Source of the DNA: Hexactinellida sp. DTS-2022
Lineage: Eukaryota > Porifera > Hexactinellida
Direction of reading: 5' to 3'
Length of the DNA stretch: 64,000 nucleotides
Assembly: GCA_028753945.1 (NCBI GenBank)
Contig: JAPNXP010000005.1
Coordinates: forward strand, 1,116,001-1,180,000
Part shown: one piece after another, positions 1 to 64,000 of the stretch
Position numbering within the stretch: position 1 is the first letter of the stretch
Layout: every line of letters starts with the position of its first letter
Notes under the pieces: generated by a model
What the model was told of the DNA's origin: nothing
Database searches by the model: none
Seen by the model: the letters and a program-made list of their open reading frames with translations, nothing else
Translations under genes and position numbers: made by a program

Positions 1-561
1 CGCAAAGTACAATCTGAGGGACTGCAATCAGATTACAATCAGGATGCAGAACTGGCAATCCGCATCCGCCTGCTGCCAGCCCTCGCCTTCGCCGCACCCC
101 ACGAGGTACCCCATCTATTTGGCGATGTTGTACAACAACTTCCCATGCCCCAAGCAACCGGTCTTGTCTTATATTTCGAGAATACCTATATCGGGCGAAC
201 ACTACCAGGCGGCACTTACCAGGAGGCGCTGTTTCCCATTGAAAAATGGAATTACCATTTCGATACCCCATTCGGACTACCCCGGACAACTAATATTGTT
301 GAAGCATGGCACCGTTCCTTTAATGCAACTGTTGGGTGCAATCATCCTACAATTTGGAAGTTTATAGCATCCTTAAAACGTGAACAAGGACTGGTCGAGG
401 TGCGACAAGCTAAGTTCATTGCAGGAGCTCAGCCACCTAAACGCGTGAAATCACAAGCTAGCGAACAAGCTTTGAAAGAACTCATCGCTAGTTATTTATA
501 TCGTCCCAGAATGGAGTTTCTAAGAGGGGTTGCACACCATTTCAGTATGGATGCAAACTAG
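1..561 (+). CDS. MULE-type transposase, C-terminal part (5' end outside window)
   Basis: The frame is open from base 1 and ends at a TAG at 559-561, so about 186 C-terminal residues are visible. The part around residues 80-120 has the pattern of the end of Mutator-like transposases that often carry an FLYWCH zinc finger: a W-N-Y patch, then R-T-T-N, an E-x-W-H motif, and a short stretch ending in E. In such elements the DDE domain lies upstream and makes a cut-and-paste transposase. The family is recognised from sequence pattern alone. No inverted repeat belonging to this element is visible downstream before the next feature, so it may be a truncated copy. The catalytic residues are outside the window, so activity cannot be judged. 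Confidence 0.65.
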   Translation, partial: RKVQSEGLQSDYNQDAELAIRIRLLPALAFAAPHEVPHLFGDVVQQLPMPQATGLVLYFENTYIGRTLPGGTYQEALFPIEKWNYHFDTPFGLPRTTNIVEAWHRSFNATVGCNHPTIWKFIASLKREQGLVEVRQAKFIAGAQPPKRVKSQASEQALKELIASYLYRPRMEFLRGVAHHFSMDAN

Positions 562-705
562 TAGTTACTAGTTATTGTTAAAATAATTAGTTTTATGTTA
601 CAATAGTATGTTACAATTAGTACATTAATTACAGCATTCTAGCAGCTAAAATATCATTATAAACAATAACACTCAGGTGTTTAGAATTAACCAATGAAAT
701 TAGTA
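562..705. other. AT-rich spacer
   Basis: AT-rich sequence between the MULE remnant and the 15-bp tandem array. No gene or clear repeat is seen. Confidence 0.5.
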
Positions 706-711
706 GCGAAG

Positions 712-864
712 TGTCGTGTAACGAAATGTCGTGTAACGAAATGTCGTGTAACGAAATGTCTGTAACGAAATGTCGTGTAACGAAATGTCGCAGTAACGAA
801 ATGTCGTGTAACGAAATGTCTGTAACGAAATGTCGTGTAACGAAATGTCGTGTAACGAAATGTC
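712..864 (+). repeat. Tandem repeat, about 15-bp unit, ten copies
   Basis: Ten copies of the core ACGAAATGTC are separated by 4-6 bp linkers (mostly GTGTA). The array runs into the 5' end of the P-element reading frame, so that frame formally starts with a repeated M-S-C-N-E peptide. This is a minisatellite, not a protein domain. It sits where the DNA-binding THAP exon of a complete P element would be expected. Confidence 0.85.
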
Positions 865-2952
865 GGTATCCCACTCAGATGATAGTCCAGAAACGGATTC
901 CTATCTTTCACAGCTTCAATTCATCGAATGCCAATTAGATAATATTCTCCCGAGTAAATTTAGGCTTAGATATAATGTTCTTACTCAGGTAATGACTTTA
1001 AAATCTCACCTGATCTCTCCAGCTTGTTACAGATACTTACAGTCACTCGAATGCCTCTCTTCACCACATCCTAAAACTCTTCAAAAACTCTGCTCAAATT
1101 TTGGGCTAGAGAATGATTTTTCAGCATTTCTTATACAAGCTACCTCTGAGTTTAGCGAAAAGGAAAAGAATATTATTCTTCAACTGGATGAGATACATGT
1201 AAAATCTAACGTCGATTATAAGGGAGGAAAAATATTTGGCTACTCATTGCAACCTGATCACCCGATTAAAACTGTTTTCGCCATAATGGCATCAAGTCTT
1301 TATAAAAAGTGGTCAGAAATTGTCCGCTTGCTTCCATGCTCTTCTAATTCTGCTACCGAGATTTATACAGTGGTCAAGTCTGTCATTGGTGACATTGAAC
1401 GCTGTGGTCTAAAGGTGCAAGTTATCTGTACTGATAACTATCCTCTAAATGTGAACTTTTTCAAACTTTTTTCCTCTGATAAAAAGACTCTGACACCTAC
1501 TGCTATTCATCCCATTGATTCAGAAAGAAAAATCTTCTTAATTTTCGATTTCGTTCATATTGTAAAATCAATACGAAACAACTGGATCAATTTGAAAGAT
1601 TATGAACATACATTTTCTTATCCAAACACACTTATTTTTCCGAACTATGAAAATAGCCAACATATACATATTTCGAAATTTCAAGATATTCGAATGCTTT
1701 ACAAAAACGAGCAGAGTTTAATCATCAAACAGGGTCATCGTTTAACAGCTAAAGCTTGCTGGCCCACAAGTTTAGAGCGGCAAAATGTCAGCCTAGCTTT
1801 AAAGATTTTCGACACATCAACACTCGCTGCATTATCTATTTACAACTCCGCACGAACAAATTCCGAAACCCAAACAATCGAGTTTCTTGACATTATTATA
1901 AAAGTTTGGAAAATCTTCAATGTCAATACAACACATAAGCATATCAGACTTAATGATGATTTTTCCAAACCTCTTACGTATGATGATTATCGTTTTATTT
2001 TTCTACGGCTCATTGTTAGTTGGCTTGCACGATGGCGATCTCGTGAAAATAAACACGGTAAATTGAGTCCCCAAACCTTCACAAGCTTCTCTCACTCTGC
2101 CTTGCCCTGATTGAAATAGTAAATCATCTCACTCAAAATTGTGGATTTGATTACGTGCTCACATCACGATTACAAAATGACCCAATCGAACATCATTTTG
2201 GTTTGTATCGTATGATGTCTGGTGCACATTATCATGTTAGTTATTCTCAAATAATTGAAAGTGAACGACGGATCAAGCTATCAAGCATCCTAAAAATATT
2301 CTCGAGAAAGGAACAATCAGATTACGTAAGTTTAAAGGATATGATCGATTCCTGTTCCTCCTCATCTAACGAACCTTCCAATTATGCTTTAAACCTAGAT
2401 ACATACCTCATAGCATTGCAATCCTTTTCGACCATTACTTTTGATAGTTCACTTCTTCAATCAGTTGCCTTTGTCGGTGGATATGCTGTACACTCATATT
2501 TGAAGCAATCTGTCAAGTGTGATACTTGTATTTCATTGATTACACAGGATAAAGAACTCGAAATCGTTGGTACGGAAGATACTTATAAACTAATTCAACT
2601 TATTGACCGAGGTGCTCTCAAATGGCCATCTCATATTGTTATAGATGCCATTATTATTGTGTTAAAGATCTTTATTACAATCGAAAATGACGAAACCTTA
2701 ATGCGACGATTTTTAACAGGACCCTCTAGACAAATCCTAATTCAGCTGACAATTATTTTAATCGAAGAAAGCCAGAGCATAAACTGGAGAAATACATGTA
2801 GTTTTTGCAATGTGCAAGGGTGGACTATCCTCCGAAAGATAACTACAATCACAGCGAACGTTATTTTGGACAATAAAGTACGCAATGTCAATTCCGCTCT
2901 ACGAGAACAAAAAAATATCCACTCTCGTAAACTCAAAAAGTTTAAAGATTAA
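830..2952 (+). pseudogene. P-element (THAP9-like) transposase, frameshifted, no THAP domain
   Basis: Two overlapping frames (830-2110 and one ending at 2952) together match the 998-aa transposase encoded at 35.2-38.3 kb over its catalytic part. Shared landmarks in order are the L-D-E-I-H motif with the first catalytic Asp, then C-T-D-N-Y-P-L-N, then a D-F-V-H-I-V-K-S-I-R-N-N-W block, then A-C-W-P-T-S-L-E-R-Q-N-V, and N-D-P-I-E-H-H-F-G with the late acidic residue. The frame is lost near 2095-2110. One base change of register restores continuity with the second frame, so this is a single frameshift. No THAP zinc finger precedes it; a 15-bp tandem array occupies that place. It is therefore a dead, 5'-truncated copy. 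It ends in L-K-K-F-K-D, like its sister copy (L-K-K-F-K-N). Confidence 0.85.
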
Positions 2953-3240
2953 TGAATTAATAACTCAATTTTTACAAACATTATGTACTTCTCCTCAGTT
3001 TTATTACCTTATTATGTATTGTGTCTACAATTGCAATCATCAAAGCTTTTGATTGATATTGTTGATAATAAATTCCAATTAGGACTGTAATTATGATAGA
3101 ACTTAAATACCATTTTTTATATAACAAGATGATTGATTTATTGAGGAAATCATGAATTTCTATATGGCACTTCTAACATATCCATGGTCCGTTTTTTCAT
3201 TTCAGTACTCCGTCCTTATTATTTCGTAGTCCACGATTTA
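2953..3240. other. AT-rich spacer
   Basis: Nothing recognisable; sequence turns into family A repeat at about 3241. Confidence 0.4.
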
Positions 3241-3905
3241 TACTAATTTGACAAATTGCATTAATCTCAGAGATTATACAAGATAGAGACAAACTTGCAA
3301 TTTATCAATTGATTCTTATGCCACGTAGCACCTCTACAAATGTGTCTTGACACCTTGAGGTGTTGATGACATCGTAAAAAAATGTGTTTTCACAATTTTG
3401 TGAATTCTATATTTCGAATGTGTTGGTTGGTGTTGACTGATCTCCCAACACGCACATAAAAAATGCTGAGTCATCACCTATATATTCGACTCAAACTTGA
3501 ATATCTCTAAAATGAAGTGAGCTAAATGGAAACTTCCACCGCTCTAAGGGTCGTTCCCTTCCGAAACACCTCTCTGAAATAATTTAACTCCTTCATAGTG
3601 ATGATGTCATGGCGAAAAAAATCCCAAATTGCAGCCTGTGCCGACAGCATGTTCTTTGGAGGCACTATCAATAAACCACCAACAAAATATAGTGCCACCA
3701 AAGGAACATGCGTCGGCACCAGAGGCGGCGCCAGGATTTCAGGTAGGGGAGCTCTGGGGGGGGCCAGGGAGGATTTCAGGGGGGGGCACACTGTAGAACA
3801 ATGTTATTCTAGGGGGGGGGGCAGCCTCAAAAGAGGGGGGGCCATGGCCCCCCTGGCCCCCCCTGGCGCCGCCACTGGTCGGCACAGGCTGCAATTTTGG
3901 ATTTT
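3241..3905 (+). repeat. Family A repeat, 3' half plus terminal hairpin
   Basis: Matches the segment seen many times at 49-62 kb: an AT-rich stretch with a CTCAGAGAT motif, an ACACCTTGAGGTG motif, a block around TGCTGAGTCATCA, then GATGATGxCATGGCG. It ends in the ~125-bp hairpin whose arms start AAAATCCAAAATTGCAG. The hairpin arm is interrupted here by a 158-bp hAT MITE at 3720-3877. Non-coding. Confidence 0.75.
3720..3877. mobile_element. hAT-type MITE, 158 bp, with 8-bp target duplication
   Basis: Termini are CAGAGGCGGCGCCAGG and its near-exact complement ending in CACTG. The flanks are identical 8-bp direct repeats GTCGGCAC at 3712-3719 and 3878-3885. CAG...CTG ends plus an 8-bp duplication are hAT hallmarks. 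The interior is G-rich on the left and C-rich on the right, with no coding capacity. It inserted into the arm of a family A hairpin. Confidence 0.85.
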
Positions 3906-4129
3906 TATTTTTATTTTTATTTCACCGTAGCAGGTGCTATATGCCATGTCTATCATATAGATTGGAAGCCTATTTAGGCACAATAAATGGTATTTAATCA
4001 GGAGATTAATAATCCTGTAATTTTTTATAAAATTTACTCGCGTTAATTTCATGATTTGAAAATGTTCAGCTCCAATTCACGTTAATTTCATAGAGCGTTA
4101 ATTTCCTTCGCGTTAATTTCCTATAATAA

Positions 4130-4720
4130 GGTAAACTTAAACTCAAGATGGTTTAAGATAGAAATAAACTTCAAATTCAACAATCATTCCTTTGTCCCGT
4201 ACAAATTGTTAAATGAGTATAAATACCATGTGATGTTCATGACATGGCGAAAAAAATCCAAAATTGCAGCCTGTGTCGACAGCATGTTCCATTGGAGGCA
4301 CTATCAATAGACCAAGACCAAAATATAGCCACCAAATGAACATGCGTCGGCACAGGCTGCAATTTTGGATTTTATTATCCTTCCGTATCCTCTCCACAGA
4401 ATAGAGTTTTATTAACTAAGAACTTAAAATTTCAGGATAGGTGTCTCATGGGTTACAGATGTGCACCTGGGGTCACGATTTATTAATTTCGACTTGGGAA
4501 AATTTTTAACGGGACTTTTAGCTTTTTTTAGCTGAGATGTATTAATATTATAATTTTTCATTGTCATCTGTTCGCACTCTTAGTCCAATTAGTTAATGTA
4601 CTTTACACCCCTGAACTTAATCTTATTACTGAATATATTCTGAATCTTTTTATTTATTTTATTTTAATGTACAAAATTGTAAGCGCATTGAGACATTTGT
4701 ATAATGCGCAAACAAATGCT

Positions 4721-4756
<36 letters not shown>

Positions 4757-5700
4757 TTCTAAAATCGTAAATTCATTAATATTCAGTTATGCATTATTTC
4801 GTGGTTTCGATGAAGATCTACTATTTATGAATAATTCAATTAGATTCAGTGTTATTTCGATTCAAGTTATTGTTGATATTATAATTACAATAAAGAATTC
4901 TAGTATATATGAATAATTAATTTACATTCAATAGCTATTACTATACAAATCAATTTCTGATATCATAGTTACAATAATTTATTCTATTTATATGAATAAT
5001 TCAATTTGATTCAATAGCTGTTGCTATAAATCGAATTCTAAATACAATAGTTGTAATGATGTTTTCTCCTATATGAAAATTCAATTTCACTCAACAGTTA
5101 TTCAATTTCAGAACGATTTCTGATATTCAAACAATGGATTAATGAGATGGAATATCTATTTGTAGAAATATTTGTCTATGTGTGTGCTTGGTGCCCGAAA
5201 TGTATTAGAGTGTGAGGGGGGGGTTTATAACGCGTTGTAATAATTATATTGATTCAACTTGTGAGATTGAGTAGGATTCGATTTTCTAATTGAAAATTAT
5301 GATTATATATTCCATAACAACGACAAATTATGTGAATATATTTCCTTCTTCAAGAATCTCTTATACAATATTAATATACTGACGTAATTAATTATAATTA
5401 ACTCCGTCTATAATTGACATAATATTATATAGATGCTTCCAATTTGTTTAATCATCGAGTGTGCGGAATTGAAATTTGGTTCCAAATTAATTTAACTTAG
5501 TAAATTCAAGTTGACATTGCAATTGGTGTTAAATTATTAACAATTTTTATAAATATTTATACTAATTAGCTAAATGTCATTTATCTCAGAGATGATGCAA
5601 GATAGAAACAAACTTACAATTTATCAATTGATACTTATGCCACATAATACCTCTACAAATGTGCCTTGACACCATATAATTGCCACTAACATAAGTTAGG
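4130..5700. repeat. Family A-related repeat with hairpin and flanking sequences
   Basis: A second hairpin copy lies at about 4249-4376. The stretch 4437-5220 is related to 44.3-45.05 kb and, inverted, to 46.8-47.5 kb (shared blocks such as GGGACTTTTAGCTTTTTT and GATTCAGTGTTATTTCGATT). 5560-5690 repeats the CTCAGAGAT block. No protein-coding gene is seen across the region. Confidence 0.6.
4600..4752 (+). repeat. SINE/L2-like 3' tail ending in (TTA)n
   Basis: A motif AAGCGCATTGAGACATTTG followed by TATAATGCGC and then a run of about ten ATT units. A short GCGC-containing hairpin and trinucleotide tail of this form is common at the 3' end of L2-clade LINEs and SINEs mobilised by them. No LINE coding sequence is present. 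It is inserted in family A sequence. Confidence 0.4.
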
Positions 5701-5908
5701 GATTCCCTGACTTTAATAATTTATCATAGCCACTTAAAAATACCTAGATTCAAATTGATGTTGTAGGAATTTCCCATAATTATATTGTTAAAGTACTATG
5801 GAACCTAATCCATTGACTTTAAGTTTAAGCAGAATTCGTTTCAGGTCATTTTCTGAAACATAGAAGCTATTAAGCATAATATAGAACTGTAACATTAGAA
5901 TAGCATAA

Positions 5909-6009
5909 AGTAGAACCTGTCTAATCCGACACCCGTTGGGATAGGGGGGGAAAAGTGTCGGTTCTGCTGAATACCGGATTATAAAGGGTCGGATTATGCA
6001 GTTCTACTG
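5909..6009. mobile_element. Small MITE with AGTAGAAC termini
   Basis: Left end AGTAGAACCTGTCTAATCCG and right end, read on the other strand, AGTAGAACTGCATAATCCG form imperfect inverted repeats about 100 bp apart, with a G-run inside. The termini resemble Tc1/mariner (pogo-like) MITEs. The TA duplication is not clear. Confidence 0.4.
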
Positions 6010-6015
6010 TATATC

Positions 6016-7081
6016 TATTCATTTGATAGTAAAGCTGTATTGACTTGTAGCGAAGATAAATTTCCCTATACAGATTTCAAATTAACCAGATAAAATATAG
6101 TATACTACTATTTGTTTAATAGTAAGGCACATTTTGTATATTAGTTTTATTTTTATACAAAATGTGACCTTGAAAAAGGCACACTAAGAATTACTTCTTA
6201 TTATATTAGGGAATTGTAACTATCTAGTAACTACAAGGCATTTATTTTAAGAAATAACTTATATGTAGACCGTCTTCATATAAGGAAGATCTTATTTTAA
6301 ATTGAATTGGAAGTATACTACATTATATTCGTTAGTAAGAACATGGATGAGAGAATTTCGGTTAAGACATAAACAGTCTTCTGATTAGTATAAATTGCAA
6401 GGTTGTTTTGATTTGTTTACAAATAATTCGTAAACAACAACACAGCATAATTTATAATAAGATGTTGATAAATGATTGTTTATTTCGTTATTTTAATACA
6501 AATTCATTTCCCTTGAATTTACCAATTTACCAATGGAACAAACAGATTGCTGTTATAACTTATGTTATTCACTTAGGTGGTTAGCGATAGAGACACACAG
6601 GAAACTCTACTTTGTCTCGCATACCTATTTGAAGTGAAGTCGGTAAAAAATAGCAATAAATTCCGCTTATACCGACTAATCAAAGGTAACTAGTGGATGA
6701 AAACGATGATATAAGCACTCACATTCGAACTATAATCACCCCTCGCCATAATGCAAGATATTTTAGCCGTATTAAAATAGATACTTATTTGTTTTTATTC
6801 AAAATTAATTCTATGTATCAAGCTGAATGAAACAATGACTATATTTGTGTCATGCAGTATATTGTTATTATGTAATATCTACTTATTGTCGATTAAATGA
6901 CGTATTCATTAATACATATGCCTTAATGTTAGTCAAGGAATTGGATTCTAAATTTACCAATGGACTCATATATCATATCGGCCAACATCTTTTCAATATA
7001 AAACCTGGCTTCCCAAAGGTAAAATTTTGACGTTTAAACAGCCTTTGCTAGAGCCTGAAATTACGTTTTACGTTCGTAAAT
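6016..7081. other. AT-rich intergenic stretch
   Basis: No gene, clear repeat or RNA recognised. A 61-codon frame at 6845-7030 has no protein-like features. Confidence 0.4.
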
Positions 7082-7401
7082 ATACAATGCAGGGTTGGAA
7101 TTTAACCCGGGTTAAATAGGTTTTGCCCAGCCCAGTGGGTTAAACCCGAGTAAAGCCGGGTTTAATTAGTTTAACCCGGGTTAAAGCGGGTTTTATTCTC
7201 CAGAAACGGATTTTCCCAGTTATAGTCCTTGTTTTCAAATTCAACGATATAATTAATTATATAAGCGTGTTTATTGTAAGAGGTGCATATCAAAATCTAA
7301 TACACTAATGAAAATCTGAAACAAATGTAGAGCAAATGACCAGTCAAACTCCACTGAACCTCTCAATTCCCGATAACAGGTTACCAATTTTGCTGTTTTC
7401 T

Positions 7402-7547
7402 CTAAGCTAATTTACTTCGAAGTTTGTTCTGGACTAAACTAAAATTAGAAAATATCCGCTCAATAGTAGCAGAACTTACTGGTAGCCGTAGTAAAAGAAG
7501 GGCTAAGTCACACAACTTTGGATCTACATCTTTGTATGTTTTTTAAT
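7402..7547 (-). pseudogene. hAT transposase C-terminal dimerisation domain fragment
   Basis: On the minus strand a frame ending at the TAG at 7402-7404 reads L-L-R-L-P-V-S-S-A-T-I-E-R-I-F-S-N, the classic LP-x-S-S-A-x-x-E-R-x-F-S signature of the hAT C-terminal dimerisation domain. The upstream part is interrupted exactly at the insertion point of the foldback element at 7548, and sequence beyond the insertion (about 9466-9600) may continue it with a frame change. It is a relic of the transposase of the surrounding hAT element. Confidence 0.75.
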
Positions 7548-9455
7548 GGGAAAATTCCAAAAATACTCAAGTTTTTTAAAAATTTCCAAATATACTCAAC
7601 TTTTTACTGATACTCAAATATAAAACTAGATCTTTCCGAATCTACTCAAGTTTTTCAAAATAATTCCAAATCTACTCAAGTTTTTCAGAATAATTCCAAA
7701 TCTACTCAAGTTTTTCAGAATAATTCCAATTCTGCTCAAGTTTTTTCAGTAAATTCACAGATCTACTCAAGTTTAGAAAGGCTATATTTAGTCTATCTTA
7801 TATATTAAATCACAATGTTTTTGTGTTTGTTTGTTTGTGTGTTTGTTCAGAATTGATTGAGGAACTGGTAAAAGCTACAGACCCAAAATTTGGCAGTGGG
7901 GTGGGGAATACTGTATGCAGTGGCGTTTCTAGGGGGGGGCTAGGGGGGGCGACCGCCCCCCCAGTTTTTTTGCTTGCCCCCCCATTTGCCCCCCCACTTT
8001 TTTAGGATTCACTTGACTAATAATAATTTACCGTTGAAAATTACTATTTCGTATAAATAGAAATTTTCTCCCTTAATTACACATATTTTATTATACGGAT
8101 TACTTATATGGAGCTCAGTTACTGTTAACTGAACCTCCATATAAGGATATTTGAATTCAAAAACACCCACAACCTCAGAAATCAAATTTAGACATAAATT
8201 TAAACCACTTCAGTTACCCGTAACTCAGCTCCATATAAGCAAAATTTTTATTATATGTACCATATATCCATATCATTTTTTTTTAAAACAGGAGGATAAA
8301 TCTCCATTAATGGTTGTTTGTTGTTGCTTATATCAATAATTTTAGCAAATTAACTCAAAATATCACATCTCCTACTTCGTTTTTTAATATAATTAGTTAG
8401 AAACTAAATTCAAAGATGATTGTGTACGTTGTCTGATCATTTTAGATCAAACTTATAAGCCCCCCCAGGATTTGGTCTTGCCCCTCCTTTGCCCCCCCAG
8501 TTTCAAAATCCTAGATACGCCACTGACTGTATGTACAAACAAGTTCAATATCTAAAAAGATATTCAAATCTTCCATCACAAAAGGTGTCAAAACCTTTAG
8601 CCAATTAAATTCGAGGGTTGTTCCAGTATGGATTAGCAGCTAGCATTTCAATTAGTATAATCGAATGCTTTAGTGTCTGTCAAATGTTAAGTGTGCATTA
8701 TGGAATACTGAGAAAGTAATCTAATTGATCGAGAGGAAGTTCAGGCATTTAATCAGTTATTTGTGTTCTGTCTGTCTAGCCATACATTTATAACATTCCA
8801 TTGTGTTATTTGATATAAAATTATTATCAATCAATACAATAACTTCTCCACATCCCAAAGTTAGGGGTCCACTGGTACAGTTTCTTAGTGATATTTAATT
8901 ATATATTTAGAATTGGTATATTATTATACACGGACAAGCTTATATATCTAGAAAATTATCTGTTCAAATTTGCATAAATATCCAAATTATTTAATCTGTC
9001 CTTATAGAAACCTGTAGCTAGGATGAACGGATATAAATAGACGGCTAGCGGCCAACCATCAAGAACGACATTTAATTTGAAAAGCAGATGCTTTAAATAC
9101 AAGCGAGGGCCGTAGACCCGAGTACAAGTTGTAAGGACGCGCGTAGAGCAGACGAGCAGATTGTAGTCATTGTACTAATAAATATTTTTTGTGGTTGGGA
9201 TCTCCATACTAGTTTCAATAATCCAATAAAACTTGAGTATATTCGGAATAATCCAATAAAACTTGAGTATATTTGGAATAATCCAATAAAACTTGAGTAT
9301 ATTTGGAATAATCCAATAAAACTTGAGTATATTTGGAATAATCCGGTAAAACTTGAGTATATTTGGAAAAACTTGAGTATATTTACAAATTAGTTGAGTA
9401 TTGTTGAGTATATTTGGAAATTTTTAAAAAACTTGAGTATTTTTGGAATTTTCCC
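7548..9455. mobile_element. Foldback element with tandem-repeat arms, about 9-bp target duplication
   Basis: Perfect inverted termini (GGGAAAATTCCAAAAATACT continuing through ACTCAAG motifs) are followed on each side by tandem ~29-30-bp units containing ACTCAAGTTTT: about 7560-7775 on the left, and the reverse complement at about 9210-9440 on the right. The direct repeats TTTTTTAAT lie at 7539-7547 and 9457-9465, with one extra T on the right. A 9-bp duplication and long repetitive arms suit a non-autonomous MULE/foldback type. It contains a hAT MITE and no transposase. Stretches 8534-9200 carry no recognised gene. Confidence 0.75.
7918..8525. mobile_element. hAT MITE, 608 bp, with 8-bp duplication
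   Basis: Begins CAGTGGCGTTTCTAGG and ends CCTAGATACGCCACTG. Flanked by ACTGTATG at 7910-7917 and 8526-8533. G-run on the left and C-runs on both sides; no coding capacity. It sits inside the foldback element, so it is the youngest insertion of this nest. Confidence 0.85.
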
Positions 9456-12225
9456 TTTTTTTAATGCATAACCACCAAACACATGGTTTTACTTTTTCGA
9501 GAAAATTCTCATCGAACATATGTTGTGGAATTGTTTACTTGAAGCACCTCAGATTGTTGTAACTTTTAAGAAATCCCATTGTTCGTACCTCAGGTATTAT
9601 CAAAAAACATCATTACGGAATCTCAATATAATACTTGCAGAATAAGGATTTTCAATCAAAACAATTGACATAGCTAAAATTAACTTGATTTACAAGTACA
9701 TTAGAATAAAACCCACTTTAACCCAGTTTAACCCACAAAAAGGTGTTTTGCCCAGCCCGAGTTTAACCAGGTGTAGCAGCCCAGATTAACCCCCACCCAG
9801 TTTAATCCCTGGGATAAATTAGGCTAGCCCAGATTAACCCCCGGGGTTAAACTGGGCTAGCCTAATTTATACCCCAGAGGTTAAACGAAAGCTAGCCAAT
9901 ATTATACCCCCAGAGCCTATTTTAACCCCCGGGGGTTAAAATAAGCTAGCCTATTTTAACGGCCCTAGTTTATCCCCTGTGTAAATAATTACCAATGAAA
10001 TTATAGTGATTAATAATTCTTCTAAATCAGCTGCTAATACAATAATGAATCTAAGGTACTAATGAACAGATAGGAAAAATTGTCTATGCTTCTAGAATAA
10101 TTGTATATTGATGACTACGTTGAAGTGTTCAGCTAAATTTTCCAGATACAATGCAGTTTCTGTATTTTTTGTCAATGTAAAAGATGCGGGATATGTAAGC
10201 CATTCCATAGAATCCCCACTCTTTGCATAAACAACGATATCATGTTGAATAAGATTAGCTGTGGCCAGTATTTCTGCCTCGGTTGCCCAAACACCACTGG
10301 AGTCAATGGCACTTTCGCTGACATAATTGGAAACCGTTTGAGAAAGATACTTTCTTAGTGTTTCACTCAAACTACCACTCATGTGATGGACGACTTTATT
10401 ACGAATTATAATATGGCTATCTTCTGAACCTGTTAGGATGTAGCTTATTGATCGGAAATAGCAATTACCATCACCTTTAGTTCTGTATATCCGTGCGGGT
10501 ATAGATAGGTAGCCAGATTTTCCAAAGTATTGGGTCTTGCATATATTCAAGTTGAAAACTTTGGCAACTTTTTTTCTAGATTCAGCGGAAATTGGAGAAA
10601 ACAGTCTGTTTGGGTTGAATTGTTTAACTTCAATTAAAACTAGCTCATCCGTACACTCAAGTTTCTTAATCTTAGAATGTGATATTGAAGTTCTTCTCTT
10701 TTTCTTTGATTTACCATCTTCAGCTTTATTATTTGAATCATAAACCTTCAAATTTGCAATATTATATATATTTTTTAGTTTCTTTCCTGTGTTGATATTC
10801 TCTAGGATTGCACGACCTTTATCTAGCAACTCAATGATTTTATAAGGACCTATCCAGCGTGGTTCCATTTTCGATCCCATTCGATGTATTCGCTTCCTGT
10901 TTTTTATGTACACAGTCGCGCCAGGTGATATCACTTTACTATTAAAATGACGGTTATCAAAGTTGCGTTTTTGGTGTTTCTGTGCGTTTGTAATATTAAG
11001 ATCAATTTTGGCGTTGATAGATTCACGCATCACGTCAAGCACCTGTAAAACTTTTGAATTCACCTGCTCAATTGATTTTGGAGGTTTAATGGACAAATCA
11101 ATTGGTAGCTTCGCACTACGACAATACATCGCTTGAAATGGAGTACATTTCGTAGAAGCATGAATGCTTGTGTGATAAGCAAATAGTATTCCTGGGATAT
11201 AAATATCCCAATCATCACCTCTTTCATTTACCAATTTCGCCAATGCAGATTTCAGGGTACGGTTATCTCTTTCCCGTTGTCCATTTGTTTCAGGATGATA
11301 AGCAGAAGAAATTCGATGCTCAGTCTGCAGAATGTCAAGAAGATAATCAATAACTCCGTTCACAAATTCTCTTCCTTGATCACTTATCAGTGTGTCCATA
11401 CATCCCAATCTGCAAACTACTATGTTAGAAAATCAGCTACAGATTTAGAAGTTTTGTCAGGAATGGCAGTAGCTTCTGACCACTTGGAAAAGTGGTCGGA
11501 AATAGCTACAATATATTTGTTGCCACGTATAGTCTCCTGTAAGGGCCCAATGAGATCAATTCCTACAAGACTCCATACTTGAGATGGTACGCGTATCGAA
11601 GACAGCGAAGGTCGGTCCATTTTAAGTTTTGGGTTGACTTCAAAACACTTGATGCATTGTTTACAATATATTTCAATTTCTTGCTTCATACCTAAAAAAT
11701 ACATTTGGGAATCACATGAAACTTTGTGAAATTTGTCTGTTACAAATTACAATTCCGAATCTTGAGAAATTTGACAACACCTATTGCAAAATAAACCCAG
11801 CTGTATTAACAACGGTCTAACAATTGATTGTAGGTAAGTTAGCATCGCCTAATAAACGAATTTACGTAAGCTTTAATATGCCAACAGTTGTATTGCGCTA
11901 CCCATTAGGTGCGAAAGTTTGCTCCCGGATTGAATGTTAAATGAAGTATTAGTAAATATTTACCTTTCCAGTAGAATCTTGATGCGATCTTCTTCTGGTA
12001 GGTTTTGTCACGACCAAAATGACCACCGGTTACAGGGTTACCATGACACATTTTGAGTACTGCATCCACTCCACTTTTTCGTAACACTTGCTTTTCAGCA
12101 TGCATCAGAATCCCATCCTTCAAAGTATATGGCTTAACAGTTTGTCGGAATGATTTTTTCGCATTGACTCGTTTTTCAGGTGGAAGTTTATAGATCTCTT
12201 CTGGATATTTGTTTTCGTTAGATAT

Positions 12226-12461
12226 GTGATGACGGGCTGACAGGAGTGCACTAGAGGGATCCTAGTGTAGGTGGGTTATGCTTAGTACCTGTGGTAGGAG
12301 AACGGCATGGCTCACTGGTAACTAGAACTGGTGTAGACCAGTTGTAGTGTGGTCGAGGGTTACCTTCCTGATGAGTCCTTGTGATAGGACGAAACCACTA
12401 CCCATCACACGTTGCTCTCGGTGAGTGTGGGATACATATTACGGTGTCTCATGCTCATCAC
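12226..12461 (+). mobile_element. 236-bp hammerhead-ribozyme mobile element
   Basis: The element starts GTGATGAC and ends CTCATCAC, giving 7-bp inverted termini. It is flanked by the direct repeats AGATAT at 12220-12225 and 12462-12467. Removing it with one repeat joins the Ginger1 transposase frame without a shift (codons ...TTT TTT ATA TCT AAC GAA...), which shows a precise insertion. Inside are a hairpin CACTAG...CTAGTG (12250-12275), a 7-bp hairpin AACTGGT/ACCAGTT (about 12326-12343), a complete hammerhead ribozyme (12347-12398), and an A-box-like TGGCTCACTGG at 12308-12318. It has no reading frame and no poly(A) tail of its own; the A-run after the right repeat belongs to the target gene. 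Its mechanism of movement is unknown. Confidence 0.8.
12347..12398 (+). ncRNA. Hammerhead ribozyme, stem-III-open form
   Basis: All invariant parts are present. The cleavage triplet GTC is at 12352-12354. Stem I is GAGGG (12355-12359), loop TTA, CCTTC (12363-12367). The core CTGATGA is 12368-12374. Stem II is GTCC (12375-12378), an 8-nt loop, and GGAC (12387-12390). The core GAAA is 12391-12394. Stem III pairs ACCAC (12394-12398) with GTGGT (12349-12353). The only wobble is one G-T pair in stem I. Cleavage is predicted after C12354. Outer stem III pairing beyond 5 bp is imperfect, and loop I is too short for the known stabilising loop contacts, so activity may be modest. It is on the strand opposite to the interrupted Ginger1 gene. 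Confidence 0.85.
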
Positions 12462-12956
12462 AGATATAAAAAAATGCAATATTTGATTGTAGAGTTGATC
12501 ATCCATCAAAACAATGTAGTAAATATATTTGGTAGATCAAACAAGTAATTATGCTCTTCTATATTTATAGTAGTTGAAACAGCAATATAGACACCTTAAG
12601 AGTCGCCGCCACACGCATTGCTTGTATTCTATAAACAAATAACATCATAATTTGCTGACCATTAACTCCGGGGTATAATCTGGGCTAGCCCAGACTATAC
12701 CTGGGGTTAATTTAGGCTAGTCCAGATTAACCCCCAAAAGGGGGTTAATCTGAGCTAAAGGGTATAATCTGGGCTAGCCTAAATTAACCCCGGGGCTTAA
12801 TATGGGCTAGCCCAGTTTATATGTGGGGGTTAATCTAGGCTAGCCCAGATTATCCCTGGGGTTGAACTGGGTGGGGAGGTTAATCTAGGCTGTTACACCT
12901 GGTTTAATTCGGGTTTAACCCAGGGGTGGGTTAAATTTGCCAACCCTGATACAATG

Positions 12957-13535
12957 CTATATTAGTATAACGTTATTTCTAATAAGATAATAAATATACG
13001 TACTACAATATGTAAATTTTTTCAATAGAATGATAGTTAAGATTGGGATTAAAACTAACAACCTAGTTGTAAAATTGGTATTCTAAGTGTTGGGAATAGA
13101 TGAGAATAGCACTAGAATACCATATTATAGGAAATTAACACGATTTGGAGCAAACATTTTCAAAAATACATCAAATTAACGCAATTGATTGGAAGAACAT
13201 TTTTAAATACATGAAATTAAAGCAAATAAATATTAGAAATTGGCCCATCCATTGTATAAATTTGCTGGAAATTTAACGCGATTTGAAGCAATTCACGTTA
13301 ATTTACTATAATAAAGTAAGTTTAATTAAGAACAGGATTGTTTCTTTATAATCTACAATTGAAATAATATAAATATATATCTATACACGACTAGCGCAAC
13401 CTAATTCAAATAACAGTTTGCATCCCTATACATTTCTATGGTCTCTAAAAATCTCTAAAATATTGAGGCGCAAATCTCTAAAAGACGAATGCCACATTTA
13501 AGCTGTGCTCTCGCTCGCGCTCTCATCTTCAGCTT
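12957..13535. other. AT-rich spacer with GCGTTAATTT-like motifs
   Basis: Contains scattered CGCGATTTGxAGCAAxTxACG and CGTTAATTT motifs also seen at 4040-4130. No gene is seen. Confidence 0.4.
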
Positions 13536-14189
13536 TCAATCTTTCGAGAATGTAACCAAGTCAATCTTCCTTTCCTTATCAGCCGTAAGTTTCTTCTTGT
13601 CTAGTCGGAATCCCTTTATTCCCGTCTGAATTGAGTTTATACGGTCCTCGGTTGCCCCCAGTTGTTTCATGTACTTCTTGCACTCCCCCTCGTGGCCCTG
13701 TAGCGCCTGTATATTGTCTCGCAGGCGGGACTGAGTGGAGTTAAGGTCACGAATCTCTGCTTCCTTCTCCAGTATATTTTTTGAGATTTCACCGATCTCA
13801 GATTGAATATCTATAATATCTCTAATTGCATCGTGCGTGGGTTGGTCAAGATATCCCTTTTTGTTCCACTCTTCCAGATCTTCCCTGTTAACTTCAGAAT
13901 CTAAGTCATGCGATATGACGTCATTCGTAGACTCCCTAACATTGAATACTTGCTTCTCAACATTAGGCTCAATTTGGAACCTAAACTGGTACAACCGGTC
14001 AGTTATATCCACCGGCTCTTCGAACTCGTTAACCGGATTGTTCGGATCTTTCTGCAACAACACCCAGCCCTCAAGGAACGGATGGTTAAGCAGGAAATCT
14101 AGCTGCCTCGGGGTTTTATTCTTTATGCGGTATATCGTTCTTTGTCTGCGCTTCCTTGTGAACTCAACGCCAAACGCGTTTGGCGCATT
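13536..14189 (-). CDS. DUF4139-like protein, C-terminal fragment
   Basis: The frame is open on the minus strand from 14189 (preceded by a TAA) to a stop at 13536. No convincing start codon precedes the conserved part, so this is a partial gene. It contains a beta-rich segment of the form Y-R-I-K-N-K-T-P-R...L-x-H-P-F-L-E-G-W, an E-E-P-V-D...Y-x-F-R-F segment, then a coiled coil with Q-S-R-L-R-D-N-I-Q-A-L. That order resembles the end of DUF4139 proteins, widespread in bacteria and scattered in eukaryotes; their function is unknown. The first ~10 codons are the palindromic terminal repeat of the adjacent transposon at 14.17 kb. The gene has therefore been truncated, or captured, by that element. 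The upstream part of the gene is not found on the far side of the element. Confidence 0.55.
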   Translation of the reverse strand, partial: NAPNAFGVEFTRKRRQRTIYRIKNKTPRQLDFLLNHPFLEGWVLLQKDPNNPVNEFEEPVDITDRLYQFRFQIEPNVEKQVFNVRESTNDVISHDLDSEVNREDLEEWNKKGYLDQPTHDAIRDIIDIQSEIGEISKNILEKEAEIRDLNSTQSRLRDNIQALQGHEGECKKYMKQLGATEDRINSIQTGIKGFRLDKKKLTADKERKIDLVTFSKD

Positions 14190-16287
14190 TTAGTTCAGCC
14201 AAACGCGTTTGGCGTGTTTATATACGCCATTCGCGTTTCTAACATTATTTCTTTTTTATTTGGTGTTATTTAATTCAAATTTTGTTCAACAATACAAATA
14301 ATTTTGAATTATTCGGAACTAGCCGGGTGCCCGCGCTTCGCCGCGGTATTCAAATTCAAATTTACGGGATGTCTATAATGAGTTTATGATTTGAAAAATG
14401 ACGGATGTGTAATATGACGGATGTGAAATGTGAATTGTGAAATATGACGGATTTCACAGAACTTAAAAATATTGTAAACAGTTGTATTAATATTACGGGG
14501 ACAATAGGAATGAGACTATTGACAACTCAATGCAAGCTGAAATTTTATTGGTTAAATCATGTCAGCTATAGCAAGGGACATTCAATTGTTGTTTTCTTTC
14601 ATACACAATTAACCCATTGAATTATAGACCAATAAAACTCGAGTCAGAATAATGTGAAAACTCTGCAATTCTGATAGGTCAAGGTCGGTACCCTCGCAAA
14701 GTGTGAAAATATGCATATGGTAAATTGCAAATTATGCATTCATTATATTGACTTTAAAATATCATATTTGGATTCCTCATACACTAAAACCTAGATTGCA
14801 CGTTTGAAATGTTTTTCTAGCAGCACTGTGGACTTTTGATAATTCCCATTGAAATGTATGGGAAGGTGCCAAAAAATCACATATTTTGAGTTAACTTCGC
14901 GAGGAATGTAAATATCTCTTAAAAACTCCTTATTCAGGGTGGTGGGGTAACTCCTAAGTGACATACAAATTTTGGTTCAGATCTGTTGTGAACTCTCGGA
15001 GGAGATGTGAGGACAGACAGACATACACACACACAAACCTACTACTTTATATATACAGTGTATATAGATTTCATTACCCTCTAAGGCGAGGTACATATTG
15101 TTCAATTACTTAGTTTTGAACGCGAATTGTTTTTAATTCACAATGGTTTTAAATATTTAGTATAAGTCGCAATGGTATTATTTTAATACAGAGATTAAAA
15201 CTAACAGTAAATATTGTAGAACAGATATTTGAATATTAATTAGATACATGTTGAAGTGTATTAGAAACTTCTGTGTGTTCATGAACACACATGTGTATTC
15301 GCGAACACATAATATTTACTGTGCGTTCGTGAACACACAATTTTCAAACTTTGTTTGTTCGCGAATACACAATGTTATTGTGTGTGTATGAGTTTTTATT
15401 GATTATGGGCGCACAAAAATAATCATATTCAATAGTTTATGCAATGCATTGCATATTGCATAAGCTTGGACTAGGAGCGGGGATTGGTAGGGCCCTTGTG
15501 ACTCGGACTTAGGTTTGGTTGGCCCACTTTTATTTGAAATAACGGAAGATAACTATTGTTAGGGCCATTGGCTCATGGCACTGCCAACCATCCCGGACTA
15601 AACGCTTATGTATGTATATAGGTTTAGTGCTTATTTAATTTCCATCCCGTTATACGTATATGTATAAATTTGAATAATATTCAGTTCCTAATCTAAGGCT
15701 ACGTACGTTCAAATTATTTATTCTTGATTTAAAAAGGGTTCTTAGATGATTTCTAAGTTAACATTTTATATTTCCAATTTGTCAAGCCATTTTGCTTTTA
15801 GATTTACATAATTTAAAATCCCCTTCTCTTACTACAAATCCAGTTTGGAACTGTGATACTGACTAGTGCAGAAATCCCATTGGGTACAGGCCCTTATGAC
15901 TCCTAAGTCAGAGTCACAAGGGCCCTACCAATCTCCGCTCCTAGTCCAAGCTTATGCAATATGCAATGCATAAACTATGAATATAATTATTTTTGTGCGC
16001 CCATAATTAATAAAAACTCATACACACACAATAACATTGTGTATTCGCGAACACACAAAGTTTGAAACTGTGGTTCGTGAACGCACAGCAAATATTGTGT
16101 GTTCGTGAACACACAGAAGTTTCTAAAACTGCAACATACATACTATGTTTGTGAATAATCTAACTAGCATTAATTAATTAATTAAATAACACCAAATAAA
16201 AAGAAATAATGTTAGCAACGCGAATGGCGTATATAAACACGCCAAACGCGTTTGGCGTAGAAACGCACTTGGACTGCAACATATACA
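14168..16287. mobile_element. Long-inverted-repeat element with AAACGCGTTTGGCG termini
   Basis: The right end, read inward from 16287, is TGTATATGTTGCAG followed by a CGCCAAACGCGTTTGGCG palindrome, CGCCATTCGCG and TAACATTATTTCTTTTT. The same order appears from 14168 in reverse, except that the outermost ~30 bp are missing on the left. Arms continue inward with GTGTGTTCRTGAACACAC palindromes and end near AGGGCCCTTGTGACTC (about 15490 and 15895). The left arm is split by about 960 bp (about 14275-15235) lacking a right-arm counterpart; this insert holds a CGCGCTTCGCCGCGG motif and an ACACACAAACCTACTAC tail and looks like another repeat. The termini match the integrase element at 30.5-34.4 kb, which could supply transposase. 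No coding capacity of its own. Confidence 0.7.
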
Positions 16288-16729
16288 TATTTATAAAGAC
16301 TAGTTGTGTTAAAATGACCTTTAGGTGACGTGGTAAAAGGTCAAAAGTGTAATAAATTGATTTCTCATCCCTAAAAATCCCATGTTAGGCACCAAGTGAT
16401 GGGACCCAAGTTCCGCAATCCCAGATTGTCAGATACTAGTCCTTCTATTAAAAGGAATGTTGTATCGTATTCTGAGGCGCTATCGTATATTGAGGCGCTG
16501 TATGATACACTAATATAAACCATGGATATGCTATTACAAATTATACAGTGGAATTTTGAGGCGCTCCAGTAGATTGAGAAGCTACTATATATGTGATTAC
16601 CAATCATTTTACGAGATAATTTATCGTAGTTAGTCGAAAATTTAAGATAACTAATCAATTTTACATAAATTAAACTGAATTCTCGAAATCGAAAATTGTT
16701 TGCTACGCGCCTCAAATATCACAATATAA
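16288..16729. other. Unassigned AT-rich sequence
   Basis: Contains a GAGGCGCT motif repeated three times around 16470-16565. No gene is supported. Confidence 0.35.
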
Positions 16730-17905
16730 TTACTGCGCCGACTATACTATAGTATAGTGGCCCAGTATTGGAATCACTGCCTTTATTATTTTTATTATTA
16801 CTGTGCCGACTATACTATAGTATAGTGGCCCAGTTCTAATCTTACTGCCTTGGTTAGTTATTAATGTGCCGACTATACTATAGTATAGTGGCCCAGTATT
16901 GGAATCACTGCCTTGGTATATTATTACTGTGCCGACTATACTATAGTATAGTGGCCCAGTATTGGAATCACTGCCTTTATTATTATTATTATTATTATTA
17001 TTTTTTTTACTGTGCCGACTATAGTATAGTGGCCCAGTTCTAATCTTACTGCCTTGGTCATTACTGTGCCGACTATACTATAGTATAGTGGCCCAGTTCT
17101 AATCTTACTGCCTTTATTGTATATTATTACTGTGCCGACTATACTATAGTATAGTGGCCCAGTATTGAAATCACTGCCTTTATTACTGTGCCGACTATAC
17201 TATAGTATAGTAGCCCAGTTTGGAATCACTGCCTTTATTACTGTGCCGACTATACTATAGTATAGTGGCCCAGTATTGAAATCACTGCCTTTATTATTTA
17301 TATTTATATTTTTACTGTGCCGACTATACTATAGTATAGTGGCCCAGTATTGGAATTTGGAATCACTGCCTTTATTACTGTGCCGACTATACTATAGTAT
17401 AGTGGCCCAGTATTGGAATCACTGCCTTTATTTTTATTTTTACTGTGCCGACTATACTATAGTATAGTGGCCCAGTATTGGAATCACTGCCTTTATTACT
17501 GTGCCGACTATACTATAGTATAGTGGCCCAGTATTGGAATTACTGCCTTTATTATTATTTTTACTGTGCCGACTATACTATAGTATAGTGGCCCAGTATT
17601 GGAATCACTGCCTTTATTACTGTGCCGACTATACTATAGTATAGTGGCCCAGTATTGGAATCACTGCCTTTATTACTGTGCCGACTATACTATAGTATAG
17701 TGGCCCAGTATTAGAATCACTGCCTTTATTATTTTTATTATTATTTTTTTTACTGTGCCGACTATACTATAGTATAGTGGCCCAGTATTGGAATCACTGC
17801 CTTTATTATTATTATTTTTATTATTTTTACTGTGCCGACTATACTATAGTATAGTGGCCCAGTATTAGAATCACTGCCTTTATTATTATTTTTATTATTA
17901 TTATT
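16730..17905. repeat. Palindromic satellite array, ~18 units of about 55-80 bp
   Basis: Each unit has a fixed core TGTGCCGAC + TATACTATAGTATA + GTGGCCCAGT. Its central GACTATACTATAGTATAGTGGC is a near-perfect palindrome. A less conserved linker (ATTGGAATCACTGCCTTTATT plus a variable A/T run) follows. Unit length varies because the ATT/TTT run varies; one unit near 17015 has a shortened palindrome. The same unit occurs at 44.08-44.27 kb (3 units), 47.58-47.63 and 48.21-48.25 kb (inverted single units) and 50.69-50.91 kb (4 units). Confidence 0.9.
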
Positions 17906-20014
17906 ATTTCTCCGTAGCAGGTGCCCTGGCCACACCTGTATACATAGAGGGCTGAAACTTGGCATGTAGATTCGGAGTCGACGTCTAATTTGCACCTGGG
18001 GTTACGATTTTGTATTAACAAATTCTTGACACATCTTTAACACCTTTCAAAATTTGTCTGGTCCATAACTCAAAAAATGTTTTACTAAACCCCAAAATTT
18101 TATTTCACATTTGGATTCGCCATAAAATTCTGCGTCTGATGGGAGAAGAAATTTTTCAATAAAGGGGTCAATTTCTGCCATAAATGGGGGTTGAAATTTC
18201 TTTGTTTACTGACACATCAATTTCAGTAAAGTGTTAAATCTAATTCTATTGTTTCAACTTGTAATAATTATATTGATTTAACTTGTTAAATCCTACTCTA
18301 GTGATTCAACTTGCGATAATTATATTGATTTAACTTATAAATTCCAGCTGGCTTCTATTTAATTTTAGTATTACTATACAATTGATTAAATTAAATAATA
18401 TAATATAAGGAATTTGTTGACTCAACTCAACCAACCATGGATAACATTGCTAAAATAAATAACTAATAATATAATTTATTATCAATACATAATGAATGAA
18501 TGGCATTAAACTCAAGATGGTTTATGATAGAAACAAACTTCAAATTTATCTCCCGTCCTTGTGGCTCGGATCAATTAACAAATGGATCATGACACCTTGA
18601 GGCGTTGATGACTTGGCGAAAAAAAATCCAAAATTGCAGATGTGCTGACAGCATGTTCTTTTGGAGGCACTATCAATAACCCACCAACAAAATATAGTGC
18701 CACCAAAGGAACATGCGTCGGCACAGCTGCAATTTTGGATTTTTTTTTTTTTTTTCTCCGTAGACGGTGCAATGGCCAGAGCTTAATTGTTGATGGGCTG
18801 AAACTTGGCATGTAGGTGCGATGGGACCGTCTAATTTGCACCTGGGGTTACGATTTTTTATTAACAAATTTTGGACACATCTTTAACACCTTTCAAAATT
18901 TGTCTGGTCCATAACTCAAAATATGTTTTACTAAACCCGCAAATTTTATTTCATATTTGGATTCACCGTAAAATTCTGCGTCTGATGGGAGAAGAAATCT
19001 TTCAATAAGGGGTTTAATTTCTGCCACAAATGGGGGCTTAAATTTCTTTGTTTACTCACACTTCAGTTTCAGTAAAGTGTTAAATCTAATTCCATTGTTT
19101 CAACTTGTAATAATTATATTGATTTAACTTGTTAAATCCTACTCTAGTGATTCAACTTGCTATAATTATATTGATTTAACTTGTGAATTCAAGCTGGCTT
19201 CTATTTTGCAATTGAAAATTAAGATTATATATTTCATAACAACGACATATTATGTGATTATATTTACTTCTGCGAGAATATAATTGCACTGTTAATATAC
19301 TGACGTAATTAATTATAAATAATTCAGTTTGTATTTAACTTATATAGAAGCTTCCAATTTGTATATTAGAGGTTATCGAGTGTGCGGAATTGAAATTTGA
19401 TAGATAAATTAATTAATTAATTATTTATGACAAAATAATTGAACTTAATAATTGTATGTTGACATTGAAATTGGTGTCATATTATAAATAATATTAATAA
19501 TTATTTATACTAATTAATTAAATATCATAAATCTCAGAGATCATAGAAGATAGAAACAAACTTTCAATATATCAATTGGTCCTTATGACACGTGCCACCT
19601 ATACAAGTGGGTCTTGACACCTTTAGGTGATGATGACATCGTTAAAAAAATGTGTTTTTACAATTTTGTTAATTCGATATTTAAAATGGGTTAGTTAATG
19701 TTGGTTGATGACCCAACACCCACTTAAAAAATGCTGAGTCATTACAGATTATATTCTACTGAAACTAGAATATCTCTTTAATGAAGTGAGCTGAATGGAA
19801 ACTTCCACCACTCTAAAGGGTCGTTGCCTTCTGAAACACCTTTCTGAAATAATTTAACACCTTCATAGTGATGATGACTGGGCGAAAAAAAATCCAAAAT
19901 TGCACCCTGTCTGACAGCATGCTCCTTTGGAGGCACTATCAATAACCAACCAATAAAATATAGTGCCACCAAAGGAACATGCGTCGGCACAGGGTGCAAT
20001 TTTGGATTTTTTTA
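17906..20014 (+). repeat. Two family A units with terminal hairpins
   Basis: Unit 1 begins at CTCCGTAGCAGGTGCCCTGG (17909) and ends with the hairpin at about 18617-18745; it lacks part of the interior seen elsewhere. Unit 2 starts TCTCCGTAGACGGTG at about 18755 and ends with the hairpin at about 19885-20014. Unit 2 is closely similar to 57.05-58.2 kb, including long identical stretches. Non-coding. Confidence 0.8.
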
Positions 20015-20179
20015 ACAATGGATAGCATTGATGCTTACGCTAGTTACGTTTGACCTGGGCAGGTATCAATAGGCTCGCACGGCTCTGGGGGGTCCACGGT
20101 TGAAAAAGGTCGGGAATCGCTGCATTACAAACTCAGGTAGAGATCGTGGTGTTCGCATAATAGCTGAGAAGGTTTTCGG

Positions 20180-20440
20180 TAACATTTGCAGTAATAAGGC
20201 TTCCACAAATATAATTTTGCAAACGCCAATATCTTCCGTGTTGTTGGAAGATGTTGGCTCGGGAATTACAAATATAATTATTGATCTGAAATATAGATAA
20301 TATGTAAATACTAGAAGTAAACATGAATATAAAGTGAACTCTCGTTATAACGAAGTCTTCCAATACGGAAGATGTTGGCGTTTACAAATTCATATTTGTG
20401 GAATCCTTATTACTGCAAATGTTACCAGAAACTAAATCAA
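20180..20440. repeat. Inverted repeat (MITE-like), arms ~70 bp
   Basis: AACATTTGCAGTAATAAGG...GCCAATATCTTCCGT (20179-20241) is repeated in reverse as ACGGAAGATGTTGGCG...CCTTATTACTGCAAATGTT (about 20365-20424). The loop contains a CGTTATAACGAAG motif, typical of MITE or Tc-like debris. It lies just downstream of the host gene cluster. Confidence 0.55.
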
Positions 20441-20703
20441 TGCTACATAACTGGAAACCTGATAAGTGCTGCGGTTAACTGAAACCTCATTAGTGCTGAA
20501 GAAAAGCCATACAAATTCCCCGAGTCAACATCTTCCAATCGCCAACATGTTCCGTAACATTTGTAATGAAACCCCGCGTTTATTCGGGAAAGCAGGGCCG
20601 GGTATGCAAATGTGTGATTGGAATTTGTACATCGTAGATAAATGGCTTAGAAAATAGAAGTGATAACTAATTAGTTAATTGGATAAGATAAGGTGCGATA
20701 TGA

Positions 20704-23700
20704 CTAAGTTACACTCTCCAGAGAGTGCACGTCACACGTGGTGCTGTTGTTACTCTTGTCCAGATGGGGCGTCTCAAACTGGTGATGGGGTTGCAGGGAA
20801 GCTGGAATGATTGGCCTCGGAGCTTTGTGGGAGAAAAATGTGTCTCCTGTCTCGCTGCGGTCGCTCTGCTCCCACCCAGGGGGCAGCGGGAGACCCGCCA
20901 GTGCAGACACGTCGAACACATCCACGCCCTCCCTGTGGCGCGTGGTGGTCTTGTTGGAGGGAGAGCTGTAGGCGATGGAGAGGGTCACTGACTGGGAGAG
21001 GTGGTCGCTGTCGGAGGGTCTCGTGTCGGAGTCCCCGTGAGTGGGGACAGGGGGACAGGGGCTGGAGGGGAGGGGGGAACAGAGGGAACTTGGGGATATC
21101 AGCCCCTCACTCTGCCTCGACGCCTGGAGAGGGGTACGTAGGGGGTGCTCGGGTAGAAACTCCCCCGAGGAGGGGGTCATGTCCGGGGGCATGTTCTTGA
21201 GACAGAGCGCCGCCTCTACGGCAGGGGACACTCTGCTGCTGAGAGGAACCTCCCCCGGGCTGAGCGGGCTGGAGGATTGGTGTCTGCGGGCGTACCTGCG
21301 GAGTGGGACGTACTCCCCCTCCGATAGGTAGGAGGGCTCCGTGCCTCTGGAAGAGGTCTCGGTGTCGGTGTAGGAGAGCAGCTCGGACACATGAATAGGC
21401 GACATGTCGCACTGTACCTGCGCGCTAGCAGAGAGCTTAGGAGGTTGGGAGAAGGGCGTGGGCAGGGACAGGAGGGGCAAGAGCAGGGGAGCAGTCTCCA
21501 GGTCACACTGGGTCTCCGCGTGCGCGGGGGAGGGCTTGGGGATAGGCGTGGAGGAGGGGAGGTGGAGGGGCGCGGCCCCAAAGTCGCACTGGGTCTCCAC
21601 ATCTAGGTATGAGGGTTCGGGTATGGCATATACCTGCTCCTGGTGGCGAGGGGATAGTTGGCCAGCAGATTCTGCTTCTGTGTCCGGGTCTGAGGGAGGG
21701 GAGGTAGCCGTGTGTACAGTGGAGGCGGGACTGGAGGGGGCGGGAGAGGAGATGGTCCTGTCCCCCATGTCGCACTGCACCTCCGCGCTAACTGCCGCGA
21801 GGGGCTCCGGGGACAGGGGCGTGAGGAAGGAGTGCGGGGAGATGGGGAGGGAGAGGACCGGAGAGTGGGGAGAGGGGCCAAGTCTGGGCGTGGCGGAGGC
21901 AGGCCGCGGTAGACTCCGCAGGGTGCTTTGGAGAGAGAACGGAGAGAGGGACAGTCTCTCGATGAGTGGGAGAGACTGCAGGGAAGAGTGATGTGAGGTA
22001 TTTTCGCTATCGGACGCAAAGGACAGAGAGTACTCATCTTCTGATACGGGGGCAGTCTCCACATCGGAGTGTTCGTCCTCTGGCTCAGAGGGAGAAGCCG
22101 CCTCCCTCTCAGCCCTCAGGCGCTTCCTTGCGGCCTGTATGTAGGCTAATATATCGCTCTTAGTCACACCCTTCACTTCCGCGGCCAGTCTCCGCTCCCG
22201 CTCCCCGCTCTCTCTCACCTGGCAGAGCCTGACCTGATCGGACACGGACTCGGTTGCCCTCTGCACCAGCATCCGGTGGACCCTCTCCAGCAGGTGTCTC
22301 CGGCCCAGCTCCTGCTCCCTCTCTAGCCCGAGAGGGACAGCGCTCTCTATGGGGTTCTGCTCCCCTCCTGGGGTAGTGTCTATAGCCTGAAGTGAAATCA
22401 ACTGCTCCAACAGTTGAGACTCGAGAGAAGAGACTGCATCCATGGTTACGAGTGTGGCAGCCGGAGACACGCCATGATCCTCCGCCTCAGGAGACGGGAC
22501 CAGTGCACTCGGTGTGTCTGTGTCGGGTAGAGTGCTTCCGTGTGACGTCACTAGTTCCCTGCGAGGGGAGCCGTGTCTGCTGGTGCCACCTGAGGGAGAC
22601 AGGAAGCTAGTCTGCACCTGGGCGTGGTCACAGGCTATTAGCTCACGGGTGGGTGCTGTCTCCTGAGGGAGAGGGGAATATGGGGAAGGTATGAGTCTGG
22701 GAGGTCTGATGAGTCTGGCAACCCTCTCTCTCTGCCGCGGGACAAGCGTGGGTGTAATAGGAACAGATAGCTGCTGAGGTATAGGAGTAGCTATCGCGGC
22801 GTGTCTGCTGGTCAGCTGCTCCATCTGAGAGCGGATCAGCTCAATCTGTTTGTACACTCGAGTTATCCCAGCTGAGTCGGGAGGTGTGAGTGTGTCCACC
22901 TGTGGCGTCAGTTTAAAATTCTGTTTATTCCCATACACGCGCGAGATGTAGACAGGGTCCTGGTGCCTGCAGCCCTGCCCCTCTCTCCTCACCGGCTTGG
23001 CCCCCTTCCCGGTCCCCCTGCTTCTGGAGACAGGCTCTCTCTCCGCAAGCCGCAGAGAGTCCAACTTGTCGGACACCAGCCTACGGGTCCTGTATGTTAC
23101 GTCATCGCTATTGCCCACGAACTGCTGGATAATGTTCGAGAGAGGCAGCGCCAGCGCTGGAGGGCGGGAGTCTATCTTCCTTCTACTGGTTTGTATGGCC
23201 CGGAGCCGGCTCTCTACGCCGCGCAGCCTGTTGGGAGGGGCCCTGCTGTTGGGCTGAGAGGGGACAGGGGAGCTGGAGAGGATTGGGGAGGGGAGGGGCT
23301 TGCGGGGGCGAGACGGGAGGGGAGAAGAAGTCTGTATGGAGACAGAGGTAGCTTGTTTCAGCTCAACAGGAGTAACTTGCGTTTGGCATTCTTGATTAAC
23401 CAGGTTGTTGCTAGGCATAGTGTCAATGATTGAGGCCCTAGGATACACATGGGGAGAAGAGGAATGCTCCTGAGGAGAGCTCCTGCTGGCCAATGCTGTC
23501 TTGAGAGAAGCTACCTCCTGCTGGAGCTGCGAGAGAGGTGTCAAGAATCGATCAAAGGTTCCGCGCTCGTCGAGTCGCAGCTTGAGCTGTTTTATTTCGC
23601 TCTGGAACTCCCGCACCATCTCTTCATCCCTCGTGGGGGCGGCTGGGGCCCTCTCCCTGGAGGACAGCTGGTACTTGATGAAGTCTAGGTCCTCTATCAT

Positions 23701-24066
23701 GCGCAGCGAGTATCTGTCGGGTGCGGGCTCTGGCTGCTTACTGTCCCGAGCGAGGAGAGCGGAGCAGAAGGTCTCGATGGACCTCTGCAGCTGGCAGAGC
23801 GGCACTGAGCTAGCCACCGCGGAGGCAGTGGCTGCTATCGCTTGGGACACATCCGTGTGGGGAGGCGTGTCCTTCTGTGTGGAGACAGAGATACCAGCAC
23901 TGGGTCTCTCCGGGGCGGGAGGGGGCGTAGTAGGGACATCTCTGACGGGCGGATCCTCCAGGTAGTCCTGAGCTATGATAGTTATCGGGGAGCAGGGGTC
24001 CCCCTCTGTCTCTGGGGAGACCTGCTTCAGGGGCAGCCACGGGCTGCTCTGTAGCATTACCGCCAT
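20704..24066 (-). CDS. Large serine/proline-rich protein, 1120 aa, third gene of the cluster
   Basis: A single uninterrupted 1120-codon frame starting M-A-V-M-L-Q-S. The ATG is 3 nt after a splice-acceptor-like CTCTCCACTAG, and an AATAAA (minus strand) lies about 120 nt after the stop. Visible features are a coiled coil at roughly residues 145-195, long Ser/Pro-rich disordered stretches, a basic R/K-rich helix near 640-660, and four copies of a [TV]-Q-C-D motif near residues 763, 829, 854 and 885. The end has an L-P-P-G-W-E-Q segment that resembles only the first half of a WW domain. I do not recognise the family. A TALPID3-like centrosomal protein is a weak guess based only on length, early coiled coil and repeated acidic/Ser motifs. 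GC content is much higher than in the flanks, and the frame is clean over 3.3 kb, so it is surely coding. Confidence 0.75.
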   Translation of the reverse strand: MAVMLQSSPWLPLKQVSPETEGDPCSPITIIAQDYLEDPPVRDVPTTPPPAPERPSAGISVSTQKDTPPHTDVSQAIAATASAVASSVPLCQLQRSIETFCSALLARDSKQPEPAPDRYSLRMIEDLDFIKYQLSSRERAPAAPTRDEEMVREFQSEIKQLKLRLDERGTFDRFLTPLSQLQQEVASLKTALASRSSPQEHSSSPHVYPRASIIDTMPSNNLVNQECQTQVTPVELKQATSVSIQTSSPLPSRPRKPLPSPILSSSPVPSQPNSRAPPNRLRGVESRLRAIQTSRRKIDSRPPALALPLSNIIQQFVGNSDDVTYRTRRLVSDKLDSLRLAEREPVSRSRGTGKGAKPVRREGQGCRHQDPVYISRVYGNKQNFKLTPQVDTLTPPDSAGITRVYKQIELIRSQMEQLTSRHAAIATPIPQQLSVPITPTLVPRQRERVARLIRPPRLIPSPYSPLPQETAPTRELIACDHAQVQTSFLSPSGGTSRHGSPRRELVTSHGSTLPDTDTPSALVPSPEAEDHGVSPAATLVTMDAVSSLESQLLEQLISLQAIDTTPGGEQNPIESAVPLGLEREQELGRRHLLERVHRMLVQRATESVSDQVRLCQVRESGERERRLAAEVKGVTKSDILAYIQAARKRLRAEREAASPSEPEDEHSDVETAPVSEDEYSLSFASDSENTSHHSSLQSLPLIERLSLSPFSLQSTLRSLPRPASATPRLGPSPHSPVLSLPISPHSFLTPLSPEPLAAVSAEVQCDMGDRTISSPAPSSPASTVHTATSPPSDPDTEAESAGQLSPRHQEQVYAIPEPSYLDVETQCDFGAAPLHLPSSTPIPKPSPAHAETQCDLETAPLLLPLLSLPTPFSQPPKLSASAQVQCDMSPIHVSELLSYTDTETSSRGTEPSYLSEGEYVPLRRYARRHQSSSPLSPGEVPLSSRVSPAVEAALCLKNMPPDMTPSSGEFLPEHPLRTPLQASRQSEGLISPSSLCSPLPSSPCPPVPTHGDSDTRPSDSDHLSQSVTLSIAYSSPSNKTTTRHREGVDVFDVSALAGLPLPPGWEQSDRSETGDTFFSHKAPRPIIPASLQPHHQFETPHLDKSNNSTTCDVHSLESVT

Positions 24067-24119
24067 TCTCTAGTGGAGAGCAAGAACATAATAGTCAACA
24101 ATATTGTAGGAATGGATAA
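24067..24119 (-). promoter_or_regulatory. Intercistronic region between PARG and the third gene, with putative acceptor
   Basis: 49 nt after the PARG stop the strand reads GTTCTTGCTCTCCACTAG, a good 3' splice site (AG 24071-24070), then AGA and the ATG of the 1120-aa gene. An in-frame TAG just before the ATG marks the upstream limit of that gene. Confidence 0.5.
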
Positions 24120-25199
24120 CTACAGTTTTGGATCACAGAATATAAGTTTGACTTTAGCTCTCTCCGCAGCAAACTGCTGTATTCTCTTCTTAAGACTGAA
24201 GGTACCGCCAAAGGACCCACACCCCCATCTACCTGTCGCCACTTCTTCTCCTGTGAACTGTGAAAAACCGCAGAAACATTTGTTCAACTCACGGACTATA
24301 TTATCCCTTGAGAACTCCAGACTCTTGTCCTCAAAGAGGTCTACCTCTAACGCGTCCATCAGAATCAGGGTGTGAGGTTTCGCGAGCGGGTCTAGAAACG
24401 CCGCTAGCCTCACCTCCTTCCCGTATCCCGAGTACGCCGCCACGCGCAGCACGCGGGATATGAGCAGCGTCTCCCCAGGTGCCAATGGCCGGGGGAAGAA
24501 GAGGGCAAACACGCATGCCTCGGGATAGGACCCGAAGATAAGTTCCTCCTGCGTGCCCCCCGGGCCAGGCCCGAACTGCTTGTTGGAGAACACCACTTTG
24601 TTGGGAGCCGGGTGGCTCTCTACCGTTCCACTGAATGTGTCACTAGCAGGCGCCCCGTCCGGGAGAGTGTCCCACTGAGCGGGGCGCGCTCTGTGCAGGG
24701 CGCAGGCGGGACTCCTGGGAGTGGAGTCGATATCGAGAGAGAGGTAGTAGAGCAGCACAGCTCGGTGGTATGCACTGGCCCGACTCTCCCGTCGCCATTC
24801 CAAGTGTCCGGGGAGAGTGCCGAGCAGCATGTGGGAGAGGAGACACTTGGTTTGGAGAATGCTTAGGGATACGCTGGCTTGATCGCGGACTATGACAGCA
24901 GTGGGGAACAGCTCTGGGAGCATTAGTCCGTACTTCCTAATGGTAGGGAAGTGTTCTGTAAGCTGTTCGGGCGGGAAGAACAGGGGACAGCTTCGACCGG
25001 TGTAGACAGATACGTAGTCGAATATTTCAGGAGGGGGCAGGGGGCGGGGGGAAGAGAGGAGGGAGTGGGCCACCTCCCAAACGGTAGCCATGTCCCTCTC
25101 ATGAGGCAGCTCGACCAGCCCCCTGTTGAGCACCAGGGAGGTGTGGTGGTGCGGCAGGTAGAGAGGGGCGGGGTGCTCTAAGCTAGTTAGTCCTGCCAT
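24120..25199 (-). CDS. PARG: Poly(ADP-ribose) glycohydrolase, divergent and short
   Basis: 359 aa from the ATG at 25199, which is 2 nt after a TTAATCTTAG acceptor; an upstream in-frame ATG at 25220 would lie before that acceptor. PARG removes poly(ADP-ribose) from proteins. Recognisable elements in order are the helical accessory region (L-M-L-P-E-L-F-P near residue 90), the catalytic macrodomain entry V-V-F-S-N-K-Q-F-G, the catalytic Q-E-E at about residue 217, a Y-S-G-Y-G tyrosine loop, D-A-L near 270, R-E-L-N-K-C-F-C-G-F, and A-T-G-R-W-G-C-G-S-F-G-G near 326. Oddities: the canonical glycine triplet before Q-E-E is replaced by G-P-G-P-G-G, and the usual A-T-G-N-W-G-C-G is A-T-G-R-W-G-C-G. 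The protein also stops soon after the F-x-D strand, without the usual C-terminal helices. Second gene of the cluster. Confidence 0.85.
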   Translation of the reverse strand: MAGLTSLEHPAPLYLPHHHTSLVLNRGLVELPHERDMATVWEVAHSLLSSPRPLPPPEIFDYVSVYTGRSCPLFFPPEQLTEHFPTIRKYGLMLPELFPTAVIVRDQASVSLSILQTKCLLSHMLLGTLPGHLEWRRESRASAYHRAVLLYYLSLDIDSTPRSPACALHRARPAQWDTLPDGAPASDTFSGTVESHPAPNKVVFSNKQFGPGPGGTQEELIFGSYPEACVFALFFPRPLAPGETLLISRVLRVAAYSGYGKEVRLAAFLDPLAKPHTLILMDALEVDLFEDKSLEFSRDNIVRELNKCFCGFSQFTGEEVATGRWGCGSFGGTFSLKKRIQQFAAERAKVKLIFCDPKL

Positions 25200-25234
25200 A
25201 GCTAAGATTAACATTAACACACAATACAGTTAGA
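25200..25234 (-). promoter_or_regulatory. Intercistronic region NFRKB-PARG with putative trans-splice acceptor
   Basis: After the NFRKB stop (TAA, 25237-25235) there are 33 nt up to a TTAATGTTAATCTTAG acceptor whose AG is 25203-25202. The PARG ATG follows after 2 nt. There is no room for a separate promoter or a polyadenylation signal of normal spacing. Confidence 0.5.
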
Positions 25235-28200
25235 TTAGTCAGACTCGGACTCAGAGTCGGAGACAGGGGACTCGCTGGAGGGGGAGGAGGGGGAGGAGGA
25301 CCTGCTGCCGGGTCCCTCATGGTGCGAGACCACCAGTTGGTGGCTGTCGGAACTCAGATCGTCCAGCTCGTTGAGAGGGGAGGAGGAAGGGGCTGGGGCT
25401 GGCTTCGAGGCGCCCCCCTTCTCCAGCTGGTTGAGCAGCTTCTTGCGCACGTTGATGGCGTATATCTGCAGGTGATGAATCTCGTTGAATAGCTGCTCGC
25501 TGCGGTATCTGTGCAGGTAGACCCACAGCTTGAGGCTGTTCTCGAAGCGCACGCAGGGATCCTTCTCGTAGTGCAGCCGGTCCAGGGCGCCGCTGACGGC
25601 CGCGTTGATGTGTGTCTCTGAGGCAGCGCTGTTGATGTACTGGGAGTCCTGCACCAGCTGGCAGATGTCCTGTCTGGTGCCCTCTCCGTTCTCCAGACGC
25701 GCCACCGCGTCGCGCACCAGCGTGAGTATGGTCACGCAAGGGGGGCGGGCGGAGTCCAGGAGGGTGTGCTCTCGAACCTTGAACCCGGCCCTCTCCCGGG
25801 ACACCACGCCCTTAACGGGGGCGACCACGCAGCGGTTCGAGTTGAGTGTATAGGTGTATGACTTGTGTGGGTTCTGGTAGCGAATGGACTCCTGCCTTCT
25901 GAAGTCGGCCACCAGCTGCTCCGGCGTGGGGATACACACCTGGGAAACGGAGGCGTGCAGGGGAGGGCGAGGGGCTCTGTACGAGTAGTCCAGTACGCAG
26001 TCACGGGTCTTGTTCAGGTTGCCGAGCCACTCCCTGCACCACAGCTCGAGGCTATCGTCCTGGTCCCGCCCCTCTCCGATCCACTCCCAGTGCCCGGTCC
26101 TGTCCTTCAGCTCAAGCAGCGGGTAGAACCCGGCGGGGGGGCGCTCCACGCTGTAGGCACCGGTCTCCACCGCCAGGTAGCAGACAGCCGACTGCGTGAG
26201 CTCGGGCCAGTCCACCCTCTCACGCGGCCAGCCCGGACCCGCCAGCTGTCTTTCCAGCCACTGGGACACCTCCCGTTCCAGGCGCTCCAGGGTCAGCTTG
26301 AGGCTGGGGGCGTGTCGGAACAGCTGTTTGACCATTGTGAAGAAGCAGGAGGCATGTCCGAATGTTATCAGCCCGATTGAGCCTAGTGGGGAGGGTACGT
26401 GTGTATGGGTAGTCTTCAGCTGTTTCGCTGGCTTTAGCTTTGGTTTGTGGTTCGACTTAACTTTAATTCGGGGTCTGTTCTTGATCAGGTTAGGGAGAGG
26501 GTGGATCTGCAGTTTGTCCAGTGGGGGCTGGTAATTGTGTCGGATCATTATCTCCTCGATCCGAGACTGTATGCCTGCAGTGGTTGTACCAAGGGGCAGA
26601 GGTGGTACGTCGGTTTGTAACAGGGCCTTAACTCTGTCTCGCTTCGCTTTTTCCGTGTCGTAGCTGTTGAGAATTTCAGAATAGACAAGAATTATTGTAA
26701 GTTACTGTTACACACATAAAAATTGTGATTAGATCGGAGATCTTTTAAGACACTCGTATGCTCCATACAGGACATGGGCCTCATAATTTGAAAAGTATGC
26801 TGCATGCTGCTACTCTTTCGGCTCGAGGCATGAAGCTAAGTAGCGACAGGGCAGAGGATCGAATTAATAATTGTATTTAACCTCCTTTCTGGCACTTTGA
26901 TCTTTGCCGGTCTCAGGTTCTGCCTGAGGGGAGGGGGGGGGGGGGGGGGGCAATTTTTTTCCTATAGAAAACTTAGTCTAAGATCCTAATAATTCGTCAG
27001 GATTCGAGGGCAGAAATATGCAACTAACCAATAACTTGACTCCAAATCTATTTTGGTGGCTCAAAAGTACATTTTAGGCAACTGTTAGTTGGAATCTTGT
27101 TTCAGCTCCACCGCCCGCGTCAGATATCACTCCCGCACGAATACTGTGATTATTTCCATTATTCCACCTACATTTCAAAGTAAGGCCACTGTTCGTTGCC
27201 AATTTTGTGGTTGGATTAACTGTTAACACACTCTAAAATAGCCATAATTAGCTATTAACAAAATGAGAAACTATGAGAAGCATTATTACCTAACGATGGC
27301 ATTTTTATCAATAAGCTCTCACAAATTAGAATATTTGCTATTAATCCTTAACTATGTCGTCATCAAATAATGAAATAATTATAATGAGATGGCGCCCGCC
27401 CGCATCCTCAGATAGACTTCGTATGAAGCTGAAACAGTATTATCATTAACACTGGCCAAATACGAGCTAAATAAGTTTCCCCCCAGGCCCCCCCAGAACC
27501 CCAATATCGCCACTATGCATAATTTCGGTCGGGTTCGGCGAAGCATAACGTTGAGTATGTTATATGAAGCTACATAGTCTACTTTAAATACAGCTAGACA
27601 TGCAGCATAAACATCGAAAAAATGGGAGTCGAGTTTTTCATTGAAAAAAATCTGATTTATCCCAATAATTAGTAATGATAGACCTGGGCCCGTATTCACT
27701 AAGAAGTTAAGTACTTAACTAAGTACGTACTTAGTACTTAAGTACTAAGTATATACTTAAGTACTAAGTAATTTTAGTGAATACGGGCCCTGAAAAAGGT
27801 TTACAACTATATAGGAATATAGTATCAAGGTATACATATCACCCTTCAAAGACATATAAAATGTAGTATCAATGAATAGGAAGTTACCCATTGCGAATAT
27901 TTTTGTACTAGCCTAGTTTACATAACATTAATAGTTTTTGAGTTTTGAGTTATTTAGGAAATATACGTTTCCCTGGCAACCGAGGAGTGTGTCAACATTC
28001 CATTATTCATTTCGATATATCATATTCAACTAGTTTTGACAATAACTATGTAGCAATTTTGAACATTTATAATGCGATTAAGTATGTTAAAAGCAGGCTA
28101 TAAAAACACGATAATTCGCTTCAAAAAAGTTAACGTCATCAAATGATGACATATCATAATTCTGAAGGATATATGTATACCTTGATACCATATCCCTATA

Positions 28201-28845
28201 TAGTTGTAATACATTTTTCAGGTCTATATACTAATTATTGGGATAAATAAGATTTTCAATGACTTCAATTTTCTCAATGTTTATGCAGCATGTATAGCTG
28301 TATTTAAAGTAGGCCATGGATGCTACTAGGCAGTAGAATTAAAACTTTATGGATGTCTAGACTAACCCAGTTTTCTCGGACTTGTACAGCTTGTTCTGTA
28401 TTCGCTGCAGCTTCTTCCTATCGGGGTCCAGATCGTCTTGCGCCTGAGATCTCTTCCTGCTGTCGCAGAGACTGGCCACTAACTGGCTGTAGTGCAAGGT
28501 CATTCTGCGGTGCTGCAGCTTGGCGCTCTGTCTCGCTTCCAGACTAATCCAGTCGTTGCAGTGGGGAGTTAGCTGCTTCAGGGAGAAGTAGGCTTGTGTC
28601 AAAGGGGTGGTACCGAAACAAAACTCTTTCCTCGCGAATAACTGCTCGATGTTATCCTTCTGCTGTTCATTGGGTAACTGGGGGAGGAGAGGAGATAGGT
28701 GGTCCCTCTCGGAGTCAGTCAGTAGCTCCGACCACGTGCTATGAGTCAGCACCTGATCCCACACGTCTAAGCTCTCCAACAGAACAAGAGGAATATCTGT
28801 ACTGCTGGGATTATCATTCGGAGAGCAGAGGCTCACTTGTAGCAT
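25235..28845 (-). CDS. NFRKB: NFRKB / INO80 complex subunit G, two exons
   Basis: Exon 1 is 28845-28367, ending at CTGG|GTTAGT; exon 2 is 26663-25235, starting after TTCTCAACAG. Joining them keeps the frame (GG|C codon) and gives 635 aa (1908 nt with stop). NFRKB is a nuclear subunit of the INO80 chromatin remodeller; its DEUBAD domain binds and inhibits the deubiquitinase UCHL5. Residues ~20-130 match the DEUBAD region: W-S-E-L-L-T-D-S-E-R-D-H-L, then L-P-Q-L-P, then an F-x-F-G-x-x-P-L motif. Residues ~465-545 are the winged-helix-like domain: V-T-I-L-T-L-V-R-D-A, then N-G-E-G-T-R, V-S-G-A-L-D-R-L-H-Y-E-K-D-P-C-V, L-W-V-Y-L-H-R. The C-terminus is a short acidic Ser tail, far shorter than in vertebrates (~1300 aa). 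The ATG lies 12 nt after a pyrimidine-rich CTGTCCTTGTTCTGAATAG. First gene of the cluster. Confidence 0.9.
26664..28366 (-). other. NFRKB intron (1.7 kb) containing a foldback repeat
   Basis: GT...AG intron between the two NFRKB exons. It holds a G-run at 26933-26950 and an inverted repeat with arms near 27575-27840 and 28165-28315 (shared blocks CTTTAAATACAGCT, TATATAGTTGTA, ATACCTTGATAC). A small MITE at about 27691-27790 sits in the left arm. No exon is supported inside. Confidence 0.7.
27691..27790. mobile_element. Palindromic MITE, GGGCCCGTATTCAC termini
   Basis: TIRs of GGGCCCGTATTCACTAA and its complement surround a run of self-complementary AAGTACTTAGTA motifs, so the whole ~100 bp can fold on itself. 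The other arm of the intron foldback preserves the unoccupied site (AGACCTGAAAAA), which confirms the insertion. The duplication is 3 or 4 bp (CCT or CCTG), so a Harbinger-like origin is possible. Confidence 0.65.
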
Positions 28846-28870
28846 TTGTAAACTAACTATTCAGAACAAG
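28846..28870 (-). promoter_or_regulatory. Putative trans-splice acceptor of NFRKB
   Basis: Minus strand reads TTATCTGTCCTTGTTCTGAATAG and then 11 nt to the ATG. It is pyrimidine-rich and ends in AG (28858-28857). With the two acceptors below, it suggests spliced-leader addition at each cistron. Confidence 0.45.
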
Positions 28871-29106
28871 GACAGATAAAGTGAAATCATGAAGTTGAGA
28901 TTTTTTATCCTTTTGGGTTAATGTTGTGATGAATATCTCTGATTTGATCTAAGGGAAGCGAGTGCAAATAAATTTGGCTCGGCACTTTTGTACACGAATT
29001 CCTTGGTTACTATTCCAGGAAATAAGGTACTGGAAGTACTATAGTCATATATATCTTAATATGTTTCCAAGTAAAAGTCCGTCTCATTAGCACAACTCCG
29101 CCACAT
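28871..29106. other. Region upstream of the gene cluster
   Basis: AT-rich, no gene. It should contain the promoter of the cluster or the end of a preceding cistron, but no element is recognised. Confidence 0.3.
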
Positions 29107-29330
29107 GAGTTCAAGTCTGTCCATGAAGTACAAGTCTGTCCATGAAGTTCAAGTCTGTCCATGAAGTTCAAGTCTGTCCATGAAGTTCAAGTCTGTCCAT
29201 GAAGTACAAGTCTGTCCATGAAGTTCAAGTATGTCCATGAAGTACAAGTCTGTCCATGAAGTACAAGTCTGTCCATGAAGTTCAAGTATGTCCATGAAGT
29301 ACAAGTCTGTCCATGAAGTACAAGTCTGTC
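29107..29330. repeat. Minisatellite, 19-bp unit, about 12 copies
   Basis: Unit GTCCATGAAGTWCAAGTCT, with a T/A alternation at one position and C/A at another giving higher-order order. The 67-codon frame on the minus strand here is an effect of the period, not a gene. Confidence 0.9.
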
Positions 29331-30538
29331 CCGATATGTTCCTTAACTCCAATGTATATTTTGTGTTTATACCTGTATTAGCTATACGTATATATTTACT
29401 ATTGTGTCATAGTTGTTTTATTCCGGAATAAAAATAATTACGAAGATCAATTACGTCTTAATTAATTAATGCTTAATTATTATAATTAACCTATATAACG
29501 TAATAAAAGGAAAATGTAAATTGAATATACTAACCAATCCCTGGTCCAAAAAAAATAGTGACTGCCATTGCCTTATGTATAGAATGCTATGGACTGTTAT
29601 TAATTGGTTTGTAAGTGAATATGTGTTTCATAAGTATCATAACAAGTGCAATGAAAACACTTGGAAGTTGGAACATTTTACAAGTTGATGATGATGTCAA
29701 TAATGAATTCTATTTTTCAAATAGTAACGTAAATACTACAACGTATTCCTAATTCTATTTGTTATAATTAATCTTTAATTAATTTAAACATTTGAAGTCT
29801 TCACAATTCAAACATTAATTAAATTATATTACACTAAGATGAAACGTAATTTTAATATTAAATTCTAGTTAAATTAAACATTGGGGAAGGCAATCAGAAG
29901 GAGCACACTCCCATCCCGTCTGTGAGGGGTTTTTATAGAGCTGAGCTTTGTAGAATTCAGATTTTCTCCCATTCTAAAAGCCCAGGGTTACTTTCTAAAG
30001 GTCAATTTCAAAGCTTGGGAAAAACTGACCTTTCTCACTGCCTGAATACAAATACTGAAAAACTGAACTCTACTATGAGCTCTATATAAGTAATTTCATT
30101 TTGATTTATGTCAAACTTAACTTTTAATAAGAATAAATAACATGTTATATTTGACACACATAATAAAATGTTTTGGTTAGTGTAATTCGTTTCAGTATAT
30201 GTGTAGATTTACATTTTAGACGAGCGAGCGAAGCGAGCGAGAAAAAAATTGAGGTGACCAGGGATATTGACCAATGTACAGGGGAAAATTGGAGCCTCGT
30301 ACAGGGATATGACTCAAATGGACAGGAAGTGTGAACTCATTAAAGTGAATTCAATAGCATCAATGAATCAGAGGAATACAATAGTTCAATATTTTACCAG
30401 GGGGGCATTGTCCCGGGCGAGGACTTCTACCAGGGGGGGCATTGTCCCCCTATGACTCCCCGTGGCGACTTTTCTGCCACATATGTGGCATGGGAAATGG
30501 ATTTAGGATGATCATATTAACAAATTCCGTTTTAGTAT
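29331..30538. other. AT-rich intergenic with dispersed-repeat copy
   Basis: 29490-29591 (ACTAACCAATCCCTGGTCC followed by an A-run and GTGACTGCCATTGCC) is repeated almost identically and in the same orientation at 38490-38583, with a distant relative at 43645-43710. A tandem GAGCGAGCGAAGCGAGCGAG motif lies at 30222, and GGGGGGCATTGTCC occurs twice at 30400-30450. No gene is seen. Confidence 0.5.
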
Positions 30539-30990
30539 TGTATATGTTGCAGGCCAAATGCGTTTACAGGCTAAACGCGTTTAGCCTAGGCCAAACGCGT
30601 TTAGCCTGTAAATATACGCCAAACGCGTTTAGCCTAGGCCAGATGCGTTTCAATTAATTTATAAATAGAATGGGTGTACTATATTTATCACTATTAATTA
30701 AATGCATTTATTTCTCATTCTATCACGCGATTATTGTTATTTATTCACCAGAATTGGTGTACGTGTATTGTATAATTACAGTAGATGTCGGATATAAGCA
30801 CACAGGTTTATAAGAACATATCGGATATAAGAACACTATGTTGGAAAACGGTTGCCATATAATACCCTATATAATTTATGTCGGTTATAAGAACATGCCG
30901 GTTATATAATGTATTGTATTATATAATTTGTATTATAATTTATATAGTATTATATAATTTAGGTTATAATATATTATATTGTATTGTATT
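30539..30990 (+). repeat. Left TIR of the Ginger-like element
   Basis: Pairs with 33990-34429. Differences are few, for example AAACGCGTTTAGCC against AAACGCGTTTGGCC in one palindrome. Its inner part grades into a (TATAATTTG)-like AT run. Confidence 0.8.
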
Positions 30991-31167
30991 ATATTTTGAA
31001 AGTAATGAATTAGATCTACCTAATAATGTTGCATTATTGGCAGTGATCTCTACCTACGTCCTACGGAACTGCAATGACTATCAATACTATTGTATGCATT
31101 TTATTTCTTATACAAGAACTAGATTGTTTCTATAGAGAGAACTTTATGAATCTCTTAATCAAGAGTC

Positions 31168-33605
31168 CTATTTATTATGGCAGATAAGCGACTTATGACA
31201 CTTTGAATTACAAATTCTGTTAGAACGCTTGCACTTGCATCTATTCGAATTGCAGCCAGCTGTACAATTACATTGTAGCTTATTCTTACCAAAGGAATGA
31301 TGAAGAATTGATTCTCTTAAGGTTACTCGGTTATCTGGGACATCTTCGGGTGATAGAAAGTAAGAAAGGGAAGATTCAAACTGACTCGATGTATATAAGT
31401 GATCGAGTATCCCGTGAGTAGTCCCTATTTGATACATCCCATCAACTAACCTTTGCAATACGACTCCAGGAAGGTTTTGAGGATCAAAAGGTGATCTTCT
31501 ATCAACTATGGGGATAGGTACAAGGACATTTTGACCAACGTCAACGAGTTTAATCTTTTTGTTGCACTGCTTTACCATTCTTTTGATTTGCTTTTCTTGT
31601 CCCCTTTTAGCTGCTACTCTTCCATCCTGGATGCTATCAGCTCTATTCTCTAATGAGCAGGAGGTGCACCAAACAGGACATCCGTAGCCTTCCTCGCCAA
31701 CAGTCTCTCCACAAATCGTATGGATAGGTCTATGACAACCTGGACAACTGTGAGCACCTGTGCACTCACCCTTACAAACTGTGCATACAGGTATAGCAGT
31801 CTCTAATTGTAGCGACGGTGGTGGTATGTACGAACAGGAAGGATATTGAGACGGATAAGATGGATTCAAATTGTTATAAAGTGGTTGTTGACATGAATAT
31901 TCAGGAACTGGAATAGGCAATGAGATGCGGGCTGATTTTCTGATGGAGTGGCACATTGGAGTACAGGAATGGATGGCCTTGTATTTGTATCTATCGGAGT
32001 TGATAGAAACTTCGAATTATCAAGTATGTTATTGTAGGGATCGATTAACACATTCCCATAGTTGTTGTGCGTGATTTCTCTGGTATAGGAATCATCTAAT
32101 TCCAATCCATAATCTGGAACGTATTCTGGATTCACATCGGCACAATAATGAACAGCTAGATCAGTGTGACTCCATGTAGGTGTCTCGAACTACTATCTAC
32201 CGGGTAATCTTCATTAAATTCTTGATCTTGTTCAAGTAGTCTAAATAATGAATTAATATTATAGTTTTTATGATAGTTTTTATAAACTTATTACTACAAA
32301 TATCAGCAGTGATGGAACCACTGATTTAATTTGATATAAGCGCTTCGCGTGCTTGCGCTGCGGCTGTGATAATGTGTCCACACACCAGAATGAACAAACC
32401 TAATCCTGTCTACACCTCTGCATATATACATACTATCATAATTACTAGCTGATTGGTATCGATGAAGCACCCGAAGTATTTCTTATCCGGACACTCAATA
32501 TCCGCAGCCGCGCAGCGGAAGCACACACAATTCGCTTGTAATAATTAACTTACAGATTTAATTCTTCTTCTGTAGATATGTCATTAGAAATATTTTCAGG
32601 TATACCGAGATCACCCAGGCCCTTGGTTGCTTCTCTTCCGAATAACACTCTGTAAGGAGATTTGTTTTCAAGAGTGGAGTGTGGGCTTGTGTTTATGGAG
32701 TGTTGGGCGATAGAGACATATTTGACCCAACAAGGGTCTTCATTTTTCCGCATTAGTGCACCTAGGACCTTTTTGATTTCTCGATTGACCCTCTCTACTG
32801 AACCCTGACTCTGAGGATGTCTAGGCTTTCCATGCACTATCTTACAGCTGGGCCATAGCTCTCTTATCATGGTGGCTAAATTAACGTTTTTGAATTCTCT
32901 CCCATTATCGCTTTGCAATATATGGGGTGAGTCAATGAGACAAAATATATCAAGAAGCGTAGATGAAACCTCGATAGCGGTTTTTGATTTTAGAGGGCGA
33001 AGGACCACAAACTTAGTGAGATGATCCTGATATACTAGCAAGAAGTTATATGGTGAGTTTATTTCTCCACTAGCCTGCATATCTATGAGGTCTACTTGAC
33101 CTCTAGATGCAAAGTCATTACTACGAATAGGTTTGGTAACGACGCTTTTGATGGATTTTTTCGATTTTTGTAGTTGGCATTCTTGGCACAATCCTACAAA
33201 GGCAAGGACTACTTTCCTAGAAAATCCGGTAAATCGCTTTTTCAGCTCGACATACAAGCGATCCCTTCCAAGGTGCTTCCCATCCTCGCCATGCACTTTA
33301 TCAAAGAGGTCGAATAAATTATCTTTAGGGACAACTTGCAATAAATTGCCTGTAGGAGTGTCTGACTGGTAAAGAGTATTATTCTTAACAATATATTTCT
33401 TTCTCATTCGATAATATCTCTGACGTAATGCACCGTGGACAGAAGGGCAGGGACCAGAATATATATCCATTATGTTAGTTATTTCCTCGGAAGAAATAAC
33501 GGAGCTACAAGGGTTTTCTTCAAGAACTTGATTGAAATTCTGTTTTCGCATCAACATTTTGAAGTAAACAATAAGACACAATTCGGTATTTGTTCGTTTA
33601 TTCAA
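31168..33605 (-). pseudogene. Ginger/KRBA2-like integrase transposase, split and frameshifted
   Basis: Exon 1 (33605 to about 32553) holds an H2C2 zinc finger (H-G-E-D-G-K-H...C-Q-E-C) and a DDE integrase core (V-D-L-I-D-M, Q-S-D-N-G-R-E-F, then E in Q-G-S-V-E-R-V-N-R). The exon ends at a good donor, CT|GTAAGT, at about 32553. The continuation (acceptor CATTATTTAG near 32232) runs to 31168 through two frameshifts, near 32195 and 31950. It contains a C-x2-C / C-P-G-C-H / C-P-V-W-C-T-S-C zinc-binding cluster, and a C-terminal C-x-C-x3-C-x4-C-x-C-x6-C-x3-C-H pattern that resembles half of a CXC (tesmin) domain. This order is typical of KRBA2-like integrase transposases of invertebrates. The product would cut and paste the surrounding element, but this copy is dead. 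Confidence 0.75.
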
Positions 33606-33989
33606 ATTATAGTGATTTTCATTCTTATATCAGGAAAAGGAGTATTACTTAGGGCCTAAAGGAAATCTTCATCACCTTCAAAAAGCTATTTCCTACTATT
33701 TCAAAGACTATGGGCAAAATTCCCAACCATTTGATGTTTGAATGAATACTGACGAATGTGAATTATAAGTTTATCATTCTATTATCTATCTATATTATGT
33801 GGTAATCACATATATTGAATTGGGCAGTAATACTCTTAGTTAGATATGCTAAATTTAATATAAATTCTTAGTTGAACTAACTATTCTTGTCTTTATTGTG
33901 TTTCCACCTCACGAAATGACATTATTGGGTAGATCCAATCAGTACTTTCAAAATGACTCCGACAATACTGTATATTAACTTGGCAACAC

Positions 33990-34429
33990 ATTAATGACAT
34001 TATATTATAATATAATACAATACAATACCATATATTATAATATAAATTATATAATACAATACATTATATAACCGGCATGTTCTTATAACCGACATAAATT
34101 ATTAGGGTATATGGCAACCGTTTTCCAACATAGTGTTCTTATATCCGATATGTTCTTATAAACCGTGTGCTTATATCCGACATCTACTGTAATTATACAA
34201 TACACGTACACCAATTCTGGTGAATAAATAACAATAATCGCGTGATAGAATGAGAAATAAATGCATTTAATTAATAGTGATAAATATAGTACACCCATTC
34301 TATTTATAAATTAATTGAAACGCATCTGGCCTAGGCTAAACGCGTTTGGCGTATATTTACAGGCTAAACGCGTTTGGCCTAGGCTAAACGCGTTTAGCCT
34401 GTAAACGCATTTGGCCTGCAACATATACA
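33990..34429 (-). repeat. Right TIR of the Ginger-like element
   Basis: Reverse complement of 30539-30990. The stretch 33610-33990 between the gene start and this TIR is AT-rich and should hold the transposase promoter; no motif is identified. Confidence 0.8.
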
Positions 34430-35207
34430 AGATTTACACAATCATTTGAAGTGCTTATATTTAACATACTGGTTGACTGGTCATTAAAATCTGTAACCGT
34501 TAACCGATATTAGCAATTGTTAGGCGGGAAACACATCAACCCTGGTTTAATATGGTATAATAATAGATTCCACATGATTGCACCCGCTCAGTACCCATTT
34601 TCTAGGAATATTTGGGTGACCAGATGCCGGGGTCTATGCCCAAGGATTTTTTGAAGGATATAAGAGATTAAGACTCAAAAAATTTTTTACACAATAAATG
34701 ATACCTACTTTAAAATTCGGAAGACCATTTAACCTAATTTTGCTCAATTTTGTGAGATAATGTGACAAATGTGTTTTGATTGTGGAAAATTGAGGAAAAT
34801 ATTAACCTTTTCGGTCAACGGTCCCTTAAATAATATAAATTGGCACTCAGTAGCAAAATATCACAATTCTGCGACGTTACACTTTTAAAATAGATATAGT
34901 AGAAGCACTGTAGTGAATTAGAACATTCTAGAACATGTTTTAGCTAGTTAGAAAATATTTCTCAACACTGTTATTTAGGATAAACGAAATAATTCTATTT
35001 TTAAAATAATCAATCTAATCACAAAGAATTTACTTTCACAATGAAATTACAAAATTTCTAAATTCCAATATCAATGCCAGACCACAGGAGTAGGAGTGCT
35101 AAATATATACTCAATAGAAGATATCCATAGGAATGTAAATATTACTTGCGTGAATACCGTTAAGAGTGATGGAGGCAAGGTTTGAACTAAAAGAAATAAA
35201 AACAGAA
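34430..35207. other. AT-rich intergenic
   Basis: No gene or repeat recognised; probably includes the 3' flank of the P element. Confidence 0.3.
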
Positions 35208-38200
35208 TTAGTTCTTGAATTTTTTAAGTTTAGAATTGTCGTGACCTAAAACCATCGCATTATAAGTCTTGACTTTATTGGAAAGTAAACAATTAGAAAG
35301 AGTCACAAATAATTTCTGCAATATATCCCAACGTGACATGCTACAATCACACCAAACCCTCCACATATTACCATACTTTGTTTCTGTCCTTATACAAGCT
35401 AACTGAACAAGTTTTGTACGAGACGAACCAGTATAAAAGTTCTCAAACAGCTGTTTTCGACTGTCGATTTTACTAAATATGTCATATATAATTTTTGCAA
35501 TATCGATTACACAAGTCGATGGGTATTTCAGAGAACCTCTATCCAACAATTCTATTAGTCTAAACTGATTACCAATGTCATCGTTAACCTGTATGGATTT
35601 TTCAGTCGTAAGAAAGTCTCTACACATTGGACAGCCATTTGATTTATTTAGGTATGAAAAAACTGCATAACCTGCCACAAATGCGAGGCACTCAACTTGA
35701 GAAATAGCTATTTCTGGAAGGGTGAACTGTTCTAAATTTGTAATAAGTTTTTCTAATTCAAAATTTGAGTCCTCGCCATCATCAGCAACACTAGAAAAGG
35801 TACTCAAATATTCCATGAGAGTAGGTTTATGAATGGTATCAGATTTAGTTTTGATGTCAAATAATTTTAGTATGTTAGAGAGTTGTAATCTGCGTTCGGA
35901 TTCTAGGATTTGGCTATAGGAGATTTGATAGTGGGAACCTGACATTTGTCTATACAAACCAAAATGATGTTCTAAAGGATCGTTTTGTATCCTTGATGTC
36001 AACAGGTACTGGAAACCATATTTGGTACAAAGCATATCAACAAGCAATGGCAGTGCGTTGCAAGTGTGTTTCAGACTTGTGAATGTCTGAGGTGACAGTT
36101 TTCCTTTAACAGTGGGAAGGTTTTTCCAACAGTCTAACCAGTTAACTACATTTCGTAGGAACAAGATTCGAGAGTCGTCTGGAGATAGAGGTCTAGAAAA
36201 GTCGTCATTAAAACGTATACCTTTCCCGACCCAATTTACATTAAACATTTTCCAGATGTCATTAATTAACTTCAGAAAATCAACAGTTTGGTTTTGACTT
36301 ATACTTTTTCTTTCAAAATTGAGAGCTAATAGGCGAGCTGAAGTTGACTCGTGAAAAATCTTAAGTGCCAAATTTACATTCTGTCTTTCCAAGCTAGATG
36401 GCCAACAAGCTTTGGAAGTTAATTTTGGAGCTCGTTTAAAAATGTTGCATCTATCAGATTTGTATAAGGTCCTAATGTCATCAAAAACTGAATAGCATAT
36501 TGTAGGATACAAAGATTTAGCAAAATTAACAGTGTAAATTTTGAGGCCTGAAGTATTGATCGATACTCTCAAATGACCCTGAGACTCATCTTCAGCAGAT
36601 TTATGGTTAGGAATGATACAATCATTAAATTTAGGAAAAATAAATACTTTCTCGTAGTCTTTCAAATTTAACCAATTATTTCGAATTGATTTTAAAATAT
36701 GGACTATATCAAAAAATAAAATAAGGTCTCTATTTGGGTCACAAGGATGTATAACTTCAGGTAGCAGTGTTTTGTGATTTGGGGAAAGAAGTTTATATAA
36801 ACTGACATTTAGGGGGTAATTGTCGGTACAGACAGCATCTACATATAAGTTACAACTTTCAATGTCCGAAATTGTCTTAATAACAATGGGTAATAGTGCA
36901 GCAGCAGAGCTAGAACCAAGAGGGACTAGCCTTACAATGGTAGAGAACTTAGTCATCAAACTAGATACCATTATAGAAAATACAGTGGTGGGTGGGTCTT
37001 CCGGATGGTCAATAGAGCCAATAATTCTACCACCCTTATAACTAGCATCGCTACGTATATGAACTTCGTCCATCTGAAGTATAACATGCCTCTCTAAATC
37101 TTTGAATGTAGATGAAAATTCCTTAAGTACACTTAAATATTCACTCTCTAGACCAATTGAATTTTTAATTTTGAGTAGATTACGTTCATGAGGGAGATTC
37201 AAACAATTTGAGGATTGGATTAGCCGAAAACAAGCGGGAGAAATGCCGTGTACCTTGAGGGAAAAAACCTGCGTTGTCACGCTATAACGGCGCCCATATT
37301 TTGAAATTATTAAATATCTCAATTGATCAAGTAGAAACATAATCCCAATCTTTGGTAATAAAGGTAAGTTCTCGATTTGGGGTCCCTGAAATTCTATATC
37401 TTGATCACTCTGCTCTATTAGTTCAATGGCACTTTGCAACTCAATAATAGCATTTTCAACATGCGTTTTAACGGAGGGTTGACGTTGGTTGGGTTTGCAT
37501 TTAGGACTATTAACTGGGAATGTTTCAATTTCTACTAACAATGTCTCAATCTGGCGGATGTCATTAATTTTGTTGAGAGATAAATATATTTGGCGCTTGT
37601 GTTGATCAAAACCATTAATCAATAAACATTGGTCTATTACAAGTGAACATTGAATCGAAGGTTGGTTATCTAAAGTGGTAATTTTTAGAAAAAACAAGGT
37701 GTCTGTGTCGGGTTTGTGGACGACCCAACTATTGGAAATATCGATGCAACTCAGCTTATCAACGACATCACTAAGAATACTGATTGAGAACTTATCTATG
37801 GTAGATGTATTGTCCACTATGCTCAGATTGATTGCAGTTTGAACCATTGTCAGCTCTCTATCGTCTCTCGAAATTCTTTTTGTCTTCTCTGTAGTGTTTG
37901 TCAAGTAGTTGGGGCAGTTCGGGAATATAGTTGGTACAGCAGTCTTCGTCAGGGACACTCGGTCTCGTGGTGCCACAACCATCTTCTGTCCATCAAAATA
38001 TTCGAATGTCCTTTCAATGAATTCCTCTTTGAAGTGGAGTATACAAACCTAAGAAATGATTCAATAATTTCGAATGTGAACTAATGATTAGTTAAAAATA
38101 AGTGTATAAGAGTATTTACCTTTATATTTATGTTGTTCTGGTAATCTTCTCTGGGTCTTGGAATGGCTCTAAACCATTTTTCACGAACTTGTTCATCCTT

Positions 38201-38275
38201 GGGAAAACTAAATACTTTTGTGAAATGTTCTTCTCCCCGATAATTCGAGGTACATCCGGGTACGATACAACTCAT
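35208..38275 (-). CDS. P-element (THAP9-like) transposase, two exons, 998 aa, apparently intact
   Basis: Exon 1 is 38275-38120 (52 codons) and ends at AAAG|GTAAAT. A 71-bp intron follows. Exon 2 starts at 38048 after TCATTTCTTAG and runs to 35208; the phase is exact. Residues 1-80 are a THAP C2CH zinc finger: C-I-V-P-G-C, W-F-R-A-I-P-R, then after the intron C-I-L-H-F, closing with the diagnostic A-V-P-T-I-F. The catalytic RNase H-like domain follows, with L-Q-M-D-E-V-H near residue 376, C-T-D-N-Y-P-L-N-V near 459, and N-D-P-L-E-H-H-F-G near 743, which carries the late acidic residue. The L-E-R-Q-N-V-N-L-A-L block is shared with the copy at 0.8-2.95 kb. It is a cut-and-paste transposase. No stop or frameshift is seen. 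Terminal inverted repeats were not found by eye. Confidence 0.85.
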
Positions 38276-39684
38276 CTCGTTGAAATTGAAGTTAGTATAA
38301 GTGTGATAGTAGATAATAATAATAATTTCCATATCGCTTATTTATGTTGAATAGTCAATTTAATCATTATGGGTTATTAAAAAATAAATCTCAAAAACAC
38401 CTCCTTGGCAAATGTTTTATATGTTACAGGTTAGTTTTGCATCTCCAAGACTGTTTTCATATCGAAACAGCTTATGGATGTTATATAACGTAATAAAGGA
38501 AAAAATTAAATTTGAATATACTAACCAATCCCTGGTCCAAAAAAAAAAGTGACTGCCATTGCCTTATGTATAGAATGCTATGGCTATGCCTTGGGGTACT
38601 ATTTCTAACATACCCCCTCTGAATACAATTCTCAGACTCCCGTGTTCCTAGAATTAAAACTTACTAGTGAAAAAGCCTCGCAATACACGATTGCCTATGC
38701 GTCCCTAATACATTTTGTGACCCTCAGACGCCCCGTTTAGAAAATGACCATGTATGGGCATGGATATGTGCCACATTTTGATGATGCAGCAATTTTGTAT
38801 CTCATAAACTAGAGACTGTCGAGCTTAACTCTAATCGATTATTTACATCTATATATCATGCATATATCATTGGAATAACAAATGGGACTATTATCCAAAT
38901 AGCTACCATGCTAAGAAGTGCATGCCCATATATGGAGGTATTATGTGACCATCACTGACCATCGATCATGAAAATCAGACTTGAGCAAAAGCTTAGCTCT
39001 AACTTGCTAACACTATCAGTAATCGTTTTCGAGGAATATGAACTACTTCAATTATCTTCAAATCATTATCTGTCAGAAGTATTGAATGTTTGTGCCACTA
39101 TTTGTGTCCTTCTACACCTTCTTCTCCACATAAATATTTTATAATGCCGGCTGTGGAAAAGCTAGAGAACTCCGTAAGTATTTGTGATATCAACTTGAAA
39201 TTTCTGGGAGATGTAGTTTATATATACGTATATGTAAAAACGTTAAGAGCGTTTCCATACATTTTTCCAATTTCTCAAAGTTGTATGGCCACATTTCTCA
39301 AAATTAGGGAAATTCCATCGAAAAATTGACCTAAATTTCTGAATTCCTAATAAATAATATAAATTTCGAAAATATTGGTGATTTCAGGGTCTTATACAGC
39401 AATTTGAGGATACGCTCCTTTTCAGTATGACAGTATCCGAGCAAATTTTCATGCTCCTAATTCACTAATTTAATGTTATGGTATAGGAGAAGATGTAAAA
39501 TTTTCGCGCTCCTAAACATAGAATTTACCCAAAACATACGCCTAGAGGAGCGTCTCGCGCTCCTGGATAATTCCCTGGGTGATTTTCTCGCCACGCAATT
39601 TGAATGCATATTGATTTGACCAGTAATGAAGTAAAACAAAGTGTTTCATGTTATCGTGATTTTCTACTAGAGATATCTATAGCT
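38276..39684. other. Intergenic, AT-rich
   Basis: Contains the dispersed repeat at 38490-38583 (copy of 29490-29591) and otherwise nothing recognised. Short frames such as 39090-39329 have no protein-like features. Confidence 0.35.
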
Positions 39685-39882
39685 CAGGGTTTTTTTTAAG
39701 GCCGATCTTGGTGTAAAATTTGCACCAAGATCTTTTGGAATTGCACCACGATTCGGGTCGGCAGCGGCCTCTGCAGTGTAGAATTACACCACGATTAAGG
39801 GTTGGCCGCGGCCGATACAGTGTTGAGTTACACCAAGGCCGCGCTGAGTTGCACCAAGGTCTCAACCTTAAAAAAACCCCTG
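39685..39882. mobile_element. hAT MITE, 198 bp, with 8-bp duplication
   Basis: Ends CAGGGTTTTTTTTAAGG and CCTTAAAAAAACCCCTG, flanked by CTATAGCT at 39677-39684 and 39883-39890. The interior has repeated TTGCACCAAG / GCACCACGATT motifs on both strands. Confidence 0.85.
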
Positions 39883-39890
39883 CTATAGCT

Positions 39891-41314
39891 TATATTACAT
39901 AGCAACGCAGCCAACGCTATATATGTTTTCATTGAATATAGGCAAGTGTAAGAATGAAATCAAGGATGTTAGTTATTTTGCATATACTATACAGTAAGAT
40001 AAAGGAACTGATATACTGATTGAATTGACATCGTCAAAGATATTGATTTTACCCATGACGTCACAGTCATGAGAAGTCGTAGGTAGCGTTAACCGGTGCA
40101 TTTGTATTGAAAATCATTTCAAGGGCCCAAAAGTCTGTTCATATAATCTAAATTACTTATTAAGCGAGCTCGTATTATGAGGATCTACTGTAATTTGAGA
40201 AATTTCGGTGATCAGTATAATAAATAAGAGAAGTTAACCTAGCCATATTCCTTAGACTGATTATTACAGTCATAGGCGTCGCAACCCGCCCAGGTCTCCG
40301 GAAATGTCGAGAACTTCAAAGAAGTTTCCCGCAGCTGCCCGAGCTTTACCTGTAGTCTGGGTAATCTCCGGGTTATATACACTTATATAGTTGTAATACG
40401 AACAACGGCCCTGAATGTGTTGAACGCCCAAATATTTGACTTGACTTGAATTGAATGATCTGATGAAGGTTCAATAATGAATTAATTGAGTTGATTGAGT
40501 GGAAGAAGACAAAAATTATTGAACTGAATGATCTGGTAACAATTTCGAAAATGATCTGAAGCAATATTTTGATAAAGTTTTACCGAACGTTGCATGGAAC
40601 GCCTACCTCGTCATTGAAAGGGAAATTATCCAGTTGGAAGATGTATAGTATGAAGATGCGACAACTCTGATGACGAAATGGATTAAAGTGTCGGAAAAGC
40701 CTTGACAATGGAACTTATGCTCAGTGTCAAGCAGGTTTCCAATGAATGAAGGAAAGCTTGTAGCTATTTACGATCTTCGAGTGCTTCGATCTTCTGATAA
40801 TACTGGAGCAGAAAACTACCTCCTAAAATACGAGTTGAAAAAAGTATCAAATGGCACTTAGGAAAGAAAATTCAGTTTCTACGCTGCATATGGGGACGAA
40901 AATGAAGTAATGAAAGTTCTGATTCGAGTCCATAGATCGATCTTTAAGGAGCTCACCAGAGGTATATAATAATATACATACGACATATGTAATGGTCCGG
41001 AAATCCTTCTACCTTATTACATTATCAAAACTTCGTTTACAACGAAATGAAAATAACGAAATTCCACTTATAACGTAGTCATTTATTTCCCATATAGCCT
41101 ATATAAGCTATTAATTTAACTCCGGTTATAACAAATTCTGCTTATAACGAACTCCGGTTATAACGAAATCCGTATATAATGAACTCCGGTTATAACGAAA
41201 TCAGCTTGATATGAACTCTTTTAAGATCGAACTCCGCTTATTACGAACACCGCTTATAACAAACTCCACAAATAACGAAATGAAACTACGATCCCGAGCA
41301 CTTCGTTATAAAGG
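39891..41314. other. Intergenic with decayed coding-like relic and ATAACGAA repeats
   Basis: About 40575-40960 reads partly like a decayed protein on the plus strand, in several frames with stops; the family is not recognised. 41020-41310 is an irregular array of ACTCCGCTTATAACGAA-like motifs, the kind found at Tc1/pogo-type termini. 40272 carries a CATAGGCGTCGCAACCC motif like the start of the MITE at 41483. Confidence 0.35.
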
Positions 41315-41322
41315 GAGTTGAC

Positions 41323-41472
41323 TAGAAGTCGCAAGCCCAGCCCGAGCCCGAAGCCCGTGCGGGCCGGCCCGGGCTTCGGGCCTGAGTGCGTCGGGTCGGG
41401 TCGGGCCTCGGGCCTGGGTTGAGGATTTCGGGCCGGGCTCGGGCCTAGAATTCAGGCCCGTTGCGACCTCTA
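41323..41472. mobile_element. hAT MITE, 150 bp, GC-rich, with 8-bp duplication
   Basis: Starts TAGAAGTCGCAAGCCC and ends GGCCCGTTGCGACCTCTA, with a highly GC-rich GGGCC-repeat interior. Flanked by GAGTTGAC at 41315-41322 and 41473-41480. Confidence 0.8.
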
Positions 41473-41482
41473 GAGTTGACTG

Positions 41483-41603
41483 CATAGGCGTCGGACCCAT
41501 CCGGCCACCCGGCATGGCCGGGCAGCCCGAAGGGGCTACCCGGCTCTACTCGGCGTGAATGTAGCGACCCAAAGGGCCGGCGGGACCATTTCCGACTCCT
41601 ATG
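41483..41603. mobile_element. hAT MITE, 121 bp, with 8-bp duplication overlapping the previous one
   Basis: Starts CATAGGCGTCGGACCC and ends CATTTCCGACTCCTATG. Flanked by GTTGACTG at 41475-41482 and 41604-41611; the left copy overlaps the right duplication of the preceding MITE. Confidence 0.8.
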
Positions 41604-42058
41604 GTTGACTGTATATGATTATGTGTTTTGAGTAGCTGAGCGGATAACCGGAGAACTGCGTTGAGAAATCGAATCGTAACCATAGCCTCAGAACGATTAA
41701 CCATCACCACCCCTGGCCGAGCGAAACGACCTAATGTGCAGGCAGTCCAGCCATTTGCCACCGGGAGAATTCGCAGAGGTTGTCCCTTATACAATTATAT
41801 AAGTACCAAATCATGTTATTTATTGATTTTTGTAATATTCGATGGTGTATGAAGCATTGATAAATTTATTACATCCTAACAGCGTTAAATTCGTGCAGAT
41901 CGTATCATATATAATCGTATCTCGAAATAAACAGATATTATTATTAATAACAAATTGAGTAATTTGTAATACGTACAATAATACGGCAGGGGTTAATTCA
42001 AAGCTAAGTGTTCGAGTTGCAATTAGCATTGTACATACAATGTTTGTTTAGGACTAAC

Positions 42059-43009
42059 CTACTTCTCAATATCATCTTTAATCCTCTTGAGAGACCTAGA
42101 ATCTTCTGACTTCCTTTTAACAGGAGTTCTAGTAAAGAACTTGTCCAGAGTAACGCCTTTAGGTTTCTCTACAACAGTTCCAATTTTGTGTGGGAGTACA
42201 CACTCTTCCCCCTTATAATAAACATTATTAACGCTGGACCCTACTGGGTACCAAGTGAGGCCAGCTGTTGGCATTATCAGGTGGTACGCCTCCTTCCCAC
42301 CAACCCGTCTGAAGTCCAACCAGTCCGACACCTGGTCTGCTCCCTGTAGGATGGCAGGCATTCTGTGGTGCACCTCCGAGAAACTGGATTGGGCTTCGGT
42401 TGTTATCAGTGTTACTGTGTATAGGGGACTGGAGTCCTGTGTCAACCTGTGGACATCGAATATCCCAGCTACCATAATCATACTGTCCTTTCCCTCTAAT
42501 CGTATGTAATGAGGCTGCTTCTTGCCGCCAACTGACTTCCATTCATAGAATCCGTCTATTGGAATCACACATCTTTGTCCTCTGTTGAATGCGTTTCTGA
42601 AACTTGCTTTGTCTAGCAGACTCTCACTCCTACAGTTGTTGAGGAGGTATGCGAACTCGTGGGCGGGACCTTTGTGCCAGGATGGAACCAAGCCCCACTG
42701 CATAACCTGCAGGATACGTTCCTCAGGACCCTCCCCATCGCATGCGTGGGGATGGTCTGAGGAGAGCAGCACAGGGAGGTTGTCTCTGGGACACACGTTA
42801 TAAGACGGATTATAAATGGATTCTCCATCTCGATACCAGCGGGGCAGACACATCGTATTATCCTTTGCTGTTTGAGCAGTTGTGGTGTTGCCAGCAGATG
42901 TACAGGTGTTAATAAGTGGTGTACAGGTGCTACCACTCTTGTATGGGTAGTGTGCACAGCATCTACGGATTGTAGCGGGGTCTCGAACTACAACGCATCT
43001 CCCACACAT
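42059..43009 (-). CDS. HMCES: HMCES, SRAP-domain abasic-site protein
   Basis: Intact single-exon 316-aa protein. HMCES binds single-stranded DNA at replication forks and forms a covalent adduct with abasic sites through the N-terminal cysteine. The SRAP signature is complete: M-C-G-R at the start (catalytic Cys2 after Met removal), Y-N-V-C-P-R, M-Q-W-G-L-V-P-S-W, N-C-R-S-E-S, D-G-F-Y-E-W-K with the active-site Glu near residue 155, and H-H-R-M-P-A-I-L with the catalytic His near 214. Near residue 287 a T-L-D-K-F-F-T-R motif resembles a PCNA-interacting (PIP) box, followed by a Lys/Arg-rich nuclear-signal-like end. The ATG lies 2 nt after ATACATTAG, again a splice-acceptor-like context. AATAAA occurs on the minus strand about 190 nt past the stop. 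Confidence 0.92.
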   Translation of the reverse strand: MCGRCVVVRDPATIRRCCAHYPYKSGSTCTPLINTCTSAGNTTTAQTAKDNTMCLPRWYRDGESIYNPSYNVCPRDNLPVLLSSDHPHACDGEGPEERILQVMQWGLVPSWHKGPAHEFAYLLNNCRSESLLDKASFRNAFNRGQRCVIPIDGFYEWKSVGGKKQPHYIRLEGKDSMIMVAGIFDVHRLTQDSSPLYTVTLITTEAQSSFSEVHHRMPAILQGADQVSDWLDFRRVGGKEAYHLIMPTAGLTWYPVGSSVNNVYYKGEECVLPHKIGTVVEKPKGVTLDKFFTRTPVKRKSEDSRSLKRIKDDIEK

Positions 43010-43019
43010 AACTAATGTA

Positions 43020-43335
43020 TATTATATTCCATATTGTGTAATAATCAGGGTTGCCAATCCAATCCAATCCAATCCATCCGAGCCATTTTTGGACAATTGG
43101 CAATCCAAATTTCGTCAATCGATTATTTGGATGGCAATTCAATCGAAATCGACAATCCAAAATATCATCGAATATTTTCGATTGTTTCTTGGATTTTTTC
43201 GATTGTTACTCTTCAATATTTATGTTGCAGTGCAAACGCGAGATTGGTGTGAACGCGTGTACGCCAGTGTACACGCGTCCACACCAACTTCTCTGGTGTA
43301 CAAAGTTCACACTGGTGTAAACGCGAAATTTTATT
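43020..43335. repeat. Repeat-derived region upstream of HMCES
   Basis: Begins CAGGGTTGCCAATCC (hAT-like end) with a run of CCAAT units. Then comes a separate palindrome-rich stretch with GTGTGAACGCG / GTACACGCGTCCACACC (43232-43322). The second end of the first element was not found. Confidence 0.5.
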
Positions 43336-43731
43336 AAAATCAAACGGTATACCAGTATCTAATACAATGTCTGAAAATTATATCGTCTGAAACATCCATG
43401 GTACACTAATACAATGTCTGAAAATTATATGCTGAAAACTATATATGTTATGTATTCACGTTTACCTAAATTATGAATATACTAGTTGCTAATGCTCATT
43501 AAAATATCAATTATCTACTAATATATATCTAGAACACAGCTCAGATTTGCTTAAGGTGTAGCACCATCTTTAGTTGAACTAGAATAGAAAGTATTTATAA
43601 CTGGAGTATATGCGTTATAAATTTAGTATTTTGAAAATTAACTATACATCGCTGTCCATGGTCCATATCTTCAATGGACTATCATTGCCTTAGTATATAG
43701 ATTGCTATGATTACGCTATTGGTTATAAGGG

Positions 43732-44121
43732 ATGAATATTCAAGAAAACTATTTTGCAATTGACTTCTATGGGTCGGAGTATACTATGGTCAAGCATTTA
43801 ACTAACATTGGAATAAGTTGTATGAAATATAAATATCAGATGAAGTGTATTGGTTGCTCTCAAGAAATTTCCAAGGTAGTTAACATCACCACATTCAATA
43901 AATTCACGAACAATTGCCAAGCTACGATCGAAAGTAAGATGACATATCTCTTATGTAAAATATGCAAGCGTCAAAATGATGTTATACAATTACAAGGGGA
44001 TTTCATTCAACTGTCTCCGTTAATAATTTTAGAATTGGGCAATCTTCATCAAAAGTCCAGGGTTGTAAATAAATCATTTTTACTGTGCCGACTATACTAT
44101 AGTATAGTGGCCCAGTTCTAA
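43732..44121 (+). CDS. Small CxxC protein fragment ending in satellite sequence
   Basis: 129-codon frame with two C-x2-C pairs (C-I-G-C and C-K-I-C) about 38 residues apart, followed by L-S-P-L-I-I-L-E-L-G. This spacing is reminiscent of a zinc-binding insertion in USP/USPL1-type peptidases, sometimes found in transposons, but I do not recognise the family firmly. The last ~20 codons are not part of any protein: they come from a CAGGGTTGTAAATAAATC hAT-like end (44058) and a palindromic satellite unit. It is probably a truncated gene fragment, or an exon of an unidentified gene. Confidence 0.3.
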   Translation: MNIQENYFAIDFYGSEYTMVKHLTNIGISCMKYKYQMKCIGCSQEISKVVNITTFNKFTNNCQATIESKMTYLLCKICKRQNDVIQLQGDFIQLSPLIILELGNLHQKSRVVNKSFLLCRLYYSIVAQF

Positions 44122-44275
44122 TCTTACTGCCTTGGATTTTTACTGTGCCGACTATACTATAGTATAGTGGCCCAGTATTGGTCTTAGTGCCTTGGATGTT
44201 TTTTTGTTGTTTTTACTGTGCCGACTATACTATAGTATAGTGCACCCAGTATTGGTCTTAGTGCCTTGGATTTTT
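44082..44275 (+). repeat. Palindromic satellite, three units
   Basis: Three copies of the TGTGCCGACTATACTATAGT unit described at 16.7 kb. The second and third units read TTGGTCTTAGTGCC in the linker instead of TTGGAATCACTGCC, so they form a subfamily also seen inverted at 47.58 and 48.21 kb. Confidence 0.85.
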
Positions 44276-45440
44276 TTTTATTTATATATTTCTCCGTGTC
44301 GCCTCCCCAGGCTAAACCTTAAGTGCTAGAGCTCTGAGATTTTTAGGATAGGTGTCTGGTTGTTGATTAATGTGCACTTCGTGGCCTGATTTTTCAATTT
44401 CGACTTGGGAAAAATTTTAACGGGACTTTTAGCTTTTTTTGTCCCATAAGAAAATTAAACCAATAACAAGAAAAATTTTCGAATCATTAGTATCAGAAAA
44501 GTATTTTGCAACTGATAGCTCTCCACGATTTTTTTAATCCGTCCTTATTTTCCTGAGAATTAGGCTCAAAGTTGCCACAATTCACCCTTAACTTTCTAAA
44601 ATAGAAATTTAATTAATATTCAATTATGCAATTATTTCGTGGTTTCGATGAATAACTACTATTTATGAATAATTCAATTAGATTCAGTGTTATTTCGATT
44701 CAAGTTATTGTTGATATCATAATTACAATAAAGAATTCTTGTATATATGAATAGTTAATTTACATTCAATAGCTATTACTATACAAATAAATTTCTGATA
44801 TCATAGTTACAATAAAGTATTCTATTTATATGAATAATTCAATTTGATTCGATAGCTGCTACTATATAAATTGATTTCTTAGTTGTATTGAAGTTTTATC
44901 CTATATGAAAATTCAATTTCACTCAACAGTTATTCAATTTCAGAACGATTTCTGATATTCAAACAATGGATTAATGAGATGGAATATCTATTTGTATAAA
45001 TATTTGTCTATGTGTGTGCTTGGTGCCCGAAATGTATTAGAGTATAAGGGGGGGTTTATAACGCATTAATAATGGAAATATAAACTTAATCCCATATGTC
45101 ATTCTAAGTAAGCGAGTATGCTGATTTCAATTTTAAAACGATGACTGATATACAAAAAATCCAAAATTGCAGCTGTGCCGACGCATGTTCCTTTTGTGGC
45201 ACTATATTTTGGTGGTGGTTTATTGATAGTGCCTCCAAAGGAACACGCTTGTGGCACAGCTGCAATTTTGGATTTTTTTCGCCATGTCATGAACACCTCA
45301 TAGTGTTTAGTCTCATTTAACAAGTTGTACGGGACAAAGGAACCATTGTTGATTTTAAATTATTTCTATCTTGAACCATCTTGGGTTTAATGCCATTCAT
45401 TCATTATGTATAGATAATAAATGATATAAATAGTTAATTA
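44276..45440 (+). repeat. Family A relative (variant with CTCCGTGTCGCCTCCCC start)
   Basis: Starts TCTCCGTGTCGCCTCCCCAG and carries the blocks GTGCACTTCGTGGCCTG and GGGACTTTTAGC. It is the reverse complement of 46.75-47.56 kb and of 47.64-48.17 kb. It ends with a hairpin at about 45157-45280. Non-coding. Confidence 0.7.
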
Positions 45441-46186
45441 TTTTAGCAATGTGAGTTGAGTTGAGTTAAGTAAACAAATTTCCAATTTAATTTAATTTGC
45501 TTTAATCCATTGAATATTAATATACTGTTTAAAATTGGAAATCAGCATACTTGTTTACTTAGAATGACAAAAGGGATCTAGTTTATATTCCTATTATAAC
45601 CCCCTATCACTCTAATACAATTCGACCACCAAACACGCACACAGACGAATAGTCATTTAATAGATATTCCATTTCATTAATCCATTGTTTGTATATCAGT
45701 CATCGTTTTAAAATTGAAATCAGCATACTCGCTTACTTTGAATGACATATGGGATTAAGTTTATATTTCCATTATACGTAAATGCTTTATAAACCCCCCC
45801 CCCCCTTACACTCTAATACATTTCGGGCACCAAGCACACAAATAGACAAATATTTATACAAATAGATATCCCATCTCATTAATCCATTGTTTGAATATCA
45901 GAAATCGTTCTGAAATTGAATAACTGTTGAGTGAAATTGAATTTTCATATAGGAGAAAACTTTAATACAACTATTGTATTAGAAATCGATTTATATACTA
46001 ATGAATCAAATAGAATTATTCATATAAATAGAATAAAAATCCAAAATTGCAGCCTGTGCCGACGCATGTTCCTTTGGTGGCACTATATTTTGGTGGTTGT
46101 CTATTAATAGTGCCTCCAATGCAACATGCTGTCGCACAGCTGCAATTTTGGATTTTTTTCGCCATGTCTTGAACGTCACCAGTGCC

Positions 46187-46447
46187 AGATCCAGACATGT
46201 TGAAAAGGGGGGGCTCAAGAAATAATGCGAGCGTAGTGAGCAACTTATAAGGGGGTATGGGGGGTAACCCCCCAGATTTTCTTTGGGTTAAATACACTCA
46301 GAAGTCATTTTAAACGCTAATTTCTTTATAATGAGCCATAATTCAAACTTGAGGCTGAAGTTTCTTAATTATTTTGTCATTTTCAGCTAAATTTCAGTCA
46401 ATTTCATTTTTGAAGGGTGGGCCCAGGCCCCCTGGATCCGCCCCTGG
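46187..46447. mobile_element. hAT-like MITE, copy 1
   Basis: Ends CAGTGCCAGATCCAGACATG and CTGGATCCGCCCCTG, with GTCAC on both sides (an exact 8-bp duplication is not recoverable). The interior has a GCGAGCGTAGTGAGC motif and G-runs. Copy 2 lies inverted at 48863-49131. Confidence 0.6.
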
Positions 46448-48156
46448 TCACATGGTGTTTACACCCATTTATCAATTTGTTACGGGACAAAGGAACGTTT
46501 GATAAATTTCATGCTTCTTTCTATCTTAAACCATCTTGAGTTTAAGTTTATATTTTCATTATACATGCGTTTTAGACCCCCCTATCACTCTAATACAATT
46601 CGGGCACCAAACACGCACACAGACGAATAGTCATTTAATAGATATTCCAATTCATTAATCCATTGTTTGTATATCAGTCATCGTTTTAAAATTGAAATCA
46701 GCATACTCGCTTACTTTGAATTACATATGGGATTAAGTTTATATTTCCATTATTAATGCGTTATAAACCCCCCCTTATACTCTAATACATTTCGGGCACC
46801 AAGCACACACATAGACAAATATTTATACAAATAGATATTCCATCTCATTAATCCATTGTTTGAATATCAGAAATCGTTCTGAAATTGAATAATTGTTGAG
46901 TGAAAATGAATTTTCATATAGGAGAAAACTTCAATACAACTAGTATTAGAAATCGATTTATATAGTAGCAGCTATTGAATCAAATTGAATTATTCATTTA
47001 CAATATAATAACTTATTGTAACTTTGATATCAGAAATAGATTTGTATAGTAATAGCTATTGAATGTAAATTAGTTATTCATATATACTAGAATTCTTTAT
47101 TGTGATTATAATATCAACAATAACTTGAATCGAAATAACACTGAATCTAATTGAATTATTCATAAATATTAAATAGTAGTTATTCATCGAAACCACGAAA
47201 TAATTGCATAATTGAATATTAATGAATTTACGATTTTAGAAAGTTAAGGGTGAATTGTGGCAACTTTGAGCCTAATTCTCAGGAAAATGAGGACGGATTA
47301 AAAAGATCGTGAGGAGCTATCAGTTGCAAAATACTTTTCTGATACTAATGATTCTAAAAATTTTCTTGTTATTGCATTTATTTTCTTGTGGGACAAAAAA
47401 AGCTAAAAGTCCCGTTAAAAATTTTCACAAGTCGAAATTGAAAAATCAGGCCACGAAGTGCACATTAATCAACAACCAGACACCTATTCTGAAAATCTCA
47501 GAGCTCTAGCACTTATGGTTTAGCCTGGGGAGGCGACACGGAGAAAAAAAAAAAAAAAAAAAAAAACATCCAAGGCACTAAGACCAATACTGGGCCACTA
47601 TACTATAGTATAGTCGGCACAGTAATTATTGTAACTATGATATCAGAAATAGATTTGTATAGTAATAGCTATTGAATGTAAATTAGTTATTCATATATAC
47701 TAGAATTCTTTATTGTGATTATAATATCAACAATAACTTGAATCGAAATAACACTGAATCTAATTGAATTATTCATAAATATTAAATAGTAGTTATTCAT
47801 CGAAACCACGAAATAATTGCATAATTGAATATTAATGAATTTACGATTTTAGAAAGTTAAGGGTCAATTGTGGCAACTTTGAGCCTAATTCTCAGGAAAA
47901 TGAGGACGGATTAAAAAAATCGTGAGGAGCTATCAGTTGCAAAATACTTTTCTGATACTAATGATTCAAAAAAAATATTTGTTATTGCATTTATTTTCTT
48001 GTGGGACAAAAAAAGCTAAAAGTCCCGTTAAAAGATTTTCCAAGTCGAAATTGAAAAATCAGGCCACGAAGTGCACATTAATCAACAACCAGACACCTAT
48101 CCTGAAAATCTCATAGCTCTAGCACTTATGGTTTAGCCTGGGGAGGCGACACGGAG

Positions 48157-48189
<33 letters not shown>

Positions 48190-48459
48190 ATCCAAGGCAC
48201 TAAGACCAATACTGGGCCACTATACTATAGTATAGTCGGCACAGTAACAATGGATTAATGAATTGGTATATCTATTAAATGACTATTCGTCTGTGTGCGT
48301 GTTTGGTGCCCGAAATTGTATTAGAGTGATAGGGGGGTCTAAAACGCATGTATAATGAAAATATAAACTTAAACTCAAGATGGTTTAAGATAGAAAGAAG
48401 CATGAAATTTATCAAACGTTCCTTTGTCCCGTAACAAATTGACAAATGGGTGTAAACAC

Positions 48460-48846
48460 TAGGGCTGAAACGAATATACCGAATATTCGTTCGAAATGAT
48501 TGAACGAATATTCGTTCGTTACGAAACGAATATTCGTTTGGACGAATATTAGATAGAAACAGATATTCGTTGACTAATTTTGGACAACAACAAGACTTTT
48601 GTATAGCTTGGAGATATCGTAAATATAAATTCCTACCTAAACTAGCTGATTATTAGTTAACTTGTGCATAATACACTTTGTAACTATTATTATACCATTG
48701 TAACATTATGAAAAACCTATTTTCCAATGTATTTTGTCTCTAGAAATTGATTTAATGCTTAGTCATGCAAACGAACGAATATTCGAATATTCGTTCGTTT
48801 AGAAAAAGGTTCGTTCGTTACATTTCGAATATTCGTTTCAGCCCTA
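48460..48846. mobile_element. hAT MITE, 387 bp, GAATATTCG-rich, with 8-bp duplication
   Basis: Ends TAGGGCTGAAACGAATAT and ATATTCGTTTCAGCCCTA, flanked by GTAAACAC at 48452-48459 and 48847-48854. Many ACGAATATTCGT palindromes lie near both ends. The inverse copy of this region near 46.48 kb lacks it, so it inserted after the duplication. Confidence 0.88.
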
Positions 48847-48862
48847 GTAAACACCATGTGAC

Positions 48863-49131
48863 CAGGGGCGGATCCAGGGGGCCTGGGACCACCCTTCAAA
48901 AATGAAATTGACTGAAATTTAGCTGAAAATGACAAAATAATTAAGAAACTTCAGCCTCAAGTTTGAATTATGGCTCATTATAAAGAAATTAGCGTTTAAA
49001 ATGAATTCTGAGTGTATATAACCCAAAGAAAATCTGGGGGGTTACCCCCCATACCCCCTTATAAGTTGCTCACTACGCTCGCATTATTTCTTGAGCCCCC
49101 CCTTTTCAACATGTCTGGATCTGCCACTGGT
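48863..49131. mobile_element. hAT-like MITE, copy 2 (inverted)
   Basis: CAGGGGCGGATCCAGG ... TGGATCTGCCACTG, with GTGAC on both sides; reverse-oriented copy of 46187-46447. Confidence 0.6.
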
Positions 49132-50689
49132 GACGTTCAAGACATGGCGAAAAAAAATCCAAAATTGCAGCTGTGCGACAGCATGTTAATAGACAACCAC
49201 CAAAATATAGTGCCACCAAAGGAACATGCGTCGGCACAGGCTGCAATTTTGGATTTTTTTCTCCGTAGACGGTGCCCTGGCCACAGCTTTATAGTTGATG
49301 GGCTTAAACTTTGCATGTAGGTGCGATGGGACCGTCTAATTTGCACCTGGGGTAACGATTTCTGATTAAGATATTTTTGACACATCTTTAACACCTTTCA
49401 AATTTTGTCTGCTCCATAACTCAAAAATTCTTTTACTAAACCCCCAAATTTTATTTCATATTTGGATTCACCATAAAATTCTGCGTCTGATGGGTGAAGA
49501 AAATTTTCAATAAATGGTTTAATTTCTGCCATAAATGGGGGTTGAAATTTCTTTGTTTACTCACACTTCAATTTCAGTAAAAGTGTTAAATCTAATTCCA
49601 TTGTTTCAACTTGTAATAATTATATTGATTTAACTTGTTAAATCTTACTCTATTGTTTCAACTTGAGATAAATATATTGATTCAACTTATAAATTCCAGC
49701 TGGCTTCTATTTAATTGTAGTATTACTATACAATGGATTAAATAAAATATAATGATATAAGGAATTTGTTGACTAAACTCAAATCACCGTGGATAACATT
49801 GCTAAAATAAATAACTAATAATTTAATTTATTATAAAAAAGTAATGAATGAATGGCATTAAACTAAAGATGGTTTATGATAGAACCGTTAAGATTTTACA
49901 TACCACAACAACGACAGATTATGTGATTATATTTACTTCTGCGTTAATATTATTGCACTGTTAATATACTGACGTAATTAATTATAATTAATTCAGTCAG
50001 TATATGACTTATATAGATGCTTCCAATTTGTTTATTAGGGGTTATCGAGTGTGCGGAATTGAAATTTGATGGACAAATTAATTTATTTATTATTTATGAC
50101 AAAATAATTAAACTTAATAAATATAAGTTGACATTGAAATTGGTGTTAAATTATAAATAATATTAATAATTATATATACTAATTAATTAAATATCATAAA
50201 TCTCAGAGATCATAGAAGATAGAAACAAACTTTCAATTTATCAATTGGTCCTTATGGCACGTGCCACCTATACAAGTGGGTCTTGACACCTTGAGGTGAT
50301 GATGACATCGTTAAAAAAATGTGTTTTTACAATTTTGTTAATTCGATATTAAAAATGGGTTAGTTCATGTTGAGTGATGACCCAACACTCACATAAAAAA
50401 TGCTGAGTCATCAGTTGTTATATTCTACTCAAACTTGAATATCGCTAAAAGGAAGTGAACTAAAACGAAACTTCCACCACTCTAAGGGTCGATGCCTTCT
50501 GTAACACCTTTTTGAAATGATTTAACACCTTTATAGTGATGATGACTTGGCGAAAAAAAAATCCAAAATTGCATCCTGTGCCGACAGCATGTTCCATTGG
50601 AGGCACTATCAATAAACCACCAACAAAATATAGTGCCACCCAAGGAACATGCGTCGGCACAGGATGCAATTTTGGATTTTTTTTTACTG

Positions 50690-50920
50690 TGCCGACTATA
50701 CTATAGTATAGTGGCCCAGTATTGGAATCACTGCCTTTATTACTGTGCCGACTATACTATAGTATAGTGGCCCAGTATTGGAATCACTGCCTTTATTACT
50801 GTGCCGACTATACTATAGTATAGTGGCCCAGTATTAGAATCACTGCCTTTATTACTGTGCCGACTATACTATAGTATAGTGGCCCAGTATTGGAATCACT
50901 GCCTTTATTTTTATTATTTT
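50690..50920 (+). repeat. Palindromic satellite, four units
   Basis: Four units of the 16.7-kb satellite inserted between the hairpin and the TCTCCGTAGACGG start of a family A unit. The corresponding point of the right arm (about 59690) has none. Confidence 0.85.
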
Positions 50921-52219
50921 TATTTTTTCTCCGTAGACGGTGCCCCTGCCACACCTTTATACATTGAGGGCTTAAATTTGGCATGTAGGTGCGATGGGAC
51001 CGTCTAATTTGCACCTGGGGTTACGATTTTTGATTAACAAATTTTGGACACATTTTTAACACCTTTCAAAAATTGTCTGGTCCATAACTTGAAAATTGTT
51101 TTACTAAACCCCCAAATTTTATTTCACATTTGGATTCGCCATAAAATTCTGCGTCTGATGGGAGAAAAAATATTTCAATAAAGGGGTCAATTTCTGCCAT
51201 AAATGGGGGTTGAAATTTCTTTGTTTACTCACACTTCAATTTCAGTAAAAGTGTTAAATCTAATTCCATTGTTTCAACTTGTAATAATTATATTGATTTA
51301 ACTTGTTAAATCCTACTCTAGTGATTCAACTTGCGATAATTATATTGATTTAACTTATAAATTCCAGCTGGCTTCTATTTATTGTAGTATTACTATACAA
51401 TGGATTAAATAAAATATTATAATATAAGGAATTTGTTGACTTTACTCAACTCACCGTGGATAACATTGCTAAAATAAATAACTAATAATTTAATTTATTA
51501 TCAATAAGTAATGAATGACATTAAACTAAAGATGGTTTATGATAGAACCGTTAACATTTTACATTCCACAACAACGACAGATAAAGTGATTATATTTATT
51601 TCGCGAGAATATTCTTGCACAATTAATGTACTGACGTAATTTATTATAATTAATTCCTTTTGTATTTAACTTATAGACGGTTCCAATTGGATTATTGGGG
51701 TTATCGAAGTGCGCTGAATTCAAATATGATAGTGAAATTCGATTTAAATTAATAATAAGTGCAAATAATTGAACTTTATTTATTTTGCTGTACATAATAA
51801 TGATGTTAAATTATTAATTTATTTATTAAATATTTATACTAATTAGCTAAATTTCATTAATCTCAGAGATGATACAAGATAGAAACAAACTTTCAATTTA
51901 TCAATTGGTCCTTATGCCACGTACCACCTATACAAGTGAGTCTTGACACCTTGAGGTGATGATGACATCGTTAAAAAAATGTGTTTTTACAATTTTGCTA
52001 ATTCGATATTTAAAATAGGTTAGTTGATGTTGGGTGATGACCCAACACTCACATAAAAAATGCTGAGTCATCAGCTATTATATTCTACTCAAACTTGAAT
52101 ATCTCTAAAATTAAGTAGGCTAAATGGAAACTTCCAACACTCTAAGGGTCGTTGCCTTCCGAAACACCTTTTTGAAATAATTTAACACCTTCATAGTGAT
52201 GATGACATGGCGAAAAAAA

Positions 52220-52345
52220 AAATCCAAAATTGCAGCTGTGCTGACAGCATGTTCCATTGGAGGCACTATCAATAAACCACCAACAAAATATAGTGCCACC
52301 AAAGGAATATGCGTCGGCACAGGCTGCAATTTTGGATTTTTTTAT
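52220..52345. repeat. Representative hairpin of family A
   Basis: Arms AAAATCCAAAATTGCAG-CTGTG-CCGAC...CATGTTCC...GGCACTAT fold back on each other over about 55 bp, with a short loop AATAAACCACCAACAAAA. The two arms differ consistently: one has GACAGCATGTTCC, the other GACGCATGTTCC. The same hairpin occurs at least 15 times in the window, on both strands, with A/T runs of variable length outside it. Confidence 0.85.
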
Positions 52346-54543
52346 TATTATTTTTATTTTTTCTCCGTAGACGGTGCCCTGGCCAGAGCTTTATAGTTGA
52401 TGGGCTGAAACTTGGCATGTAGGTTCGGAGTCGCCGTCTAATTTGCACCTGGGGTTACGATTTTTGATTAACAAATTTTTGACACATCTTTAACACCTTT
52501 CAAATTTTGTCTGGTCCATAACTCAAAAATTGTTTTACTAAACCCCCAAATTTTATTTCACATTTGGATTCGCCATAAAATTCTGCGTCTGATGGGAGAA
52601 GAAAATTTTCAATAAAGGGGTCAATTTCTGCAATAAATGGGGGTTGAAATTTCTTTGTTTACTCACACTTCAATTTCAATAAAACTGTGAAATCTAATTC
52701 CATTGATTCAACTTGTAATAATTATATTGATTTAACTTGTTAAATCCTACTCTAGTGATTCAACTTGCGATAATTATATTGATTTAACTTATAAATTCCA
52801 GCTGGCTTCTATTTATTGTAGTATTACTATACAATGGATTAAATAAAATATTATAATATAAGGAATTTGTTGACTTAATTCAACTTAACCGTGGATAACA
52901 TTGCTAAAATAAATAACTAATAATATAATTTATTATCAATACATAATGAATGAATGGCTTTAAACTCAAGATGGTTTGTGATAGAACCGTTAAGATTTTA
53001 CATTCCATAACAACGACAGATTATGTGATTATATTTACTTCTGCAAGAATACTCTTGCACTGTTAATATACTGACGTAATTAATTATAATTAATTAAGTC
53101 AGTATATGACTTATATAGATGCTCCCAATTTGTATATTAGGCGTTATCGAGTGTGCGGAATTGAAATTTGATAGCCAAATAAATTAATAAATTATTTATG
53201 ACAAAATAATCAAACTTTATAAATATAAGTTGACACTGAAATTGGTGTTAAATTATAAATAATATTAATAATTATTTATACTAATTAATTAAATATCATA
53301 AATCTCAGAGACTATAGAAGATAGAAACAAACTTTCAATTTATCAATTGGTCCTTATGGCACGTGCCACCTATACAAGTGGATCTTGACACCTTGAGGTG
53401 ATGATGACATCGTTAAAAAAATGTGTTTTTACAATTTTGCTAATTCGATATTTAAAATAGGTTAGTTGATGTTGGGTGATGACCCAACACTCACATAAAA
53501 AATGCTGAGTCATCAGCTATTATATTCTACTCAAACTTGAATATCTCTAAAATTAAGTAGGCTAAATGGAAACTTCCAACACTCTAAGGGTCGTTGCCTT
53601 CCGAAACACCTTTTTGAAATAATTTAACACCTTCATAGTGATGATGACATGGCGAAAAAAAAAATCCAAAATTGCGGCCTGTGCCGACAGCATGTTCCTT
53701 TGGAGGCACTATCAATAAACCACCACCAAAATATAGTGCCACCAAAGGAACATGCGTCGGCACAGGCTGCAATTTTGGATTTTTATTATTATTATTAGTC
53801 CGTAGATCGTCCACAGAACAGAGTTTTGTAAACTAAGAGCCCAAATTTTCACGATATGTGTCTCATGGGTTACAGATGTGCACCTGGGGTTACGATTATT
53901 TACTACATTTTTTTGGACACATTTTTGCACCTGTTTAATATTAGAAAAAGAACAATAAATAGTGCACAAATATTTAATTTATATGCATTCGATAGAGAAT
54001 TAAATTCTACACCTTTTCACAGTGCACGAATTTTTAAATTGAGTTTCGTTTGTGCCACAATTGAGTTGCAAGTTTCCTTTGTTTACTAACACTTCAGTTC
54101 AATTGAAGTGTTAAATCGAATTCTATTGTTTCAACTTGTGATAATTACATTGATTCAACTTGTGAGATAGAGAGGGCTTCTATTTTCTAATTGAAAACTA
54201 AGATTTTACATTCCATAACAACAACAGATTATGTGATTATATTTATTTCTGCTCAGAATATTCTTGAACAATGGATACATGAGATATTTAATTCTAATTA
54301 ATTTGCTCTGTGTTTAACTTAGAGAAACAGTTCCAATTAAATTATTGGGGTATCGAGTGCGCTGAATTCAAATATGATAGTGAAATTAAATTTAAATTAA
54401 TCATTATAGCAAATAATTGAACTTAATTTATTTTGATGTAAATAATATTGGTGTTAAATTATCTTAGATTAATTAAATATTTATACTAATTATCTAAATT
54501 TCATTAATCTCAGAAATGATACAAGATAGAAACAAACTTTTAA

Positions 54544-56583
54544 GGGTATCCTGTACTGATATTTTGACACCCGACGACCTAATGTTTTTATTGCGTTTTT
54601 GGATAGTACTAAATATTCTAAGATATCCCTGAGATTATTAGAGTTCTACTATGCATATATCCCTAGTTATGAACTAGACAATGTCAATATAGGCCTAATC
54701 CATACTCGCCAAGAAATTACAAAAAAAATTTATGTTAGTTTTTAGCGCGAAACATGTCAATATTAAATTATACCTGAGTCAATACTCAATGTTTTAAAAG
54801 ATCTCGAAATATGCTTTTTCTTTAATCTACTCTATGTTATTGTCATTTTTGTGAAATTGGTCAAAAATAACCACTTTTTTTCATTAAAAGTATACTAATT
54901 CAATTTTTTTGTATTATAATGGCTAAACTCAGGTCTTTTAAAACATGCGCCTACTTATCTTGAGCATTTTAAAAAAAAGTTTGACTTTCTAGAATAAAAA
55001 TTCTCTTTTTTACATCCATATGCCCAAATGGTCTTTTTTACACCTTCATAATTAGCATTTAATTAATTTGTGTCGAAGTGGCTGAGTCCAGAATATGAAA
55101 GTGCGAAGAAAAGGAGTTACTAAACTGCATAAAATAGATAATGTCATTTGAAATTGAATTAGACTATTTTTATCAATTTAGAGCTAAGCTCTATCTCATT
55201 TGGATCAGAAGTTGGATTTTTGTCAGCTTTTTAACATATTGACACTTTGACACCACCATATTTGGGCATTTGAAATCAGAACACATCATTCGATTCATAA
55301 TATAACCCCAAAAGTTTATCCAATGAGTAAGAAATAGTATCATGATGTGATTATAATTTTAGAGCTAGTCTCTGGTGTCCAGAGATCAAGAGTTACAAAA
55401 TTTGCTTAGTCATCAAAATTGGGCACATCAAATTACCATATATGGTCATGTTAAAAAGTATGACACCTAGAGCCCGAAAATGTATTATAAACGTATAGAA
55501 AGTCAGGTATTTACAGTATTTTCTGATGGCTATAATCATTATATCTCAAAGGGTTTCTGAAATATCAACAGGTGTGAAATGTGTGATTTTTTGCCCCCTG
55601 CTGTGGCCCAAAAGTCCATAACCTAACGAATAATGATTGGATCGTGTCGTGTAACGTCTCATTTTGTGCGCAAATGCTATTTCCATCTTTGTATTACCAA
55701 ATTGGGGTTTTATATAATACATTATTGCATATTTTAGGGCCTTGAGGTGTGAAAATATGACAAAACAGACAAAACCATAGTCATAAATTGGTCATAACTC
55801 ATGATATATTAATGTAAAAGTGTTGAAACCAAATGCTACGCATAGATAAGAAGCTGGCGCATTTTTCTGAAGAATAACAGAATTATTCTGCTGTCCAATT
55901 TCCCACAGTAATATATGAGAACCGGGTACTTGCATACCCTTCATATTCTTTTATGCCCCTAATTTCCTAATTTTTGACATATTCCTGAACTTTTTGACGT
56001 GAACCTGTATATTTTGACCTGTAGATTCCGAATTTTTTAATTTTGGGAACAATATATGGCAGTGCAGAATTTTATCACCTCTTTTGTTGTTGAAATTCGG
56101 AAAAATTCGTGGGCCGCAGCCTTAGATTGCATATAAAACCAAAAATAATTATCAGAAAGTCAAAAAAATTCTCTGGGGTAACACATGATACATCTTCAGT
56201 CCCTTGAACTAGAATTGAAATTTTTTCTCCTAATATTTTAGAACGATAGTTTAGTGCACGACTGCGTTTTATGATTATTTTGAAAAAATGCCCTTTAGCA
56301 TCGTTTCTTCTGCAAAAATAAATAAAATAAAAATTATTACTGAGAGGAAATAGTCTCATTATAATATGTTCAAAAATTCAAAAAGATTCAACAATTTTTG
56401 AAAAAATGTCATGCCCATATAAGGAAGTCGACGTCTTATTATATTAAAAAACACCATCTTGATTGAAAATTAAGAAAAAAAAATCATAGAAGTCAATCTC
56501 TATCTCATCTAGAGTATTCCTAGTAGTAAATTATGCAATTCTGAGATTCACCGTGAACGCCCGAATATCAATACAAGATACCC
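54544..56583. mobile_element. TTAA-flanked element, 2040 bp, non-coding
   Basis: Ends GGGTATCCTGTACTGATATT and, on the other strand, GGGTATCTTGTATTGATATT, with TTAA on both sides (54540-54543 and 56584-56587). It interrupts a family A unit at ACAAACTTT|AATTTATCAATTGG, and other copies show the empty site. TTAA duplication points to piggyBac or Kolobok superfamilies. The interior is AT-rich with no transposase; a 94-codon frame at 56075-56359 has no recognisable domain. Confidence 0.85.
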
Positions 56584-59500
56584 TTAATTTATCAATTGGT
56601 CCTTATGGCACGTGCAACCTATACAAGTGGATGTTGACACCTTGAGGTGATGATGACATCGTCAAAAAAATGTGTCTTTACAATTTTGTTAATTCGATAT
56701 TAAAAATGGGCTATTTGATGTTGGGTGATGACCCAACTCTCAAATAAAAAATGCTGAGTCATCACTTATTATATTCTACTGAAACTTGAATATGTTTGAA
56801 AGGAAGTGAGTAAAATGGAAACTTCCACCACTCTAAGGGTCGTTGCCTTCCGAAACACCTCTCTGAAATAATTTAACACCTTTATAGTGATGATGACTTT
56901 GCGAAAAAAAATCCAAAATTGCAGCCTGTGCCGATAGCATGTTCCTTTGGAGGCACTATCAATAAACCACCACCAAAATATAGTGCCACCAAAGGAACAT
57001 GCGTCGGCACAGCTGCAATTTTGGATTTTTATTTTTATTATTTTTATTATTTTTTCTCCGTAGACGGTGCCCTGGCCAGAGCTTTATAGTTGATGGGCTT
57101 AAACTTTGCATGTAGGTGCGATGGGACCGTCTAATTTGCACCTGGGGTAACGATTTTTGATTAAGAAATTTTTGACACATCTTTAACACCTTTCAAATTT
57201 TGTCTGGTCCATAACTCAAAAATTGTTTTACTAAACCCCCAAATTTTATTTCATACTTGGATTCACCATAAAATTCTGCGTTTGATGGGTGAAGAAAATT
57301 TTCAATAAATGGTTTAATTTCTGCCATAAATGGGGGTTGAAATTTCTTTGTTTACTCACACTTCAATTTCAGTAAAAGTGTTAAATCTAATTCCATTGTT
57401 TCAACTTGTAATAATTATATTGATTTAACTTGTTAAATCCTACTCTAGTGATTCAACTTGCTATAATTATATTGATTTAACTTGTGAATTCAAGCTGGCT
57501 TCTATTTTGCAATTGAAAATTAAGATTATATATTTCATAACAACGACATATTATGTGATTATATTTACTTCTGCGAGAATATAATTGCACTGTTAATATA
57601 CTGACGTAATTAATTATAAATAATTCAGTTTGTATTTAACTTATATAGAAGCTTCCAATTTGTATATTAGAGGTTATCGAGTGTGCGGAATTGAAATTTG
57701 ATAGATAAATTAATTAATTAATTATTTATGACAAAATAATTGAACTTAATAATTGTATGTTGACATTGAAATTGGTGTCATATTATAAATAATATTAATA
57801 ATTATTTATACTAATTAATTAAATATCATAAATCTCAGAGATCATAGAAGATAGAAACAAACTTTCAATATATCAATTGGTCCTTATGACACGTGCCACC
57901 TATACAAGTGGGTCTTGACACCTTGAGGTGATGATTACATCGTTAAAAAAATGTGTATTTACAATTTTGTTAATTCGATATTTAAAATGGGTTAGTTAAT
58001 GTTGGGTGATGACCCAACACCCACTTAAAAAATGCTGAGTCATTACAGATTATATTCTACTGAAACTTGAATATCTCTTTAATGAAGTGAGCTGAATGGA
58101 AACTTCCACCACTCTAAAGGGTCGTTGCCTTCTGAAACACCTTTCTGAAATAATTTAACACCTTCATAGTGATGATGACATGGCGAAAAAAAAATCCAAA
58201 ATTGCAGCCTGTGCCGACAGCATGTTCCTTTGGAGGCACTATCAATAAACCAACAACAAAAAATCCAAAATTGCAGCCTGTGCCGACGCATATTCCTTTG
58301 GTGGCACTATATTTTGTTGGTGGTTTATTGATAGTGCCTCCAATGGAACATGCTGTCAGCACAGCTGCAATTTTGGATTTTTTTTCGCCATGTCATCATC
58401 ACTATGAAGGTGTTAAAATATATCAAAAGGTGTTACAGAAGGCATCGACCCTTAGAGTGGCGGAAGTTTCCATTTAGTTCACTTCATTTTAGAGATATTC
58501 AAGTTTGAGTAGAATATAATAGATGATGACTCAGCATTTTTATGTGAGTGTTGGGTCTTCACCCAACTTCAAATAACCCATTTTAAATATCGAATTCACA
58601 AAATTGTAAAAATACATTTTTTTGACGATGTCATCATCACCTCATGGTGTCAAGACTCACTTGTATAGGTGGTACGTGGCATAAGGACCAATTGATAAAT
58701 TGAAAGTTTGTTTCTATCTTGTATCATCTCTGAGATTAATGAAATTTAGCTAATTAGTATAAATATTTAATTAATAAATTAATAATTTAACATCATTATT
58801 ATGTACAGCAAAATAAATAAAGTTCAATTATTTGCACTTATTATTAATTTAAATCGAATTTCACTATCATATTTGAATTCAGCGCACTTCGATAACCCCA
58901 ATAATCCAATTGGAACCGTCTATAAGTTAAATACAAAAGGAATTAATTATAATAAATTACGTCAGTACATTAATTGTGCAAGAATATTCTCGCGAAATAA
59001 ATATAATCACTTTATCTGTCGTTGTTGTGGAATGTAAAATGTTAACGGTTCTATCATAAACCATCTTTAGTTTAATGCCATTCATTACTTATTGATAATA
59101 AATTAAATTATTAGTTATTTATTTTAGCAATGTTATCCACGGTGAGTTGAGTAAAGTCAACAAATTCCTTATATTATAATATTTTATTTAATCCATTGTA
59201 TAGTAATACTACAATAAATAGAAGCCAGCTGGAATTTATAAGTTAAATCAATATAATTATCGCAAGTTGAATCACTAGAGTAGGATTTAACAAGTTAAAT
59301 CAATATAATTATTACAAGTTGAAACAATGGAATTAGATTTAACACTTTTACTGAAATTGAAGTGTGAGTAAACAAAGAAATTTCAACCCCCATTTATGGC
59401 AGAAATTGACCCCTTTATTGAAATATTTTTTCTCCCATCAGACGCAGAATTTTATGGCGAATCCAAATGTGAAATAAAATTTGGGGGTTTAGTAAAACAA

Positions 59501-62500
59501 TTTTCAAGTTATGGACCAGACAAATTTTGAAAGGTGTTAAAAATGTGTCCAAAATTTGTTAATCAAAAATCGTAACCCCAGGTGCAAATTAGACGGTCCC
59601 ATCGCACCTACATGCCAAATTTAAGCCCTCAATGTATAAAGGTGTGGCAGGGGCACCGTCTACGGAGAAAAAATAAAAATAATAAAAAAATCCAAAATTG
59701 CATCCTGTGCCGACGCATGTTCCTTGGGTGGCACTATATTTTGTTGGTGGTTTATTGATAGTGCCTCCAATGGAACATGCTGTCGGCACAGGATGCAATT
59801 TTGGATTTTTTTTTCGCCAAGTCATCATCACTATAAAGGTGTTAAATCATTTCAAAAAGGTGTTACAGAAGGCATCGACCCTTAGAGTGGTGGAAGTTTC
59901 GTTTTAGTTCACTTCCTTTTAGCGATATTCAAGTTTGAGTAGAATATAACAACTGATGACTCAGCATTTTTTATGTGAGTGTTGGGTCATCACCCAACAT
60001 GAACTAACCCATTTTTAATATCGAATTAACAAAATTGTAAAAACACATTTTTTTAACGATGTCATCATCACCTCAAGGTGTCAAGACCCACTTGTATAGG
60101 TGGCACGTGCCATAAGGACCAATTGATAAATTGAAAGTTTGTTTCTATCTTGTATCATCTCTGAGATTAATGAAATTTACCTAATTAGTATAAATATTTA
60201 ATTAATAAATTAATAATTTAACACCAATTTCAATGTCAACTTATATTTATTAAGTTTAATTATTTTGTCATAAATAATAAATAAATTAATTTGTCCATCA
60301 AATTTCAATTCCGCACACTCGATAACCCCTAATAAACAAATTGGAAGCATCTATATAAGTCATATACTGACTGAATTAATTATAATTAATTACGTCAGTA
60401 TATTAACAGTGCAATAATATTAACGCAGAAGTAAATATAATCACATAATCTGTCGTTGTTGTGGTATGTAAAATCTTAATGGTTCCATCATAAACCATCT
60501 TTAGTTTAATGCCATTCATTCATTACTTATTGATAATAAATTAAATTATTAGTTATTTATTTTAGCAATGTTATCCACGGTGATTTGAGTTTAGTCAACA
60601 AATTCCTTATATCATTATATTTTATTTAATCCATTGTATAGTAATACTACAATTAAATAGAAGCCAGCTGGAATTTATAAGTTGAATCAATATATTTATC
60701 TCAAGTTGAAACAATAGAGTAAGATTTAACAAGTTAAATCAATATAATTATTACAAGTTGAAACAATAGAATTAGATTTAACACTTTTACTGAAATTGAA
60801 GTGTGAGTAAACAAAGAAATTTCAATCCCATTTATGGCAGAAATTAAACATATTTTTGAAAATATTCCTCTCCCATCAGACGCAGAATTTTATGGTGAAT
60901 CCAAATGTGAAATAAAATTTGGGGGTTTAGTAAAACATATTTTGAGTTATGGACCAGACAAATTTTGAAAGGTGTTAAAGATGTGTCAAAAATTCGTTAA
61001 TCAAAAATCGTAACCCCAGGTGCAAATTAGACGGTCCATACGCACCTACATGCCAAGTTTCAGCCCATCAACTATAAAGCTCAGGCCAGGGCACCGTCTA
61101 CGGAGAAAAAATAATAATAATAATAATAATAATATAAAAAATCCAAAATTGCAGCTGTGCCGACGCATGTTCCTTTGGTGGCACTATATTTTGGTGGTGG
61201 TTTATTGATAGTGCCTCCAATGGGACATGCTGTCAGCACAGCTGCAATTTTGGATTTTTTTTTCGCCATGTCATCATCACTATGAAGGTGTTAAAATATA
61301 TCAAAAGGTGTTACAGAAGGCATCGACCCTTAGAGTGGCGGAAGTTTCCATTTAGTTCACTTCATTTTAGAGATATTCAAGTTTGAGTAGAATATAATAG
61401 CTGATGACTCAGCATTTTTTATGTGAGTGTTGGGCCTTCACCCAACTTCAAATAACCCATTTTAAATATCGAATTCACAAAATTGTAAAAATATATTTTT
61501 TTGACGATGTCATCATCACCTCAAGGTGTAAGACTCACTTGTATAGGTGGTACGTGGCATAAGGATAAATTGATAAATTGAAAGTTTGTTTCTATCATGT
61601 ATCATCTCTGAGATTAATGAAATTTAGCTAATTAGTATAAATATTTAATTAATAAATTAATAATTTAACATCATTATTATGTACAGCAAAATAAATAAAG
61701 TTCAATTATTTGCACTTATTATTAATTGAAATCGAATTTCACTATCATATTTGAATTCAGCGCACTCGATAACCCCAATAATCCAATTGGAACCGTCTAT
61801 AAGTTAAATACAAAAGGAATTAATTATAATAAATTACGTCAGTACATTAATTGTGCAAGAATATTCTCGCGAAATAAATATAATCACTTTATCTGTCGTT
61901 GTTGTGGAATGTAAAATGTTAACGGTTCTATCATAAACCATCTTTAGTTTAATGCCATTCATTACTTATTGATAATAAATTAAATTATTAGTTATTTATT
62001 TTAGCAATGTTATCCACGGTGAGTTGAGTAAAGTCAACAAATTCCTTATATAAATTAATTTAATTTAATCCATTGTATAGTAATGCTAGAATTAAATAGA
62101 AGCCAGCTGGAATTTATAAGTTAAATCAATATAATTATCGCAAGTTGAATCACTAGAGTAGGATTTAACAAGTTAAATCAATATAATTATCGCAAGTTGA
62201 ATCACTAGAGTAGGATTTAACAAGTTAAATCAATATAATTATTACAAGTTGAAACAATAGAATTAGATTTAACACTTTACTGAAATTGAAGTGTGAGTAA
62301 ACAAAGAAATTTCAACCCCCATTTATGGCAGAAATTGACCCCTTTATTGGAAAATTTATTCTCCCATCAGACGCAGAATTTTATGGCGAATCCAAATATG
62401 AAATAAAATTTGGGGGTTTAGTAATACATATTTTGAGTTATGGACCAGACAAATTTTTAAAGGTGTTAAAGATGTGTCCAAAATTTGTTAATAAAAAATC

Positions 62501-62930
62501 GTAACCCCAGGTGCAAATTAGACGTCGACTCCGAACCTACATGCCAAGTTTCAGCCCATCAACCATAAAGCTCTGGCCAGGGCACCGTCTACGGAGAAAA
62601 AATAATAATATAAATAATAATAAAAAAAAAATCCAAATTGCAGCCTGTGCCGACGCATGTTCCTTTGGTAGCACTATATTTTGTTGGTTGTTTATTGATA
62701 GTGCCTCCAAAGGAACATGCTGTCGGCCAGGCTGCAATTTGGATTTTTTTTTCGCCAAGTCATCAACGCCCAAGGTGTGAAGAACCATTTGTTATTTGGT
62801 CGGAGTCACAAGGAACAATTGTTGAATTTGAAGTTTGTTTCTATCATAAACCATCTAGAGTTTAATGCCATTCATTCATTATGTATTGATAATAAATTAT
62901 ATTATTAGTTATATATTTTAGCAATGTTAT

Positions 62931-63349
62931 CCACGCTTGAGTTGAATTAAGTCAACAAATTCCTTATTTAATTTAATTTGTTTTAATTCATTAAATAGTA
63001 ATACTAGAATAAAATAGAAGCCAGCTGCAATTTATAAGTTAAATTAATATAATTATAGCAAGTTGAATCAATAGAGTAAGATTTAACAAGTTAAATCAAT
63101 TTAATTATTACAAGTTGAAACAATGGAATTAGATTCAATATAATTATTACAAGTTGAAACAATGGAAATTGATTTAACAGTTTTACTGAAACTGAAGTGA
63201 TGGGGAAATACAGGAGATTGGCACCCCAATTATGGCACAAACCTAGGCTAAGTTGAACATTTGTGAATTGCCAAAAGGTGTAGAATTTAATTCTCTATCC
63301 GTACATGTAAATTTTATCAAGCTCAATATTAATTATTTCATGTTATGAG
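62931..63349 (+). repeat. Family A relative, degenerate
   Basis: Carries GAAGCCAGCTG and repeated ACAAGTTGAAACAATGG blocks found in inverted family A units; the order ends at the hAT MITE. Confidence 0.55.
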
Positions 63350-63923
63350 CAGGGTTGTAAATAAATCATTTTTTTTTTCTCAAATCAAATCAAATCAAAT
63401 CATTTTAGATTTAAAATTATTTCAAATCAAATCATTTCAAATCATTTGAGATTTCAAATCATTTCAAATCAAATCAAATCAAATATTTGAAATTTCAAAT
63501 AATTTCAAATCAAATCAAATCAAATATTTGAAATATTTGAAACTTTCAAATCATTTCTGAATCACTGTCAAAACGTATAGAAATTTTGAAAATGATCTTA
63601 TATATTTGAAATTGAATTGAAAATGACGTGAAATATACTAAAGCGATTTGGATTCGATTTGAAAATGATTTACCGAATATTATTTGAAAATGATCTGAAA
63701 ATGATCTGAAAAATGATTCGAAAATGATTTGAAATAATTTCAAATCAAATCAAATCAAATCATTTGAGAATTCAAATATTTTCAAATCAAATCATATCAA
63801 ATCATTTGAGGATTCAAATAATTTCAAATCAAATCAAATCAAATCATTTGAGAATTCAAATTCTCTTAAATCAAATCAAATCAAATCAAATATTTGAAAT
63901 ATTTGATTTGATTTACAACACTG
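63350..63923. mobile_element. hAT MITE of AAATC/ATTTG repeats, 574 bp, with 8-bp duplication
   Basis: Starts CAGGGTTGTAAATAAATC and ends GATTTGATTTACAACACTG, flanked by GTTATGAG at 63342-63349 and 63924-63931. Almost the whole interior is AAATCAAATCATTTGA-type simple sequence. The first 24 bp recur at 44058, next to the satellite. Confidence 0.85.
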
Positions 63924-63931
63924 GTTATGAG

Positions 63932-64000
63932 CCATAATTAGTTTAAATAGGTGCTAAAATTATTTGATCAAAAATCGTAACCCCAGGTGCAAATTAGACG
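63932..64000. repeat. Family A start, cut by window end
   Basis: Reads AAAATCGTAACCCCAGGTGC, the inverted unit block, up to the last base. Confidence 0.6.

Follow-up and report, generated by a model that had tools for sequence, protein, structure and literature searches.

The window analysed here is a 64-kb stretch of a glass sponge genome (G000:C14:1116001-1180000), taken from a 112.4-Mb assembly of 18 contigs. A chitobiase-like reading frame elsewhere in this genome (L095) has 12 matches, of which two are proteins assigned to the glass sponge Oopsacas minuta (55% identity); identity to the other records is as high as 90%. It contains, on the minus strand, a Ginger1-like DNA transposon (position 9756 to 12913, outer limits approximate) with integrase zinc-finger and OTU domains and with inverted arms at 9756-9794 and 12875-12913. 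This transposon hosts an insertion, on the plus strand, of a 238-bp element (12225 to 12462, TGTGATGA...TCATCACA, hereafter unit U), the limits of which are given by identical ends in dispersed copies. The 5' terminus TGTGATGA (12225-12232) is of the TGTNR type, and the 3' terminus is TCATCACA (12455-12462). All further features of U lie on the same strand: a type III hammerhead ribozyme (12347-12400), an internal copy of the 3' terminus immediately downstream of stem III of the ribozyme (CATCACA, 12403-12409), and a 3' domain predicted to form a hairpin with CATCACA at its end (12410-12462). The element is flanked by a 4-bp target-site duplication (TSD), the left and right copies of GATA being at 12221-12224 and 12463-12466.

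The insertion is precise, as an earlier sequence-only reading of this DNA had claimed. The filled site is common to three Ginger1-like copies (L001-L003), and two Ginger1-like copies (L096 and L097) exhibit the exact empty site with a single GATA. Joining the flanks leaves one reading frame out of three open through the junction, near the site.

Limits of the element and target-site duplications

The same reading had taken the element to be 236 bp long and flanked by 6-bp AGATAT repeats. The element stands, but its size has to be corrected by one base on each side. A search with the 5' 19-mer, whose first letter is a T, gave 41 matches at up to 2 mismatches, and every one of them has this T. 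CACA is the 3' end in 27 of 30 aligned copies (exceptions L012, L019 and L021). Since the T start and the CACA end are common to the copies, the element extends from 12225 to 12462 with ends TG...CA, and the AGATAT repeat is nothing but the 4-bp GATA plus the invariant T and A of the element. The combination of 236 bp with a 6-bp TSD was thus rejected, the 19-mer starts, the copy ends and the TSD statistics all favouring 238 bp and 4 bp.

These statistics come from 27 independent sites of the window's family (L001-L030 after collapsing three shared-flank copies and one tandem pair). A perfect 4-bp TSD is found at 17 of them, against 4 in 702 pairings (0.57%) of the left flank of one site with the right flank of another. 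Two more sites match at 3 of 4 bp and eight at fewer; with the 238-bp framing, no 5- or 6-bp flank match occurs at any of the 27. Five of the 17 perfect TSDs involve a shifted start or the outermost ends of an element that is larger or interrupted (L012, L019/L022, L027, L028, L030). An automatic survey, in which ends were picked by terminal repeat alone, blind to the TSD, yielded perfect 4-bp TSDs in 19 of 62 cases (null 0.58%), a low count because some of its ends are plainly wrong.

The window's family combines TG...CA ends with 4-bp TSDs, both features of plant-type LTR retrozymes, and equally TGTNR ends with 4-bp TSDs, both features of Ginger1/Ginger2 MITEs. In the available text of PMC2836005, TGTNR termini are stated for Gypsy LTRs as well as for Ginger. 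The inverted terminus is 8 bp long; calling it DNA-transposon-like, as in the sequence-only reading, was an over-reading, as it fits LTRs too.

The hammerhead ribozyme and its family

The ribozyme scores 55.2 bits against the Rfam family RF00008 (gathering score 48.5, E-value = 1.6e-9) and is the sole match at the gathering score within the 64-kb window. The complete hammerhead recognised from the letters was recovered, with GTC at 12352-12354, CTGATGA at 12368-12374, GAAA at 12391-12394 and a predicted cut at C12354/G12355. The window copy exhibits a C to U change in stem I that leads to a G.U pair. Its hammerhead in isolation has a minimum-energy fold different from the textbook hammerhead, the folds of L005 and L091 being of the textbook form; the minimum-energy fold of the whole unit is without a hammerhead.

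A 28-nt hammerhead pattern (up to 3 mismatches) has 119 matches in the genome and none when reversed, and at least 64 genome sequences pass the curated RF00008 score (68 scored of 12319 loose candidates). The same hammerhead pattern gave no match in viral contigs. The repeated copies anticipated for the element do exist (at least 50 genome matches, with 40 of 272 candidates scored); they share their ends, and the core is kept in 45 of 51 distinct hammerheads. These 51 are what remains of 53 distinct hammerheads after two, both misregistered and both from L094, were left out of the covariation count. Stem cells are paired in 98.0% of cases, against at most 67.5% when the stems are slid. Changes on both sides are found in 4 pairs (19 cells), a level reached by none of 500 shuffles, which is support rather than proof given that the shuffles do not keep relatedness. 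In 22 hand-delimited units (including L098, whose end is cut), the mean majority share is 0.95 for ribozyme columns versus 0.63 elsewhere. A conserved core with paired, covarying stems, as expected of a functional hammerhead ribozyme, is thus present. On the plain reading of these alignments, the fold of the ribozyme appears to be under selection.

Delimited units range from 208 to 358 bp. Their middles are strongly diverged and their ends are of the same kind, with pairs such as TGTGACGAG...CTCATAACA, TGTTATGAG...CTCATATCA, TGTGACGAA...TTCATTACA and others in the diverged units. Fourteen further single units, belonging to the window's and other families and some of them interrupted, were picked where ends are visible and delimited by hand; ten exhibit a perfect 4-bp TSD. 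The sampled loci without delimitation include L032, L082-L084, L086, L088, L094, L107, L109, L113 and L114. Between 22 distinct equal-length copies the average difference is 2.0%, and the family is apparently recent. One copy of the window's family, in L013 (~1483-1912), is located within a putative other small element (TGTTGTGCA...TGCACAACA, TSD CTAG). Elsewhere in the window, three tandem-repeat arrays (16790-17908, 44076-44279 and 50680-50909) share a palindromic core (GTGCCGACTATACTATAGTATAGTGGCCCAG).

In the window copy, the internal 7-base sequence (12403-12409) is the same as the terminal one (12456-12462). Over 21 of the 22 units (L098, with its cut end, being left out), the internal copy is an exact or near match to the unit's own 3' end, with 133 of 147 positions matching. 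Shuffling the 3' ends among the 21 units never gave more than 123 matches in 5000 tries. Across families, the internal copy tracks the 3' end of its own unit.

Multi-unit forms and an LTR element of the same genome

Hand delimitation of ten multi-unit elements revealed a perfect outer 4-bp TSD in nine; L112 was left out, its flanks repeating those of L111. Three are 5'-to-3' direct forms. A linker is present in L033 (TSD AAAC) and in L043 (CTAG); L044 (CTCC) has none, and its two units nearly abut. The other seven (L031, L034, L036, L040, L091, L098 and L099) have two outward 5' ends, and all except L040 have a perfect TSD. In several inverted forms the junction is a hairpin of palindromic sequence, for example TCATAACG-CCCGTATACGGG-CGTTATGA, the window-family version of which is found at three loci only. 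L091 (224-2407, G000:C1 ~7627723-7629906) is a 2.2-kb, largely palindromic multimer with TSD CTAT, made of five hammerhead units, hairpins and linkers. For L099, a palindrome running into host DNA was considered and rejected: its flanks differ, its TSD is ATAC, and the early reading was due to a false ribozyme match.

The linkers measure 131 bp (L033), 161 bp (L091) and 199 bp (L098). A type III hammerhead is identified by Rfam within both terminal repeats of L033, the first with a core change, and of L091. Among the linked direct forms read (L033, L034, L043 and L091), L091 is the only one with both ribozymes intact: the cut-site triplet is altered in L034, and L043 has lost the ribozyme from its first unit and has its 3' unit split by ~1.1 kb of other DNA. 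In both L033 and L043, the same 5' unit, truncated at position 180, precedes a 3' unit with an intact end, although the two elements are at different sites and have different TSDs. The junction CCACTTCCAC/TAAGTAAGAG is common to L031, L033, L034 and L043 (TSDs ATAT, AAAC, CTAG and CTAG, respectively). Judged by the sequences, this shared junction marks a shortened 5' unit that was passed on over several rounds of insertion.

The linkers of two direct lineages (L033/L034/L043 and L091) end in a clear purine tract before the next unit, GGAAGGGAACCTGA followed by TGTGATG in L033 and AAAGGGAAGGTGA followed by TGTGACG in L091; the linker end of L098 has no purine tract. We searched the genome with the pattern shared by the L033 and L091 tracts (up to 1 mismatch). 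There are 11 matches versus 2 in the reversed control. Six fall within known multi-unit loci, and of the five outside, two belong to LTR elements (L118 and L120) and three do not. L119, L121 and L122 were rejected as further box-bearing LTR elements, no paired LTR being seen. An 18-mer of L091, AAAGGGAAGGTGATGTGA, matches exactly the junction of polypurine tract (PPT) and LTR in both L118 and L120, and the L091 tract with the next end (AAAGGGAAGGTGA followed by TGTGA) is identical to the PPT-LTR junction of the L120 element.

In L118 and L120 what reads as the end of a coding region is followed by AAAAGGGAAGGTGA and then by a repeat of 190 or 187 bp. The repeat of L120 (TGTGATAAAG...TTCATCACA) has a second copy 4.7 kb upstream, delimiting a 4.9-kb LTR element (G000:C6:3745102-3749961) with two 187-bp LTRs that are 99% identical and terminate in TTCATCACA, and with the TSD ATGT on both sides. 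This LTR has 7 genome matches only. An rve integrase match (C6:3748643-3748933, 50.4 bits, containing one stop) lies near the 3' end of the element, which is the arrangement of Gypsy-type and not of Copia-type elements. The internal region begins with TTAAGTATTTAG, its first TGG being at +33. The sequence TTAAGTA directly follows the 5' LTR; in L033 the truncated 5' unit stops inside the internal copy of the 3' end and continues with TAAGTAAG. At a guess, this internal copy could represent an alternative end of the LTR.

The same genome thus holds an LTR element with matching PPT, LTR ends and TSD length. A PPT shared with a host LTR retrotransposon is a feature of plant retrozymes; it is present here in the L033 and L091 lineages, with the exact box in L091, and not in L098. 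The LTR-element pieces examined have no Rfam match up to an E-value of 0.5, as expected if only boxes are shared: plant retrozymes are linked to Ty3-gypsy elements by short boxes alone (PMC4918200, in the part available). Both reading and the first TGG position (52 bases past U in L091) indicate that no TGG-type primer-binding site directly follows U, where a palindromic hairpin is found instead.

Mode of mobilisation and comparison with known systems

We regard it as probable that the element is a unit of a retrozyme-like LTR family that is non-autonomous and relies on enzymes of LTR retrotransposons. The sequence-only reading had offered two options, a new class of non-autonomous element with a ribozyme, or a relative of the retrozymes inserted by an enzyme of the integrase kind. 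The second option is supported by the TGTNR...YNACA ends, the 4-bp TSDs and the dimers with a purine tract, and further by an integrase-bearing LTR element with a 4-bp TSD and the same PPT-LTR junction. We do not file the family as a member of the plant-type LTR retrozymes, because no tRNA primer-binding site is seen. In the proposed cycle, U would act as an LTR that contains a type III hammerhead. Transcripts of multi-unit copies would be cut by the ribozymes at each U in vivo, and the resulting unit-length RNAs could be circularised. A reverse transcriptase, presumably that of an LTR retrotransposon, would copy the RNA via the polypurine tract upstream of U, and an integrase would recognise the TGTNR...YNACA ends and insert the DNA with a 4-bp duplication. 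A solo U such as the window copy would be the equivalent of a solo LTR.

Two groups of multi-unit forms count against this proposal. The asymmetry of L033 and L043 does so because both ends would come out alike if the DNA were made by canonical LTR synthesis or from a circle produced by the ribozyme; the palindromes with outward 5' ends do so because they are easier for a DNA transposase. Further points against it are the lack of a TGG-type primer-binding site next to U, the restriction of the clear purine tract to two direct lineages, the damaged or lost ribozymes in three of the four linked direct forms, the stop within the integrase match, the few matches of the LTR, the three box matches outside LTR elements, and the whole-unit fold without a hammerhead. 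Palindromic and asymmetric forms do not follow from textbook reverse transcription, and a DNA-level route is possible. The family may accordingly be pictured as a MITE that moves directly as DNA with the help of an integrase-type transposase, Ginger-like or otherwise, the ribozyme being a passenger or acting on host transcripts. A DNA transposase would readily account for asymmetric dimers that persist over several insertions and for the six palindromes that carry two 5' ends and a perfect TSD, and the TGTNR termini and 4-bp TSDs are also those of Ginger1 and Ginger2, Ginger having an integrase-type transposase (PMC2836005). We nevertheless judge the MITE reading unlikely. The targets given in the available text of PMC2836005, CCGG/CCGT for Ginger1 and RTATAY for Ginger2, are matched by none and by one (TATA) of the 17 perfect TSDs, respectively, and the same text describes no ribozyme for these elements. 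The inverted terminus of a solo U is only 8 bp, long inverted arms like those of Ginger1/Ginger2 occurring in the sponge family only in its palindromic forms. In a MITE there would be no role for a purine tract that an LTR element has in identical form, and the loci read contain no autonomous element with U-like ends. L094 was considered as such a partner and rejected, its ~1.6-4.9 kb portion being tandem repeat. This 3.3-kb region (L094 ~1621-4897), between two hammerhead loci, consists of diverged tandem repeats with long open stretches in several frames.

A mixed route, in which ribozyme-processed RNA is reverse transcribed and the integrase of the LTR element or an unknown transposase additionally mobilises finished and rearranged copies at the DNA level, would cover the PPT-LTR box together with the inherited asymmetry and the 5'-5' palindromes. 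It requires two routes, one of them through a conjectural DNA excision, and we give it little credence. A retrozyme of the animal kind (type I, non-LTR), inserted through target-primed reverse transcription as in LINEs, would suit multi-copy and sometimes tandem hammerhead units of about 210-360 bp in an animal genome, but is hardly credible and already disfavoured by ribozyme type, TSD and ends: the ribozyme is type III by Rfam, the ends are fixed and the TSDs measure 4 bp, whereas the animal retrozymes covered by the available part of PMC7229834 have type I ribozymes, TSDs longer than 4 bp and no PPT or primer-binding site.

Returning to the retrozyme-like LTR family, a more specific version of it can be put forward, tentatively and with considerable doubt: a glass-sponge lineage of LTR retrozymes that would be self-primed by the hairpin without tRNA, would regularly make palindromic ribozyme copies, and would be inserted by a Gypsy-type integrase via any two outward TGTNR ends. 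If true, LTR-type hammerhead retrozymes would have a greater age than thought, or would pass between kingdoms more readily.

According to the available parts of PMC7229834 and PMC7761336, LTR-type retrozymes with type III hammerheads are those of plants, and type I, non-LTR retrozymes those of animals. HDV-like circular RNAs from toads and termites are also described as carrying type III motifs, insects being mentioned (PMC7761336, in part); type III itself is thus not new to animals, and the LTR-type element is. The open-licence literature, searched by title and start of abstract, yielded no animal LTR-type retrozyme among the entries listed, which is no proof that the finding is unpublished. 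A large, diverse animal family with LTR-type ends would break the plant/animal split of retrozymes, would bear on the origin of viroid-like circular RNAs, and would offer an animal for testing how ribozyme-bearing elements borrow LTR enzymes.

The L120 LTR element of the same genome has in common with the family the PPT AAAGGGAAGGTGA, the LTR start TGTGA, the end TCATCACA and the 4-bp TSD. It differs by its 4.9-kb size, its integrase domain, its 187-bp LTR and the lack of an Rfam match in the pieces examined. With the plant LTR retrozymes, as described in the available text of PMC4918200, the sponge family shares a type III hammerhead housed in terminal repeats a few hundred bp long, TSDs of 4 bp, common solo copies, dimers with a non-coding linker, and a PPT and LTR ends in common with an LTR element of its own genome. 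In contrast to the plant elements, which have linkers of 300-600 bp and a tRNA-Met primer-binding site (same source), the sponge family has shorter linkers and a palindromic hairpin in place of that site, together with frequent palindromic forms and a 7-bp end copied inside the unit.
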